64,000 nt of DNA from Thiobacillus sp. 65-29 (GTDB lineage Bacteria; Pseudomonadota; Gammaproteobacteria; Burkholderiales; Thiobacillaceae), in assembly GCA_001899775.1 (NCBI GenBank), contig MKWN01000043.1:1-64000 (forward strand), written 5' to 3'. Shown one piece after another: positions 1 to 64,000 of the stretch; the first letter of the stretch is position 1, and each line of letters begins with the position of its first letter. A program made the translations under genes and the position numbers. The notes beneath the pieces were generated by a model that was given only the letters and a program-made list of their open reading frames with translations, was not told the DNA's origin and searched no databases.

Positions 1-167
<167 letters not shown>

Positions 168-211
168 TTAACTCCTAGATATCGTGTGAATTCGGTTGGA
201 TAGCGTGCGGC

Positions 212-502
212 TTACAGCTCGACCACGCCCATGATGTCTTCTTCGCGCATCACCAGCAGTTCCTGGCCCTCGACCTTGACGGTCTGGCCGGCGTACTTGC
301 CGAACAGCACGCGATCGCCGACTTTCACGTCCATGGGGATGATCTTGCCCTGGTCGTCTTTCTTGCCGGCGCCGACGGCGACGATTTCGCCCTGGTCGGG
401 CTTCTCGGTGGCGGTGTCGGGGATCACGATGCCGGACGCGGTCTTGCGCTCTTCTTCCATGCGCTTGACAATCACACGGTCGTGCAGAGGACGGATTTTC
501 AT
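212..502 (-). CDS. groES: Co-chaperonin GroES
   Basis: The 96-residue GroES monomer forms the heptameric lid of GroEL. The start [14 protein letters not shown] is the canonical N-terminus. The mobile loop ([16 protein letters not shown], residues 16-31) and the C-terminal [12 protein letters not shown] are typical. The open frame extends 24 codons further upstream, but that stretch ([10 protein letters not shown]...) has no GroES homology and runs back toward the CIRCE repeat. I therefore place the start at 502. It is the first gene of the groESL operon. Confidence 0.97.
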
Positions 503-578
503 TGCAAAGTCTCCATTGCGTAACGTTGATAACCTGCAGCCACGGCTGCCCGAAAATAAGGAAGCGGCGAACATGTTG

Positions 579-605
579 TTAGCACTCGCCGCTATCGAGT
601 GCTAA
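579..605 (-). promoter_or_regulatory. CIRCE operator (HrcA binding site)
   Basis: Perfect inverted repeat TTAGCACTC-N9-GAGTGCTAA. The left arm is 579-587, the spacer 588-596 and the right arm 597-605. It matches the CIRCE consensus bound by the heat-shock repressor HrcA. It lies directly downstream of the -10 element of the leftward groES promoter, so bound HrcA would block transcription of groESL. No hrcA gene is in the window. Confidence 0.97.
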
Positions 606-633
606 TGGTAGGGGCACGGTGTGACAATTTCAA
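605..633 (-). promoter_or_regulatory. Sigma-70 promoter of groESL
   Basis: On the minus strand, TTGAAA (628-633) is followed after exactly 17 bp by TACCAT (605-610), which touches the CIRCE repeat. The spacing and match to the consensus are good. No clear sigma-32 signature was seen, which fits HrcA/CIRCE control. Confidence 0.75.
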
Positions 634-880
634 GTCCATGGATGATGATTGTCGGTCGCCAAAGGAGTGGATGGTTTTGCGCCCCAAGCCGGTGGGCTCA
701 CTTTTTCATGCGGTTGTCTGGCACGTCAGTGAACGCCAACATCGCCGATAATCAAGTGGATGCGGTCGTTTCGTCGAACGAGGGATGGTGGTCAGGCTGG
801 GCATTGGGCGGCCCGATGCAGCAGGCCGGCGGGTGACCGGCCGCGGGGGCCGTCATGTCGCATAGCAACGGAGATCATCC

Positions 881-2215
881 ATGAAGCGCATCAAAATCTC
901 ATTTCTGGTCATCCTGCTGCTGTTGACCGCGCTATGGCTTGCGGCCGACACGCTGGCGCCGACGCCACTCACCTACTTTTCGTTCCGCACCGTGTTCGTG
1001 CAGTACAGCGGGGTGATCGGCATCGGCCTGATGAGCCTTGCCATGTTGCTGGCGCTGCGCCCGACATGGCTGGAGCCGCATCTGGACGGGCTGGACAAGA
1101 TGTACCGCCTGCACAAGTGGCTGGGTATCGCCGCCCTGGTGGTTTCCGTTCTTCACTGGTGGTGGGCGAAAGGCACCAAATGGATGGTGGGCTGGGGGTG
1201 GCTGGAAAAGCCCGTGCGCGGGCCCGCCACCGGAGCCCCGCCCGGCGGCGTCGAAGGCTGGCTGCTCGGCCAGCGGGGGTTTGCCGAATCCGTTGGCGAG
1301 TGGACGTTCTACGCCGCCGCCGTGCTGATCGTGCTGGCCCTGGTCAGGCGCTTCCCCTACCACCTGTTCGTCAAGACCCACAAATGGCTGGCGCTCGCCT
1401 ACCTCGCGCTGGCCTATCATTCCGTGGTGCTCACCAAGCTGGACTACTGGACGCAGCCGGTCGGCTGGGTGCTGGCGGCGCTGTTGCTGGGCGGCAGCGT
1501 GGCGGCGCTGCGGGCGCTGACGGGCCGGATCGGCGCCGATCGCAAGGTCCGGGGCACGATCGCGGCCCTGACCGACTACCCCGCGCTGCGCGTGCTCGAA
1601 ACCGCCGTCGTACTGGAAGACGGCTGGCGCGGCCATGCCGCCGGGCAGTTCGCCTTCGTCACCTCGGACACGCGCGAAGGCGCGCACCTTTATACGATCG
1701 CCTCGGCCTGGAATCCCGACGACCGCCGCATTGTCTTCATCACCAAGGCGCTGGGCGACCATACCGGCCGTTTGCGCGAGCGATTGAAGATTGGCATGCC
1801 GGTGACGGTGGAAGGCCCTTACGGCTGTTTCGACTTCGAGGATGAACAGCCGCGCCAGATCTGGGTGGGCGCGGGCATCGGCATCACGCCCTTCATCGCC
1901 CGCCTCAAGCAGCGTGCCGCCACGCCGGAGGCGAGGACGATCGATCTGTTTCACCCGACGGCCGAGTTCGACCAGCGTGCCATCGATTACCTCACCGCGG
2001 ACGCCGACGCTGCGGGCGTGCGCCTGCACCTGCTGGTCAGCCCGAAGGATGGCCGGCTGAACGGCGAACGCATCCGTGCCGTCGTGCCGGAATGGCGCTC
2101 GGCCAGCATCTGGTTCTGCGGCCCGCCGGGATTCGGCCAGGCGCTGCGCGCCGATTTCCTCGCCCACGGCCTGCCGCCCGGGCGTTTCCATCAGGAACTG
2201 TTCCAGATGCGCTGA
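881..2215 (+). CDS. Ferric-reductase-like transmembrane flavocytochrome
   Basis: Probable membrane oxidoreductase of 444 residues that would move electrons from NAD(P)H through FAD to membrane haem. The N-terminal half (about 1-205) has several transmembrane helices and paired histidines (HKWLGIAALVVSVLHW; HLFVKTHKWLALAYLALAYH) typical of the ferric reductase-like domain. The C-terminal half has an FAD-binding segment (HLYTIASAW), a nucleotide-binding loop (GAGIGITPFIA, about 327) and the NAD-module signature WFCGPPGFG near the end. An ORF on the minus strand (932-2221) is a shadow. The electron acceptor (ferric iron, a periplasmic partner or oxygen) cannot be told from sequence. It stands alone, upstream of a repeat. 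Confidence 0.88.
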   Translation: MKRIKISFLVILLLLTALWLAADTLAPTPLTYFSFRTVFVQYSGVIGIGLMSLAMLLALRPTWLEPHLDGLDKMYRLHKWLGIAALVVSVLHWWWAKGTKWMVGWGWLEKPVRGPATGAPPGGVEGWLLGQRGFAESVGEWTFYAAAVLIVLALVRRFPYHLFVKTHKWLALAYLALAYHSVVLTKLDYWTQPVGWVLAALLLGGSVAALRALTGRIGADRKVRGTIAALTDYPALRVLETAVVLEDGWRGHAAGQFAFVTSDTREGAHLYTIASAWNPDDRRIVFITKALGDHTGRLRERLKIGMPVTVEGPYGCFDFEDEQPRQIWVGAGIGITPFIARLKQRAATPEARTIDLFHPTAEFDQRAIDYLTADADAAGVRLHLLVSPKDGRLNGERIRAVVPEWRSASIWFCGPPGFGQALRADFLAHGLPPGRFHQELFQMR

Positions 2216-2259
2216 GGTCAATGTGCGCCGGTCTGGCTTTTGAAATTGACCCGAATCAG

Positions 2260-2472
2260 CCTAAAAACCGCAATTGGACGCATCCGATGGTGCGTCGGAT
2301 CGCGTGGCTGCCGCGAAGCAACGACGCCGCAGGCCGGGAGGCAGGTGCGTGAGCCGGCGTGCCAGCGGGTGCGTAGCGGACTCACCTGACAGGTGAAGGC
2401 AAACAAAGGCGGACTTTTCAGTATTCACGCGGCGTTGGTGAGCGTATCAAGCGGTCAACTGCGGTTTTTAGG
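2260..2472 (+). mobile_element. MITE-like element, copy 1 (internally deleted)
   Basis: Starts CCTAAAAACCGCAATTGG and ends CAACTGCGGTTTTTAGG, an inverted terminal repeat of about 18 bp with one mismatch. The interior matches copies 2 (17867-18157) and 3 (58955-59245), but about 78 bp of the middle is missing: 213 bp here against 291 bp. The left flank ATCAG and right flank ATTAT do not match, so no target duplication remains. It directly abuts direct repeat A. No transposase frame is present, so mobilisation in trans is inferred. Confidence 0.8.
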
Positions 2473-2580
2473 ATTATCCAATAGCCCGCAGGTTGGGTTT
2501 CAGCCCGACATGTCGGGTTGAAACCCGACCTACATGCCGTTGATTTGTCGCGTACGGATGTTCCAATGGATTTTTGGGAT
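2471..2580 (+). repeat. Direct repeat A, with palindromic core
   Basis: A sequence of about 110 bp closely repeated at 3479-3588, starting GGATTATCCAATAG and ending near CCAATGGATTTTT. Its core is a long hairpin of arms around CGACATGTCG: gcaggttgggtttcagc against gttgaaacccgacctac. The two copies flank the LigB dioxygenase gene in the same orientation. The core resembles dispersed palindromes seen in betaproteobacterial genomes, but I cannot name a family. Confidence 0.8.
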
Positions 2581-2598
2581 TGAATGAGGGCGATGGAC

Positions 2599-3429
2599 AT
2601 GAAAACTTTTTTCAGCGCAGAGAATAATGTCGCCCGCATGCCGACCTGGTTCATTCCCCATGGCGCCGGCCCTTGCTTTTTCATGGAGTGGGAGCCGTCC
2701 GATGCCTGGCACCCGATGGCGGACTTTCTCAGGCGCGTGGCGTCCACCCTGCCCCGGCGCCCCAAAGCCATCGTGATGGTCTCGGCCCACTGGCTGGAGC
2801 CCGCGTTCACGGTCACCAGCGGTGACAAACCCACGCTGATTTACGACTACCATGGTTTTCCGCGGCACACCTACGAACTGAAATATCCGGCGCCGGGCGA
2901 GCCCGAGCTGGCCGCGCGCATCGACCGGCTGCTTGCTGAGGGCGGGCTGCCGTCCCGGCAGGACGCGGCGCGCGGATTCGATCACGGCATGTTCATCCCG
3001 ATGCTGTTGATGTTTCCCGACGCAGACATTCCGGTCGTCCAGTTGTCGCTGGTCGACAGCCTCGACCCCGAGATCCACCTGCAGGCCGGCCGGGCGATCG
3101 CGTCGCTGCGTGACGAAGGCGTCCTGATCATCGGCAGCGGCATGAGTTTTCACAACATGCGGGGCTACGGCGATCCCCGGTTCGGCCCCATCTCGGATGA
3201 GTTCGACCATTGGCTGACGCAGACGATGGAAAAGCCCGGGGCGATACGCCACCAGGCGCTGGCCGACTGGGTTCAGGCGCCTTCCGCGCGCCTGTGTCAC
3301 CCGCCGCGCGCGGAAGAACACCTGCTGCCGCTGATGGTTGTCGCTGGGGCGGCCGGTGAGGACGCGGGCCGGCGGGTATTCTCCGATCGGGTCATGGAGA
3401 CGACGCTTTCCGCTTTCAGTTTCGGCTGA
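2599..3429 (+). CDS. DODA/LigB-type extradiol dioxygenase family protein
   Basis: Class III extradiol ring-cleavage dioxygenase family (LigB/DODA, as in E. coli YgiD), 276 residues. Likely metal ligands and active-site histidines appear in order: IPHGAGP (about 20), SAHW (about 65), FDHGMFIPM (about 132) and EEHLLPL (about 236). The family opens catecholic rings, but E. coli YgiD-type members act on DOPA-like compounds and the true substrate here is unknown. Start choice: ATGs exist at 2584, 2593 and 2599. The best Shine-Dalgarno (GAGGG, 2586-2590) is 8 bp before 2599. The gene has no operon partner and sits between direct repeats A and B, as if carried on a small cassette. Confidence 0.88.
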   Translation: MKTFFSAENNVARMPTWFIPHGAGPCFFMEWEPSDAWHPMADFLRRVASTLPRRPKAIVMVSAHWLEPAFTVTSGDKPTLIYDYHGFPRHTYELKYPAPGEPELAARIDRLLAEGGLPSRQDAARGFDHGMFIPMLLMFPDADIPVVQLSLVDSLDPEIHLQAGRAIASLRDEGVLIIGSGMSFHNMRGYGDPRFGPISDEFDHWLTQTMEKPGAIRHQALADWVQAPSARLCHPPRAEEHLLPLMVVAGAAGEDAGRRVFSDRVMETTLSAFSFG

Positions 3430-3478
3430 TCGACCCGGGCCTTGGGTGTGTGACCCCGGCAGCAAAAACCTTCATCCC

Positions 3479-3588
3479 GGATTATCCAATAGACCGTAGG
3501 TCGGGTTTCAACTCGACATGTCGGGTTGAAGCCCGACCTACATCACGTTGATTTTTCGCGTACGAACGTTCCAATGGATTTTTCGGGT
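3479..3588 (+). repeat. Direct repeat B, second copy flanking the dioxygenase
   Basis: Closely matches repeat A (2471-2580) in the same orientation, with about a dozen substitutions. It has the same palindromic core around CGACATGTCG and the same tail CGCGTACG...GTTCCAATGGATTTTT. About 1 kb separates the copies, close enough for recombination that would delete the dioxygenase gene. Confidence 0.8.
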
Positions 3589-3604
3589 TCATCCTACATT
3601 CCTC

Positions 3605-3730
3605 ACCACAGAGGCACCGAGGCACAGAGAAACCCGAAAAACAGGGATTCGCCGTGCGTGGCACCACTCACCCATCGGGTGAGTCATGAAAGAATACGGG
3701 CACATGTTTTTGCTCTGTGTCTCTGTGGTT
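3605..3730 (+). repeat. Inverted-repeat intergenic element
   Basis: Left arm ACCACAGAGGCACCGAGGCA (from 3605) pairs imperfectly with right arm CTCTGTGTCTCTGTGGTT (3713-3730). Between them is a smaller hairpin ACTCACCC-ATC-GGGTGAGT (3666-3684). The 560 bp from 3430 to 3991 hold no convincing gene, only repeat B, this element and the bioA leader. Confidence 0.6.
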
Positions 3731-3876
3731 CAACCGCTTTTTTCAGGTTCATTCGGTTTCGAGCGTCGTCCTGGCTGGATCGGGAGCCACCACGCACGAA
3801 TCGGGCCGTCTCGGGCCAATAGGATGATTCGCGCTTCCTGTGGCGTGATCGCCTAAAATCGGGGGGCGACGATAAA

Positions 3877-3890
3877 GCCTGACGTCAGGC
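3877..3890. promoter_or_regulatory. 14-bp perfect palindrome in the bioA leader
   Basis: GCCTGACGTCAGGC is a perfect dyad 101 bp before the bioA start. It lies just downstream of a -10-like TAAAAT (3854-3859), although no good -35 precedes that. It could be an operator for a dimeric regulator of biotin synthesis. No regulator gene is adjacent, so this remains a guess. Confidence 0.35.
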
Positions 3891-3991
3891 GAACGGATGC
3901 CTGTCGCGCTGCATCGCCCGCTGGGGGAAACTGTAGGGGCGATCGTCCCCAGGCCCCGGATGCAACGGACAAACAGGCTATCGAACCCATC

Positions 3992-5368
3992 ATGGCGACC
4001 GACAACGATCTTCCAAGCCGCACCCGCGCTGCCGTCTGGCACCCCTGCACCCAGATGCAGCACCTGGAAGCCGTGCCGCCGCTGGCGATCGCGCGCGGCG
4101 AAGGCGCGTGGCTCTTCGACACCGGCGGCCGGCGCTACCTCGACGCGATTTCCAGTTGGTGGGTGAATCTGTTCGGCCACTGCAATCCGCGCATCAACGC
4201 CGCGATCACCGATCAGTTGACGAAGATCGAGCACGTGATGCTGGCCGGCGCCACCCACGAACCGGTGGTCGAACTGTCCGAGCGGCTGGGCCGGCTGACC
4301 GGGCTGGGTCACGCGTTCTATGCTTCGGACGGCGCCTCGGCTACCGAGATTGCGCTGAAAATGAGCGCTCACTACTGGCGCAATGCCGGCCAGCCGGAGA
4401 AGAGCGGCTTCATCAGCCTGGAGAACGGCTATCACGGCGAGACCGTCGGTGCACTCTCGGTGACCGACATTCCGCTGTTCAAGGCCACCTACGCGCCGCT
4501 CCTGCGTCATACAAAGCAAGTGCCCACTCCGGATGCGCGCCACGCCGCGCCGGGCGAGTCGGCTGAAGCCTGGGCATTGCGTTGCGCCGCGGCGCTGGAA
4601 GCGTACCTGGCCGAACATGCCGCCGGCACCGCTGCCTTCATCCTCGAACCCCTGGTGCAGGGCGCGGCCGGCATGGCGATGTACCACCCGGCGTATCTGG
4701 CCCGCGCGCGCGAACTGTGCGACCGCTACCAGGTGCACCTGATCGCCGACGAGATCGCCGTCGGTTTCGGCCGCACCGGAACGATGTTCGCTTTCGAGCA
4801 GGCGGGCTCCGCTCCTCCATTTGCGGGGGAGACGGGATCATCGAGCGGTTTGCGCCCCGAGGCCGGTTCGATCCGCCCGGATTTCATCTGCCTCTCCAAG
4901 GGTCTCACTGGCGGCTACCTGCCGTTGTCCGCGGTGCTGACCACCGACGCCATTTACGATGCGTTCTACGCTGAGGACACCACGCTGGGCTTCCTGCACT
5001 CGCACTCGTACACCGGCAACCCGCTCGCCTGCCGGGCGGCGCTGGCGGTGCTGGACATCTTCGGGCACGACAAGGTCATTGCCGCCAACCGCGTCAAGGC
5101 CATTGAATTCACCGCCATTTTGTCGGAAGTGGCCGCTCACAGACGGGTTCGGCATTTCCGCCACCTGGGAATGATCTGGGCGTTCGAGGTCGGCGACGCC
5201 GGTCCTGGATTCGCCGACCGGTTCCATCGCGCAGCGCTGGCGCACGGCGTGTTCATCCGGCCGATCGGCAACACGGTGTACGTGATGCCACCCTACATCG
5301 TCGATGCCGGCGCGATGCGCCAGCTCGCCAATGCGCTGCTAGCCTGCCTGGGCGAGGCCGGCGTTTGA
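3992..5368 (+). CDS. bioA: Adenosylmethionine-8-amino-7-oxononanoate aminotransferase
   Basis: PLP enzyme of biotin synthesis: KAPA plus S-adenosylmethionine gives DAPA. It has 458 residues. Family marks are the N-terminal WHPCTQM, ISSWWVNLFGH, the PLP-binding ENGYHGETVGA, IADEIAVGFGRTG, and the Schiff-base lysine in CLSKGLTGGYLPLSA. Oddity: about 20 extra residues (SAPPFAGETGSSSGLRPEAG) split the normally continuous stretch EQAG-IRPDF just before the active lysine. The 60-bp insertion (about 4807-4866) is in frame and flanked by similar AGS codons. No other bio genes are adjacent. Confidence 0.96.
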   Translation: MATDNDLPSRTRAAVWHPCTQMQHLEAVPPLAIARGEGAWLFDTGGRRYLDAISSWWVNLFGHCNPRINAAITDQLTKIEHVMLAGATHEPVVELSERLGRLTGLGHAFYASDGASATEIALKMSAHYWRNAGQPEKSGFISLENGYHGETVGALSVTDIPLFKATYAPLLRHTKQVPTPDARHAAPGESAEAWALRCAAALEAYLAEHAAGTAAFILEPLVQGAAGMAMYHPAYLARARELCDRYQVHLIADEIAVGFGRTGTMFAFEQAGSAPPFAGETGSSSGLRPEAGSIRPDFICLSKGLTGGYLPLSAVLTTDAIYDAFYAEDTTLGFLHSHSYTGNPLACRAALAVLDIFGHDKVIAANRVKAIEFTAILSEVAAHRRVRHFRHLGMIWAFEVGDAGPGFADRFHRAALAHGVFIRPIGNTVYVMPPYIVDAGAMRQLANALLACLGEAGV

Positions 5369-5377
5369 CGACCGGGC

Positions 5378-5406
5378 TTGACATGCCGCGCCCCGACCCA
5401 TAAGGT
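5378..5406 (+). promoter_or_regulatory. Promoter of the tetR gene with possible operator
   Basis: TTGACA (5378-5383), a 17-bp spacer, then TAAGGT (5401-5406): a near-ideal sigma-70 promoter starting 10 bp after bioA. Just downstream, TAGT-N8-ACTA (5405-5420) forms a dyad-like site overlapping the expected transcription start. That is where an autoregulating TetR protein would bind. The operator role is inferred. Confidence 0.7.
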
Positions 5407-5435
5407 AGTCAGCAATTACTAGCAAGAGGACGAGC

Positions 5436-6068
5436 ATGGCTGCCGAGCCTGTCCGCAAGCGTCTGGGCGCCGACGAGCGGCGCGAGGAAATCGTCCGCGT
5501 CACCCTCGATCTGGCTGCGCGCCAGGGCATCGACGACGTCACCACCCAGGACATGGCGCAGGCCATGGGCGTCACGCAGGGTGCGGTGTTCCGCCATTTT
5601 CCCAGCAAGGATGCGATCTGGCTGGCGGTGATGCAATGGGTGCGCGACCGCCTGATGAGCGTGCTCGGGCACGCCGCCGCCGAGGGACGCGACCCGCTCG
5701 ACGCGCTGCAACGCATGTTCTTCGCCCACATCGACTTCATCGCCGGCAAGCCGGCGATCCCGCGCCTCCTGATGTCCGAGCATCTGCATGCCCGCAGCCC
5801 GATGCTGCGCGGCCTCGTCACCGAAATCATGCTCGGCTTCGAAGCGAAAATCGCCGGTCTGCTGGATGATGCGCGCAAGCAGGGCCTCGCCCGCGACGAC
5901 CTCGATACCCAGGCCGCCGCCACGCTCTATCTCGGCATGATCCAGGGTCTGGTCCTGCAAACCTCGATTCTGCGCGGCCAGCGCGAACTGCGCAGCGAGG
6001 CCGCGCGCACTTTCCCGATCTTTCTCCGGGCCATCCGCTCCGTATCCGACCCAGGAGAATCGCGATGA
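5436..6068 (+). CDS. TetR/AcrR family transcriptional regulator
   Basis: DNA-binding repressor of 210 residues. The N-terminal helix-turn-helix (about 15-62) reads EEIVRVTLDLAARQGIDDVT then MAQAMGVTQGAVFRHFPSKD, the standard TetR signature. The C-terminal ligand domain is divergent, so the inducer cannot be predicted. It has its own strong promoter and a dyad near the start site, suggesting autoregulation. TetR genes usually neighbour the efflux or metabolic genes they control. Here only a 31-codon frame overlaps its end, followed by an unrelated nuclease gene, so any original partner may have been lost. Confidence 0.9.
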   Translation: MAAEPVRKRLGADERREEIVRVTLDLAARQGIDDVTTQDMAQAMGVTQGAVFRHFPSKDAIWLAVMQWVRDRLMSVLGHAAAEGRDPLDALQRMFFAHIDFIAGKPAIPRLLMSEHLHARSPMLRGLVTEIMLGFEAKIAGLLDDARKQGLARDDLDTQAAATLYLGMIQGLVLQTSILRGQRELRSEAARTFPIFLRAIRSVSDPGESR

Positions 6069-6160
6069 AACACCACGCGCTCTGCGCCGCCCCGCAGACA
6101 TGCATGAAGGACCGTCGCACGTGCCCGATCCGCGTGGTCGATGACTCCACCGGGCACTGA
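6065..6160 (+). pseudogene. 31-codon frame overlapping tetR, possible remnant of a lost partner gene
   Basis: ATG at 6065 overlaps the tetR stop (ATGA). The frame reads MKHHALCAAPQTCMKDRR and stops at 6160. The coupled start and MK-plus-small-residue beginning resemble the start of an exported protein such as an efflux adaptor, but no family can be recognised. It may be a truncated relic or simply chance. Confidence 0.25.
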
Positions 6161-6246
6161 GCCCTCTTGCGCGACGTGACCTTCAAACGCATCTACCATA
6201 TCCGCGATGGCAGGACTCACGAACAGGCAGGCGAGGGACGCGAACC

Positions 6247-7677
6247 ATGAACATCACCTTTCTCGGCGCAGCGCAGGAAGTCACCGGTTCCAGCTACCTG
6301 GTGGAAGCGGACGGCGTGCGCTTCCTGGTCGACTGCGGCATGTTCCAGGGTGGGCGCGAGACGCGGGCGAAGAACCACCGCGCCTTCTCCTTCGATCCGC
6401 GCGGCATCGACTTCGTCCTGCTCACGCACGCGCACATCGACCATTCCGGCCTGCTGCCGCGCCTGGTCGCACTCGGCTTCCGTGGCGCGATCCACGCCAC
6501 CCGCGCCACCTGCGACCTGCTCGCGGTGATGCTGCCCGATTCCGCTCACATCCAGGAGAAGGAAGCCGAACACGAGAACCTCGACCGTTTCCACCGCGGC
6601 ATGGCGCGGCGTGGCGAAGGGGCCGGTCCGGCGCACCGGGAGATCGCGCCCCTGTATACCGTGGCGCAGGCGCAGACGTCGCTCAAGCGCCTCAATCCGG
6701 TCGACTACGATCTGGAGATCGCGCCGCACCCGGCCGTACGTTGCATCTTCCGCGACGCCGGTCACATCCTCGGTTCGGCGATCATCGAGGTGTGGGTCGG
6801 CGAGGGCAGGCGCCGGCGCAAGATCGTGTTCTCCGGCGATCTTGGCCAGCCGGCGCGGCCGCTGGTACGCGATCCCACGCCGATTCTCGACGCGGACTAC
6901 CTGCTTGTCGAATCGACCTACGCCAACCGCGACCACAAGAGCATGGAGGCGACCCAGGACGAACTGGTCGAGGCGATCACCGACACCATCGAGCGCAAGG
7001 GCGGCAACGTCATCGTGCCTGCCTTCGCCGTCGGTCGCACGCAGGAACTGGTCTACCTGCTCGCCGACCTGACGCGGCAGGGACGCCTGCCGAAGCTTTC
7101 CGTGTTCGTCGACTCGCCGATGGCCACCGCCGCCACCGAGATCACCTACAAGCACATGGAACTGCTGGACGACGAAACCCACGCCCTGTTGGGACGACAG
7201 GGCGGCGCGCAGTATTTCCGCAAACTCGAATTCGTCGAGGACGTCGAGGAGTCGAAAGCGCTCGACCGCATCCGGGGCGGCGCGGTCATCATCTCGGCGA
7301 GCGGCATGTGCGAGGCCGGGCGCATCAAGTTCCACCTGCGTGCCAACCTGCCGCGCCACGAATCGAGCGTGCTCATCACCGGCTTCCAGGCCGCCGGCAC
7401 CTTCGGACGCCGTCTCGTCGACGGGGCGCGCCGCGTGCGCCTGCTCGGCGAGGACATCCCGGTGCGCGCCAGCCTCTACACCCTGGGCGGGCTGTCCGCT
7501 CACGCCGACCGCAGCGCGCTGCTCACCTGGCTCGCCAACTTCCGCGACAAGCCGCGCCGTGTCTTCGTCGTGCATGGCGAGGACGTGGTGGCGAACGGGT
7601 TTGCCGACACCCTGACCGAACGCTTCGGCTGGGATGCACTGGCGCCGCAGCCGGGGCAGCGCGTCACGCTCGACTGA
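6247..7677 (+). CDS. Metallo-beta-lactamase / beta-CASP RNA-processing exonuclease family protein
   Basis: 476-residue zinc hydrolase of the beta-CASP family (CPSF73/YsgC-like), expected to cut RNA in the cytoplasm. It shows the HxHxDH zinc motif in LTHAHIDHSG (about 60), a further ligand in RDAGHILGSAIIE (about 172), and FSGDLGQPARPL (about 198). The beta-CASP and Zn-specificity motifs follow: PAFAVGRTQELVY, SASGMCEAGRI and LSAHADRSALL. The start at 6247 gives the usual N-terminus MNITFLGAAQEVTGS. A large overlapping frame (6207-8057) is a shadow. The phospholipase gene follows after 12 bp, so they may be co-transcribed. Confidence 0.93.
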   Translation: MNITFLGAAQEVTGSSYLVEADGVRFLVDCGMFQGGRETRAKNHRAFSFDPRGIDFVLLTHAHIDHSGLLPRLVALGFRGAIHATRATCDLLAVMLPDSAHIQEKEAEHENLDRFHRGMARRGEGAGPAHREIAPLYTVAQAQTSLKRLNPVDYDLEIAPHPAVRCIFRDAGHILGSAIIEVWVGEGRRRRKIVFSGDLGQPARPLVRDPTPILDADYLLVESTYANRDHKSMEATQDELVEAITDTIERKGGNVIVPAFAVGRTQELVYLLADLTRQGRLPKLSVFVDSPMATAATEITYKHMELLDDETHALLGRQGGAQYFRKLEFVEDVEESKALDRIRGGAVIISASGMCEAGRIKFHLRANLPRHESSVLITGFQAAGTFGRRLVDGARRVRLLGEDIPVRASLYTLGGLSAHADRSALLTWLANFRDKPRRVFVVHGEDVVANGFADTLTERFGWDALAPQPGQRVTLD

Positions 7678-7689
7678 GGGTGACGCGGG

Positions 7690-8706
7690 ATGGCGTTTCC
7701 GGGAACCTTGCAAACCGTCGGCACCCTGGTTTTGCTGGGAACGGTCGCGCTCACCCACGCCGCCGAGCCGGCCGACTGGGAAGCGTGCAGCGCGATTTCC
7801 GCCGACAACGAACGTCTGGCGTGCTACGACGTGCTCGCCGGACGCCCGTCACCGACACCGCAACCGCCCCCCGGAGCGGTGGTGGCGGATGCGCAATCCG
7901 GTTTGCTGTCGTCCTTGTCGCGCCACTGGGAACTCGACGACGCGGCCAAGCAGGGTGCCTTCCTGTTTCGCGCGCACCGCGCCAACTATTTTCTTCCACT
8001 GAAATACAGCAGTGCTCCGAACGAGCAGCCTTTCGGCAGCGCATTTCCGCAGGATGATCCCCGGCTGAAATCGGTCGAGACCGAGGTGCAACTCAGCTTC
8101 AAGGTCAAGGGCATGCAAGGCGTGTTCGGCAACGATGATCTCGACCTGTGGTTCGGCTATACCGTCACCTCGTTCTGGCAGGCCTACAACAGCGACTATT
8201 CCGCGGCGTTTCGCGAGACCAACTACGAGCCGGAAATGATGTGGGTGGTCCGCACCGATTATTCGCTTGCCGGCTTTCGCGGGCGCTTCGTCAACCTCGG
8301 TCTCGTGCACCAATCGAACGGCCGCAGTGCGGGTCTGTCGCGCAGCTGGAACCGGGTGTACGCGCAGTTCGGTTTCGAGCGTGACAAGCTCGCGCTCCTG
8401 GTGCGCCCCTGGTATCGGCTCCCGGAATCCGGTAGCGACGACAATCCCGACATCGAGGACTACCTCGGACACGGCGACCTGCAGGCGATCTACACGCACG
8501 GCCGCAACACCTGGTCGCTGCTGCTGCGCAACAATTTCCAGCGCGACGACAACCGCGGGGCGCTGAAGCTGAGCTGGAGTTTTCCCCTGCGCAGCCGCCT
8601 TCGGGGCTACGTGGAGTATTTCAACGGCTACGGCGAATCGCTCATCGACTACAACCATCGGCAGCAGACGATCGGATTGGGCGTGAGCCTGACCGGCGGG
8701 ATCTGA
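7690..8706 (+). CDS. pldA: Outer-membrane phospholipase A (OMPLA family)
   Basis: 338-residue outer-membrane beta-barrel that hydrolyses phospholipids when membrane asymmetry is disturbed. A signal peptide (about 1-25, ending THAAEP) precedes a linker rich in proline. The catalytic region is VNLGLVHQSNGRSAGLSRSW (about 206-225), with the His-Ser pair in HQSNG. Other OMPLA features are the start of the barrel at HRANYFLPLKY, WFGYTVTSFWQ (about 156) and the closing strand GLGVSLTGGI. An N-terminal segment with two cysteines (WEACSAISADNERLACYD) is shared with many proteobacterial OMPLA-like proteins. Confidence 0.9.
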   Translation: MAFPGTLQTVGTLVLLGTVALTHAAEPADWEACSAISADNERLACYDVLAGRPSPTPQPPPGAVVADAQSGLLSSLSRHWELDDAAKQGAFLFRAHRANYFLPLKYSSAPNEQPFGSAFPQDDPRLKSVETEVQLSFKVKGMQGVFGNDDLDLWFGYTVTSFWQAYNSDYSAAFRETNYEPEMMWVVRTDYSLAGFRGRFVNLGLVHQSNGRSAGLSRSWNRVYAQFGFERDKLALLVRPWYRLPESGSDDNPDIEDYLGHGDLQAIYTHGRNTWSLLLRNNFQRDDNRGALKLSWSFPLRSRLRGYVEYFNGYGESLIDYNHRQQTIGLGVSLTGGI

Positions 8707-8859
8707 ACGCGCGCCGGAAGCGACTTTGGCGAAGCGTCGTCAAGCTGCCATACTTCAGTCGACTGGTCGGGCTGCGGACCTTCCCGTTCGCCCCCGCGCA
8801 TGGCCGACCCCATCACGCCGGGGGCCGGCGTCGATTTTTTCAATCGGATGGAGACTGCG

Positions 8860-9978
8860 ATGTTCGATACCCGTCTGCTGCGCACGCTTCCCAAACTTGC
8901 CGAGCCGGTGCTCACTGCCTACGTCGACGTGAACCCGGCCAATCCGCGCAACCAGGGGCGCCCGTCCGGCGCCGGCACTTGGGTGAAGACCCAGGCGCGG
9001 ACGCTCGCCGCGCGCCTGCCCGGCGCGGATACGAAGCTGTTGCGGGAACAGGCGCAGCGCATCGACGCCTATATCGACGAACACCTGGCACGCGCCAAGA
9101 GCCTGGTGTTTTTCGCCGGCGCCGGCACCTGGAAGGTGCTGCGCCTGCAGGTTCCCGTCGATGACGAGATGTACTGGGGCAAGCCGTCGCTGGGCCAGCT
9201 CACGTGGATTCTGGACGAACATCGGCCTTGTGGCATTCTGGTCGTGGACCGCAACGGTGCGCGTTTCTTCCGCTACTGGATGGGCGAACTCGTGGAGCAG
9301 AAAGAGGAGCGCTTCGAGATCGATCTTACACAGTGGCGCCGGCGCGAACTCGTCACCGGCCGCGGGGTCGACCGTGATTCCTTCGAGCAGCGCGTCGGCG
9401 CGCAACACGCGCGTTTCTTCAAGGAAACGGCCGCGCGCTGCCGCACCTGGCGCGAGCGCGAGGGCTTCACCTCGGTATTCGTCGCCGGACCGACCGAAGC
9501 CGCTGAGACGGTATGGGAGGCGCTGCCGGAGAACTGCCGGGCACAGGGCGCACTGGTGCGCGGACTGCCGGCGCGGGTGACCGGGCCCGAATTGCTGCGC
9601 CGCATCGAACCCGCAATCGAAACCTTCAAGCGCCACCGCGAACTGGAGGAAGTCGAGGCTCTTCTTGCAACGGGCGAAGGGGCGCGCGCATCACTCGGTA
9701 TCGACACGACGCTCACCCGTATCCAGCACGGCGAAGCGCGGCGCCTGGTGGCGGCGCGCGGCTTGCGCGGCGAGGTGCGCGTGTGCCGGCAATGCGGCTG
9801 GGTGGACCGCAGTGCGGAAGACGCCTGCCCGCGCTGCGGCGGCGTGCGCGACAGCGAATCACTGCGCACGGTGCTGCCGGAGTTGGCGCACGCGCGCAAC
9901 ATTCCAGTGGAAGTCGTCGCCGGCGAGGCTGCCGAGCGTCTGCATGCGGTCGGAGGTCTGGCGGCCTGGCTGGCCTGA
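8860..9978 (+). CDS. baeRF-family (eRF1-like) protein with C-terminal zinc ribbon
   Basis: 372 residues resembling bacterial archaeo-eukaryotic release-factor (baeRF/VLRF1-like) proteins, proposed to act on ribosomes. Visible are SLVFFAGAGTWKVLRLQVPV, CGILVVDRNGARFFRYWMGE and TSVFVAGPTEAAETV (the eRF1 domain-2/3-like core). A zinc ribbon follows, CRQCGW with CPRCGG about 15 residues later, then a release-factor-like tail. Start choice: the frame opens at 8800, but GGAG (8850-8853) is placed for the ATG at 8860 and the protein then begins MFDTRLLRTL, as in relatives. It lies 5 bp before an ABC permease gene. The function is not established. Confidence 0.7.
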   Translation: MFDTRLLRTLPKLAEPVLTAYVDVNPANPRNQGRPSGAGTWVKTQARTLAARLPGADTKLLREQAQRIDAYIDEHLARAKSLVFFAGAGTWKVLRLQVPVDDEMYWGKPSLGQLTWILDEHRPCGILVVDRNGARFFRYWMGELVEQKEERFEIDLTQWRRRELVTGRGVDRDSFEQRVGAQHARFFKETAARCRTWREREGFTSVFVAGPTEAAETVWEALPENCRAQGALVRGLPARVTGPELLRRIEPAIETFKRHRELEEVEALLATGEGARASLGIDTTLTRIQHGEARRLVAARGLRGEVRVCRQCGWVDRSAEDACPRCGGVRDSESLRTVLPELAHARNIPVEVVAGEAAERLHAVGGLAAWLA

Positions 9979-9983
9979 AGCCG

Positions 9984-11714
9984 TTGCGCCGCACGAACCG
10001 CCGCTTTCCGCCGCTGCCGGTCTGGCTTGGCCGGCCGAATCGCTGGGACCTCGTGGCCGGCGCGCTGGTGTTCGGTGCGCTGGCAGCGATCATCGTCGTG
10101 GCGCGCGACATGCGCATGCCGCTGGAGATGCTCGACACCACGCCGATCGTGCTCGATCCTGCCGCACTGCCGGGCTATGCCGCGCGCACCACCCTGCGCA
10201 TGTTCGCGGCACTGGCGCTGTCGCTGGGGTTCACTTTCGGCGTCGCCACGCTCGCCGCGAAGAACCGGCGCGCGGAAAAAATACTCCTGCCGCTGCTCGA
10301 CATCCTGCAGTCGGTGCCGGTGCTGGGCTATCTGTCTTTCACGGTTCTGCTGTTCCTGAGTCTGTTTCCCGGATCGGTGCTGGGCGCGGAGCTGGCGGCG
10401 ATTTTCGCGATCTTCACCAGCCAGGTGTGGAACATGATTTTCAGCCTCTATCAGTCGCTGCGCACCGTGCCGCACGACATGGAGGAAGCGGCAACCGCCT
10501 TTCATCTCACGGCATGGCAACGCTTCTGGCGCCTCGAAGTGCCTTTCGCGGTGCCGGGCCTGGTGTGGAACATGATGATGTCGATGTCGGGCGGCTGGTT
10601 TTTCGTGGTCGCCGCCGAAGCCATCGCGGTCGGCACGCATACCATCGACCTGCCGGGCATCGGCTCCTACGTGGCGCTGGCGATCGCCGAGCGCGATCTT
10701 GGCGCCGTCGGTGCGGCGCTTCTTGCCATGCTGATCGTCATCGGCCTGTACGATCAACTCATGTTCCGCCCGCTGGTGGCGTGGTCGGACAAGTTTCGCC
10801 TGGGGGAGACGGCCGCCGTCGAAACGCCGCGCAGTTGGCTGCTCACCCTGCTGCGGCGCACACACCTGGTGCGCAGTGCCGGCGTGCCCCTGCGCCGCCA
10901 TGCGCACGCCATTGCCATGTGGCGGCCCACATGGCGTCCGCCCGCCGTGCCGCTGTCGCGCGCGACGCGCACGCGCATCGCGGATGCGCTGTATTACGGC
11001 ACGCTGGCTGCACTCGCACTGACGGGCGCGGGGCTCGCCGTGTCGCTCATCGCCGGCATCGGCATCGCCGAAATCCTGCACGTGCTGCGGCTCGGATTCT
11101 TCACCCTGCTGCGCGTCGCGCTGCTCATGGCGATTGCACTCGCGGTCTGGGTGCCGCTCGGCGTGCTGATCGGTCTGCGTCCGCGCCTGGCCGAACGCCT
11201 GCAGCCGGTGGCGCAGTTTCTCGCGGCCTTTCCCGCCAACCTGCTGTTTCCGCTCGCCGTCGTCGGCATCGTTCATTTCAGGCTCGATCCGGATATCTGG
11301 CTCAGCCCGCTCATGTTGCTCGGCGCGCAGTGGTACATCCTGTTCAACGTCATCGCCGGCGCGAGCACGGTGCCGAACGATCTGGTCGAGGCGGCGCGGA
11401 GCTTCCACGTGCGCGGCTGGCTGTGGTGGCGCAAGGTGATGCTGCCCGCCGTGTTCCCCTATGCCGTCACCGGTGCACTCACCGCCTGGGGCGGGGCCTG
11501 GAACGCCAGCATCGTGGCGGAGGCGGTGCGCTGGGGCGACACGCATCTCGTCGCGCAGGGCCTGGGGGCGTATATCACCCTTCATACCGAGGCCGGCGAC
11601 CATGCGCGCATCGCGCTCGGGGTCATCGTCATGTGCCTGTTCGTCGTCATCCTCAACCGCCTCCTGTGGCGGCCGCTCTACGATGCGGCCGCACGGCGGT
11701 TTCAAGTGCGATAG
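9984..11714 (+). CDS. ABC transporter permease, two fused BPD domains (NitT/TauT-like)
   Basis: 576-residue inner-membrane protein with two permease modules fused head to tail, so one chain could replace the usual dimer. Each half ends in an EAA loop that contacts the ATPase: EEAATAFHLTAWQRFWRLE (about 168) and VEAARSFHVRGWLWWRKV (about 469). The start is a TTG at 9984, six bases after the upstream stop; the frame continues further back but overlaps the baeRF gene. The family carries nitrate, sulfonates or similar anions; the substrate here is unknown. The ATPase gene follows after 9 bp. No periplasmic binding protein is encoded nearby. Confidence 0.9.
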   Translation: MRRTNRRFPPLPVWLGRPNRWDLVAGALVFGALAAIIVVARDMRMPLEMLDTTPIVLDPAALPGYAARTTLRMFAALALSLGFTFGVATLAAKNRRAEKILLPLLDILQSVPVLGYLSFTVLLFLSLFPGSVLGAELAAIFAIFTSQVWNMIFSLYQSLRTVPHDMEEAATAFHLTAWQRFWRLEVPFAVPGLVWNMMMSMSGGWFFVVAAEAIAVGTHTIDLPGIGSYVALAIAERDLGAVGAALLAMLIVIGLYDQLMFRPLVAWSDKFRLGETAAVETPRSWLLTLLRRTHLVRSAGVPLRRHAHAIAMWRPTWRPPAVPLSRATRTRIADALYYGTLAALALTGAGLAVSLIAGIGIAEILHVLRLGFFTLLRVALLMAIALAVWVPLGVLIGLRPRLAERLQPVAQFLAAFPANLLFPLAVVGIVHFRLDPDIWLSPLMLLGAQWYILFNVIAGASTVPNDLVEAARSFHVRGWLWWRKVMLPAVFPYAVTGALTAWGGAWNASIVAEAVRWGDTHLVAQGLGAYITLHTEAGDHARIALGVIVMCLFVVILNRLLWRPLYDAAARRFQVR

Positions 11715-11723
11715 GGAGGGAGC

Positions 11724-13016
11724 TTGAATCCGGAAACAGAGCCGCTGCTCGAATTGCAGGGTGTTCGCAAGATCTTTCCGAAGGCCGCGGGCGAGCTGGT
11801 GGTGCTCGACGACATCAGCCTCACCGTGCGCTCGGGGGAGATCGTCGGCCTGCTGGGGCGCTCCGGTTCCGGCAAGTCCACCCTGCTGCGCGGCATTGCC
11901 GGGCTGATGCCGTTGACCGCGGGGCGCATCCTCTACCGCGGCAGCGCCATCAGCGGACCGACTCCGGGCATCGCCATGGTGTTCCAGAGCTTTGCGCTGT
12001 TTCCCTGGCTGACTGTGCTCGGCAATGTCGAACTCGGCCTGCACGCGCTCGGCGTGCCGGCGCAGGAGGCGAGCCGGCGCGCCCTCGCGGCGATCGATCT
12101 GATCGGCCTCGACGGCTTCGAGACGGCCTATCCGCGCGAGCTCTCGGGCGGCATGCGACAGCGCGTCGGCTTTGCACGCGCGCTCGTCGTCGAGCCGACG
12201 TTGTTGCTCATGGACGAGCCGTTCTCGGCGCTGGACGTGCTCACTGCGGAGACGCTGCGCACCGACTTCCTCGATCTCTGGCTCGAAGGCCAGATGCCGA
12301 TTCGTGGCGTGCTGATGGTGACCCACAACATCGAGGAAGCCGTGTTCATGTGCGACCGCGTCGTCGTTCTCGCGGCGAATCCAGGGCGCGTCCAGGCCGA
12401 AATCCCGATCCCGCTGCCGCATCCGCGCGACCGGCTGGCGCCCGCCTTCCGGCAGATCGTCGAGGATATCTACGCGCTGCTCACCGCGCGCGCACCACTG
12501 ACCACCCGAGCTTTCGGGCCACCCATCGCGCAACATCTGCGGCAGGTGTCGACGAACGTCCTGGCCGGCCTGCTCGAAACCGTCGCCGCCGCCCCCTATG
12601 GCGGACGCGCGGACCTGCCGGAGGTCGCCGAGGACGTACAGCTCGAAGCGGATGAACTGCTGCCGGCCGCCGAGGCGCTACAAATGCTTGGGCTCGCCGA
12701 AGTCGCCGCAGGCGACATCGTGCTCACACCTGCGGGACGCGATTATGCGGAGGCCGACACCCAGGCGCGCAAGCGGATCTTTTCCGAGCACCTGCTCGCC
12801 TGTGTGCCGCTCGTCGCGCACATTCGCGGTGTCCTCGCCACACGCCCGAGCCAGGAGGCGCCGCGCGTGCGCTTCGAGGCGGAACTGGAAGACCATCTGA
12901 GCGAGGACTACGCGCGCGAGACGCTCAACGCAGCGATCGAATGGGGCCGCTACGCCGAGCTCTTCGCCTACGATGACCAGTCCGGGCGCTTCAGTCTGGA
13001 GGATGTCACCGCGTGA
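11724..13016 (+). CDS. ABC transporter ATP-binding protein with C-terminal AAA-associated domain
   Basis: 430 residues. The N-terminal ATPase (about 1-255) has Walker A GRSGSGKST, Q-loop FQSFALFPWLTV, signature LSGGMRQRVGFARAL, Walker B LLLMDEPFSALD and switch His in VTHNIEEAVFMCDR, closest to the NitT/TauT group. An extra C-terminal region (about 275-430) matches the alpha-helical AAA-associated domain found in ABC proteins of this kind, probably regulatory. The start is TTG at 11724 with a strong AGGGAGGG ribosome site. It forms a two-gene transporter with the fused permease and overlaps the convergent protease gene by 11 bp. Confidence 0.92.
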   Translation: MNPETEPLLELQGVRKIFPKAAGELVVLDDISLTVRSGEIVGLLGRSGSGKSTLLRGIAGLMPLTAGRILYRGSAISGPTPGIAMVFQSFALFPWLTVLGNVELGLHALGVPAQEASRRALAAIDLIGLDGFETAYPRELSGGMRQRVGFARALVVEPTLLLMDEPFSALDVLTAETLRTDFLDLWLEGQMPIRGVLMVTHNIEEAVFMCDRVVVLAANPGRVQAEIPIPLPHPRDRLAPAFRQIVEDIYALLTARAPLTTRAFGPPIAQHLRQVSTNVLAGLLETVAAAPYGGRADLPEVAEDVQLEADELLPAAEALQMLGLAEVAAGDIVLTPAGRDYAEADTQARKRIFSEHLLACVPLVAHIRGVLATRPSQEAPRVRFEAELEDHLSEDYARETLNAAIEWGRYAELFAYDDQSGRFSLEDVTA

Positions 13017-13827
13017 GCGCCTCGCGCGCAACGCCCGCCCGCTCCAGCAGTTCGTGCACGTAGCGTACCGGGATCGCGTAGCTGATGCCGCTGGGGTTGG
13101 ACAGCGCGGCTTCCTTGGCGCCCTTCACGTACACGGAATTGACCACGCCGAGCACTTCGCCGGTATCGGGATGCCAGACCGGGCTGCCGCTGTTGCCCGG
13201 ATAGGCGATGGCGTCGAGCTCGAATACCTCGTAGCTGTCCCGCGCCTGCTTGAGCGCGCGTGCGGTGAGCTGGGTGGCGCTGGGTGGCGGGGTGAAGGCG
13301 GGAACGATGGCGGCGAGCCCGGCACGGTGGGTGGACGGGTTGAGGCCGAGCACGGAGCCGATGGGGTAGCCGGTGAAATAAAGCTGCCAGCCTTCGCGGG
13401 CACGGGCGGAATCGCCAAGCTGCAATGCCGGCAGCGGGTCGCCGGCGATCTTCAGCAGCACGAGATCACGCGGCCGGTCGGTGGCGACGATCTCGGCGCG
13501 CCGTACCGCCATCTGCCGGTCGCGGCCGATGAACACGGCGTGGGTTTCGTTTTTTTCAGCATCGAGCGGCTTGGCGTAGATGTGCGCGCAGGTCACCACG
13601 TAACGCCCGTCGAGCACGGCGAAGCCGGTGCCAAGCAGGTTGGCGCGCGGACTTCCGGTGGGCAGGAACACGCCGACGCCGACCACGCCGGGGCGAACCT
13701 GCTGCAGGGTGTCGGCGACGTCCGCATGCGCCGGCAGGCAGACGACGAGCAAGACCGGCATCCAGCTGGTACGCGCCTTGCAGGCAAGAAACACGGCCAG
13801 CTGGCGGATGCGACAAGGCAGCGTCAT
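13006..13827 (-). CDS. Exported trypsin-like serine protease
   Basis: 273-residue S1-type protease. An N-terminal signal peptide or anchor (MTLPCRIRQLAVFLACKART then a hydrophobic run ending PAHA) implies periplasmic location. The catalytic triad is visible: His in VTCAHIY, Asp in RDLVLLK and Ser in YPGNSGSPVW. There is no PDZ domain, so it is not a full DegP/DegQ. The frame is open to 14148, but codons before 13827 run into the divergent tviB gene. It is divergent from tviB, with 60 bp between, and overlaps the end of the ABC gene by 11 bp. Confidence 0.9.
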   Translation of the reverse strand: MTLPCRIRQLAVFLACKARTSWMPVLLVVCLPAHADVADTLQQVRPGVVGVGVFLPTGSPRANLLGTGFAVLDGRYVVTCAHIYAKPLDAEKNETHAVFIGRDRQMAVRRAEIVATDRPRDLVLLKIAGDPLPALQLGDSARAREGWQLYFTGYPIGSVLGLNPSTHRAGLAAIVPAFTPPPSATQLTARALKQARDSYEVFELDAIAYPGNSGSPVWHPDTGEVLGVVNSVYVKGAKEAALSNPSGISYAIPVRYVHELLERAGVAREALTR

Positions 13828-13887
13828 GCAAATTCGATACAATTCCGGCGGCGGCAAAGATAGACACTTCATACGAGGAATCCTGAA

Positions 13888-16199
<2,312 letters not shown>

Positions 16200-16255
16200 A
16201 TGAGCGTCCGCCGCGGCCCGGGTGGCCGGGCATGAGCGCGCAAGGCGGAGCCGGC

Positions 16256-17836
16256 ATGGATGCCGACACACCGCTGGATCGCCTGCTGCGGCGCATCCAG
16301 GCAGAAAGCGATTTTCCGGCACTGTCCGAATCGGTGGGCGCCATTAACCGTATCACCGCTTCCGACCGCGAGAGCGTCAACCAGCTCTCCAACACCATCC
16401 TCAAGGATTTCGCGCTCACCAGCAAACTCCTGAAACTCGCCAACGCCGCGTTCTACAGCCGTGCCGGCGGCGGCACCATCAGCACCGTGTCGCGCGCCGT
16501 GGTCATTCTCGGTTTCGATGCGGTGCGTTCGATCGCCTTGAGTCTGATCCTGTTCGACAACCTGCAGAACCGTGCGCAGGCGCAGCAGTTGAAGGAGGAA
16601 TTCCTCAAGGTGCTGTACGCTGCGCTGCTTGCGCGCGAGCTGGCGGAGAAGGCCGGGGTGGACGATGGCGAGGAGGCCTTCATCGGCGCCATGCTGCATC
16701 ATCTCGGGCGTATGCTTGCCCTGTTTTATTTTCCTGCCGAGATGACGGCAGCCCGCGAACGGATGGCGACGCGCGGCATTACCGAGGCGCTCGCCGCGAG
16801 CGAGGTGCTGGGCGCTTCGCCGGAGCAGTTGGGTATCGCCGTCGCGCGCAACTGGGGATTTCCGGAGCGCCTGGTGCAGAGCATGAAAGGCCTGCCACCG
16901 GGGCGGGTGCGCAAGGGCGCGAACGAAGTCGATCGCCTGCGCATCGTGGCCGGATTGGCCAGCGCATTGTGCGACGGCATGGCGCAAGCGCGGGATGGCG
17001 AACATGCCACAGTGGTGGTGCGGCTGGTCGAGCGTTTTCGCGACAGCGTACCGGTCACGGTGGAGCAGATCGGCACGGTCATGAGTGTTACCTTCGGCGA
17101 GCTTTCGCGCTTCGCCCAGGCGGTGAGTCTCGATCTGGGGCGCAGCGCGTTCGCGGTGCAGGCCGCACAGTGGGCCGGCCTGCCGCCTCCCGAGGAGGCA
17201 GCAGGCGGAGGCATATCGCCGGATGCGGCCGCGCCGCGGGATGCGCTGGACGCGGCGGTGCTGCACGCGGCGGCTCCCGCCCCGCACGCAGCGGATGCGT
17301 CCCCGTCCCGCACGCCCGAAGCGGTGCAGGCGCGCCTCGCCGCGGGCCTGCAGGATGTCGGCAATTCCCTCGTCGACGACAGCATGCCGCTCAACGACAT
17401 CCTGCGCATGATCCTGGAAACCATGTATACCGGCATGGGCTTCGAACACGTGATCCTGTGCATTCGCGACGGCAGCCGCAACGCCATGCGTGGCCGCTTC
17501 GGCTTTGGCGAGGAGGCGCAGGCGCTCGCGCGCGCGTTCGATTTTCCGCTTGCCGGCACACCCGACGTGTTTCTCGTCGCACTGCAGAACAATGCCGATA
17601 TCCTCATCAGCGACATCGACAGCCCCAACATCGCGCCACGCATTCCCGCCTGGTTCCGCCGCCAGGTGCCGGCGCGCACCTTCGTGCTGTTTCCCGTCCT
17701 CGTCAAGGGCAAACCGGTCGGCCTCATCTACGCCGATCGCAGCAAGGCCGGCGATATCGTCATCGCGGAAACCGAACTTTCGCTGCTGAAGTCGTTGCGC
17801 AACCAGGCGGTGCTCGCCATCCGGCAATCCTTGTGA
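16256..17836 (+). CDS. HDOD-domain signalling protein with C-terminal GAF-like domain
   Basis: About 526 residues. The HDOD domain (about 10-215) is a degenerate HD-type helical fold without the metal-binding HD pair: FPALSESVGAINRI, ILKDFALTSKLLKLANAAFY, AVVILGFDAVRSIALSL and EEAFIGAMLHHLGRMLALFY. A linker rich in alanine and proline (about 315-360) leads to a GAF-like sensor (about 370-525), with CIRDGSRNAMRGRFGFG and LFPVLVKGKPVGLIYADRSK. Such proteins act in cytoplasmic signalling, often in cyclic-di-GMP or stress circuits. Start: an ATG at 16232 is possible, but GGCGGAG sits 5 bp before 16256. Confidence 0.85.
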   Translation: MDADTPLDRLLRRIQAESDFPALSESVGAINRITASDRESVNQLSNTILKDFALTSKLLKLANAAFYSRAGGGTISTVSRAVVILGFDAVRSIALSLILFDNLQNRAQAQQLKEEFLKVLYAALLARELAEKAGVDDGEEAFIGAMLHHLGRMLALFYFPAEMTAARERMATRGITEALAASEVLGASPEQLGIAVARNWGFPERLVQSMKGLPPGRVRKGANEVDRLRIVAGLASALCDGMAQARDGEHATVVVRLVERFRDSVPVTVEQIGTVMSVTFGELSRFAQAVSLDLGRSAFAVQAAQWAGLPPPEEAAGGGISPDAAAPRDALDAAVLHAAAPAPHAADASPSRTPEAVQARLAAGLQDVGNSLVDDSMPLNDILRMILETMYTGMGFEHVILCIRDGSRNAMRGRFGFGEEAQALARAFDFPLAGTPDVFLVALQNNADILISDIDSPNIAPRIPAWFRRQVPARTFVLFPVLVKGKPVGLIYADRSKAGDIVIAETELSLLKSLRNQAVLAIRQSL

Positions 17837-17866
17837 GCCACCCGCACCGGGGGAATCCGGCATAAT

Positions 17867-18157
17867 CCTAGAAACCGCAGTTGGACGCGCCCGATGGTGC
17901 GTCGGATCGCGTGGCTGCCGCGAAGCAACGACGCCGCAGGCCGGGGCCTGCAAGGAGGCGCGAGAGCGGAGTCGTTGCCGCGCAAGCGGCTTTACGAATC
18001 CGGCCTGCCCCTTGCGGGTGCAAAGGCAGGCGCGTGAGCCGGCGTGCCAGCGGGTGCGTAGCGGACTCACCTGGCAGGTGAAGGCAAACGGAGGCGCACT
18101 TTTCAGTATTCATACGGCCTTGGTGAGCGTATCAAGCGGTCAACTGCGGTTTTTAGG
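17867..18157 (+). mobile_element. MITE-like element, copy 2 (full length, 291 bp)
   Basis: Left end CCTAGAAACCGCAGTTGG and right end CAACTGCGGTTTTTAGG are inverted repeats. The pentamer ATAAT lies on both sides (17862-17866 and 18158-18162), as expected of a 5-bp target duplication. Same length and orientation-reversed relative to copy 3. An 81-codon frame on the minus strand (17868-18113) recurs in copy 3 but differs by non-silent changes, so I do not call it a gene. The insertion lies 11 bp before dacB. Confidence 0.85.
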
Positions 18158-18168
18158 ATAATCAGGCC

Positions 18169-19584
18169 ATGCCTGTTGCTGCCGCCTTCCGCCTGCTTGC
18201 CGGTCTCCTGCTCGTTGCGCTCGCGCTGGGGGCGCGTGGCGCCGAACTGCCGGTGCCGGTCGTCGCGGCCCTCGCGGAAGCCGGCATTCCGCTCAGCCGC
18301 GTGGCCGTGGTGGTGCAGCCGCTCGGCACGTCGGAGGCGCTGCTCAGCCACAACGCCGACGCAGCGCTGAACCCCGCTTCGACGATGAAGCTGGTGACGA
18401 GCTTCGCCGCACTCGACCTGCTTGGCCCGAGCTACACCTGGACCACGACGCTGTGGGCGGCGGGTCCGCTTGCCGGCGGCGTGCTCGATGGCGATCTCGT
18501 CATCAAGGGGCGCGGCGATCCGACGCTGACGCTCGAGCGCATGTGGCTGCTGCAGCGCGAATTGCGGGCGCGCGGAGTGCAGCACATTCGTGGCGGACTG
18601 GTGCTCGACACTGCGTATTTCAGTGTCCCGGAGCACGATCCCGCGGCCTTCGACGGCGAGCCCTTCGCGCCCTACAACGCCGCCCCCGGCGCGCTGGTGG
18701 CCAATTTCAACGCCGTCGCGCTGCGCGTGAAGCCGCAGGACGACGCCGTATTGATCGTCCCCGATCTCGTGCTGCCGGGCGTGACGCTGGTGTCGCGCGT
18801 GACGCTCGCCGAGGCGGTTGAATGCAACGGCGGGCAGGGCGCGCTCGTGCCGGCCTTCCCGGACGAGGCGCGACGCACCCTGGAAATCACCGGACGCTAT
18901 CCGCGCGACTGCGGCGAGCGCGCGCTCGCGTTCAATCTGTTCGAGCCGGCCGCGACTTTCGATTTCATCTTCCGCGGCCTGTGGGATGAGGCCGGCGGCA
19001 CGCTCGCCGGCGCCACGCGCGGCGGGACGGCGCCGGATGCTACGCCGCTGCTGGTGTTCGAGTCCGAACCGCTGGCGCAGGCGCTGACACGCCTCAACAA
19101 GTATTCGAGCAACATCATGGCGCGCAATCTGTTCCTGACGCTGGGTGCGGAAGCCTTCGGTGCGCCGGGCACGCCGGACAAGGGCGCGCGCGCGGTGCGC
19201 GACAGCCTGGCGCGATACGGCATATCGACGCAGAAGCTGGTGCTCGAAAACGGCGCCGGCCTGTCACGCATCGAGCGCGTCAGCGCGCAGGCGCTCACCG
19301 CCCTCCTGCACGCCGCGCAGCGCACGCCCTGGGCCGCCGAGTTTGCGGCATCCTTGCCGCTCGCGGCCCAGGACGGCACGCTGAAGCGCCGCTTTGCCGG
19401 CAGTGCGGTGGCCGGGCGCGCACACCTGAAGACCGGCACGCTGCGTGATGTCAGCGCGCTCGCGGGTTACGTGCATACGCTGCGTGGCGATAGCGTGAGC
19501 GTCGTCATGCTGGTCAACCATCCGCGCGCACGCGCCAGCGAGGCGGCGCAGCGTGCCTTGCTGGAGTGGGTGGTGGCGCAGTGA
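18169..19584 (+). CDS. dacB: D-alanyl-D-alanine carboxypeptidase/endopeptidase (PBP4)
   Basis: 471-residue periplasmic class C penicillin-binding protein that trims and cleaves peptidoglycan cross-bridges. A signal peptide (about 1-25) ends near GARGAEL. The three active-site motifs are present: SxxK in NPASTMKLVTS (about 66), SxN in NKYSSNIMARNLFL (about 310) and KTG in HLKTGTLRDVSALAGY (about 425). Between the first two lies the long insertion of the PBP4 family. The start ATG follows the right end of MITE copy 2 by 11 bp, so the element's end is part of the gene's leader. A small membrane-protein gene overlaps the stop. Confidence 0.95.
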   Translation: MPVAAAFRLLAGLLLVALALGARGAELPVPVVAALAEAGIPLSRVAVVVQPLGTSEALLSHNADAALNPASTMKLVTSFAALDLLGPSYTWTTTLWAAGPLAGGVLDGDLVIKGRGDPTLTLERMWLLQRELRARGVQHIRGGLVLDTAYFSVPEHDPAAFDGEPFAPYNAAPGALVANFNAVALRVKPQDDAVLIVPDLVLPGVTLVSRVTLAEAVECNGGQGALVPAFPDEARRTLEITGRYPRDCGERALAFNLFEPAATFDFIFRGLWDEAGGTLAGATRGGTAPDATPLLVFESEPLAQALTRLNKYSSNIMARNLFLTLGAEAFGAPGTPDKGARAVRDSLARYGISTQKLVLENGAGLSRIERVSAQALTALLHAAQRTPWAAEFAASLPLAAQDGTLKRRFAGSAVAGRAHLKTGTLRDVSALAGYVHTLRGDSVSVVMLVNHPRARASEAAQRALLEWVVAQ

Positions 19585-19805
19585 TGAACATGGGCTGCCG
19601 CGCGCTCGCATTGTTCCTGGTGCTGCTGGCGCTGTTCCAGTCGTTGCCGGTGGCGGTGGACGCGTGGCAGACATGGCAATGGCCGGACACGGCCGGCGAG
19701 TGGTTTCGTCTCGCGCTGCTTCCGGGATCCTTGTGGCTGTATCTGCGCTACTTCAGCGTGCTGGGCTGCCGGCAGTGCGACCGCCCGGATGAAACGGGTC
19801 AATGA
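19584..19805 (+). CDS. Small membrane protein of unknown function
   Basis: 73 residues; ATG at 19584 overlaps the dacB stop (TGATG), so translation is probably coupled to dacB. Residues about 5-25 (ALALFLVLLALFQSLPVAV) and about 43-60 (LALLPGSLWLYLRYF) are hydrophobic. The tail has a CRQC motif. No family recognised. Confidence 0.6.
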   Translation: MNMGCRALALFLVLLALFQSLPVAVDAWQTWQWPDTAGEWFRLALLPGSLWLYLRYFSVLGCRQCDRPDETGQ

Positions 19806-19808
19806 ACG

Positions 19809-20540
19809 CTACGGCAGGGCGCGTGCAAAAAAACGTGCCAGTACCTTGTCGCCGATGAGCAGGCTCAGCGTGCGGTCCTCGATGCGATACGCGTCGGCGC
19901 GCGCGAAGGCGTCGAAGAGGGCCGCTTCCTGCGCCTGGAGTTCGGGCGGACAGGCCATGCGGGTGCTGGCCACGCGGCCGAAGCGCAGCACGCCGGGTTG
20001 TGGGTGGCTGTAGTCGCCCATCAGCTTGTTGCAGCCGCTGCCGCCGGTGAGAAGGCCATCGAGCAGCACCATGTAGGCGGTACGCTCGCCCGGCACGGTG
20101 CGTACCGGTACGCCGCCGACGTCGACGAGTTGCCAGTCGGTGTCGTCCAGGGTGGCGGCGACGCTGCGTTCACCGGCGGCGCCGACTGCAATCTCGATCG
20201 CATCCGTGGTGTTGGCCAGCGGTTGCGCGCCGGCGCTGGCGAACAATACTTGGCCGTCGGCGTACACCACCGCGCGCAGCGCAAGATTGCCGGCCGGTGG
20301 CGCGTAGGGCAGCACGAACGCCAGCGGCCGCGCCCGCCCGGCGGCAGGCTGTTCCAGCAAAATGAGGCGGCGCGCCGTGGCCTGCGACATGTCGAAGAGT
20401 TCGAGGCGCAGCATCGCCGTTGCCGGCAGCTCGGCGTTCGCCGGCAGGCTGAGCCGGCCGCGCAGCAGTTCGGGGTCGGCATGGACCGCGCCGGCCCATA
20501 GCGCGGCGGCCAGACAGAGGGAAACCGCGCCGCGTTTCAT
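19809..20540 (-). CDS. YbaY/YscW-like and META (HslJ-like) domain exported protein
   Basis: 243-residue exported protein with signal peptide MKRGAVSLCLAAALWAGAVH. Residues about 25-120 look like the YbaY/YscW barrel (LRGRLSLPANAELP, MLRLELFDMSQA, FVLPYAPPAG). Residues about 130-240 are a META domain (TDWQLVDVGGVPV, LTGGSGCNKLMGDY, ASTRMACPPELQAQEAALFD), as in the heat-shock protein HslJ. This pairing is common among betaproteobacterial periplasmic or outer-membrane proteins of unclear role. It overlaps the upstream EAL-HDOD gene by 4 bp (ATGA), so they are coupled. Confidence 0.8.
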   Translation of the reverse strand: MKRGAVSLCLAAALWAGAVHADPELLRGRLSLPANAELPATAMLRLELFDMSQATARRLILLEQPAAGRARPLAFVLPYAPPAGNLALRAVVYADGQVLFASAGAQPLANTTDAIEIAVGAAGERSVAATLDDTDWQLVDVGGVPVRTVPGERTAYMVLLDGLLTGGSGCNKLMGDYSHPQPGVLRFGRVASTRMACPPELQAQEAALFDAFARADAYRIEDRTLSLLIGDKVLARFFARALP

Positions 20541-21766
20541 TCGGTGCCGGCCTCGGCGATCTGGTGTGCCCAGTGCATGGCGTCGAGCTGGGCGCGCGTC
20601 AGCGCGGCGAGCGTGAGACCGCCGGCGCCCTGGAGCAGTGCGAGGGTGCGTGCGAGATCGGGGTGCTCGACGCTTTCGACCAGTTGCAGTAGCGCACCCA
20701 GTTCGCCCTCGCGCCGCAGCAGCGCGGCGGCGACGTGGGGGGCGAGATTGAGTTCGGCGACGATGTCGGCGAGCGGCTTGTCGATCAGAACGTCGATGAG
20801 CGAGAGGATGCCCGCCATGAAGGCTTGCTCACCGTAGTCGGTGCTGCGCTGCTGCGCCTGCGCCAGCAGCTCCATCATCTTGCCGCGCGTGGCGGCGAGC
20901 AGCAGCAGCGGACTGGGGTAGGGCATGCGGCTGTCCAGCGTGAACAGCAGGAGTTGCAGCCAGCGTTGCAACTGCATCCGCCCGAGCACGAGGATCGCCT
21001 GCGATACCGACGAGAGCGTGCGTCGCGCGCCGCAGGCGACCGAGTTCACCAGGCGCATCAGGTTGTAGGTGAGATTCGGGTGGTGCTTGAATACCTGTTC
21101 GATCTGCGCGGTGTCGGCGTCGCGCAGCACCAGTCCCAGCAACTGCGTGAGCGCCAGTTGCGTGGGGTCGGCGCGCTTGGTGGCGAGCACCGAGGGCCGC
21201 GCGAAATAATAACCCTGGAACAATTCGAAGCCGAGTGCGCGGCAGCGCTCGGCCTGCTCGGCGCTGTCGACTTTTTCCGCGAGCAAGCGCACCGGCCAGT
21301 TCCTGAGCTGGCCGACCAGCGCATCCAGCGTCGCGGGGGTGTGCTGCAGCAGGTCGACCTTGACGATATCGGCGAGCTCGAGCAGCGGGTGAAAACTGTC
21401 GTCATAGACGAAGTCGTCGAGTGCGAGCCGGAAACCCTGCTGCTTCAGCGCGTGGCAGCGCTCGACCACGGCGTCGCTGGCGGCGACGGTCTCGAGCAGT
21501 TCCAGCACCACCTGCTGCTTCGGCAGCAGCTCGATGAGGTCGGACAGCAGCAGTTCGGTGCTGATGTTGATGAAACCCAACTGGCCGCCGAGCACGGTCG
21601 ACACGCCCAGTTCGCCGAAGGCATGCTGGATTACGCTGGCGGTGGCCTGCACGTCGTCGGTGACCTGCGCGCCCCCGCTGTCGCCGGCGCGGAACAGGAG
21701 TTCGTAGGCGACCACGCGCTGCGCGCGGTCGAGGATGGGCTGGCGGCCAAGATAGACGTCACGCAT
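20537..21766 (-). CDS. EAL-HDOD (YuxH/CdgJ-like) signalling protein
   Basis: 409 residues: an N-terminal EAL-type domain (about 1-200) then HDOD (about 200-400). The EAL signature is changed to YELLFR, and only parts of the catalytic motif set are present (LALDDFVYDD, VKVDLLQ, AEKVDS, FQGYYFARP). The phosphodiesterase is therefore probably inactive and the domain may bind ligand or partner. The HDOD part includes NLTYNLMRLVNS, AILVLGRMQLQRWLQLLL and EQAFMAGILSLIDVLI. CdgJ-type proteins influence motility and biofilm. It lies 3 bp after ubiD on the same strand. Confidence 0.85.
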   Translation of the reverse strand: MRDVYLGRQPILDRAQRVVAYELLFRAGDSGGAQVTDDVQATASVIQHAFGELGVSTVLGGQLGFINISTELLLSDLIELLPKQQVVLELLETVAASDAVVERCHALKQQGFRLALDDFVYDDSFHPLLELADIVKVDLLQHTPATLDALVGQLRNWPVRLLAEKVDSAEQAERCRALGFELFQGYYFARPSVLATKRADPTQLALTQLLGLVLRDADTAQIEQVFKHHPNLTYNLMRLVNSVACGARRTLSSVSQAILVLGRMQLQRWLQLLLFTLDSRMPYPSPLLLLAATRGKMMELLAQAQQRSTDYGEQAFMAGILSLIDVLIDKPLADIVAELNLAPHVAAALLRREGELGALLQLVESVEHPDLARTLALLQGAGGLTLAALTRAQLDAMHWAHQIAEAGTE

Positions 21767-21769
21767 GGC

Positions 21770-23233
21770 TCAAAGCCCGAGGCTGTCCCACAGCGCGTCG
21801 ACGCGCGCCTTTACCGCCGCGTCCATGACGATGGGCGTGCCCCATTCGCGCGCCGTCTCGCCCGGCCACTTGTTGGTGGCATCGATGCCCATCTTGCTGC
21901 CCAGGCCCGATACCGGGCTGGCGAAATCGAGGTAGTCGATCGGTGTGTTCTCCACCAGCAGCGTGTCGCGCGCCGGGTCGACGCGCGTGGTCAGCGCCCA
22001 GATGACTTCCTTCCAGTCGCGCACGTCGACGTCGTCGTCGGTGACCAGAATGAACTTGGTGTACATGAACTGGCGCAGGAACGACCACACGCCGAACATC
22101 ACGCGCTTGGCGTGGCCGGGGTAGGCCTTCTTCATCGACACCACCGCCATGCGGTACGAGCAGCCCTCGGGTGGCAGGTAGAAGTCGGTGATCTCGGGAA
22201 ATTGTTTTTGCAGCAGCGGCACGAACACCTCGTTCAGCGCGACGCCGAGGATCGCCGGCTCGTCCGGCGGCTTGCCGGTGTAGGTGCTGTGATAGAGCGG
22301 GTCGCGCCGCATCGTGATGCGCTCGACCGTGAAGACCGGGAAGGTTTCCTGCTCATTGTAGTAGCCGGTGTGGTCACCGTAAGGGCCTTCCAGGGCGGTC
22401 TCGCCCGGGTGGATCACGCCTTCGAGCACGATTTCGGCGGAGGCGGGCACCTGCAGGGTGTTGCCGAGGCATTGCGTCACCTCGGTCTTGGCGCCACGCA
22501 GAAGTCCGGCGAACTGGTATTCGGACAGGGTGTCGGGCACCGGGGTGACGGCACCGAGGATGGTAGCGGGATCGGCGCCCAGGGCGACGGCGAGCGGGAA
22601 GGGCTTGCCCGGATGCGCGAGCGTATGCTCGCGGAAATCGAGTGCGCCGCCGCGGTGGGCGAGCCAGCGCATGATGAGCTTGTTGCGACCGACGATCTGT
22701 TGTCGATAGATGCCGAGGTTCTGCCGTTTCTTGTGCGGGCCGCGGGTGATGGTGAGACCCCAGGTGACGAGCGGTGCGACGTCACCCGGCCAGCAGTGCT
22801 GGATCGGCAGGCGGGCGAGATCGACGTCGGTGCCTTCCCACACGATGTCCTGGCATGGCGCGTTCCTGACTTCCTTCGGCGCCATGTTGAGCACCTGTTT
22901 CAGCACCGGCCATTTGTCCCAGGCGTCGCGCAGGCCTTTCGGCGGCTCCGGTTCCTTCAGGTAGGCGAGCAGCTTGCCGACCTCGCGCAGGCGCGCCGGG
23001 TCTTCCTCGCCCATGCCCAGCGCCACGCGTTCGACCGTGCCGAACAGGTTCGCCAGCACCGGAATGGAATACCCTTTGGGCTTTTCGAACAGCAGCGCCG
23101 GGCCGCCGGCGCGCAGCACGCGGTCGGCGATCTCCGTCATCTCCAGCCGGGGGTCGACCTCGACCGCGATGCGCTTCAACGCGCCGCGCGCTTCGAGCTG
23201 GGCGATGAAATCGCGCAGGTCGCGGTAGATCAT
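21770..23233 (-). CDS. ubiD: UbiD-family decarboxylase (3-octaprenyl-4-hydroxybenzoate decarboxylase)
   Basis: 487 residues, the length of E. coli UbiD, a prenylated-FMN enzyme decarboxylating the ubiquinone precursor. It shows [72 protein letters not shown], the C-terminal [19 protein letters not shown] and a long conserved tail [11 protein letters not shown]. An open frame upstream of 23233 is not homologous. UbiX, which supplies the cofactor, is not in the window. It is first in a leftward set with the EAL-HDOD and META genes. Confidence 0.95.
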
Positions 23234-23237
23234 GGGC

Positions 23238-23810
23238 TCAGTCGAGATACTCGAACAGGGTGACCACCTTGGTGACGCCGGAGGTGGTGCGCGTGGTTTC
23301 CGCGGCGGCGCTACCCTCGGCACGCGTGACCAGCCCCATCAGGTAGACCACGCCGGACTCGGTCTTCACCTTGACCTTGGTCCCCGGTACGCGGTCGTCG
23401 CGCAGCAGGCGCGTCTTCACGCTTGCGGTGATGCTGGTGTCATTGGCGCTGGAGGTGAACGAGGTGACACCGGAAATGGCGAGCTCGTTGAATACCGTGC
23501 GCACGTCCGGAATGCCCTTCACCACTTCGCCCGCGCGCGCGCGCGCGGCCTCGTCCGGCACCTGGCCGGTGAGCAGCACCTGCCGGTTGTAGCTGGTGGT
23601 GGCGATGCTTTCGGTTCCCTGCGGGAAGGTCTCGCGCAGACGACTCATCGCGCGCAGCTCGATTTCCTGGTCGCTCACGAATACGCCGGCGGTACGGCGG
23701 TCGACCGCGATGGCGGTACCCGTGGCGGCACCACCCACCACTGCGGTGGCGCACCCGGTCAGGGATGGTGCGGCAATGGCCAGCACCAGGGCATAGACAA
23801 GCTTGTTCAT
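23238..23810 (-). CDS. dolP: BON-domain lipoprotein DolP
   Basis: 190-residue outer-membrane lipoprotein supporting envelope integrity. The signal peptide ends in a lipobox LTGCATA (Cys 20). Two BON domains follow: about 48-115 ([53 protein letters not shown]) and about 125-190 ([47 protein letters not shown]). The order yraN-diaA-dolP with divergent rsmI is that of enterobacteria. The start overlaps the diaA stop (ATGA). Confidence 0.92.
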
Positions 23811-24400
23811 TCTTCGACTCCTAGCAAGACGCTGTCCACCGCATCGCACAGGCAATGGATGACCAGCAGGTGGATTTCCTGGATGCGTGCCGTCGATTCG
23901 ACGGGCACGCACAACAAGACGTCGTCATCGCTCATTTGTTCCGCAAGTTCGCCGCCGCGGTGTCCGGTGAGGGCGATGACGTGAACGTGGCGCGCATGCG
24001 CGGTGAGTGCCGCCTGCAGCACGCTGGGCGAGTGGCCGCTGGCCGAGATCGCCAGCAGGATATCGCCGGGCTGTCCGAGTGCCTTGACCTGGCGCGCGAA
24101 CACCTGATCGAAGGCGTGTTCGTTGGCGATCGAGGTGAGCGTCGAGCTGTCGGCGGCCAGCGTGAGCGCGGCAAGCCCGGGGCGTTCCTGTTCGAAGCGG
24201 TTGATCATCAGCGAGACGAAGCGCTGCGCATGCGCGGCCGACCCGCCGTTGCCGCAGGCAAGGATCTTGTTGCCCTGTGTGAGGCAATGCACGATCAGAC
24301 GCGCCGCACGCTCGATATCCGGCGCAAGCGCGTCCGCGACCGCCAGCTTGGCCTGCGCGGAGGCGGTGAAGTGTTCGAGGATGCGGTCGTGCAGGGGCAT
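23807..24400 (-). CDS. diaA: SIS-domain protein DiaA (DnaA initiator-associating family)
   Basis: 197-residue sugar-isomerase-fold protein, related to GmhA but by context the DiaA that helps DnaA oligomerise at oriC. Marks: NKILACGNGGSAAHAQRFVS (about 44), ADSSTLTSIANE, GDILLAISASGHSPSVLQA (about 110) and ESTARIQEIHLLVIHCLCD. A phosphoheptose isomerase cannot be ruled out from sequence alone, but position between yraN and dolP favours DiaA. Confidence 0.88.
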   Translation of the reverse strand: MPLHDRILEHFTASAQAKLAVADALAPDIERAARLIVHCLTQGNKILACGNGGSAAHAQRFVSLMINRFEQERPGLAALTLAADSSTLTSIANEHAFDQVFARQVKALGQPGDILLAISASGHSPSVLQAALTAHARHVHVIALTGHRGGELAEQMSDDDVLLCVPVESTARIQEIHLLVIHCLCDAVDSVLLGVEE

Positions 24401-24431
24401 GGAGCGGAGCGGTGCGGCGAGGCTTGGTGGA

Positions 24432-24782
24432 TTATCCCATATCGTCGAAAGCGTTTCGTATCCAGTCGGCGACCGTGTTCCCGTCCAGGGCCACCACGTC
24501 GAAGCGGCACGGCGGCACGTTTGCGAGACCGGCGAGATACAGGCGCGCGGTCGCCAGCAGTTTCTTTTGCTTGGCGGGCGTGACGCTCGCCGCCGCGCCG
24601 CCGTAATCGGCGTTGCGGCGCAGGCGTACTTCGACGAACACCAGCGTCGCGCCGTCCTGCATGACGAGGTCGATCTCGCCGAAGCGGCAGCGCCAGTTGC
24701 GCGTCACGGGCTTGAGGCCATGCGCGGCGAGATGGGCTTCGGCGCGTGCCTCGGCGCTTTTGCCGAGCAGGGATTTCAGCAT
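24432..24782 (-). CDS. yraN: YraN family (UPF0102) putative endonuclease
   Basis: 116 residues with the PD-(D/E)xK-like core of UPF0102: NWRCRFGEIDLVMQD (about 29) and ATLVFVEVRLRRN (about 45), where most relatives have EVK. The tail CRFDVVALDG is typical. Function unproven; the fold suggests nuclease activity. It is divergent from rsmI with 18 bp between the start codons. The frame extends far upstream across rsmI, but homology begins at MLKSLLGKSAE. Confidence 0.88.
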   Translation of the reverse strand: MLKSLLGKSAEARAEAHLAAHGLKPVTRNWRCRFGEIDLVMQDGATLVFVEVRLRRNADYGGAAASVTPAKQKKLLATARLYLAGLANVPPCRFDVVALDGNTVADWIRNAFDDMG

Positions 24783-24800
24783 CTGCGACAATGGGAGGAC

Positions 24801-25670
24801 ATGAACGAGAGTCCTCATCTTACCCGCCTGCCGCCGGCGCTCTACATTGTGGCGACGCCGATCGGCAATCTCGGCGACATTACCCTGCGCGCCCTCGACA
24901 CGCTGCGCCGCGTGGATCGCGTGGCGGCCGAGGACACGCGGGTGTCGGGACACCTGCTCGCGCATTTCGATATTTCCCGCCCGCTGGTGTCGATCCGCGA
25001 GCACAACGAGCGCGAAGCGGCACAGAAGGTCATTGCATGGATCGCCGCCGGCGAGGCGGTCGCCTACGTTTCCGATGCCGGCACGCCGGCGGTGTCCGAT
25101 CCCGGCGCGCGCCTGGCGGCGGCGGTGCGCGCGGCCGGTCATGCGGTGGTGCCGGTGCCGGGCGTGTCGGCGGTGACGACGGCGCTGTCGGCCGCCGGCA
25201 TGGAAGTGGGGGACTGGCTGTTCCACGGTTTCCTGCCACCGAAATCCGCCGCGCGCCGCGCGCAGTTGAAGGCCCTTGCCGCGCTGCCGTGCGCGCTGGT
25301 GTTCTACGAGGCGCCGCACCGCATCGAGGAGACGCTCGCCGACCTGGCCGCGGAATTCGATACGGCACGCACGGTCACGCTGGCGCGCGAACTCACCAAG
25401 AAATTCGAAAGCATCGTCACCCTGCCGCTGGGCGACGCGCCGGCGTGGCTCGCGGGCGACGCGGACCGCCGGCGCGGCGAATTCGTCGTCATCGTGCACC
25501 CACCGGTCAGCGAAGTCGCGGTCGACGTCGAGGCGCTGCGCGTCCTCGGCATCCTGCAGGACGCGCTGCCGCCCACGCTCGCCGCCAAACTGGCCGCGCA
25601 GATCACCGGGCGCAGCAAGGCGGAACTCTATAAAATGTCCCTCGCCCGCAAACCCGCCGCAGCCGAATGA
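24801..25670 (+). CDS. rsmI: 16S rRNA (cytidine1402-2'-O)-methyltransferase
   Basis: 289-residue SAM-dependent enzyme that 2'-O-methylates C1402 in the ribosomal P site. It shows [20 protein letters not shown] (about 12), [34 protein letters not shown] (about 85), [31 protein letters not shown] and [19 protein letters not shown] sits 4 bp before the ATG. The long upstream extension of the frame is antisense to yraN/diaA and not real. It overlaps pyrC by ATGA. Confidence 0.96.
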
Positions 25671-26701
25671 CCGACACGCTCACGCTCACCCGCCCCGACG
25701 ACTGGCACGTGCATTTCCGCGACGGCGCGGCCATGCACAGTGTCGTGCGCGACAGCGCGCGCGTGTTCGGTCGTGCCATCGCCATGCCCAACCTGAAGCC
25801 GCCGGTGGTGAGCGTCGCCGACGCTGCGGCGTACCGCGAGCGCCTGCTCGGCGCGGCGGCCGGCACGACCTTCGAACCCTTGATGACGCTCTATCTCACC
25901 GACAACACCACGGCGGAGGAAATCCGGCGCGCACGTGCCAGCGGTTTCGTGCACGCGGTGAAGTATTACCCCGCCGGGGCGACGACGCATTCCGACGCCG
26001 GCGTCACCGAGCTCACGCGCGCCTATCCGGCCATCGCGGCGATGGAGGAAGCCGGTCTGCCGCTGCTGCTGCACGGCGAGGTGGTCGATTCCGAAGTCGA
26101 TGTGTTCGACCGCGAGGCGGTGTTCATCGAGCGGCATCTCACGCGCCTGCTGCAGGATTTCCCGCGCCTGAAGATCGTGCTCGAACACATCACCACGCGC
26201 CAGGCGGCGGAATTCGTCGCCGCCGCACCCGCCCACGTCGCCGCGACGATCACGGTCCACCATCTGCTGTACAACCGCAACGCCATGTTCCGCGGTGGCC
26301 TGCGTCCGCATTTCTATTGCCTCCCGGTGTTGAAGCGTGAGCGTCATCGCGAGGCACTGGTGGCCGCGGCAACGTCGGGCAACCCGAAATTCTTCCTCGG
26401 CACCGATTCCGCGCCGCACGCTGTCGGGGCAAAGGAAAGCGGCTGCGGCTGCGCCGGCATCTATTCCGCACATGCCGCGCTCGAACTGTACGCCGAAGCG
26501 TTCGAGGACGCCGGTGCACTCGATCGCCTGGAAGCCTTCGCCAGTTTCTTCGGTGCGGATTTCTACGGCCTGCCGCGCAATACCGGCCGTGTCACCCTGC
26601 GCCGCGAAACCTGGACCGTGCCGGAGCGCCTGGCGTTCGGCGAGGCCGCGCTGGTGCCGTTGCGCGCGGGCGAGACGCTGCGCTGGCGGGTGGTCGGCTG
26701 A
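25667..26701 (+). CDS. pyrC: Dihydroorotase
   Basis: 344-residue zinc amidohydrolase of pyrimidine synthesis, converting carbamoyl-aspartate to dihydroorotate. The two-zinc site is visible: DDWHVHFRD (about 12), carbamylated Lys in [14 protein letters not shown] (about 98), HGE at about 135, LEHITTR (about 172) and the catalytic Asp in [20 protein letters not shown] (about 245). It is class II (E. coli PyrC-like) by length. The stop overlaps the -10 region of rnpB. Confidence 0.96.
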
Positions 26702-26715
26702 GTTATAATCGACGC

Positions 26716-27020
26716 TGGAAAAGCGGACCAGGCAACCGCTGCCGCGCAAGTGGGAGAGGAAAGTCCGGGCTCCACAGAGCAGGATGCCGGTTAACGACCG
26801 GACGCCGCGAGGCGAGGAACAGGGCCACAGAGACGAGTAAGCCCGGCGCGAGCCGGGTGGACGTGAAACGCGGTAACCTCCATCCGGAGCAACACCAAAT
26901 AGGCAGACGATGACGCGGCTCGCCGAGTCTGCGGGTAGGTGGCTTGAGCCGGCCAGCAATGGCCGGCCTAGAGGAATGGTTGCCCACGACAGAACCCGGC
27001 TTATCGGCCCGCTTTTCCAC
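26716..27020 (+). ncRNA. rnpB: RNase P RNA (type A)
   Basis: Catalytic RNA of RNase P, which matures tRNA 5' ends. The 5' strand GGAAAAGCGG (26717) pairs with the 3' strand CCGCTTTTCC (27009-27018) as P1. The universally conserved GAGGAAAGTCCGGGCTCC begins at 26756, and ACAGAACCCGGCTTATCGG lies near the 3' end. GGTAACCTCC and CAAATAGGCAGACGATGACG sit in the middle. A consensus TATAAT (26704-26709) lies just upstream and overlaps the pyrC stop; no good -35 was seen. Ends are estimated to within a few bases. Confidence 0.96.
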
Positions 27021-27103
27021 ACCTATCATCAAATCAATAGCTTATCGTTTTTTTCTAAAAACGCGCACAGATTACGTCGCTAAGCTACGGTTTTTCCAGA
27101 AAC

Positions 27104-27112
27104 TTATCCACA
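27104..27112 (+). other. Single consensus DnaA box
   Basis: TTATCCACA is an exact match to the strong DnaA box, in the AT-richer spacer between rnpB and mraZ. No cluster of further boxes and no dnaA/dnaN lie nearby, so it is not an origin. It might titrate DnaA or regulate locally, or be chance. Confidence 0.35.
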
Positions 27113-27120
27113 CCTCAACT

Positions 27121-27154
27121 AAGCCCTAAGTCCTTGAGACGTAGGGCTTTTTTT
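27121..27154 (+). terminator. Intrinsic terminator between rnpB and mraZ
   Basis: AAGCCCTA (27121-27128), 13-nt loop, TAGGGCTT (27142-27149) followed by a run of T. Well placed to end rnpB transcription before the dcw promoter. Confidence 0.88.
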
Positions 27155-27166
27155 GTGTTCGCCTGC

Positions 27167-27195
27167 TTGACCCCCCCAAATCTATCCCCTATAGT
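27167..27195 (+). promoter_or_regulatory. dcw cluster promoter (PmraZ)
   Basis: TTGACC (27167-27172), a 17-bp spacer, then TATAGT (27190-27195). The -10 overlaps the first MraZ box, so MraZ binding would occlude RNA polymerase. The leader to mraZ is about 70 nt. Confidence 0.85.
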
Positions 27196-27229
27196 GGGAA
27201 ATAGTGGTGACCGGTGGGGGATTGTGGGA
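27194..27229 (+). promoter_or_regulatory. MraZ operator: four direct-repeat boxes
   Basis: GTGGGA (27194), GTGGTG (27204), GTGGGG (27214) and GTGGGA (27224) recur at exactly 10-bp intervals, with 4-bp spacers. This is the known arrangement of MraZ sites (GTGGKR boxes one helical turn apart), implying that MraZ represses its own operon. Confidence 0.92.
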
Positions 27230-27274
27230 GAATCGCCCTCGTTCTGGTGAGCCAGATTCCAATACGAGGAGAGC

Positions 27275-27721
27275 ATGTTTCGCGGTGTCGCAACGGTCAG
27301 TCTGGACAGCAAGAGCCGGCTCGTGGTGCCTGCGCGCTATCGGGACGCTCTGCTGGTGAACGGCGGCGGGCGCGTCGTCGTTACCGCCGACCCGGGCCGC
27401 TGCCTGTTGCTCTATCCGCTGCCCGAGTGGGAGCCGATCGAGAAAAAGCTCAACACCCTTTCGGATTTCGACCCGCGCACCCGCAGCATCAAGCAGTTGC
27501 TCGTCGGCTATGCCCACGATATCGAGATGGACGGCGCCGGCCGTGTGCTGCTGCCGCCGATGCTGCGCAAGTTCGCCGAGCTGGAGAAGAGCGCGGTGAT
27601 GGTGGGGCAGGGCAGCAAGATCGAGTTGTGGAGCGAGGCGCGCTGGGACGCGCAGGTCGAGCAGGCGCTGACTTTCCGCGACGGCGGTCTGCCACCCGAG
27701 CTGGAGGGTTTCACGTTGTGA
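27275..27721 (+). CDS. mraZ: Transcriptional regulator MraZ
   Basis: 148-residue AbrB-fold regulator that heads and autorepresses the dcw cluster. It carries the duplicated DXXXR motifs: [16 protein letters not shown] (about 9) and [20 protein letters not shown] (about 84). Four MraZ boxes precede it. The stop overlaps the GTG of rsmH. Confidence 0.96.
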
Positions 27722-28659
27722 GCGAGACCGCCCATGTGCCGGTGCTGGCACAGGAGGCGGTGGACGCGCTGGCGATCGATCCGCAGGGGGTGTATGTCGA
27801 CGCCACCTTCGGACGCGGCGGTCACAGCCGCCTGATCCTGGCGCAGTTGGGCCCCGCGGGCAGGCTGGTCGCGCTGGATCGCGACCCGGATGCCATCCGT
27901 GCCGGCGCGGCCGTGCACGACGCGCGACTGACGCTGGTGCGGCGCGCGTTTTCGCAGCTCGGTGCGGTGCTCGACGAACTCGGCATCGCGCGGGTGAACG
28001 GGATTTTGCTGGATATCGGCGTGTCGTCGCCGCAGCTCGACGACGCGACGCGCGGTTTCAGCTTCCGCTTCGATGCGCCGCTCGACATGCGCATGGATCC
28101 GGACAGCGGAATGTCCGCGGCGGACTGGCTGGCGACGGCGACGGAGGGGGAGATCGGTGAAGTCATTCGCAGCTACGGGGAAGAGCGGTTTGCTAAGCCG
28201 ATTGCGCGCGCGCTTGTTGCGGCGCGGCAAAAAGAGCGCATCGGCACCACCGGCCAGCTCGCGCGCCTCATCGCCGCGGCGGTCAAAAAGCGTGAGCCGG
28301 GGCAGCACCCGGCGACCCGCAGCTTCCAGGCTATACGGATTTATCTCAACCGCGAGCTGGAAGAGTTGAAAGCCGTGCTGCCGCAGTGCGTCGAACGCCT
28401 GCTGCCCGGAGGGCGGCTGGCGGTGATCAGCTTTCATTCGCTGGAAGACCGCATCGTCAAGCGCTTCATGCGCGACGAAGCGCAGGGCGAGCAGGCGCCG
28501 GCGCGGCTGCCGATTCCGGCGGCGATGCTGAAGCCGGGCCGGCTGAAACTGGTCGGCCGTGCGCGTCACGCGTCGGATGCGGAAGTTGCGGCCAATCCGC
28601 GCGCGCGTAGTGCGGTGCTGCGTGTCGCCGAACGCGTCGCCACGCCGGCGGGGGTATAG
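27718..28659 (+). CDS. rsmH: 16S rRNA (cytosine1402-N4)-methyltransferase
   Basis: 313-residue SAM methyltransferase (MraW) acting on the same nucleotide as RsmI. Marks: [13 protein letters not shown] (about 6), [63 protein letters not shown] and [18 protein letters not shown]. The GTG start at 27718 overlaps the mraZ stop (GTGA). Both C1402 modification enzymes of 16S rRNA are thus within 3 kb here. Confidence 0.96.
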
Positions 28660-28661
28660 GG

Positions 28662-28934
28662 GTGAGCCGTCTGAACGGGGTGCTGGCAGTGGTGCTGATC
28701 GCCTGCGCGCTGGCGCTGATCCAGTCGCAGCATCGGGCGCGCGTGTATTTCGTGGAACTGGAACGCCTCAAGAAGGAGGCGCGTGGATTGGACGAGCAGT
28801 GGGGACAATTGCAGCTGGAGCAGAGCACATGGGCCGACCCGGCGCGCGTCGACGCGCTCGCCCGCAGCCGGCTCGGTCTGGTGGCGCCCACGCATGAGCG
28901 CATCCGCATCGAACCGCTGGTGAGCGCGCCGTGA
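28662..28934 (+). CDS. ftsL: Cell division protein FtsL
   Basis: 90-residue bitopic membrane protein of the FtsQBL complex. One transmembrane helix (LAVVLIACALALIQS, about 8-22) is followed by a leucine-rich coiled coil (VYFVELERLKKEARGLDEQW). GTG start two bases after rsmH; the stop overlaps ftsI (GTGA). Small size and context match FtsL well despite low sequence conservation. Confidence 0.9.
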   Translation: MSRLNGVLAVVLIACALALIQSQHRARVYFVELERLKKEARGLDEQWGQLQLEQSTWADPARVDALARSRLGLVAPTHERIRIEPLVSAP

Positions 28935-30661
28935 ACTACCACGCGAAAACCCTGCTCAAAGTGCACCTTGCGCCCTGGCGCATGGCCACCGCGGGCGGCC
29001 TGCTGCTCGCCGGCCTGCTGGCGGTGACCGGGCGCGCGCTGTATCTGCAGGGGCTCCATACCGATTACCTGCAGGGCAAGGGCGATGCCGTCGCCAACCG
29101 CAGCCTCACGCTGCCGGCCCAGCGCGGCCAGGTGTCCGACCGCAACGGCCATCTGCTCGCCATCAGCACCCCGGTCGAATCCTTGTGGGCACGTCCCGCC
29201 GACCTCGAACTCAGCGCCGTGCAGCACGCGCAGCTCGCGCGCGTGCTGGAGGTGTCGCCTGCGCAATTGACCCGCGTGCTCACGCGCGGGGTGCGCGGCG
29301 AATTCAGTGTACGGCGGGCGGTGACGCCGGAACAGGCGGCGAAGATCGCGGCGATGGGCGTGCCCGGCCTGCATTTGCGTCGTGAGTTCCGCCGTTACTA
29401 CCCGGCCGGCGAAATTGCCGCCCACGTCGTCGGCTTCACCAACATCGACGATCTCGGCCAGGAAGGCGTCGAGCGCGCCTACCAGGACTGGCTCGCCGGC
29501 CGTGAAGGACAGAGGCAGATCCAGCGCGACCGCCGTGGCAACACCATTCGCGATCTCGTGCCGGTGAAATCGGCGCAGATGGGTGGCAACCTGATGCTCG
29601 CGCTCGACCTCAAGCTCCAGTATCTGGCCCATCGCGAACTCGCGGCGGCGATCGCGCAGCACCGGGCCAAGGGCGGCAGCGTCGTGGTGCTCGACGCCAA
29701 GACCGGCGAAATCCTCGCGCTCGCCAACCAGCCCGACTTCAATCCCAACAACCGCAGCGACTACAAGCCGGGACCGATGCGCAACCGCGCGGTCATCGAC
29801 ACCTTCGAGCCCGGCTCCACGATCAAGCCCTTCGTCGCCGCAGCGGTGCTCGAACGCGGGCTTTATCATCCCGACAGCGTGATCGAAACCCCGGAGACCT
29901 GGCGCGTGGGCAACAAGCTGGTGCGCGACGTGCATCCGCATCCGCAGCTGACGGTGACGGAAATCATCCAGAAATCGAGCAACGTCGGTGCGGTGAAACT
30001 GGCCATGTCGCTCACCCCGCAGCAGTTCTGGGACGTCTTGCATCGCGCCGGCTTTGGCGAGCAGCCGGGCTCCGGCTTCCCCGGTGAAACCGCGGGCCGC
30101 CTGCGCGACGCCGCCGGCTGGAAGCCGGTCGAGCATGCCACCATGGCCTATGGCTACGGCCTGTCGGTCAGTTTGCTGCAACTGGCGCGCGCCTACATGG
30201 CATTCGCCAACGACGGCGAGGTGATGCCGCTGTCCTTCCTGCGTCGCGAGCCGCAGGAAATCGCGGGCGAACGCGTGTTCTCCCCCGGTGTGGCGCGCGA
30301 GGTGCGCACCATGATGGAGGCCGTGACCCAGGAAGGCGGCACCGGCCAGCGCACGCGCGTGCCCGGCTATCGCGTTGCCGGCAAGACCGGCACCGCGCAC
30401 AAGCTGGTCGACGGCCGCTATGCCCCGGACCGCTATCTGTCATCCTTTGTCGGCATGGCGCCGGCGTCGAACCCGCGCCTCATCATCGGCGTGGTGATCG
30501 ACGAACCGTCCGATGGTGTGTACTACGGCGGCAGCGTCGCCGGTCCGGTGTTCGCCCAGGTGATGGCAGCGAGTCTGCGCCAGCTCGGCCTGCCGCCGGA
30601 CGCACCGGAGAGCGCAACACACATGACGCAGCGCGCGACCGCCGCGCGAGGAGGGGCGTGA
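28931..30661 (+). CDS. ftsI: Septal peptidoglycan transpeptidase FtsI (PBP3)
   Basis: 576-residue class B penicillin-binding protein that cross-links septal murein with FtsW. A transmembrane anchor (about 18-40) precedes the pedestal domain (RGQVSDRNGHLLAIS). The transpeptidase motifs are SxxK in EPGSTIKPFV (about 297), SxN in KSSNVGAVKL (about 348) and KTG in VAGKTGTAHKL (about 482). GTG start overlapping ftsL. Confidence 0.96.
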   Translation: MNYHAKTLLKVHLAPWRMATAGGLLLAGLLAVTGRALYLQGLHTDYLQGKGDAVANRSLTLPAQRGQVSDRNGHLLAISTPVESLWARPADLELSAVQHAQLARVLEVSPAQLTRVLTRGVRGEFSVRRAVTPEQAAKIAAMGVPGLHLRREFRRYYPAGEIAAHVVGFTNIDDLGQEGVERAYQDWLAGREGQRQIQRDRRGNTIRDLVPVKSAQMGGNLMLALDLKLQYLAHRELAAAIAQHRAKGGSVVVLDAKTGEILALANQPDFNPNNRSDYKPGPMRNRAVIDTFEPGSTIKPFVAAAVLERGLYHPDSVIETPETWRVGNKLVRDVHPHPQLTVTEIIQKSSNVGAVKLAMSLTPQQFWDVLHRAGFGEQPGSGFPGETAGRLRDAAGWKPVEHATMAYGYGLSVSLLQLARAYMAFANDGEVMPLSFLRREPQEIAGERVFSPGVAREVRTMMEAVTQEGGTGQRTRVPGYRVAGKTGTAHKLVDGRYAPDRYLSSFVGMAPASNPRLIIGVVIDEPSDGVYYGGSVAGPVFAQVMAASLRQLGLPPDAPESATHMTQRATAARGGA

Positions 30662-32133
30662 TGGCCCATCCCCAGGCTCGCCCTGCGTTCGTCACGACGG
30701 CGGAGTCAGTGCCGCACATTCTCGAACGGCTTGGCTTGCGGCCCGCGGCCCTGGTCAGTGACAGCCGCCGCGCGGGGCCGGGCACGGTATTCGTCGCCTA
30801 CCCCGGCGAAGCGCGCGACGGCCGCGACTTCATCCCGGCCGCGGTGGCGCAACGCGTCGACGGCGTGCTGTGGGAACGTGATCATTACCAGTGGGATCCC
30901 GCGCTCGGCGTACCCAATGCAGGCGTCGAACATCTGCGCTCACGCATCGGCGAGATCGCCGCGCGCGTCTACGGCGAGCCGTCGCGCGCGCTCGCCATGG
31001 TCGGTATCACCGGCACCAACGGCAAGACCTCGGTCGCGCACTGGGTGGCGCAGGCGCTCACCCGCCTGGGCCGTCGCGCCGCCATTGTCGGCACCGCCGG
31101 CAACGGCTTCCCCGGAGCGCTGGCGCCCGCGCTCAACACCACGCCCGATGCGATCGAACTGCACGAACGCCTCGCGCACTACCGCGCGCACGGCGCTGTC
31201 GCCTGCGCGATGGAGGTGTCCTCACACGGCCTCGCGCAGGGGCGCGTCAACGGCACACACTTCAAGGTCGCGGTGCTGACCAATCTCACGCGCGACCACC
31301 TCGACTACCACGGCGACATGGAGGCGTATGCCGCCGTGAAGGCGAAGCTCTTCGCGTGGCCGGGCCTCGACAGTACCGTGCTCAATCTCGACGACGCTTT
31401 CGGCAGACATCTGGAAGCCGAGGTGCGCGCGGCACGCGTGGTCGGCTATGGCTTCACGCGCGGTGCGGTGCGCGGCGAACGCCTGCACCTGTCGCAGGAC
31501 GGTCTGCAACTGCGCGTGCGCAGCGACTGGGGTGATGCGGAACTGCACGCGCCCCTGCTCGGGCGTTTCAATGCCGCCAACCTGCTGGCCGTCCTCGCCA
31601 CGTTGCTGGTGTTGGATATCGGGCTGGACGATGCCTGCCGCGCGCTCGCGCATGTGGAGCCGCCCCCCGGCCGCATGCAGACGCTCGGTGGCGGTGTCCA
31701 GCCGCTGGTGGTGGTGGATTACGCGCACACCCCCGATGCACTCGACAAGGCGCTCGCCGCGTTGCGCGAGGTCGCCGGTGCGGGACGCCTGATCTGCGTG
31801 TTCGGCTGCGGTGGCAACCGCGACCGTGGCAAGCGGCCACTGATGGGCGCGGCCGCCAGCCGCGGCGCGGATGTGGTCTGGGTTACCAGCGACAACCCGC
31901 GCAACGAGGATCCGCAACGCATCATCGACGACATTCTCGCCGGCATGTCCGGCCGACCGGCTGTCGAACCCGATCGGGCGCGCGCGATTTTCGAAGCGGT
32001 CGGCGGCGCGCGCCAGGGCGACGTAGTGCTGATCGCCGGCAAGGGACACGAGGACTACCAGGAATCCGGTGGCGAGCGCCAGCCGTTTTCCGACGACGCG
32101 ATGGCGAGAAAGGCGCTCGACGCATGGACATGA
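30661..32133 (+). CDS. murE: UDP-MurNAc-L-Ala-D-Glu:meso-DAP ligase
   Basis: 490-residue ATP-dependent ligase adding meso-diaminopimelate to the peptidoglycan precursor. It has the P-loop VGITGTNGKTSVAHW (about 117), MEVSSHGLAQGRV, and the DAP-specifying DNPR motif in VTSDNPRNEDP (about 412). A strong GAGGAGGGG ribosome site lies in the end of ftsI, whose stop overlaps the start (TGATG). Confidence 0.96.
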   Translation: MAHPQARPAFVTTAESVPHILERLGLRPAALVSDSRRAGPGTVFVAYPGEARDGRDFIPAAVAQRVDGVLWERDHYQWDPALGVPNAGVEHLRSRIGEIAARVYGEPSRALAMVGITGTNGKTSVAHWVAQALTRLGRRAAIVGTAGNGFPGALAPALNTTPDAIELHERLAHYRAHGAVACAMEVSSHGLAQGRVNGTHFKVAVLTNLTRDHLDYHGDMEAYAAVKAKLFAWPGLDSTVLNLDDAFGRHLEAEVRAARVVGYGFTRGAVRGERLHLSQDGLQLRVRSDWGDAELHAPLLGRFNAANLLAVLATLLVLDIGLDDACRALAHVEPPPGRMQTLGGGVQPLVVVDYAHTPDALDKALAALREVAGAGRLICVFGCGGNRDRGKRPLMGAAASRGADVVWVTSDNPRNEDPQRIIDDILAGMSGRPAVEPDRARAIFEAVGGARQGDVVLIAGKGHEDYQESGGERQPFSDDAMARKALDAWT

Positions 32134-33479
32134 ATCTCCCGCTTTCCGACGCCGCGGCGATGCTCGGCGCATCATTCGCCGGACCTGACGCCGTGGTGCA
32201 TCGTGTGTCGACCGACAGCCGGGCGATCCAGCCGGGCGATCTTTTTTTCGGCCTGCGCGGCGAGCGGTTCGACGGCGGCGCTTTCGCCGCCCGGGCGTTG
32301 CAACAGGGCGCGGCCGGCGTGGTGCTCGATCGCACCCAGGCACCGGAAATCGGCGATGCCCTGCGCGTCGACGATACCCGCCTCGCGCTCGGTCGTCTGG
32401 CCGCCGCGTGGCGGCAGCGCTTCGGCATCCCGGTGGCGGCGATCACCGGCAGCAACGGCAAGACCACGGTGAAGGAAATGCTCGCGGCGATCCTGCGTGC
32501 GGAAACGGGCAGCGACGAGGCTGTACTCGCCACCGAGGGCAACCTCAACAACGACATCGGCCTGCCCCTGATGCTGCTGCGCGTGCGTCCGCACCATCGC
32601 TTCGCCGTGCTGGAAATGGGCATGAACCACGCTGGCGAGATCGACTATCTCACCCGCATCGCAAGTCCCGACGTGGCGCTGGTGAACAATGCCATGACCG
32701 CGCACATTGGCCTTCTCGGCTCGGTCGAGGCGATCGCGCGCGCCAAGGGTGAAATCTTCAACGGCCTCGGCCCGGGCGGCATCGCGCTGTTCAATGCCGA
32801 CGACGCGCACGCCGGTCTCTGGCGCGACGCCAATACCGCGCGCAGCGTCATCGACTTCGGCATGCAACAGCCGGCGCGCGTGCGTGGAAGTTACGACGCA
32901 ACAACCTCGGCGCTGGCGATCGAGCTTCTCGACGTGCACCTTGACGTCACGTTGCAGGTGCCGGGTGTACACAATGCAATGAACGCACTTGCCGCCGCCG
33001 CGGCCGCGTTCGCGCTCGATGTGAGCCCGGCCTGCATCGTCGAGGGGCTGGAGGGATTTTCCGGCATCGAGGGGCGTCTGCAAAGCAAGCCTGCGTTGCA
33101 CGGCGCGACCTTCATCGATGACACCTACAACGCCAACCCGGATTCGGTGCGGGCGGCGCTTGCGGTGCTTGCGCAGTATCCGGGGCGAAAACTCCTCGTG
33201 CTCGGCGACATGGGCGAGCTCGGCGCCGGGGCACCGGCGATGCATGCCGAAATCGGCCGTGCCGCGCGTGCGGCCGGCGTCGAGCGTCTGTTCGCGCTCG
33301 GCGAACTGAGTCGCGAAACCGTGGCCGCCTTCGGCACGGGGGCCATGCATTTCGAGCGCATCGAGGAACTGCTCGCCGAAGTGGAAAACGCGCTCGGCGC
33401 GGACACCGTGGCCCTGGTGAAGGGCTCGCGCTTCATGCAGATGGAGCGTGTGGTGAAAAGCTTCACGGAGGGCCACTGA
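32130..33479 (+). CDS. murF: UDP-MurNAc-tripeptide:D-Ala-D-Ala ligase
   Basis: 449-residue enzyme that adds D-Ala-D-Ala to the tripeptide precursor. ATP site [18 protein letters not shown] (about 107), [27 protein letters not shown] and [17 protein letters not shown] are family hallmarks. I use ATG 32130, which forms an ATGA overlap with the murE stop; an in-frame ATG two codons earlier (32124) is equally open. Confidence 0.95.
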
Positions 33480-33480
33480 C

Positions 33481-34566
33481 ATGCTGCTGTGGCTGTTCCA
33501 GCATCTCGGCCAGGACGTTCGGGCCTTCAATGTTTTCAACTATCTCACCCTGCGCACGGTGCTGGCCGCACTCACCGCGCTGACGATCTCGTTCATCGTC
33601 GGCCCCGCGGTGATCCGCAGGCTGACATTGCTGAAGATCGGCCAGTCGGTGCGCACCGATGGACCCCAGACGCATCTGGTGAAGGCCGGTACACCCACCA
33701 TGGGCGGCGCGCTGATCCTGGTCTCGGTCATCGTCACCACCCTGTTGTGGGCGGACCTGACGAACGCCTACGTCTGGGTCGCCCTGTTCACGCTCAGCGG
33801 ATTCGGCGTCATCGGCTGGGTCGACGACTGGCGCAAGGTGGTCGAGAAGAATTCACGCGGGCTGCCATCGCGCTGGAAATATTTCTGGCAGTCGGTAATC
33901 GGCCTGGCCGTGGCGGGCTATCTCTGGCACGCCGCGACGTTGCCGCAGCATACCGAACTCATCATTCCCTTCGCGAAACACGCCACCCTGACGCTGTCGG
34001 CGGCCGCCTTCATCGCGCTTGCCTACTTCGTCGTTGTCGGCGCGTCCAATGCGGTGAACCTCACCGACGGTCTCGACGGTCTCGCCATCCTGCCCACCGT
34101 GATGGTGGCGGCCGCGCTGGCGATCTTCGCCTACGTCGCAGGGCACGCGGTGTTCTCCAAATACCTCGGCGTGCCCTTCGTACCGGGTGCCGGCGAGCTC
34201 GCCATCTTCTGCGCGGCGATGGCGGGCGCCGGACTGGCCTTCCTGTGGTTCAACGCCTACCCGGCGGAAGTGTTCATGGGCGACGTCGGTGCGCTGGCGC
34301 TCGGCGCCGCGCTCGGCGTAGTCGCCGTCATCGTGCGCCAGGAAATCATCCTTTTCATCATGTGCGGCGTGTTCGTGGTGGAGACTCTGTCGGTGATGGT
34401 GCAGGTCGCCTCGTTCAAGCTCACCGGCAAACGTGTGTTCCGCATGGCGCCCATCCACCACCACTACGAACTCAAGGGCTGGAAGGAGAATCAGGTCGTC
34501 GTGCGTTTCTGGATCATCAGCATGATGCTGGTGCTGATTGGCCTTTCGAGCCTGAAACTGAGATGA
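33481..34566 (+). CDS. mraY: Phospho-MurNAc-pentapeptide transferase
   Basis: 361-residue polytopic enzyme forming lipid I on undecaprenyl phosphate. Marks: [13 protein letters not shown] (about 62), [14 protein letters not shown] with the catalytic Asp pair (about 106), [18 protein letters not shown] (about 184), [16 protein letters not shown] (about 263) and [12 protein letters not shown] (about 323). The C-terminal helix [20 protein letters not shown] is encoded a second time downstream (34659-34724). The stop overlaps the ATG of mini-ORF 1. Confidence 0.97.
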
Positions 34567-34724
34567 GCGCCTCCAGAATGAAACGCACCACGGGAAGATT
34601 CGGGGGAGACTCACGTGCAGGCTCCGCCTGCACGTTATGGCGACACCAGAATCCTCCCGTGCGTTTCTGGATCATCAGCATGATGCTGGTGCTGATTGGC
34701 CTTTCGAGTCTGAAACTGCGATGA
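34501..34724 (+). repeat. Duplication of the mraY 3' end with palindromic insert
   Basis: The last 66 nt of mraY (34501-34566) recur at 34659-34724 with two differences, both silent (AGC/AGT Ser, AGA/CGA Arg). Between them lie 92 nt with a nested palindrome: CGTGCAGGC-TCC-GCCTGCACG (34614-34634) inside gggaagattc...gaatcctccc. Further out, CCAGAATGAAACGCAC (34573-34588) is an imperfect inverted copy of the duplicated mraY sequence GTGCGTTTCTGG. Confidence 0.93.
34563..34724 (+). CDS. Mini-ORF 1 bridging mraY and murD (duplicated mraY tail)
   Basis: 53 codons. ATG 34563 overlaps the mraY stop (ATGA), and its stop overlaps the murD start (ATGA). The first 34 residues come from the insert ([15 protein letters not shown]...). 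The last 19 repeat the final transmembrane helix of MraY in the same frame. If made, it would be a one-helix membrane peptide. Its likelier role is to carry ribosomes from mraY to murD, but no data show that it is translated. Confidence 0.5.
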
Positions 34725-36127
34725 ACTACGACAGTCTTGGCCTCGCTGGAAAGAAAGTGCTGGTGCTCGGTCTGGGCGACACCGGGCTGTCGTGCGCGCG
34801 CTGGCTTGCGGCGCGCGGCGCCAAGGTGAGTGTGGCCGACACCCGCGACGCGCCGCCGCACGCGACGCGGCTGGCCGAGTTGTTGCCGGGCGTGCCACTG
34901 TTTACGGGTCCGTTCGACGCAGCGCGCCTGCTGGCGGCCGGACTCGTGGTGGTGAGTCCGGGCGTTCCACTCGCCGACCCGGCGCTGGCACGCGCCGTTG
35001 CCGCGGGTGTCGAAACGGTGGGCGACGTCGAGTTGTTCGCACGCGCGTTGCAGGCACTGAATGCGGGACGCGAACAGCCGATGCGCGTGCTCGCCATCAC
35101 CGGCAGCAACGGCAAGAGCACGGTCACCGCGATGTGCGGCGACATGTGTCGCATGGCCGGGCTGTCGGTTTGCGTCGCCGGCAACATCGGCCTGCCGGTG
35201 CTCGATGCGCTGTACGAAATCGAGCAGGGGCATGCGCCGGTGCCGCAGGTGTGGGTGCTTGAACTGTCCTCGTTCCAGCTGGAAACGACCATGAGCCTCG
35301 ACGCCGCTGCCGCCACCGTGCTGAACCTGTCGGAAGACCACATGGACCGTTACCCGGACATGGAAAGCTACGCCGCCGCCAAGGCGCGCATCTTCAGTGG
35401 GCACGGCGTGCAGGTACTCAACCGCGACGATCTCCGTACGCTGGCGATGGCGCGCCCGGGACGACGGGTGGTGAGTTTCGGTCTGGATCGGTGTCCGCAG
35501 GGCGAGAACTTCGGCCTGTGCGAGGACGAGCTGTGTCTCGGCGGCGACATGCTGATGCCGCTCTCCGCGCTGCCGGTGGCCGGCCTGCACAACGCCGCCA
35601 ACGCCCTTGCGGCGCTGGCGCTGACGCGTGCGCTCGGCCTGCCGATGGAAGCCCTGCTGCGCGGACTGCTGCACTTCAAGGGGCTGCCGCACCGGGTGGA
35701 GAAAGTCGCCGAAATCGGTGGCGTGACCTGGTACGACGATTCGAAGGGCACCAATGTCGGGGCGACCGAAGCCGCGCTGTACGGCATGGGCCGGCGTCGT
35801 GCGGTGGTGATCCTCGGCGGCGACGGCAAGGGACAGGATTTCTCGCCCCTCAAGGCAGCGGTCGAGGCCAACGCCCGCGCGGTGGTGCTGATCGGGCGCG
35901 ACGCGCCGGCGATCGCCGCCGCCCTCGACGGCTGCGGCGTCGCCACGCATCGCGCCGCGAGCATGGAGGACGCCGTCGCGCTGGCGCAGCAACTGGCGCA
36001 GCCGGGCGACGCCGTGCTGCTCTCGCCTGCCTGTGCGAGTTTCGACATGTTCCGCAACTACGTCCACCGCGCCGAAGTGTTCGTCGCCGCAGTGAAGCGA
36101 CTTGCCGCCGGGACGGGAGCGATCTGA
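34721..36127 (+). CDS. murD: UDP-MurNAc-L-Ala:D-Glu ligase
   Basis: 468-residue ATP-dependent cytoplasmic ligase adding D-glutamate. It starts [20 protein letters not shown], a typical MurD N-terminus. ATP site [19 protein letters not shown] (about 126), [29 protein letters not shown], and [20 protein letters not shown] with [11 protein letters not shown]. The longer open frame from 34637 lies in the duplicated mraY sequence out of frame and is not used. The start overlaps the stop of mini-ORF 1. Confidence 0.96.
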
Positions 36128-36128
36128 C

Positions 36129-37286
36129 ATGCTGTACACCGCACGCGCCCCCCGTCTTACCGCCGAACTCGATTTCGGCCTGCTGTGGCTCGCGCTCGGG
36201 CTGCTCGCGATCGGGCTGGTGATGGTCTACTCGGCATCGCTCGCCATCGCCGAGGCGGCACGCTACACCGGACACAACGGTGAGTACTACCTTATCCGCC
36301 AGGCGATCTTCATCGCGCTTGGCGTCGGCGTCGGCGTGGCCGCGTTCCAGGTCCCCATGCGCGTGTGGCAGCAGGCCGCCCCCTATCTCTTCCTCGGCGG
36401 CCTGTTGCTGCTGGTGGTGGTGCTGATACCCGGCATCGGCCGCGAGGTCAACGGCAGCCGGCGCTGGATTCCACTCGGTTTTGCCAACCTGCAACCCTCC
36501 GAACTCATGAAATTCCTCGCCGTGCTGTATGCGGCCGACTACACCACGCGCAAGGCGGCCTTCATGCACGACCTGAAGAAGGGCTTCCTGCCGATGGCAG
36601 CGGTGATGATGGCGACTGGCGTGCTGCTGCTGAGCGAACCCGATTTTGGCGCCTTCGTGGTCATCGTCGGTATCGCCATGGGCATTCTTTTTCTTGGCGG
36701 ACTGAACTGGAAGGTGTTTGCCGGCCTGGTCGTCGTCCTGCTGTTCGGATTCGCTGCGCTGATCCTGTCGTCCGATTACCGCCGGGAGCGCCTGCTCAAT
36801 TTCATGGATCCGTTCAAGGATCCCTACGGCAGTGGTTATCAGCTTTCGCATGCGCTGATCGCCTTCGGCCGCGGCGAGTGGCTGGGACTGGGGCTGGGAG
36901 GCAGCGTCGAGAAGCTGTTCTACCTGCCGGAAGCGCATACCGATTTCCTCCTCGCGGTGATCGCCGAGGAATTCGGCTTCGCCGGTGTCGTGGTGGTGAT
37001 CGGCCTGTTCGCCTGGCTCATCGTCAAGGCCTTCCTCATCGGCCATCGCGCCGCCCGCCTCGAACGTCATTTCTGTGCGCTGGTGGCGCAGGGCATCGGC
37101 ATCTGGCTCGGTGTGCAGGCACTCATCAACATGGGCGTGAACGTTGGCCTGCTGCCGACCAAGGGCCTCACCCTGCCGTTCCTGTCGTTCGGGGGCTCCG
37201 GCATCGTGGCGAACTGCCTCGCGGTCGCGGTGCTGCTGCGCATCGACTGGGAGCAACGGCAGATGATGCGGGGGAAAACCTTCTGA
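36129..37286 (+). CDS. ftsW: Septal peptidoglycan polymerase FtsW
   Basis: 385-residue SEDS-family glycosyltransferase working with FtsI at the septum. Multiple transmembrane segments; signatures [20 protein letters not shown] (about 116), [32 protein letters not shown] (about 267) and [20 protein letters not shown] (about 345). Its last seven codons (MRGKTF-stop) recur twice downstream at 37387-37405 and 37563-37581. Start ATG 36129 lies one base after the murD stop. Confidence 0.96.
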
Positions 37287-37405
37287 TGATTCACTTTGTC
37301 CGCATCATCTCCCTCTCCCCAACCCTCTCCCGCAAGCGGGCGAGGGAGCAAACGTGCGCTGCGCGCGCCCACAGCGATTCGACGATGCGGGGGAAAACCT
37401 TCTGA
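37286..37405 (+). CDS. Mini-ORF 2 after ftsW
   Basis: 39 codons, [18 protein letters not shown]... ending STMRGKTF, the same seven-codon tail as FtsW in the same frame. Its ATG overlaps the ftsW stop (TGATG), and its stop overlaps the ATG of mini-ORF 3. No homology outside the tail. Plausible as a coupling peptide; translation unproven. Confidence 0.45.
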
Positions 37406-37581
37406 TGATTCACTTTGTCCGCATCATCTCCCTCTCCCCAACCCTACACCCGCGAGGGGTACGCCGGTGGGTGCCCCGCTGCTCCGCAGCGACCCTTCCG
37501 CAGTCCCGCAAGCGGGCGAGGGAGCAAACGTGCGCTGCGCGCGCCCAAGGCGATTCGACGATGCGGGGGAAAACTTTCTGA
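37405..37581 (+). CDS. Mini-ORF 3 before murG
   Basis: 58 codons with the same beginning ([14 protein letters not shown]) and end (DSTMRGKTF) as mini-ORF 2, and 19 extra codons in the middle. The extra 57 bp keep frame. The stop TGA overlaps murG's ATG (TGATG), reproducing what must have been the original ftsW-murG junction. Translation unproven. Confidence 0.45.
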
Positions 37582-38723
37582 TGGCCGCCGCGAACCGCAC
37601 CCTCATGGTCATGGCCGGCGGCACGGGTGGGCACGTGTACCCGGCGCTGGCGGTGGCCGACGCATTGCGTGCGCGCGGCTGGGATGTGTTCTGGCTCGGC
37701 ACGCGCGCCGGGCTGGAAGCGCGGGTGGTCCCGGCCGCCGGCATCGACATGGTATGGGTGGCGATGGGTGGCGTGCGCGGCAAGGGCCTGGTGACGAAGC
37801 TGCTGTTGCCGGCCATGCTGCTGGTCGCCTTCTGGCAGAGCCTCGCCGCCATCCTCGGGCGCCGGCCCGATGTCGTGCTGGGGATGGGCGGCTACACGGC
37901 CTTTCCCGGCGGCATGATGGCAAGCCTGCTGCGTCGGCCGCTGGTGATCCATGAACAGAATTCCGTCGGCGGGCTCACCAACCGCGTGCTGGCCTGCCTG
38001 GCCGATCGCGTACTGACGGCCTTCCCTGGAGTGTTCACGCATGCGCAGGACAAGCCCCTCCCGTGCCGCCGCGTCGCCGCGGAATGGGTGGGCAATCCGG
38101 TACGTGAGGGCATCGCGGCACTCGCCGCCGCTGCACCGACTGCGCACGGCGGCCCGTTGCGCCTGCTCGTGGTGGGCGGCAGCCTCGGTGCCTCCGCGCT
38201 GAACGAGCTGGTACCCAGGGCGCTGGCTCTGTTGCCCGCGGACAAGCGCCCGCAGGTGGTACACCAGTCCGGCCGCCAGCACCTCGACATCCTGCGTGCG
38301 AACTACGCTGCCGCGGGTGTCGCAGCCGACGTGCGCGATTACATCGAGGACATGGCCGCGGAATATCGCGCGTGCGACGTCGCCATCTGCCGTGCCGGCG
38401 CCATGACGGTGGCCGAACTCGCCTGCGCCGGCGTGCCCGCGGTGCTGGTGCCCTTCCCTTTCGCGGTGGACGACCACCAGACCGGCAACGCCGCGTTTCT
38501 CGCCGACGCCGGCGCCGCCTGGCTGATGCAGCAGCGCGACCTCACGCCGGAGAAGCTTGCCACGCTCATCGGCGGACTGGACCGTGCAACGCTGGCGACC
38601 ATGTCGGACAAGGCGCGTGCACTGGCCAGGCCGGACGCGACTGCGCGCGTCGCCGATGTGTGCGAAGAACTGGCTGGCAAGGGGTCGGGGATCGGGAGTC
38701 AGGGGTCAGGGAGCACTGCATGA
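37581..38723 (+). CDS. murG: MurG N-acetylglucosaminyltransferase (lipid II synthase)
   Basis: 380-residue peripheral membrane enzyme adding GlcNAc to lipid I. Marks: [20 protein letters not shown] (about 9), [52 protein letters not shown] (about 194) and [20 protein letters not shown] (about 272). The last 14 residues ([14 protein letters not shown]) are encoded by a G-rich repeat (TCGGGGATCGGGAGTCAGGG) and look like read-through into inserted DNA, not native MurG. ATG 37581 rather than the long upstream frame, which is repeat sequence. Confidence 0.96.
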
Positions 38724-38846
38724 CGACGACAGTTCTTGGTCTATCGGATGTTCTCCGACGCATGGGCGCGGCGCCAGAACGCTGCCTTCCAACCACCACC
38801 CCTGACCCCTGGTTCCTGAATCCTGACCCCTCGCGCCGGAGGCGCG
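38685..38846 (+). repeat. Inverted-repeat insertion at the murG/murC junction
   Basis: Left GTCAGGGGTCAGGG (38699-38712) is the inverse of the right-hand CCCCTGACCCCTGG (38799-38812), and a second CCTGACCCC lies at 38822-38830. A small hairpin CGCGCC-GGA-GGCGCG (38832-38846) follows. The left arm forms the last codons of murG. Such GGGGTCAGGG palindromes occur in many betaproteobacterial intergenic repeats. Confidence 0.75.
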
Positions 38847-38854
38847 AATCATGA
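38720..38854 (+). CDS. Mini-ORF 4 after murG
   Basis: 44 codons, [20 protein letters not shown]... ending SRRRRES. ATG overlaps the murG stop (ATGA) and the stop overlaps the ATG of mini-ORF 5 (ATGA). Sequence is mostly repeat DNA and no family is recognised. Translation unproven. Confidence 0.4.
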
Positions 38855-38994
38855 AGCACGCGGTCAAGCACATCCACTTTGTTGGCATGGTCGACGCGAG
38901 CAGGGAGCAGGGTTCCCGCTTGTGGGATGCGACCGGCCGCGAGCGGCGCCGGATGCCGACTCTCGGGCGCCGGGGAAGGAGCGACAGCCGATGA
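38851..38994 (+). CDS. Mini-ORF 5: duplicated murC start in frame
   Basis: 47 codons. The first 12 ([12 protein letters not shown]) are identical in protein to the start of MurC, while the DNA differs at four positions, all third bases. It then diverges ([17 protein letters not shown]...) and stops at TGA overlapping the true murC ATG (ATGA). GGAGG lies about 10 bp upstream. Either a relic of a duplicated start or a coupling leader. Confidence 0.45.
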
Positions 38995-40382
38995 AGCACG
39001 CGGTCAAGCATATTCATTTTGTCGGCATCGGCGGCGTCGGCATGAGTGGTATCGCCGAGGTGCTGCTCAATCTCGGCTATGCGGTGTCGGGCTCCGACCT
39101 CGCTGACAATGCGGTGACGCAGCGGCTCGCGCAGCTTGGTGCGCGTATCCATCGCGGTCACGCGGCGGAGAATACTGCCGGTGCGGATGCGGTGGTGACG
39201 TCGACCGCGGTGCAGGACGACAATCCGGAAGTCGTCGCCGCGCGCGAGAAGAAGATTCCCATCGTGCCGCGTGCGCTGATGCTCGCCGAATTGATGCGGC
39301 TGCGCCAGGGCATCGCCGTGGCCGGAACGCACGGCAAGACCACCACCACCAGCCTGGTGGCGAGCATTCTCGGCGAGGCCGGCATGGATCCGACCTACGT
39401 CATCGGCGGCAAGCTCACTGCGGCCGGTACCAACGCCCGACTCGGGCAGGGCGATTTCCTGGTCGCCGAGGCCGACGAGTCCGACGCCTCCTTTCTCTAC
39501 CTCACACCGGTGATCGCGATCGTGACCAACATCGATGCCGATCATATGGATACCTACGGGCACGACTTCGAGCGCCTGAAACAGGCCTTCGTCGACTTCT
39601 GCCAGCGTCTACCGTTCTACGGGATGGCCGTGCTCTGTCTCGACGATCCGCATGTCAGGGAAATCCTGCCGCGCATCAGCAAGCCGATCACCACCTACGG
39701 CCTCGATGCCGCAGCGCAGGTGCGTGCGGTGAATGCCCGCTTCGATGCCGGGCGGATGCGTTTCACGGTCGTGCGCGAAGGCATGGCCGACCTCGATGTG
39801 GTGCTGAATCATCCGGGCATGCACAACGTGCTGAATGCACTGGCGGCGATTGCCGTGGCGACCGAGGTCGGCGCCGACGACGCCGCCATCGTCAGGGCGC
39901 TCGCCGAGTTTCACGGCGTCGGCCGGCGCTTCCAGCGCTACGGCGAGCAGGCCGCGCGGGACGGTGGCACCTACGTCCTCGTCGACGACTACGGTCACCA
40001 CCCGGTGGAAATGGCGGCCACGCTCGCCGCCGCGCGCGGCGCCTTTCCGGGGCGGCGACTGGTGCTGGTGTTCCAGCCGCACCGCTACACACGCACGCGT
40101 GATTGCTTCGAGGATTTCGTCAGGGTTCTGTCGGAGACGGACGTTCTCGTGCTGACCGAGGTCTACCCCGCGGGCGAGGCCCCCATCGTCGCTGCCGACG
40201 GCCGCGCACTGGCGCGTGCGGTGCGCGTGGCGGGCAAGGTCGAGCCGGTGTTCGTCGAGCAGGTGGCCGACCTGCCGGCCACGATCCGGGACCTCGCGCG
40301 CGCGGACGACGTCGTGCTGGTGATGGGCGCCGGCAGCATCGGCCAGGTGGCCCCCGCACTGGGAGGGCGACATGCGCCATGA
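38991..40382 (+). CDS. murC: UDP-MurNAc:L-alanine ligase
   Basis: 463-residue cytoplasmic ligase, first of the Mur ligases. It starts [20 protein letters not shown], the usual NAD-like loop of MurC. ATP site [18 protein letters not shown] (about 112), [23 protein letters not shown] and the C-terminal [21 protein letters not shown] lies about 11 bp before the ATG. The first 12 codons are duplicated upstream at 38851. The frame opens earlier (38922), but that part is insert. Confidence 0.96.
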
Positions 40383-41346
40383 CTATCGCATGAGCGAAGC
40401 CGACGTCGGCGGCGGCACGCCGTCGGTGCTGCGCGGCCGCTTTCTCTACAACGAGCCGATGAGGAAGCACCTGTCCTGGCGCGCCGGCGGCGTCGCCCAG
40501 CGCGTGTACATTCCGACCGACCTGGAGGACCTGACCTGGCTGGTGCGCGCGGTGCCGGCGCACGAGGCGATCCACATGATCGGCCTGGGCAGCAATCTGC
40601 TGGTGCGCGACGGTGGCGTGCGCGGCGTGGTGATTCTGCTGCATGGCGTGCTTACCCGCCTGGCGATCGAGAGCCGCACGCAGGGGCTGCCGCCGGCGCC
40701 GGGCGGCGTCGACAGTGCACTCGTGTATGCCGAGGCCGGCGTGGCCTCGGCCAAGCTCGCGCGCTTTGCGGCCAACCACGCGCTCGTCGGCGGCGAATTC
40801 TGGGCGGGCATTCCCGGCACCGTTGGCGGCGCGATCGCCATGAACGCCGGCTGCCACGGCAGCGAAACCTGGGACAGGCTGGTGCAGGTGCGCACACTCG
40901 ACCGCCAGGGGCGCCTCAACGAGCGCCGCCCCGATGAATACGTGATCGGCTATCGCCACGTCGCTCTGCGCCAGATGCACGAGGAATGGTTCATCGGCGG
41001 CTGGTTCCGTCTCGAACGCGGCGACGGCGCCGCCGCGCGGGCGCGCATCAAGGAGCTGCTGCAAAGGCGCATCGAAGCGCAGCCGCTGCAACTGCCCAAC
41101 GCGGGCTCGGTGTTTCGCAACCCGCCGGGTGATTACGCGGCGCGCCTGATCGAGTCGTGCGGCCTGAAGGGCTATCGCATCGGCGATGCCCAGGTGTCGG
41201 AAAAACACGCCAATTTCATCGTCAACCTCGGTCAGGCGACGGCGAGCGATATCGAGCACCTCATCGAACACGTGGAAGAGACCGTGGCGGCGCGCACCAA
41301 CGTGCGGCTGATCCGCGAAGTCCGCATCATCGGAGAAAGGCAATGA
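40372..41346 (+). CDS. murB: UDP-N-acetylenolpyruvoylglucosamine reductase
   Basis: 324-residue FAD enzyme reducing the enolpyruvyl group to give UDP-MurNAc. Marks: [19 protein letters not shown] (about 64), [20 protein letters not shown] (about 141), the active-site [20 protein letters not shown] (about 241) and [10 protein letters not shown]. Starts at 40372 inside the end of murC (11-bp overlap); ATG 40390 is an alternative. Ends with ATGA overlap to ddl. Confidence 0.95.
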
Positions 41347-42254
41347 AGCGTTTCGGCAAAGTGGCGGTGATGCTGGGCGGCACGTCGGCCGAGCGCTCCG
41401 TGTCGCTCAACAGCGGCAATGCGGTGCTCGCCGCGCTTCGCCGGCAGGGCGTGGACGCGCATGCCTTCGATCCCGCGACGCGCAGCCTGGGCGATCTCAT
41501 GGCGGACGAGTTCGACCGCGTGTTCATCGCGCTGCACGGACGCCATGGCGAGGATGGCTGCATGCAGGGCGCGCTCGAACTGCTGCACCTGCCCTACACC
41601 GGCAGCGGCGTGATGGCCTCGGCCATCGGCATGGACAAGTGGCGCACCAAGCTCCTGTGGCGCGCGGCCGGTCTGCCCACCGCCGACTGGGCGATCCTCA
41701 CCGCGGACAGCGACTTCGCCGCCGTGGAGGCACAGCTCGGCCTGCCGATCTTCGTCAAGCCGGCGCGCGAGGGCTCCAGCATCGGCATGACCAAGGTGGT
41801 CGCCCCCGGTACGTTGCAGGCCGCGTATGCGACCGCGGCCGAGCACGACAGTCTGGTGCTGGCAGAGAAATTCATCGACGGCGCCGAGTACACCGTCGGC
41901 ATCCTCGGCGACACCGCGCTGCCGCTGATCCGTCTGGAGCCGGCGCAGGACAAGGCATTTTACGATTTCGAGGCCAAGTACATCCGCGACGACACCGTCT
42001 ACCACTGCCCGGCGGGCCTCACCGATGCGCAGGAAATGGCCTTGCACCGCCTGGCGCTCGATGCCTTCCGCCTGCTCGACGGCCGTGGCTGGGGGCGTGT
42101 CGACATCATGGCCGACCACGACGGCAACCCCTGGCTGCTGGAGGCCAACACCTCGCCCGGCATGACCGACCACAGCCTGGTGCCGATGGCCGCGCGCACG
42201 GCGGGCATCGACTTCGATGCCCTGTGCCTGAAGATCCTGGAGCAAACCCTGTGA
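41343..42254 (+). CDS. ddl: D-alanine--D-alanine ligase
   Basis: 303-residue ATP-grasp enzyme, DdlB type by length and position. Marks: [19 protein letters not shown] (about 7), [20 protein letters not shown] (about 63), [15 protein letters not shown] (about 138), [20 protein letters not shown] (about 253) and [15 protein letters not shown] overlaps the murB stop; the stop overlaps ftsQ (GTGA). Confidence 0.96.
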
Positions 42255-43033
42255 CGAGTGCCGAACTCGACGCCCATCCGCTGTGCCAGGTCGCCCGCGC
42301 GCTGACCTGGGGGGCGTTGGCGCTCCTCGCCTACGGTGTGCTTGCCTGGGCCGCGGCGCAGCCCTGGTTCGCCTTGACCACGCTGGAGGTCAAGACGCCG
42401 GTCGCACACGTGACCGAGGCGCAGATCCGGCTGGTTGCCGAGCGCCAGATCAGCGGCACCTTCTTTACCGTCGACCTCGAGCGCGTGCGCGCGAGCCTGG
42501 AAAAACTGCCCTGGGTGCGTGAAGCGCGGGTGGCACGGCGCTGGCCCGATACGCTGGACGTGTCGCTCGTCGAGCATGTACCGCTGGCGCGCTGGAACGA
42601 CGACGCGCTGGTGAGCGATGCCGGCGAGGTGTTCGTCGCCGCGGCGGCGGGCAAACTGCCGCGCCTGGCCGGCCCGGAGGATGCGGTCGCGGAAGTGGTC
42701 GATGCCTACCGGCGCCATCAGGCCGCGCTGGCGCCGCTCGGTGTACGCATCGACGAGTTGCGCCTGTCGCCACGTCGCGCCTGGCGCATGCGTCTCGACA
42801 ATGGCACGCAGCTGGCGCTCGGTCGTGCCGAGACCGATGCGCGGCTGGCGCGCTTCGTCGCCCTGTATCCACGCCTGTTCGGTGCGCCCGCGGCGGCCGG
42901 CGGCGCCGCCGTGCCGGTGCTGCCGGCCACGGTGGACCTGCGCTACCCGGACGGTTTCGCCCTGCGCATGCCCGATGGACGCGCCCCGGCGGCATTCGCG
43001 CCCGCGCCGCGTGAAAAAACGAGACCAACCTGA
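42251..43033 (+). CDS. ftsQ: Cell division protein FtsQ
   Basis: 260-residue bitopic membrane protein that scaffolds the divisome. One transmembrane helix (about 18-38, [20 protein letters not shown]) then the POTRA domain ([20 protein letters not shown]) and the beta domain ([20 protein letters not shown], about 91). GTG start overlaps ddl. Confidence 0.93.
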
Positions 43034-43045
43034 GTGCAACGCAAC

Positions 43046-44281
43046 ATGAGCAAGCCAAGAGATCCCAAGAACCTCGTCGTCGGCCTGGACATCGGCACCT
43101 CCAAGATCGTCTGCATCGTCGCCGAGATCAACGAGGAGGGGGTGCTGGAAATCGTCGGCATGGGCACGCATCCGTCGCGCGGCCTGCGCCGCGGCGTGGT
43201 GGTCAACATCGAGGCCACGGTCACCGCCATCCAGCGCGCGCTGGAAGAGGCCGAGCTGATGGCCGACTGCAAGATCCGCGAGGTGTATACCGGCATCGCC
43301 GGCAGCCACATCAAGAGCTTCAACTCGCACGGCATGTTCGCCATCAAGGACAAGGAAATCTCCCAGATGGACGTCGACCGCGTGGTGGACACCGCGCGCG
43401 CGGTGAACATCCCGACCGACCAGCAGATCCTGCACACCATTCCGCAGGAATTCATCGTCGACGGCCAGGAGGACGTGCGCGACCCGCTCGGCATGAGCGC
43501 GGTGCGCCTGGAAGTGAAGGTGCACATCGTCACCGGTGCGGTATCGGCGGCACAGAACATCATCAAGTGCGTGCGCCGCTGCGGTCTCGAAGTCAGCGAC
43601 CTGGTGCTGCAGCCGCTCGCCAGCGCGATGGCGGTGCTCACCGAGGACGAGAAGGAACTCGGTGTGTGCCTGGTCGACATCGGCGGCGGCACCACCGACA
43701 TCGCCGTGTTCACCGGTGGCGCGATCCGCCACACCGCGGTCATTCCGGTCGCCGGCGACCAGGTCAACAACGACATCGCGGTGGCGCTGCGCACGCCGCC
43801 GAAGGAAGCCGAGGACATCAAGATCCAGTACGGCTGCGCATTGCGTCAATTGGCCGATGCGCGCGACATGATCGAAGTGCCCGGCATCGGCGATCGCCCG
43901 CCCCGGACGCTGTCCCGACAGACGCTGGCCGAGTTCATCGAGCCGCGCATGGAGGAGTTGTATTCGCTGGTGCAGGCCGAACTGCGCCGCTCCGGCTTCG
44001 AGGAATTGCTGTCGTCCGGCATCGTCATCACCGGGGGGTCCGCGGGGATGCAGGGCATGGTCGAGCTGGGCGAGGAAGTGTTCCACATGCCGGTGCGACT
44101 GGGCTGGCCGCGCTATGAAGGCGGGCTGGCCGACGTGATGCGCAACCCGCGCTACGCCACCTGCATGGGCTTGCTGCTGGCGGGTCTGGAAGCGCGTGGA
44201 CGCGACGCGCCGAAGCTGTCGGGCACCAGCCTGAAGGACATTTTCGAGCGCATGAAGAGCTGGTTCAAGGGGAATTTCTGA
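43046..44281 (+). CDS. ftsA: Cell division protein FtsA
   Basis: 411-residue actin-like ATPase tethering FtsZ to the membrane. Marks: LVVGLDIGTSKIVCIVAE (about 10), GAVSAAQNIIKCVRRCGLEV, LVDIGGGTTDIAVFTGGAIR (about 209), IVITGGSAGMQGM, and a C-terminal amphipathic helix LKDIFERMKSWFKGNF that acts as membrane anchor. A GTG at 43034 is in frame, but homology begins at MSKPRDPKNLVVG. Confidence 0.95.
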   Translation: MSKPRDPKNLVVGLDIGTSKIVCIVAEINEEGVLEIVGMGTHPSRGLRRGVVVNIEATVTAIQRALEEAELMADCKIREVYTGIAGSHIKSFNSHGMFAIKDKEISQMDVDRVVDTARAVNIPTDQQILHTIPQEFIVDGQEDVRDPLGMSAVRLEVKVHIVTGAVSAAQNIIKCVRRCGLEVSDLVLQPLASAMAVLTEDEKELGVCLVDIGGGTTDIAVFTGGAIRHTAVIPVAGDQVNNDIAVALRTPPKEAEDIKIQYGCALRQLADARDMIEVPGIGDRPPRTLSRQTLAEFIEPRMEELYSLVQAELRRSGFEELLSSGIVITGGSAGMQGMVELGEEVFHMPVRLGWPRYEGGLADVMRNPRYATCMGLLLAGLEARGRDAPKLSGTSLKDIFERMKSWFKGNF

Positions 44282-44389
44282 CGCCGTGTCCGCGGCGTCG
44301 AAACGGGTTTTGACGGTCGTGCCGGCACGGCAAACACGTCAAAGATTTTGGAGAGCGGTTTTTTGATTGGGCAACAAGAGGAGAGCACG
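44282..44389 (+). promoter_or_regulatory. ftsA-ftsZ spacer with two dyads
   Basis: 108 bp, the longest gap in the dcw run apart from ftsZ-lpxC. A hairpin GACGCCG...CGGCGTC covers the ftsA end (44280-44299). CGTGCCGGCACG (about 44318-44329) is a perfect palindrome. TTGACG (44309) is a possible -35, but no good -10 was found. It may boost or buffer ftsZ expression. Confidence 0.35.
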
Positions 44390-45538
44390 ATGTTCGAACT
44401 GATGGATGTGGATACCCAGGATGCGGTGATCAAGGTGATTGGCGTGGGCGGCTGCGGCGGCAATGCCGTCGATCACATGATCGATTCGGGGCTGACGGGC
44501 GTGGAGTTCATCGCCATCAACACCGATGCGCAGGCGTTGAAGCGCAACCAGGCGAAGACCCAGCTGCAACTGGGCAACAACGTCACCAAGGGACTGGGGG
44601 CCGGCGCCAATCCCGAGGTCGGGCGCGAGGCCGCGCTGGAAGACCGCGAGCGCATCGCCGAGATGATCGACGGTGCCGACATGCTGTTCATCACCGCCGG
44701 CATGGGCGGCGGTACCGGTACCGGCGCCGCTCCGGTGGTCGCCGAGGTTGCCAAGGAACTCGGCATTCTGACCGTCGCCGTGGTGACCAAGCCGTTCATG
44801 TTCGAGGGCAAGCGCGTGCGTGCCGCGAATGCGGGCATCGAGGCACTGTCCCGCCACGTCGACTCGCTCATCATCATTCCCAACGAAAAACTCATGCAGG
44901 TTCTCGGTGAGGACGTTTCCATGCTCGACGCCTTCAAGGCCGCGAACAACGTGCTGCACGGCGCGGTCGGCGGCATCGCCGAGGTCATCAACTGCCCCGG
45001 TCTCGTCAACGTCGATTTCGCCGATGTGCGCACCGTGATGAGCGAAATGGGCATGGCGATGATGGGATCGGCGCAGGCCAGCGGCGAGAACCGTGCGCGC
45101 ATCGCCGCCGAGCAGGCCGTGGCGAGCCCGCTGCTGGAAGACGTCAACCTCGCCGGTGCGCGTGGCGTGCTGGTGAACATCACCGCCGCATCCTCGGTGA
45201 AGATGCGCGAGATTCACGAGGTGATGAACACGATCAAGGGCTTTACCGCCGAGGAAGCCACCGTCATCGTCGGCCAGGTGCTCGACGACACGATGGAGGA
45301 CAGCCTGCGCGTCACCATGGTCGCCACCGGCCTGGGCAATCCCGTCGCGCGCCAGCAGCCGAAGCCGATGCAGATCGTGCGCGAGGCCACCTACGGCCAG
45401 CCGATCGCGATGGAAGACGCGGACGACGTGCCGAGCGTGATGACGACCAACCGCCGCAGCCGTACGGTGCAGGCGATGGCGGATTCCGGCATCGACACCC
45501 TGGACATCCCGGCCTTCCTGCGCAAGCAGGCCGACTGA
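44390..45538 (+). CDS. ftsZ: Cell division GTPase FtsZ
   Basis: 382-residue tubulin homologue that forms the Z-ring. Marks: [18 protein letters not shown] (about 15), the tubulin signature [20 protein letters not shown] (about 102), the T7 synergy loop region [13 protein letters not shown] (about 206) and the C-terminal peptide [14 protein letters not shown] that binds FtsA/ZipA-type partners. AAGAGGAG lies 6 bp before the ATG. Confidence 0.97.
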
Positions 45539-45539
45539 A

Positions 45540-45573
45540 GGGGCGACCGGCCGGTCCGGGTGGTGGTCGGCCC
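45540..45573 (+). terminator. GC-rich hairpin after ftsZ
   Basis: GGGGCGACC...GGTCGGCCCC can form a strong stem just after the ftsZ stop, but only GATTTCC follows, with no T-run. It could attenuate the dcw transcript or protect its 3' end. A -10-like TAAAAT (45608-45613) precedes lpxC. Confidence 0.4.
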
Positions 45574-45619
45574 CGATTTCCCGCTCGGCGTCGGCCGTGG
45601 GAGCGGCTAAAATGTCGAA

Positions 45620-46534
45620 ATGATCAGACAACGCACCCTGAAGACCCCGGTCAAGGCGACCGGGGTCGGCCTGCATTCCGGCGTCAAGGTCGAGATGACG
45701 CTGCGTCCGGCCGGACCCGACGCCGGCGTCGTATTCCGGCGCATGGATCTCGACCCGCCTGCCGAACTCAAGGCCGATCCCTATCTCGTCACTGACACCC
45801 GGCTGTGCTCCATGCTCGAATCCGGCCCGGCCAAGGTGGCGACCGTCGAGCACCTCATGTCGGCCCTCGCGGGTCTTGGCATCGACAATGTGCTCGTCGA
45901 CCTCACCGGGCCGGAAATCCCCATCATGGACGGTTCCTCGGCGCCGTTCGTCTTCCTCCTGCAATCCGCCGGCATCGTCGAGCAGGACGCTGTCAAGCGC
46001 TATGTCCGCGTCACGCGGCCGGTCGAGGTGCGGGACGGCGACAAGTGGGCGCGCTTCGTGCCGCACAACGGCTTCAAGGTCGAATTCACCATCGACTTCA
46101 GGCATCCGGTGTTCGACCGGAGCGGCAGGACCGTCAGCATCGACTTCGCCGACACCGCCTACACGCGGGAGGTGGCACGCGCGCGCACCTTCGGCTTTAT
46201 GCACGAGGTCGAGGCCCTGCGCAACAGCGGCCTGGCGCTTGGCGGCTCGCTCGACAACGCCATCGTCATGGACGAGTACCGCGTGCTCAACCAGGACGGC
46301 CTGCGCTACGACGACGAGTTCGTCAAACACAAGGTGCTCGACGCGATCGGTGACCTGTACCTGCTGGGCCACCCCGTCATCGGCGCGTTCGAGGCGTACA
46401 AATCCGGGCACGCCCTCAACAACGCGCTGCTGCGCGAACTGCTGCAACAGCGGGACGCGTGGGAGTTTGTCAGTTTCACGCGCGACGAGGACGTTCCCGC
46501 CGCCTTCCTGCACCTGCACCCGCTGGCGGCATGA
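45620..46534 (+). CDS. lpxC: UDP-3-O-acyl-GlcNAc deacetylase
   Basis: 304-residue zinc amidase making the first committed step of lipid A. Marks: [20 protein letters not shown] (about 9), [18 protein letters not shown] with a zinc His (about 74), [35 protein letters not shown] (zinc His and Asp, about 234) and [13 protein letters not shown] with the catalytic His (about 261). The last gene of the classical dcw cluster; a membrane-protein gene overlaps its stop. Confidence 0.96.
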
Positions 46535-46713
46535 TCGTCGTCCGCCTGCTGATCGTCGCGCTGCTGATCGTGGTGGTGGCGCTCGGCCTGGCGTGGTTTT
46601 TCACCGGCAACCGGCTCCACCTCGTGCGCCTGGGGCGGGTGCTGCGCTTCGCCCTGGTGGCCGGGCTGGTGGGTGCCCTGCTCTACGTCGTCGAGCGCGT
46701 GGTGCTGCGATGA
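46531..46713 (+). CDS. Small two-helix membrane protein
   Basis: 60 residues; ATG overlaps the lpxC stop and its stop overlaps the following GGDEF gene (ATGA), so it sits in a coupled trio. Helices at about 2-26 ([20 protein letters not shown]) and about 38-56 ([19 protein letters not shown]). No family recognised. Confidence 0.6.
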
Positions 46714-47975
46714 GCGACGAGACGACGCTGCCGCCCCCCGCGCCGGCGCCCGGTACCCAGCGCATCATCGTCGCCGGCTTCGCCGTGGTGCTGGTGCTGC
46801 TGGCGGCGCTCGCGGCGCTCGGGCTCATCCACATGGCTGCGCTGAAGGCACGCATGGCGGACCTCGTCGCCGAAAGCAGCCTGAAAACCGAGAGCGTATA
46901 CGTGATGAGCCGTGTGTCGCGCGAACGCTTCGCCAGCCTCGGAATGATGGCCATGCTGGACGACCCGTTCGAACGCGACGCGGAATACGTGCACTACATG
47001 CGACAGGCATCGACCTTCATCGCGGCGCGCGACCGCCTGCTCGAAGCCGGCATGAGCCCGGCGGAGCAGGCGATCTGGGCGCGCATCGGCGCGCACATCC
47101 GGGTGGATCAGCGTGCGCACGAGGCGGTGCTCGAACTCGCCCTGGCGGGCCAGGGCGCGGCGGCGCGGGCGCGCCTGCTGCACGAGGTCCGCCCGCTTGA
47201 TGGCGCCCTGTTCGAGATGTTCGATACCCTGGGCAAGGCGCATCGCGAGGCGGCGCGTGCCGCGCTGGCAGCGGCCGACCGCGCGTACCGCCGTGCGGCG
47301 GCCACCATGATCACGCTCGCCGGCCTCGCCTTCGCCATCGGCCTCGCCGTCGCCTGGGTGGTGGCGCGCCGCTCGCGTGCGACGGAGACCGCGCTGTCGC
47401 GGCAGAGCCAGGCGGCACTGGCGGCGGCCGAGCAGCTCTCGTGGGCGGCGAGTCACGATTCGCTCACCGGTCTTGCCAACCGGCGCGAGGCGCTGCGCCG
47501 CCTCAAGCTGCTGGTGCAGGAAGTGCAGGCACAAGGCGCCCGGCACGTACTGCTCTATGTCGATCTCGACCGCTTCAAGACCGTCAACGACCGTTGCGGC
47601 CACATGGCGGGCGACGAACTGCTGCGGCAATTGGCGGAGGTGTTCGCCCGCCACGTACGCAGTGGCGACCTGCTGGCGCGTCTGGGCGGCGACGAGTTTC
47701 TCATTGCCCTGACCCACTGCGACGTCGACAACGCCCGCCCGCTTGCCGACGCCCTGCGCGACGACATCGCCCGCTACCCCTTCGAGTGGGAGGGACAGGT
47801 GTTCACCATCGGTGCCAGCATCGGCCTGATCGCCCTCGAGGTCGGCATGGATGCCGCCGCCGCGCTGAAAGCGGCGGACGCGGCGTGTTACCGTGCCAAG
47901 GAGGGGGGGCGCAACGTCGTCAGCCTGCCCGCCGCGGCAGCCGAGCCCAAGGCGTGGACGACCGGCACGGGGTGA
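46710..47975 (+). CDS. Membrane diguanylate cyclase (GGDEF)
   Basis: 421 residues. Two transmembrane helices (about 18-42 and 198-218) enclose a helical periplasmic sensor of the four-helix type. A short coiled coil leads to the GGDEF domain (about 250-405): DSLTGLANRREALRR, LLYVDLDRFKTVNDRCGHMAGD, and the active-site RLGGDEFLIAL. An I-site RxxD is not evident just before the motif (ARHVRSGDLL may substitute). Expected to make cyclic-di-GMP. Confidence 0.9.
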   Translation: MSDETTLPPPAPAPGTQRIIVAGFAVVLVLLAALAALGLIHMAALKARMADLVAESSLKTESVYVMSRVSRERFASLGMMAMLDDPFERDAEYVHYMRQASTFIAARDRLLEAGMSPAEQAIWARIGAHIRVDQRAHEAVLELALAGQGAAARARLLHEVRPLDGALFEMFDTLGKAHREAARAALAAADRAYRRAAATMITLAGLAFAIGLAVAWVVARRSRATETALSRQSQAALAAAEQLSWAASHDSLTGLANRREALRRLKLLVQEVQAQGARHVLLYVDLDRFKTVNDRCGHMAGDELLRQLAEVFARHVRSGDLLARLGGDEFLIALTHCDVDNARPLADALRDDIARYPFEWEGQVFTIGASIGLIALEVGMDAAAALKAADAACYRAKEGGRNVVSLPAAAAEPKAWTTGTG

Positions 47976-48135
47976 GCGCCCCGCCGTGGCGCCGCGGCGG
48001 CTAAAGCCGGCGCATTTTCTGCCGAAATTACGTACACGGACCGCCACCGGCGCCCCGCCGGGAGGCGTCGGCTGCGTGGACGTTCCGTGCGCCGCAGGGC
48101 ATCCCGCAACGCAAGACGCCAGCAAGGAGCGCCAC

Positions 48136-48588
48136 ATGATCCGCGCCGCCGCACTCTCCCGCCGCTTGACGACCTGGATATCGGCCGCGCTGCTGGCGTG
48201 CAGCCTGCCGTGTGCGCATGCCGGGTCGCCGCAGGACATCGAGGGGGCGAGCAAGGTGTCGGCGGAGGACGTCTTCCGCCTGTTCGAGTCGACTCCCGGG
48301 CTGGTGATCGTCGATTCCCGCCTCGCCGACGGGCCTTCCTCGGGACGTGCCCAGGGGTATATCGAGGGTTCCGTCAGCCTGCCCGACATCCACACCGATT
48401 GTCCGGCGCTCGCCCGGGTCATCCCGAAGAAGGACACCCCGGCGCTGTTCTACTGCAACGGCGTCAAATGCGGCCGCAGCGCCAAGGCGATCATCCTCGC
48501 GCAGCAGTGCGGCTACCGCAAGCTGTACTGGTTTCGTGGCGGTTTCGAGGAGTGGCGGGAGAAAGGCTATCCCTACGTGAAGCACTGA
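48136..48588 (+). CDS. Exported rhodanese-like protein
   Basis: 150 residues with signal peptide (about 1-29, ending AHAGS) and one rhodanese domain: VFRLFESTPGLVIVDSRL (about 46), GYIEGSVSLPDIHTD, and active-site loop FYCNGVKCGRSAKAI with Cys about 107. Probably a periplasmic sulfurtransferase or redox protein. AAGGAG lies 6 bp upstream of the ATG. The GGDEF-EAL gene follows after 9 bp. Confidence 0.85.
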   Translation: MIRAAALSRRLTTWISAALLACSLPCAHAGSPQDIEGASKVSAEDVFRLFESTPGLVIVDSRLADGPSSGRAQGYIEGSVSLPDIHTDCPALARVIPKKDTPALFYCNGVKCGRSAKAIILAQQCGYRKLYWFRGGFEEWREKGYPYVKH

Positions 48589-48597
48589 ACTTCCCCC

Positions 48598-50982
48598 ATG
48601 CGCACGCCAGCCCTGTCCCTTCGCAGCATTTTCGGCCTCATCGTCGGCTTCATGGGCGTGCTCGCCCTCGCGCAGGCCTGGGTCAGTGGCGAAGTGCATC
48701 GCAGCCACGCTTACGCCAACCAGCGCCAGGCGATGGAGCGGCTGATCCATCTCAAGGCCGAGGACCTTCTGGCTGATCTTGCGCATCGCGCGGGCGACCT
48801 CGCGGCATCGCTGCAGTCGGGGACGGCCTTCCAGCAGGCGTTCCAGGCACGCGACACGATGGCGCTCGCGCGCATCATGGACGACCAGTTCCACGATTAC
48901 TACGTGACCACCGGCATGCTCAAGCTGAAGGAACTGGCGGTCTACGGCCCCGAGTTCGCACCGGTCGCGCGGCGCCGCGATACCCGGGCGCCGGATACGG
49001 GCGACGCCTGCGTGCCGTTGCTCCAGCGCGCTCGCGCGCGCAGCGGTCCGGACCGGATGAAGCTGCTGTCCGGGTTGTGCGAACACGCGCGCCAGCCCTA
49101 TTTTGCGGTGATCCATCCGATCGGCGGGCTGCGCCTGAAGGGCTACGTCGTCGTCGTCACCGACCCGGTACACAATCTGGCGGAGATGGAACGCATGCTC
49201 GGCATGCCGGTCGCGATCCGGACGGTTGCCGGCGCCACCCTTTACCGCTCACAGGGCTGGTCGGCCGACCCGGCGTCGGCCGGCACCATCGCTGCGCAAC
49301 ACGTGCTCGATGGCATCGACGGCCGGCCGCTGGTGTCCGTCGCGGCGGTCGAGAACGTGCAGGCCCTCATGGGCTACCTGCCGCGTGTGCGTTTCATGGT
49401 GATGGCGGCCGGAGCGGCGGTGACGCTCGCCGCCGTCGGGCTGGTGCTGTGGGTGCTGCGCCGCACCACCCTGCAGCCGCTGCGCGTGCTGACCGACCGC
49501 CTACAGCAGATCGGCACGAACCGTGCCCTGCTGGGCCAGCCCCTTCACGTCGGTGGCAGCAGCGAGATCCGCGCGCTGGCGCGCAGTTTCAACGACATGA
49601 ACGACGAACTCGGCGAGCTTTACGGCACGCTGGAAACCATGGCGTTCACCGATCCGCTCACCGGACTGCCCAACCGCAACCGGCTGCAGGAGCGCCTGTA
49701 TGCCCAGCTGCGGCCGTCGCGCGAGGGCTCCTCGCCCTTTGCGGTGCTGCTGATGGACATCGACCGCTTCAAGTTCGTCAACGAGACGCTCGGCCATTCG
49801 GTTGGCGACCTGCTGCTGAAGGCCGTCGCCACGCGCCTGCAGGGCGCACTGCGCGGCGAGACGCCCGCGGGCCCCGGTGTGGCGGGTCGCGAGGCCGACC
49901 TGATCGTGCGTCTGGGCGGTGACGAATTCGCCGTGCTCCTGCCCACCGTCGCCGACAGCGCGGCCGCGACGGGGGTCGCCCGCCGTCTCGGACAGGCGAT
50001 GGAAACGCCGTTTGCCGTGGGTGGCCATCAGCTGCGCGTCGGCGCGAGCATTGGCATCGTGCTGCATCCGCAGCACGGCACCAGCGTCAACGACCTGATG
50101 CGGCGCGCCGACGTCGCCATGTACAAGGCCAAGCAGACGCGGGCCGGGCATGTCGTCTACGATGCGGGTTTCGACGCCAACAGCCTGCGCCGGCTCACAC
50201 TCGAACGCGACCTGCGCGAGGCCATCGGCGGCGGCCAGCTGGTTCTGCATTACCAGCCGAAGATCGATCTGCGCAGTGGCAGGGTGTGCGGCACCGAAGC
50301 GCTGGTGCGCTGGCGTCATCCCGAACTCGGCACGGTGCCGCCGGACGAATTCATTCCGCTCGCCGAGCAGACCGGGCAGATTCGCGCCCTCACGGCCTGG
50401 GTGCTCGATCGCGCGGTGCAGGACTGCACCGGTTTTCGCAAGCGCGGCCACGATATCGGCGTTGCGGTCAACCTGTCCGCGGTCAACCTGCACGACGGCG
50501 ATCTGTGCGAAGAGGTGAAACAGGTGCTGGCGCGCTGGCAATTCGACCCTGCCGCACTGGTGCTGGAGCTGACCGAGTCCGCGGTGATGGCCGATCCCGA
50601 GCGCACGATCGAGGTGCTCGAGCAGCTGCGCGCGCACGGTGTCGGGTTGTCGATCGACGATTTCGGCACCGGCCATTCGTCGCTCGCCTACGTGAAGCGC
50701 CTGCCGGTGACCGAGATCAAGGTGGACCGCTCGTTCGTCCGCGATGTCGCCTCCGATACCGGTGACGCCGCGATCATCCGCGCCGTCGTCGAGCTCGCTC
50801 GCCATCGCGCACTCGACGTGGTGGCCGAGGGCGTCGAGGATGCACAGACCTACGCGCGCCTGCAGTCGCTCGGCTGCGGCATGGCACAGGGTTATTTCAT
50901 CGCCTGCCCCATGCCGGCGGAATCCTGTGTGGACTGGCTCGACGCCAGCGACCGGCGGATGCCCAGCTGCAGCACCGCTTGA
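48598..50982 (+). CDS. GGDEF-EAL protein with periplasmic sensor and HAMP
   Basis: 794 residues. Helix about 8-28; periplasmic sensor about 30-260 (double-Cache or haemerythrin-free type, containing a short Cys pair CVPLLQ/LLSGLCEHA); helix about 266-288; HAMP (about 290-345); GGDEF (about 355-515, RLGGDEFAVLLPT intact); EAL (about 535-780) with TEALVRWRHPELG, NLSAVNLHD, LELTESAVM, SIDDFGTGHSSLAYVKRLP, KVDRSFVRD and AEGVED. Both cyclase and phosphodiesterase motifs look complete. Tight spacing after the rhodanese suggests one transcript. Confidence 0.92.
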   Translation: MRTPALSLRSIFGLIVGFMGVLALAQAWVSGEVHRSHAYANQRQAMERLIHLKAEDLLADLAHRAGDLAASLQSGTAFQQAFQARDTMALARIMDDQFHDYYVTTGMLKLKELAVYGPEFAPVARRRDTRAPDTGDACVPLLQRARARSGPDRMKLLSGLCEHARQPYFAVIHPIGGLRLKGYVVVVTDPVHNLAEMERMLGMPVAIRTVAGATLYRSQGWSADPASAGTIAAQHVLDGIDGRPLVSVAAVENVQALMGYLPRVRFMVMAAGAAVTLAAVGLVLWVLRRTTLQPLRVLTDRLQQIGTNRALLGQPLHVGGSSEIRALARSFNDMNDELGELYGTLETMAFTDPLTGLPNRNRLQERLYAQLRPSREGSSPFAVLLMDIDRFKFVNETLGHSVGDLLLKAVATRLQGALRGETPAGPGVAGREADLIVRLGGDEFAVLLPTVADSAAATGVARRLGQAMETPFAVGGHQLRVGASIGIVLHPQHGTSVNDLMRRADVAMYKAKQTRAGHVVYDAGFDANSLRRLTLERDLREAIGGGQLVLHYQPKIDLRSGRVCGTEALVRWRHPELGTVPPDEFIPLAEQTGQIRALTAWVLDRAVQDCTGFRKRGHDIGVAVNLSAVNLHDGDLCEEVKQVLARWQFDPAALVLELTESAVMADPERTIEVLEQLRAHGVGLSIDDFGTGHSSLAYVKRLPVTEIKVDRSFVRDVASDTGDAAIIRAVVELARHRALDVVAEGVEDAQTYARLQSLGCGMAQGYFIACPMPAESCVDWLDASDRRMPSCSTA

Positions 50983-51156
50983 GGAAGCGCTGGGGGCCAT
51001 TCACTCCGACCGCGACTTCATGACGCCGCGCACCGCAGAATTCTGTCGGATTTCTTTACACTGAGTCGAGGTCTTGATGGAAATCTTCTCCATTGTGGAT
51101 CGCGCCCAAGAAAAAATCGTCAAATAATCATTAGCTTGTCAACGCATGCACCAAAT

Positions 51157-51172
51157 CGGCATGCCTGTTGCA
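51157..51172 (+). promoter_or_regulatory. Sigma-54 (-24/-12) promoter of the PEP-CTERM gene
   Basis: CGGCATG-CCTG-TTGCA has GG (51158-51159) and GC (51170-51171) exactly 10 bp apart, matching TGGCACG-N4-TTGCA at most conserved positions. It sits in the 328-bp gap 50983-51310, whose remainder is AT-richer with no gene. The predicted start is near 51183, giving a leader of about 128 nt. RpoN control of PEP-CTERM genes is known in floc-forming betaproteobacteria. Confidence 0.75.
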
Positions 51173-51310
51173 TAATTCCGCGCGGCCTTCTTGTCGGTGA
51201 CATAAACGAGAGGCCGCAGCGCATCCGATACCGATACCAAGCGCCGACCCGTGCGCGGAGCGCGGCAGGGCGCGGATGTTTTTTGACTTCAAAGTGCAGG
51301 AGTAGAGACC

Positions 51311-52042
51311 ATGTTTCAGAATATCGCCAAGTCCGCCGGGGCCGTCGCGCTCGGCCTGGCGGCGGCATCGTGGGGCGGCGCCGCGGCAGCCGTTCCGGTC
51401 ACGGTGAGTGGCACCACCGTCAGCTTCACGTTCGACGACGCGCTCGCCGGATTGTTCGGCGCCCCCGGCGTCGTCGGCGATGCGCTGGTCTTTACGCCGA
51501 CGAACTTCAAGGCGCAGGCGTTCAACAGTGCCGGGATCGTGTCGGCGAGCCAGACTTTCAACGTCCAGGTCAGCGCCAATCCGGGATACATGATCGCCGG
51601 GGTCACGCTCGACGAGGCAGGCGATTATTACAACCTCGGTTCCAGCAGTGCGGTGGCCGTGGGCGGACAGGTGCGCGTATTCGACCTGGAGACGCCGCTG
51701 GCGCCCGCGCTGACCGCCAGCATCGCGGCCAGCCAGCCGCTGACTGCGGTGACGAGCTTCGGCGCATTCGCAACCACCAACTGGGATGCGTCGGCCAGCC
51801 TGACACTGCCCGCGAGCGGATGGGGCGGGGCGGACGGCGCGATCAGCCACGTCAATGTCACCATCGAAAACATCCTGCTCGCGCGCAGCCTGATGCTGGG
51901 TGACGCGGCCTTCATCGAGAAGAAGTTCACCGGGCTCGCCATCGTCACCACGCCGGTTCCGGAACCGCAGGCCTACCTGCTGTTCGCCGCGGGGCTCGGC
52001 CTGGTCGGCTGGATGGCGGTGCGCCGCAACGGCAAGGTCTGA
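51311..52042 (+). CDS. PEP-CTERM sorting-domain protein
   Basis: 243-residue exported protein with signal peptide (about 1-27, ALGLAAASWGGAAAA) and a complete PEP-CTERM tail: VPEPQAYLLFAAGLGLVG, then WMAV and basic RRNGK. The tail is recognised by an exosortase, which is not in the window. The body is rich in Ala, Thr, Ser and Val, with FTFDDALAGLFGAPG, and has no named domain. Such proteins are linked to extracellular polymer and floc formation. Preceded by a sigma-54-type promoter. Confidence 0.93.
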   Translation: MFQNIAKSAGAVALGLAAASWGGAAAAVPVTVSGTTVSFTFDDALAGLFGAPGVVGDALVFTPTNFKAQAFNSAGIVSASQTFNVQVSANPGYMIAGVTLDEAGDYYNLGSSSAVAVGGQVRVFDLETPLAPALTASIAASQPLTAVTSFGAFATTNWDASASLTLPASGWGGADGAISHVNVTIENILLARSLMLGDAAFIEKKFTGLAIVTTPVPEPQAYLLFAAGLGLVGWMAVRRNGKV

Positions 52043-52049
52043 CCGTGTT

Positions 52050-52075
52050 GCGCGCCACCCTTCGGGGTGCCGCGC
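52050..52075. terminator. UUCG-capped hairpin between convergent genes
   Basis: GCGCGCCACCC-TTCG-GGGTGCCGCGC forms a stable imperfect stem with a UUCG tetraloop between the PEP-CTERM gene and the leftward gene at 52083. No T-run on either side, so termination would be by structure or Rho. Confidence 0.5.
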
Positions 52076-52082
52076 GGCGGGC

Positions 52083-52313
52083 TCAGGTGTTGCCGCCGCC
52101 TTCGTAAATTCCCATGCGCGCGCGTTCGAGCTCCTCCGCGTAGGTGAAGTGGCGCCCCGCGTTCGCGGTCATCCTGGCCGCGTCGCTGGTGCGGCCGTCA
52201 TGATGCAGGAGCGAACGGATCACGGCGTTGGCGTCGCTGATGGGCGGCACCATCAGCAGCAGCAGGCGTTCGTAGACATCGCGGTCGACACTGATCTGGA
52301 TTTGCTCGGACAT
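52083..52313 (-). CDS. Small ribbon-helix-helix-like protein
   Basis: 76 residues. The N-terminus IQISVDRDVYERLLLLMVPP followed by SDANAVIRSLLHHDG has the strand-helix-helix pattern seen in RHH/SeqA-N-type domains, so DNA binding is possible. The rest is short and basic with no named domain. CGGAGGT lies just before the ATG at 52313. The open frame upstream to 52481 is not supported by a ribosome site. It is convergent with the PEP-CTERM gene. Confidence 0.55.
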   Translation of the reverse strand: MSEQIQISVDRDVYERLLLLMVPPISDANAVIRSLLHHDGRTSDAARMTANAGRHFTYAEELERARMGIYEGGGNT

Positions 52314-52464
52314 GGCATACCTCCGAATGGGCTGAAGAAATTTAAACTTAGTCCAAAAACCTGACCGTTCAAGTCGGATTTGCCGTCGCGGCGGGGGATG
52401 ACGGACGCATGGCGCGGATTCTCGGCTAGCATTCGCTCTCGTCTTTCGCCTTCCCGCGCTTTTC

Positions 52465-54282
52465 ATGCCTTGCTTCGACACGCCCGTTCTGCGTGCCCTT
52501 CTCGACTCGCATCCCGGATTCGCCGGCGGGCCTGTCGATGACTCCGCGCTGCTCGCCGTCTACGATGCGCTCTATCCCCAGATCGAGGCGCGCATGTGGG
52601 CGGCGGACGATGCCGGCTTCGCCTGTTGGCTCGCCACCTGTCAGGCACTGTCCCGCGAACAGCAGGCGCTCATCGCCACACACGGCGGACGCAAACTGCG
52701 CCGCTTCGTGCTGGGCATTCCGGTCGCCGACCGCCCGGCGCACCTGCAGAACTGCCTGGAGAGCATCCTCCAGCAGTGCCGTCTGTACGGCTATGGCGGG
52801 CAGAACGCCGACGGGCGCTGGGAGGCGTTCACCGTGGTGGTTGCCGAGGACAGCGGCACGCCCGCGGCGGTCGCGGCACATCGCGCGCTGGTCGCCACCT
52901 ACCGCGAGCAGGGGCTCGATGTCGTGCATTTCGACCTGCCGGAACAGTACGCGCTATTGCAATCGATTCCCGCGGCCGAACGCGTGGCGCTGGGACGCCT
53001 GCTCACCACTCAGCCGGCGGAGCGCTTTCACCGCAAGGGTCAGGCGGCGAACCGCAACCTGTGCTACCTGAAGATGCTGCAGGTCGCGCGCGAGCCCGAG
53101 TCGACGCTCTACTATCTCGTCGACAGCGACCAGTCCTTCCTGGTCAACCGCCAGACGGCAACGGGCGAGCAGGCATTCGCCGCGCTCAATTATTTCCACT
53201 ATATCGACCGCATTTTCACGAGCGGCGAGGTGAACGTCCTGACCGGCAAACTGGTCGGCGACCCGCCGGTGTCGCCGGCGGTGATGGCGGCGAATTTTCT
53301 CGATGACCTGGCAGCTTTCGTCGAGCGCATCGGCACATGCGACCCGCACGCCGCGTGCAGCTTCCACGCGGCCAGTGCACCGCCGGCGGGTGATGCGGTG
53401 TATCACGACCTCGCCGCACTGTTCGGCTTCGATGGCGCCGCGACGCCTTGCGAATATCGCTGCCCGCTGCAGGGGCCGCATGACCACGCCGCGTGCTTCG
53501 ACCACTTCGCGGCGCGCCTCGGTGCATTCTTCTTCGGCGAGCATCCGACGCGCCGCACCCTGTTCCAGTACAGCGGCTCCTTCCTCGCGCACACGCCCGC
53601 ACGCACCGTGTATCCGGGCAACTACATCGTCGATTTCACCGGACTGCGCTACATCATCCCCTTCGGCCACCTGCGCCTGCGCATGTCGGGCCCCACCGCG
53701 GGACGCCTGATCCAGGCGGAGATCGGCGCGCGCTTCGCCTCGGCGAACCTGCCCATGCTGCACGGCCGCCTCGCCGCCGCCACGCTGCACGGCGAGTTCC
53801 GCCCCGGCGTGGCGCAGCGCGACGACGCCAGCGTCGACATCGCCGACGAATTCGAGCGTCAGTTCTTTGGCGACGTCATGCTGTTTTCCGTGGTCGAATG
53901 GCTGAAGCGGCGCGATCTCGCAGCCCTTGTCGATGCGCCGGCGGTGGCGGCGGTGGTGGCGCGGGTGGAAGACGAACTGCTCGATCTGTACAGCGCCAAA
54001 CACGCTGCGGTGAACGCGCGCCGCGCCGGGCTGGAGCGCTGGCTTGCCGCACCACCCGCCGCCTGGCGCGAGGCACCCGCACTCGCTGCGCTCGCGCGCT
54101 TCCTGCGCAATATCGCGGCGAATTTCGGCGATGATGCACCCGCCTGGCGAAAGATTCGTTCGCCTGCGCACCGTGAGGCGCGGCGCCGGCAGATCGTCGA
54201 TGCCCTGACGCATTACCGTGCCGAGCGTGCGGTGTGGGATCGCGTGGTCGGCCGTGGCGGGCCGCCTGCGATCAGCCGGTGA
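52465..54282 (+). CDS. Putative GT-A-type glycosyltransferase of unknown specificity
   Basis: 605 residues, no signal peptide or transmembrane helix seen. Residues about 78-235 look like a nucleotide-sugar fold: RRFVLGIPVADRPAHLQNCL (the family-2-like opening), FTVVVAEDSG, RKGQAANRNLCYLKML and a DxD-like YYLVDSDQSFLVNR (about 219). Middle cysteines and histidines (CDPHAACSFHAA, CEYRCPLQGPHDHAACFDH) may bind metal. The C-terminal third is helical. I do not recognise the exact family; the glycosyltransferase call is inference. Overlaps the convergent sulfotransferase-like gene by 11 bp. Confidence 0.5.
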   Translation: MPCFDTPVLRALLDSHPGFAGGPVDDSALLAVYDALYPQIEARMWAADDAGFACWLATCQALSREQQALIATHGGRKLRRFVLGIPVADRPAHLQNCLESILQQCRLYGYGGQNADGRWEAFTVVVAEDSGTPAAVAAHRALVATYREQGLDVVHFDLPEQYALLQSIPAAERVALGRLLTTQPAERFHRKGQAANRNLCYLKMLQVAREPESTLYYLVDSDQSFLVNRQTATGEQAFAALNYFHYIDRIFTSGEVNVLTGKLVGDPPVSPAVMAANFLDDLAAFVERIGTCDPHAACSFHAASAPPAGDAVYHDLAALFGFDGAATPCEYRCPLQGPHDHAACFDHFAARLGAFFFGEHPTRRTLFQYSGSFLAHTPARTVYPGNYIVDFTGLRYIIPFGHLRLRMSGPTAGRLIQAEIGARFASANLPMLHGRLAAATLHGEFRPGVAQRDDASVDIADEFERQFFGDVMLFSVVEWLKRRDLAALVDAPAVAAVVARVEDELLDLYSAKHAAVNARRAGLERWLAAPPAAWREAPALAALARFLRNIAANFGDDAPAWRKIRSPAHREARRRQIVDALTHYRAERAVWDRVVGRGGPPAISR

Positions 54283-55012
54283 GCGCCGCCGCGGCGTGCG
54301 TGATGAGCCGCGCGCGGCAGTCCGCGTAGGCCGCCTGCGCCTGCTGCAGCAGGGCGGCATCGAGCGCGGGTTGTGCGGAGCGGATCGGCGCGCGCACGAT
54401 GCGCCCGCTGGCGATGGCGGGCGAGGAATCGCCAGCGCCGGCCTCGCCGGTGCGGGCGAAGGTCCGGTAGTGCTGCGCCAGCGGCGAGCCAAGTTGCAGC
54501 CACGTACCCAGGGTGTCGAGCAGGCGCGCGCTGTCGTCGAGCACCAGTGGCGCATCGAAATAATGAAAGCGTCCGGCATGGCGTTCGGCGAACGCGGCGA
54601 GTGTGCGCAGGCGCGCGATGTAATACGCTGCCGCGCCGGCCGGGTCGGCATAGGGGTCGCGCCCGGGCTTGCGCGCGAACAGGTCGACGATGCTGCGCAG
54701 CGTCGGCGCGGGCGGGCGCAGCGATGTCAGTACGACCAGCGGCGTTGCGTCGAGGTAGTCGAGGGCGAGGGGGTAATCGTTGTGCAGCAGCTTGTCGAAC
54801 AGATAACAGCTGCCCGGCTTCAGGCGATCGTGCTCGCAGTAGCGCTGCCGCTGGGTTTCCAGGTCCGCGGGCGAGGCATAGCCCAGATGCATCTCGTAAT
54901 AGCCGTCGATCTCCGGGTGCGATCCGAGCAGATGCCCCACCAGACTGGTGTAGGCGCGCATGTGACTCAGCAGGAAAATGCGTCCGGCCGGGCGATCAGC
55001 GGCGCGGGGCAT
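54272..55012 (-). CDS. Sulfotransferase-like protein
   Basis: 246 residues. The N-terminus GRIFLLSHMRAYTSLVGHLL (about 10-29) resembles the 5'-PSB loop of sulfotransferases (usually RSGTT/S-L), and HPEIDGYYEMHLGY with SCYLFDKLLHNDY fits the following region. A possible 3'-PB segment is LVVLTSLRPPAPTLRSIVDL (about 92), where most have RDP. PAPS-dependent sulfation of a glycan or protein is plausible, not shown. It starts inside the end of dciA (17-bp overlap), so the two are co-transcribed. Confidence 0.55.
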   Translation of the reverse strand: MPRAADRPAGRIFLLSHMRAYTSLVGHLLGSHPEIDGYYEMHLGYASPADLETQRQRYCEHDRLKPGSCYLFDKLLHNDYPLALDYLDATPLVVLTSLRPPAPTLRSIVDLFARKPGRDPYADPAGAAAYYIARLRTLAAFAERHAGRFHYFDAPLVLDDSARLLDTLGTWLQLGSPLAQHYRTFARTGEAGAGDSSPAIASGRIVRAPIRSAQPALDAALLQQAQAAYADCRARLITHAAAALTG

Positions 55013-55430
55013 GATGGCGCAGCAGGCGGGTAAGCGCCTCCTTCAGCGGGCCGTCCTCGATGTCGGCGTTCAGATGGGCGAGACTGTCCAGCGCGGCGGC
55101 CGGCACGCCGGGCTTGTCGACGGGCGGGGCATAGCGCGCCAGCAGGTCGGGGTCGACGCTGACGCGCAGGTGATCGACGCCAACGCCCAGCCCCTCCAGC
55201 TTTTCGATGAGCGTTGCGCTGTCGTGGCGCAGCCGGCTGGCGACCGCGCCGCTGTCGCAGCCGAGCGCGAGCGTGCGCTGCTCCAGCTGCATCACCCGCA
55301 CGTGGCCGGCGAGCGCGGCGGGCAGCGCGCGGTCGAGCGCAGCCTGCACGCGCAGCAGCGCCTGCGCGCGCGCCGCGACCCCTTGCGGCAGCCCGCGAGC
55401 GAGCAGCTCGGCGAGACGGGCGGCACTCAT
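54996..55430 (-). CDS. dciA: DciA-like (DUF721) protein
   Basis: 144 residues with the DUF721 pattern ([40 protein letters not shown]) found in DciA, the ancestral loader of the DnaB helicase. A gene of this family divergent from secA is a conserved proteobacterial arrangement. 77 bp separate the two start codons. The tail (about 105-144) is variable. Confidence 0.8.
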
Positions 55431-55507
55431 GCGGGCGTCACGGCCGGTCGGCCTGCTATGTTAAGATTCAAAGATTTACCGCGCCCTGCGGGCATTCCGG
55501 ATTCCCC

Positions 55508-58216
<2,709 letters not shown>

Positions 58217-58232
58217 GGAGGTAGGATTCTAT

Positions 58233-58460
58233 ATGCCCTATTACGTGTTCCGGATCGGCATGTTCAAGGTGCTGGAAAAGCAGGGCGAGTGGGCGGGCTT
58301 CAAGGATGCCAAGGCTCAGGTCAATGCATTGCGCAAGACGCTCGATCCGAAATCCGGCGACCGCTACAAGATGATCTTCGCCGACAACGAGCTTGCCGCG
58401 CAGGAAACGCTCGGCGCCGAGCGCGATCTCGATCCGAGCCTCGCCGGCGACGACTGGTAG
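58233..58460 (+). CDS. Small conserved-type protein downstream of secA
   Basis: 75 residues, MPYYVFRIGMFKVLEKQGEW... with AAQETLGAERDLDPSLAGDD at the end. Strong GAGGAGGTAGG ribosome site. Sixteen bases after the secA stop, so probably co-transcribed. Soluble, acidic tail; no domain recognised. Confidence 0.7.
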   Translation: MPYYVFRIGMFKVLEKQGEWAGFKDAKAQVNALRKTLDPKSGDRYKMIFADNELAAQETLGAERDLDPSLAGDDW

Positions 58461-58490
58461 GGCCGGCGGCAACTCCGGAGCGACCGCGCC

Positions 58491-58937
58491 ATGTCCGGAT
58501 ACAACGAGGGCGCCTATCATCAGGCGCGCAGCGAACACATCGCGTACCCGTGCCCCTTCGAGCGCGCGCTGCTGTCACGCTGCGTCGACTGCAACCGGGC
58601 GCTGCGCCTGAATCTTGCCGAGCGCGAAGCCATTTCCTGCGGCGATCCGGCCACACGTGTGCACTGCATGGAATTTCACCAGGATCTTCACGTCAACGCA
58701 CAGTTCGCCTTGAAGATGCAGGCCGGCACGGCGTGGCCGTTCGGCAAGGAAATCCGCGCCCAGTGTGGCGGGGTGCGTGGCCTGGGGGCGGCGCTGGGCG
58801 AGGCGGGCGATGCGGCCACCGACGTCGGTGCGAGCGTGCTGCGCGGCATCGAGCGCTGGGGAACGGTGGGCGCGTTTCCCTACTCTGAAATCATGCGCGC
58901 CGTGGTGCATTACGAACCTCGCAAGCGGCGATCCTGA
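58491..58937 (+). CDS. Cysteine-containing hypothetical protein
   Basis: 148 residues. Cysteines at CPFERALLSRCVDCNRALRL (about 21-40), ISCGDPATRVHCMEFH (about 49) and AQCGG (about 91) could bind zinc or an iron-sulfur cluster. The rest is helical. Follows the 75-residue gene by 30 bp in the secA operon direction. Family not recognised; possibly metal binding. Confidence 0.65.
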   Translation: MSGYNEGAYHQARSEHIAYPCPFERALLSRCVDCNRALRLNLAEREAISCGDPATRVHCMEFHQDLHVNAQFALKMQAGTAWPFGKEIRAQCGGVRGLGAALGEAGDAATDVGASVLRGIERWGTVGAFPYSEIMRAVVHYEPRKRRS

Positions 58938-58954
58938 GTCGCGTGGCGAATGAT

Positions 58955-59245
58955 CCTAAATACCGCAGTTGACCGCTTGATACATTCACCAACGCCGCAT
59001 GAATACTGAAAAGTCCGCCTTCGTTTGCCTTCACCTGTCAGGTGAGTCCGCTACGCACCCGCTGGCACGCCGGCTCACGCGCCTGCCTTTGCACCCGCAA
59101 GGGGCAGGCCGGATTCGTAAAGCCGCTTACGCGGCAACGACTCCGCTCTCGCGCCTCCTTGCAGGCCCCGGCCTGCGGCGTCGTTGCTTCGCGGCAGCCA
59201 CGCGATCCGACGCACCATCGGGCGCGTCCAACTGCGGTTTATAGG
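58955..59245 (-). mobile_element. MITE-like element, copy 3 (full length, 291 bp, inverted)
   Basis: Starts CCTAAATACCGCAGTTGAC and ends CAACTGCGGTTTATAGG. ATGAT flanks both sides (58950-58954 and 59246-59250), an apparent 5-bp target duplication. Same 291 bp as copy 2 but opposite orientation. It fills most of the 420-bp gap between 58938 and 59357; the remaining 107 bp after it is the leader of the next gene. Confidence 0.85.
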
Positions 59246-59357
59246 ATGATTCCGCAACAAGAGGTGTCGTGCGGAGAACGGTCGATGTGTGCGTCGCCGC
59301 ATTCGTCCCGGGGCCGGGTCGGCGGCTTGTTCAATGCCCCCGCACGAGGAGCATGCG

Positions 59358-59672
59358 ATGAAACGTCTGTCCACCCTGGCCTGCGCCCTGGTCATGGGCC
59401 TTGCGTTCAATGCCCACGCTGCCGATGCGGCACCCGACGTCGTCTACGGGTCCGAATTGATGTCCGCGCAGGAACGCCACGACTATCACGTGAAAATGCG
59501 TTCCCTGAAGACCGTGGAAGAGCGCGAGGCATTCCGCCTGGAGCACCACAAGCTGATGCAGGAGCGCGCGGCGGCGCAGGGCAAGACCCTGCCCGAGGTG
59601 CCGCCGCTGGACAAGGGTCGCGGTAGCGGCATGGGGCCGGGCGGCGGCATGGGACCCGGCTACAAGCGCTGA
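59358..59672 (+). CDS. Small periplasmic protein
   Basis: 104 residues. Signal peptide MKRLSTLACALVMGLAFNAH, then charged helical MSAQERHDYHVKMRSLKTVE and LEHHKLMQERAAAQGKTLPE, ending in a Gly/Met-rich tail (GSGMGPGGGMGPG). The helices and Met/His content are reminiscent of metal-responsive periplasmic proteins, and the neighbours are a sensor kinase and metal efflux genes. Assignment to metal stress is inference. GAGGA lies 8 bp upstream. Confidence 0.65.
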   Translation: MKRLSTLACALVMGLAFNAHAADAAPDVVYGSELMSAQERHDYHVKMRSLKTVEEREAFRLEHHKLMQERAAAQGKTLPEVPPLDKGRGSGMGPGGGMGPGYKR

Positions 59673-59711
59673 ACCGCAGCGGCGAAGGCCTGCCGGCGCG
59701 GTCGAAGCCCC

Positions 59712-61055
59712 TCAGCCGGCCGATGGAAAGTGCAGGCTGATGGCAAGCCCGTGGCCACCGTCGGCGCGTGGCAGGCCTTCGCCGAGCGCGAGGCGCGCGT
59801 GCGACAGCGCGGCAATGCGGGCGACGATCGACAGCCCGAGTCCGCAGCCCTCGCTGTCGGATTCGCCACGCACGAAGCGTGCGGTGAGCCGCGCGCGTTC
59901 GTCGGCCGGCACGCCGGGACCGTCGTCGGCGACGCGCACGACGCTGACCACGATGCGCGCATGGGCCCCGGCGTAACGCAATGCGTTGTCGACAAGGTTG
60001 CGCACGGCGATCGACAGCCAGCCGGGATTGACCGCGATGCGACAGCCTGCCGCCAGCTCGGCTTCCAGTGTCTGGTCGTGCTGCCGTGCCAGCGGCAGCA
60101 GCTCGGCGCACACCGTTGCGACGGTTTCCGCCGGATCGACGAACGTTGCGGCGGGGTGCGCGTTGGCCGGGTCGACGCGTGCCAGCGTGAGCAGTTGCTC
60201 GACCAGGTGGGTCATGCGATCGACACCTGCGGTCACCTGCGTCAGTGCGCGCTGGCGCCCCGCGTCGTCCTGCGCGCGCAGTGCGACCTGCGCCTGCACT
60301 TTCAGGGCCGCCAGCGGCGTGCGCAGTTCGTGCGCGGCGTCGGCGGTGAAGCGCCGCTCGCTCTCGAACGCCGCGTTGACGCGCCCGATCAGCGCATTGA
60401 GCGCGCTGCGCAGCGGCGCGATCTCGCTCGGCAGCGGTGCGCGCTCGTCGAGCGGCGCCAGTTGCTGCGGATCGAGCGCCGCGACCTCGCGTGCAGCGGC
60501 ATCGACCGGGCGCAGGCTGCGCCCCACCCCCCACCACACGGCGAACGCCATCAAGGGCAACGCGACCGCGCCGGGGGCGAGCACGGAAAAGCCGATTTCA
60601 CGCGCCAGCCGTTCGCGTGCGGCGTGCGCGTGACCGACCACCACCCGATACTCGGCATCCTTGCCGGTGACTGCATAGACCCGCCAGCGCTCGCCGCGGT
60701 GCGCGATCTCGCTGAAGCCCGCGTGTATTTCGGCGGCGAACCCCGAATGTCCGGCCGAGACCACCAGCCGCTGCATGCGGTGATGGCGCTCGCGCCAGAC
60801 CTCGAAAGCGATCGGTACCGTGTGGGCGTGGCCGTTTTCGTGGAGTTCCTTGACGAAGTCCTTGACGTCGCCGCCTTCGACGATGGCAAGCAGGGTTTCG
60901 GCGAGCTGCATCAACTGCGTATCGAGCATTTCGTCGGCTTCGTGGTGGGCACGCTGGTAGGCGATGAGCGCAGCGAACAGCCAGATGGCGGCGAGGGCGC
61001 CGGTCAGCAGCCACACCAGCCGATGCCGCAGCGAGTACCCGGGAGGCGTGCTCAT
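59712..61055 (-). CDS. QseC-like sensor histidine kinase
   Basis: 447 residues. Transmembrane helices at about 12-32 and 163-183 enclose a periplasmic sensor (about 33-160). HAMP-like linker, phospho-acceptor ADAAHELRTPLAALKVQAQV (about 245), N-box NLVDNALRYAGAH (about 354), G1 VRVADDGPGVPADER and G2 GCGLGLSIVARIAAL. ATG overlaps the upstream regulator's stop. QseC/PmrB-type by overall pattern; the signal is unknown, perhaps metal given context. Confidence 0.9.
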   Translation of the reverse strand: MSTPPGYSLRHRLVWLLTGALAAIWLFAALIAYQRAHHEADEMLDTQLMQLAETLLAIVEGGDVKDFVKELHENGHAHTVPIAFEVWRERHHRMQRLVVSAGHSGFAAEIHAGFSEIAHRGERWRVYAVTGKDAEYRVVVGHAHAARERLAREIGFSVLAPGAVALPLMAFAVWWGVGRSLRPVDAAAREVAALDPQQLAPLDERAPLPSEIAPLRSALNALIGRVNAAFESERRFTADAAHELRTPLAALKVQAQVALRAQDDAGRQRALTQVTAGVDRMTHLVEQLLTLARVDPANAHPAATFVDPAETVATVCAELLPLARQHDQTLEAELAAGCRIAVNPGWLSIAVRNLVDNALRYAGAHARIVVSVVRVADDGPGVPADERARLTARFVRGESDSEGCGLGLSIVARIAALSHARLALGEGLPRADGGHGLAISLHFPSAG

Positions 61056-61723
61056 GCCCCGGCCGGCTGGACGGTTGCCATGTAGCCGACGCCGCGCACG
61101 GTGCGGATGAACTCGCTGCCGAGCTTGCGGCGCAGGTGATGGATGTGGACCTCGAGCGCGTTGCTGTCGACCGCGTCGTTCCAGGAATACAGCTGCTCCT
61201 CCAGCGCGCGCCGCGTGAGTACGCGCTCGGCGTTCTGCATCAATACATGCAGCAGGTCGAATTCGCGTCCAGTGAGCTCGACCCCCTGACCGCCGCACGT
61301 CACCGTGCGCGCGGCCGGGTTGAGTTCGATTGTGCCGAGCGTGAGCAGGGGCTCCGGGCGGCCGTGCGCGCGGCGTACCAGCGCGCGCAGGCGTGCCGCC
61401 ACCTCGTCCAGATCGAAAGGCTTGAGCACGTAGTCGTCGGCGCCCAGGTCGAGCCCCTGCACCTTGTCCTCGACGCGGTCGCGTGCGGTGAGGATGAGCA
61501 CGGGCGTGGCATCGCGGCGTTCGCGCAGCCAGCGCAGCACCGACAGCCCGTCGCGCTTCGGCAGTCCGAGGTCGAGCACCAGCGCGGCGAAGCCCTCCGC
61601 CGCCAGCGCCGCGACCGCGGCTTCGCCGTCGCGCACCCAGTCGACGGTGAAGCCGGATTGTGCGAGGCCCGCCTGCAGGCCATCACCGAGCAGGGTGTCG
61701 TCTTCAACCAGCAGTATGCGCAT
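61052..61723 (-). CDS. QseB-like (OmpR family) response regulator
   Basis: 223 residues: receiver domain with acidic pair EDDTLLGDG, phospho-Asp in LVLDLGLPKRDG (about 51), conserved Thr/Lys in VLILTARDRVEDK and YVLKPFDLDEV, and a C-terminal winged helix (LTGREFDLLHVLMQN, LEVHIHHLRRKLGSEFIRTV, GVGYMA). The sensor gene overlaps its end. It likely binds the CTTAA repeats at 62646-62733. A 251-bp gap (61724-61974) on its upstream side shows no gene. Confidence 0.92.
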   Translation of the reverse strand: MRILLVEDDTLLGDGLQAGLAQSGFTVDWVRDGEAAVAALAAEGFAALVLDLGLPKRDGLSVLRWLRERRDATPVLILTARDRVEDKVQGLDLGADDYVLKPFDLDEVAARLRALVRRAHGRPEPLLTLGTIELNPAARTVTCGGQGVELTGREFDLLHVLMQNAERVLTRRALEEQLYSWNDAVDSNALEVHIHHLRRKLGSEFIRTVRGVGYMATVQPAGA

Positions 61724-61974
61724 GATCCTGGAAACGGGCGTAGGAGGCGGTCAATGGCGCGTTCGGGCGGGTGCCTGGCGCGGCCTCGCCGCGGTGGGTG
61801 ACGCGGCCCGTCGCAAGGCACAGGATATCAGTCTGTGCAGCCACGACAAGGCGGGTGCCCCCCTGCAACGCGTGTGGGGCGGAGCATGGACGTCGGTTAC
61901 GCAATCTCCGGCGGTGTCCGTGGCAGAGCGGCAGGTTGAAATCCTGACCGCCCTTGAGCCAGATTGCGGACGCA

Positions 61975-62598
61975 TCAATGATCATGGCGGATTGCCCGTT
62001 CCGGATCGAGATACTGCTTGCCGGTGATCATGCTTTGCGCGACACGTTCGCCGCGCCAATGGTGGAACGCGAGCGCCGCGAGATGCAGACCGATGAAGAT
62101 CAGCAGCAGCGCGAAGCCGGCTTCGTGCGGCTCCTCCAGCAAGTCCTCGAAGCCCTTCGCCCCAGCGAGCCACGGGACGAGCGGACCCGCTTCGAACTCG
62201 ATGGCGGCAAGCCCGATGCCGGTGACTGCCATCACTGCCATGACCAGATACGCGAACAGGTAACCGAGGCTGGCGACGGGGTCGTGGCCGGCGCGATGTG
62301 ATACCGGCAGGTGCAGGCGGAACAGGTCGCGCCACGCCGCGGGGTGCCACAGGTCGCTCCAGCGTGCGCTTGCCGGGCCGACCACACCCCACAGCAGGCG
62401 CGCCAGCAGCGCCGCGACGAAGACATAGCCGGTGACGAGATGCGCATTCCACAGCGTCGTTTCGGCCGCGCTGTGTTCGAACGCGTCGGCGAGCTGGCTG
62501 GTCGCGACCAGTGTGACCACCGACAGGGCGATAGTCCAGTGCAGTGTCCGCAGCAGCGGGTCATAGACCCGATGCGGGCTGAGTTTGGTAGCAGACAT
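61975..62598 (-). CDS. Cytochrome b561 family protein
   Basis: 207-residue membrane dihaem cytochrome. Helices carry histidines: YDPLLRTLHWTIALSVVTLV (about 12), WNAHLVTGYVFVAALLARLL (about 50) and HEAGFALLLIFIGLHLAALA with HHWRGERVAQSMITGKQYL (about 158-200), the typical tail of the family. Accepts electrons from quinol or supplies haem-linked redox partners. AAGGAGG is 6 bp before the ATG. Divergent from the RND operon; a CTTAA box lies 48 bp upstream. Confidence 0.9.
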   Translation of the reverse strand: MSATKLSPHRVYDPLLRTLHWTIALSVVTLVATSQLADAFEHSAAETTLWNAHLVTGYVFVAALLARLLWGVVGPASARWSDLWHPAAWRDLFRLHLPVSHRAGHDPVASLGYLFAYLVMAVMAVTGIGLAAIEFEAGPLVPWLAGAKGFEDLLEEPHEAGFALLLIFIGLHLAALAFHHWRGERVAQSMITGKQYLDPERAIRHDH

Positions 62599-62645
62599 GG
62601 CAGCCTCCTTGCGTGGTTGGGAGGATTGCATTGTCGGCGGCCTGC

Positions 62646-62662
62646 CTTAAACCTGCCTTAAC
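62646..62662. promoter_or_regulatory. CTTAA direct-repeat box 1 (PmrA/QseB type)
   Basis: CTTAAA-CCTGC-CTTAAC: two hexamers 11 bp apart, matching the YTTAAK-N5-YTTAAK pattern bound by PmrA/QseB-type regulators. It lies 48 bp upstream of the cytochrome b561 start. Confidence 0.65.
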
Positions 62663-62716
62663 CCACACCTTACAATGGAGGCATGGTCCGGTATTGGAAA
62701 CCGTCCATGCACTTGA

Positions 62717-62733
62717 CTTAATCTTTCCTTAAG
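62717..62733 (+). promoter_or_regulatory. CTTAA direct-repeat box 2 (PmrA/QseB type)
   Basis: CTTAAT-CTTTC-CTTAAG: again two hexamers 11 bp apart, here in the -35 position relative to a -10-like CAAAAT (62744-62749) and 57 bp before the adaptor gene. A good match to the PmrA/QseB site, placed as for activated promoters. Confidence 0.75.
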
Positions 62734-62789
62734 CGTCCACGGGCAAAATACCCGCAGTCATCTTTGCATTTTCCTTCTGGAGTTTTCCC

Positions 62790-63845
62790 ATGCTTGCTGC
62801 CACCCTTTCCCGGAGTCTGCTGGCCTTGAGCCTGGCAGGCACCCTGCCTGCCCTGGCGGCCGACGTCCTGCCGTTTACCCCGGCGCAGAAGCAGAATCTG
62901 GGCATCGCCAGCGAGGCCGCGCAGGCGCAGGCCGAGGGGCCGGCGCTCACCTATCCTGCGCGGGTCGTCGCCGCACCGACGGGTGTGCGGGTGGTGGCGG
63001 CGGCCGGCGCGGCGCTGGTGACGCAGCTGCACGTGCAGGCGGGCGACAGCGTGAAGCGCGGCGCGCCACTCGTCACCCTGTCGATGCCCGGCCTCGCGGA
63101 CGCCCGCAACACGCTGACGCAGGCGCGCCTGCGCGCGCAGCTCGCCGCCGACAATGCCGCACGCGACGAAAAGCTGTTCGCCGAGGGACTCATCGCCGAG
63201 GCGCGCCTGCGTGCCACGCGCACCGAAGCCCAGGCGGCGCACGCCGGCCTTGCCGCAGCGCAGCAGGCGCTGGCCTGGCTTGGGCAGGGCAAGGTTGCCG
63301 GCAGCGCCATCACCCTGGTTGCGCCCATCGCCGGCGCGGTGTCGGAAACCACCGCCGAGCCCGGCCTGCGCGTCGACGCCGGCATGGCGCTGATGAAGCT
63401 CGTGGATCCGTCGCAGCTCGCGTTGGAGATTCCCCTGAGCACCGCGCAGGCGCGACAGGTCGCGGTCGGTCAGCGTGTGACGCTTGGCGGGCAGGAGGCG
63501 AGTGGCCGCGTCATCGCGCTCTTGCCGCAGCTCAATGCGGCGCAGAGCGTACTGGTGCGCGCCAGCCTCACCGATCCCCAGCGCCTGCTGCGTCCCGGCC
63601 AGTCGGTGCAGGCGGCGCTCGTGGGGACGAGCGCCGCGCAGGGAGCGGTGGTGCCGGCAGTCGCCCTGGTGTGGAAAGGTACCGCGCCGCACGTGTTCGT
63701 CGAAACCGCGCAGGGCTTCATGCCCACGCCGGTGACGCTGCTGCGGCGCAACGCCGAGCAGGCGGAAGTCAGTGGCCTTGCCGCCGGCGCCCGTGTCGCG
63801 GTACGTGGTGTGGCGGCCTTGAAGGCCCGCTGGCTTGGGGAGTAA
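62790..63845 (+). CDS. RND efflux periplasmic adaptor (CusB/CzcB-like)
   Basis: 351-residue membrane-fusion protein linking an RND pump to an outer-membrane channel. Signal peptide (about 1-23, LSLAGTLPALAA). Lipoyl/barrel parts: LHVQAGDSVKRGAPLVTLSM (about 79), a helical hairpin (about 105-165), TLVAPIAGAVSETTAEPGLR (about 172) and a C-terminal barrel ending VAVRGVAALKARW. Short adaptor type without an N-terminal metal-binding extension. Starts an operon with the pump gene. Confidence 0.88.
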   Translation: MLAATLSRSLLALSLAGTLPALAADVLPFTPAQKQNLGIASEAAQAQAEGPALTYPARVVAAPTGVRVVAAAGAALVTQLHVQAGDSVKRGAPLVTLSMPGLADARNTLTQARLRAQLAADNAARDEKLFAEGLIAEARLRATRTEAQAAHAGLAAAQQALAWLGQGKVAGSAITLVAPIAGAVSETTAEPGLRVDAGMALMKLVDPSQLALEIPLSTAQARQVAVGQRVTLGGQEASGRVIALLPQLNAAQSVLVRASLTDPQRLLRPGQSVQAALVGTSAAQGAVVPAVALVWKGTAPHVFVETAQGFMPTPVTLLRRNAEQAEVSGLAAGARVAVRGVAALKARWLGE

Positions 63846-63848
63846 GCG

Positions 63849-64000
63849 ATGTTCAATGCCATGATCGAAATCGCGCTGGTGCGCCGCTGGGCGGTCCTGT
63901 TCTTCGCATTGCTGCTTGCCGCCCTTGGCATCCGTGCTTTCCAGTCGCTTCCCATCGACGCCTTTCCCGATGTCTCGACCACTCAGGTCAAGCTGATCCT
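63849..64000 (+). CDS. RND efflux pump, CusA/CzcA type (N-terminal part)
   Basis: First 50 codons only. MFNAMIEIALVRRWAVLFFA then LPIDAFPDVSTTQVKL is the typical beginning of heavy-metal RND pumps: the first membrane helix and the PDVT-like porter start. Three bases after the adaptor stop. Truncated by the window edge; monovalent versus divalent metal specificity cannot be judged. Confidence 0.9.
   Translation, partial: MFNAMIEIALVRRWAVLFFALLLAALGIRAFQSLPIDAFPDVSTTQVKLI

Follow-up and report, generated by a model that had tools for sequence, protein, structure and literature searches.

The repeats in a 64,000-nucleotide stretch of Thiobacillus sp. 65-29 (contig MKWN01000043.1; hereafter the window) are, taken as a whole, best explained as MITEs that are probably moved in trans by a divergent IS1380-like transposase and whose interior holds a hairpin under selection on one strand, likely an RNA module shared with other MITEs. 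The first reading of the sequence had overlooked that a conserved, folded module occupies the interior.

A search with the terminal 17-mer located the three repeats at the places given for them in an earlier note (Table 1), with 6 occurrences in the window at up to 3 mismatches compared to a mean of 0.01 in shuffled sequences. The ends are inverted, as the note had it, but the motif that it gave runs to 17 letters rather than about 18. Copies 2 and 3 are 96.6% identical, lie on opposite strands and, in agreement with the note, both measure 291 bp between matching pentamers (ATAAT/ATAAT and ATGAT/ATGAT, respectively); a target duplication is thus present in two of the three window copies, the flanks of copy 1 being unlike (ATCAG/ATTAT). 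All three are short (213–291 bp) and multicopy, have terminal inverted repeats and, as had been claimed, lack a transposase, the features by which MITEs are recognised. The core inside the ends was captured in a covariance model that leaves the ends out (model R1).

Table 1. Features of the MITEs in the window and of a second MITE type in the same genome (positions refer to the window unless a contig, C, is named).
Feature	Position	Strand	Remarks
MITE copy 1, 213-bp deletion form	2260..2472	+	ends 2260-2276 and 2456-2472; without matching target duplication
Hairpin core of copy 1, apical tip absent	2277..2399	+	81.5 bits against model R1
Target duplication ATAAT, left of copy 2	17862..17866	.	
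MITE copy 2, 291 bp	17867..18157	+	ends 17867-17883 and 18141-18157
Hairpin core of copy 2	17884..18084	+	81.5 bits against model R1
57 extra bp of the 291-bp form, within the hairpin tip	17964..18020	+	element positions 98-154
Target duplication ATAAT, right of copy 2	18158..18162	.	the ATAAT of the conserved CGGCATAAT before dacB
dacB (D-Ala-D-Ala carboxypeptidase, Peptidase_S13; PBP4)	18169..19584	+	starts 6 bp past the duplication
Target duplication ATGAT, left of copy 3	58950..58954	.	
MITE copy 3, 291 bp	58955..59245	- (folded strand = minus)	ends 58955-58971 and 59229-59245
Hairpin core of copy 3	59028..59228	-	84.8 bits against model R1
Target duplication ATGAT, right of copy 3	59246..59250	.	
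Second MITE type of the window's genome	C38:42546-42704, C38:55009-55167, C58:39729-39887, C31:32500-32658		ends TGGTCTGCTTCCGAAATA, CTAG flanks, same tip

The suggestion of a sizeable genomic family held when the whole genome (2.9 Mb, 61 contigs) was searched, which yielded 55 ends at up to 2 mismatches compared to 1 for the reversed pattern. Among 24 own-genome elements that we aligned, 12 measure 233–234 bp and four measure 291 bp, these being the four with the 57 extra bp, so that the length of 291 bp put forward for the family is right for copies 2 and 3 but is a secondary size in the genome, where 233–234 bp is commoner. A look-alike of the 57 bp occurs by itself, outside MITEs and between genes, in another genome of the genus (L049 1501-1557). 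With copy 2 as query (E<=0.001), 27 of 41 genomes gave a match, namely the own genome, all 24 others of the genus and 2 of 16 from elsewhere. At C24:5823-5861 of the window's genome (L186), two copies lie head to tail, the younger one having entered precisely at the ATAAT duplication of the older.

Evidence for movement came from the genome of a congener (G013), in which the site of copy 2 is uninterrupted and reads GGCATAAT followed by the start of dacB. Clean empty sites were not found for the other two: at copy 3 the G013 match ends just short of the junction and genome G004 lacks the element but differs by many indels, and for copy 1 no match spanned both flanks. Together with the inverted ends, the site-variable 5-bp duplications and a same-ended insertion sequence that likewise has a 5-bp duplication (see below), the empty site of copy 2 sustains the view of a non-autonomous transposon family; what the earlier note had named as speaking against transposition, a lack of empty sites and invariant flanking pentamers, was not seen, since an empty site exists and the pentamers vary. 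Both the assignment to MITEs and the connection with an IS1380-like transposase have all the firmness that sequence can give.

The possible parent for which the note had suggested looking, an insertion sequence sharing the ends and having a 5-bp duplication, was found in locus L098 (445-2078); an exact scan for the 17-mer over named bacterial and archaeal genomes returned at least 117 stretches in all. The element measures 1634 bp, is flanked by ATGAT/ATGAT and contains a 522-codon open frame, whose predicted product scored 63.1 bits against Pfam DDE_Tnp_1_4 (PF13701), above the cut-off of 34.7, and 130.5 bits against NCBIfam NF033539 (IS1380), below the cut-off of 180, for which reason we call it IS1380-like rather than file it as a member of the family. 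Judged by eye, LYRDRADAENNFDELK in this protein (P0001) appears to fit the Y-R-E-K pattern, which we take to be the DDE signature of IS1380-family transposases. Similar ends also accompany related transposases at several loci in the order, and on a Polaromonas plasmid one such transposase with a matching right end is followed, 357 bp on, by a 234-bp MITE. The transposase was not matched in the window's own genome; among 56 genomes of the genus 2 had a match, one of them very weak. Across a sample of 399 genomes of the order, the transposase was found in 13 (E<=1e-20) and the core in 83, belonging to 44 of 158 genera (model R1, E<=1e-4), and comparison of the two match lists showed both together in only 2 genomes; most carriers thus seem to have lost the enzyme or to use one too distant for the search. 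An IS1380-type remnant in the window's genome (C60:21285-21413; L173) was rejected as the parent, there being no like ends nearby; it is a fragment similar to the C-terminus of another IS1380 transposase and, with 25.7 bits, falls below the Pfam cut-off. Elsewhere (genome G124, C1:2750521-2753617; L206, L210), two copies of the IS1380-like transposase gene are direct neighbours, and ATAAA marks their junction.

To describe the target, 107 elements having both ends and enough flank were kept from 137 listed core matches, after removal of 15 without an end pair, 9 duplicates, 4 with a short left flank and 2 with a short right flank; the list of 137 leaves out partial matches at contig ends (L082, L099, L123, L154 and L160 1-65) and L039 (63 bp of flank). 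Identical pentamers flank 57 of the 107, and among 121 end pairs, which include some alternative pairings of one end, repeats of 5 bp were counted 61 times and those of 3, 4, 6, 7 and 8 bp 0, 2, 0, 0 and 0 times. The target consensus is nTnAn, 99 of the 107 left flanks having T as second and A as fourth base. In 97 of the 107 elements the duplication is a stop codon on one strand, and in 40 of these 97 this codon terminates an open frame 100 or more codons long, compared to 1284 of 12890 background sites (10%); the test had earlier been made with 98 hand-chosen model matches and was repeated with the 137. A home-made gene caller was tried for the insertion context and proved rough, placing 20 of 94 insertions inside called frames, including the plainly intergenic copy 2, and the exact stop-codon test was relied on instead. 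Within the window itself, no copy occupies the stop codon of a long gene.

In the mechanism that we propose, the divergent IS1380-like DDE transposase would recognise the 17-bp ends and move the MITEs in trans, and insertion at nTnAn would generate the 5-bp duplication. As nTnAn is matched by TGA, by TAA and by the end of TATAAT, insertions would often fall on stop codons, as the counts above show statistically, and sometimes on -10 boxes, as a single site suggests, and in either case the duplication would leave the stop codon or the -10 site intact. The single site is that of copy 2, which the earlier note had described as supplying part of the dacB leader; the element is indeed close to dacB, but ‘part’ is loose, as 11 bp separate its end, which falls within the conserved CGGCATAAT, from the dacB ATG. 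By its spacing, the ATAAT of this motif may be the -10 box of a leaderless gene, in which case the insertion of copy 2 would replace the native -35 region. A consensus promoter scan of this one region, around copy 2, revealed neither an outward nor an inner promoter.

The folded strand is antisense to the stop-hit gene in 30 of the 40 cases and sense in 10 (p 0.002), which does not agree with a role of the hairpin in the mRNA of that gene. Since the stop-type duplications are themselves skewed, 68 to 29, the bias may come from the transposase rather than from selection, and we regard an intrinsic preference of the enzyme for nTYAn in the direction of the element, as opposed to selection on transcripts, as about evenly balanced. 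Besides the overall skew, the same direction prevails where no long open frame is involved (31 versus 18, p 0.085; 94-element set, 100-codon threshold), while the stronger skew (25 to 5) at the stops of open frames with 150 codons or more argues the other way.

Beyond the paired ends, the elements contain a separate stem of about 36 bp that adjoins the left end, positions 18–53 pairing with 102–137. The fold of copy 2 has a z of -6.7, and that of a 234-bp copy a z of -8.0 on one strand versus -4.3 on the other. When all register positions were scored in 42 aligned elements, 1085 cells were Watson-Crick, 250 G-U, 7 A-C and 167 other, and departures from majority Watson-Crick pairs comprised 54 G-U versus 4 A-C. 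In 24 diverse cores (set A1), 93.5% of cells are paired compared to 76.6% after shuffling, and both sides have changed in 37 of 46 pairs, compared to 18.6 in shuffles and at most 21 in slid structures. Similar values were obtained for 32 further cores absent from A1 (set A4; 95.6% versus 77.7% paired, both-side changes in 33 of 46 pairs versus 21.9), a set that was aligned with the model and hence is biased towards it. G-U again exceeded A-C in another set (123:12) and in A4 (139:15), where A-C departures are nevertheless present (15 versus 68 G-U), as well as in the tip within other MITEs (32:3). Elements from other genera, dissimilar in sequence, follow the same structural plan. In the copies of the window the tip is damaged, by the 57-bp insertion or by a deletion. 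There is thus a strong case that a fold of one strand is conserved; the excess of G-U over A-C points to a single strand acting likely as RNA rather than DNA, which is not proven because single-stranded DNA likewise tolerates G-T pairs. The interior would accordingly be more than a leftover, its hairpin beside the left end and its conserved purine-rich tip appearing to be under selection for a one-strand fold.

At gathering scores, Rfam recognised only RNase P RNA in the window and nothing in the repeats (the RNase P hit, Bacterial RNase P class A RNA, lies at 26720-27019 on the plus strand with 236.6 bits), and five loci (L115, L108, L172, L101 and L003) gave no match at E<=1. The literature searched, which covers subscription journals only in small part, yielded no description of these ends or of the tip. 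The last 98 nt of 234-bp elements, which lead from the hairpin to the right end, are similar across genera too. We rejected a coding peptide there, as mismatches by codon position (10412, 12819 and 11846) show no third-position excess; one frame is free of stops in 39 of 64 sequences, compared to 28% of shuffles.

In a sample of the phylum, R1 matched in 13 of 398 genomes. Of 58 loci that were checked, 40 have an IS1380-type left end exactly at the core, and in 38 of those 40 the right end follows at a total length of 232–238 bp, with identical flanks in 22 of the 38. The remaining 18 are weaker matches with the same tip (GCAAGGCGCGASGASGC, a small hairpin, AAGSASGAGCAACGC) and other ends: strong inverted repeats lie outside the match in 10 of the 18 compared to 0 of 176 control windows, but not at L316, L317, L318 and L326, and the loci of genome G111 score low in this test, the match overlapping their ends. 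Conversely, short elements with the same 17-bp ends and different interiors occur in Methylobacter and relatives (L089, L054, L102, L166) and in a MAG titled Lentisphaera araneosa (L061, L064, L107), none of them matched by R1 at E<=1e-4.

A second model restricted to the tip (R2; 74 positions, seeded with both kinds of MITE) matched in 61 of 398 genomes of the phylum, in 36 of 213 genera, largely within MITEs that have other ends. Among 30 R2 loci, some of which had seeded the model, 26 have flanking inverted repeats compared to 1 of 320 control windows. The ends, read from the sequence, are of several kinds: GGGCCTGTT... with TA, in elements of about 262–270 bp that in 11 loci hold a second, oppositely oriented copy; AGAACCTATYYCAGTAG with TNA, in genome G111; GGGCGTGT... 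with CTAG; and TGGTCTGCTTCCGAAATA with CTAG. The last kind is also found in the window's genome (8 ends, forming the 4 elements of Table 1), where two kinds of MITE consequently have the tip in common. Although the sharing rests on two covariance models, end reading by eye and shifted-window controls, the occurrence of the tip in MITEs with other ends leads us to take it as a shared module. More specifically, it could well be, with chances slightly short of even, a mobile structured-RNA module that transposon families in many genera of Pseudomonadota have passed to one another as the interior of MITEs, whose ends are of four kinds or more (CCTARAAACC..., GGGCCTGTT..., AGAACCTATYYCAGTAG and TGGTCTGCTTCCGAAATA), and that is retained through the action of the folded RNA together with a host factor. 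As to what the hairpin does, the role that we find likeliest, though as a guess and with less than even chances, is that of a structure within a transcript that a host factor recognises or processes, thereby limiting the harm of insertion or favouring retention.

Other readings of these data must be weighed. The repeats might not be mobile at all but represent, say, an ancient satellite or a repeat that binds a protein and spread through recombination, and that an intact transposase was not found in the window's genome would agree with this; the 5-bp duplications, insertion sequences bearing the same ends and above all the empty site of copy 2, which already contradicts it, leave such a reading scarcely tenable. 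That they are ordinary MITEs whose interior is inherited by descent, the shared tip being a functionless by-product of recombination between MITEs, is improbable: MITEs often form long hairpins (PMC2229807) and the Thiobacillus copies are related by descent, but both-side changes exceed shuffled and slid controls in two sets (A1 and A4), the total length is 232–238 bp in 38 of 40 loci, and pairs are kept over many genera, which neutral decay would not be expected to achieve.

A more serious, if still unlikely, competitor is that the fold is kept as single-stranded or cruciform DNA, for instance to join the ends in replication-coupled transposition. It would account for the constant position of the core beside the left end at fixed spacing, for the MITE type with two oppositely oriented copies and for a folded strand mostly antisense to neighbouring genes, whereas the ratios of G-U to A-C (250:7 and 139:15) are above expectation if both DNA strands mattered alike, and the association of the tip with several types of ends leaves no single-transposase specificity. 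RNA, for which covariation and the ratio of G-U to A-C argue, is hence the form in which we consider the fold most likely to be kept.

The relation to the IS1380 family (ISEcp1, ISPme1) is seen in the L098 transposase, through PF13701 and, below its cut-off, the NCBIfam IS1380 model, and extends to the elements themselves: ends starting with CCT, an AT-rich target and a 5-bp duplication are usual for this family and are likewise found here. ISSsu5-type IS1380 transposases on plasmids show about 25% identity to that of L098. ISEcp1 differs in having an outward promoter (PMC9330008), whereas the MITE has no transposase and no outward promoter was found near copy 2. More distantly, the T-A core of nTnAn recalls the TTAA of piggyBac, for which IS1380 serves as outgroup in PMC10813416. 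Correia/NEMIS, ERIC, RUP and BOX are, like the present elements, small non-autonomous repeats with stable transcript folds, and NEMIS RNA is a proposed target of RNase III (PMC2229807, PMC3049150). In those families the fold comes largely from the paired ends, and they are described from one or a few genera; the present elements differ in having a further hairpin inside, with covariation across many genera and a tip that is found again beside other ends. Another comparison is MITEPsy1 of Pseudomonas syringae, a bacterial MITE with a related insertion sequence, demonstrated transposition and a CTAG or YTAA target (PMC3189936), and the second MITE type of the window's genome is likewise flanked by CTAG; MITEPsy1 differs by its length of 100 nt and its other ends. 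REP, REPIN and BIME are also repeated intergenic hairpins, and one MITE type described here has two hairpins that point in opposite directions, but unlike them our elements have DDE-type inverted ends and target duplications.

Bacterial MITEs are usually viewed as deletion relics of one insertion sequence, whereas the interior of these appears to be under strong structural constraint on a single strand. The surprising part is that MITEs share this tip although their ends are unlike, and that one genome harbours two such kinds. The nTnAn target would account for elements that sit at stop codons without breaking genes, and the structured motif, which has no Rfam match, can be modelled anew, as the covariance models are rebuildable from the listed alignments. 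The family may thus offer a testable case in which the cargo of a MITE, beyond its ends alone, decides which MITEs spread.
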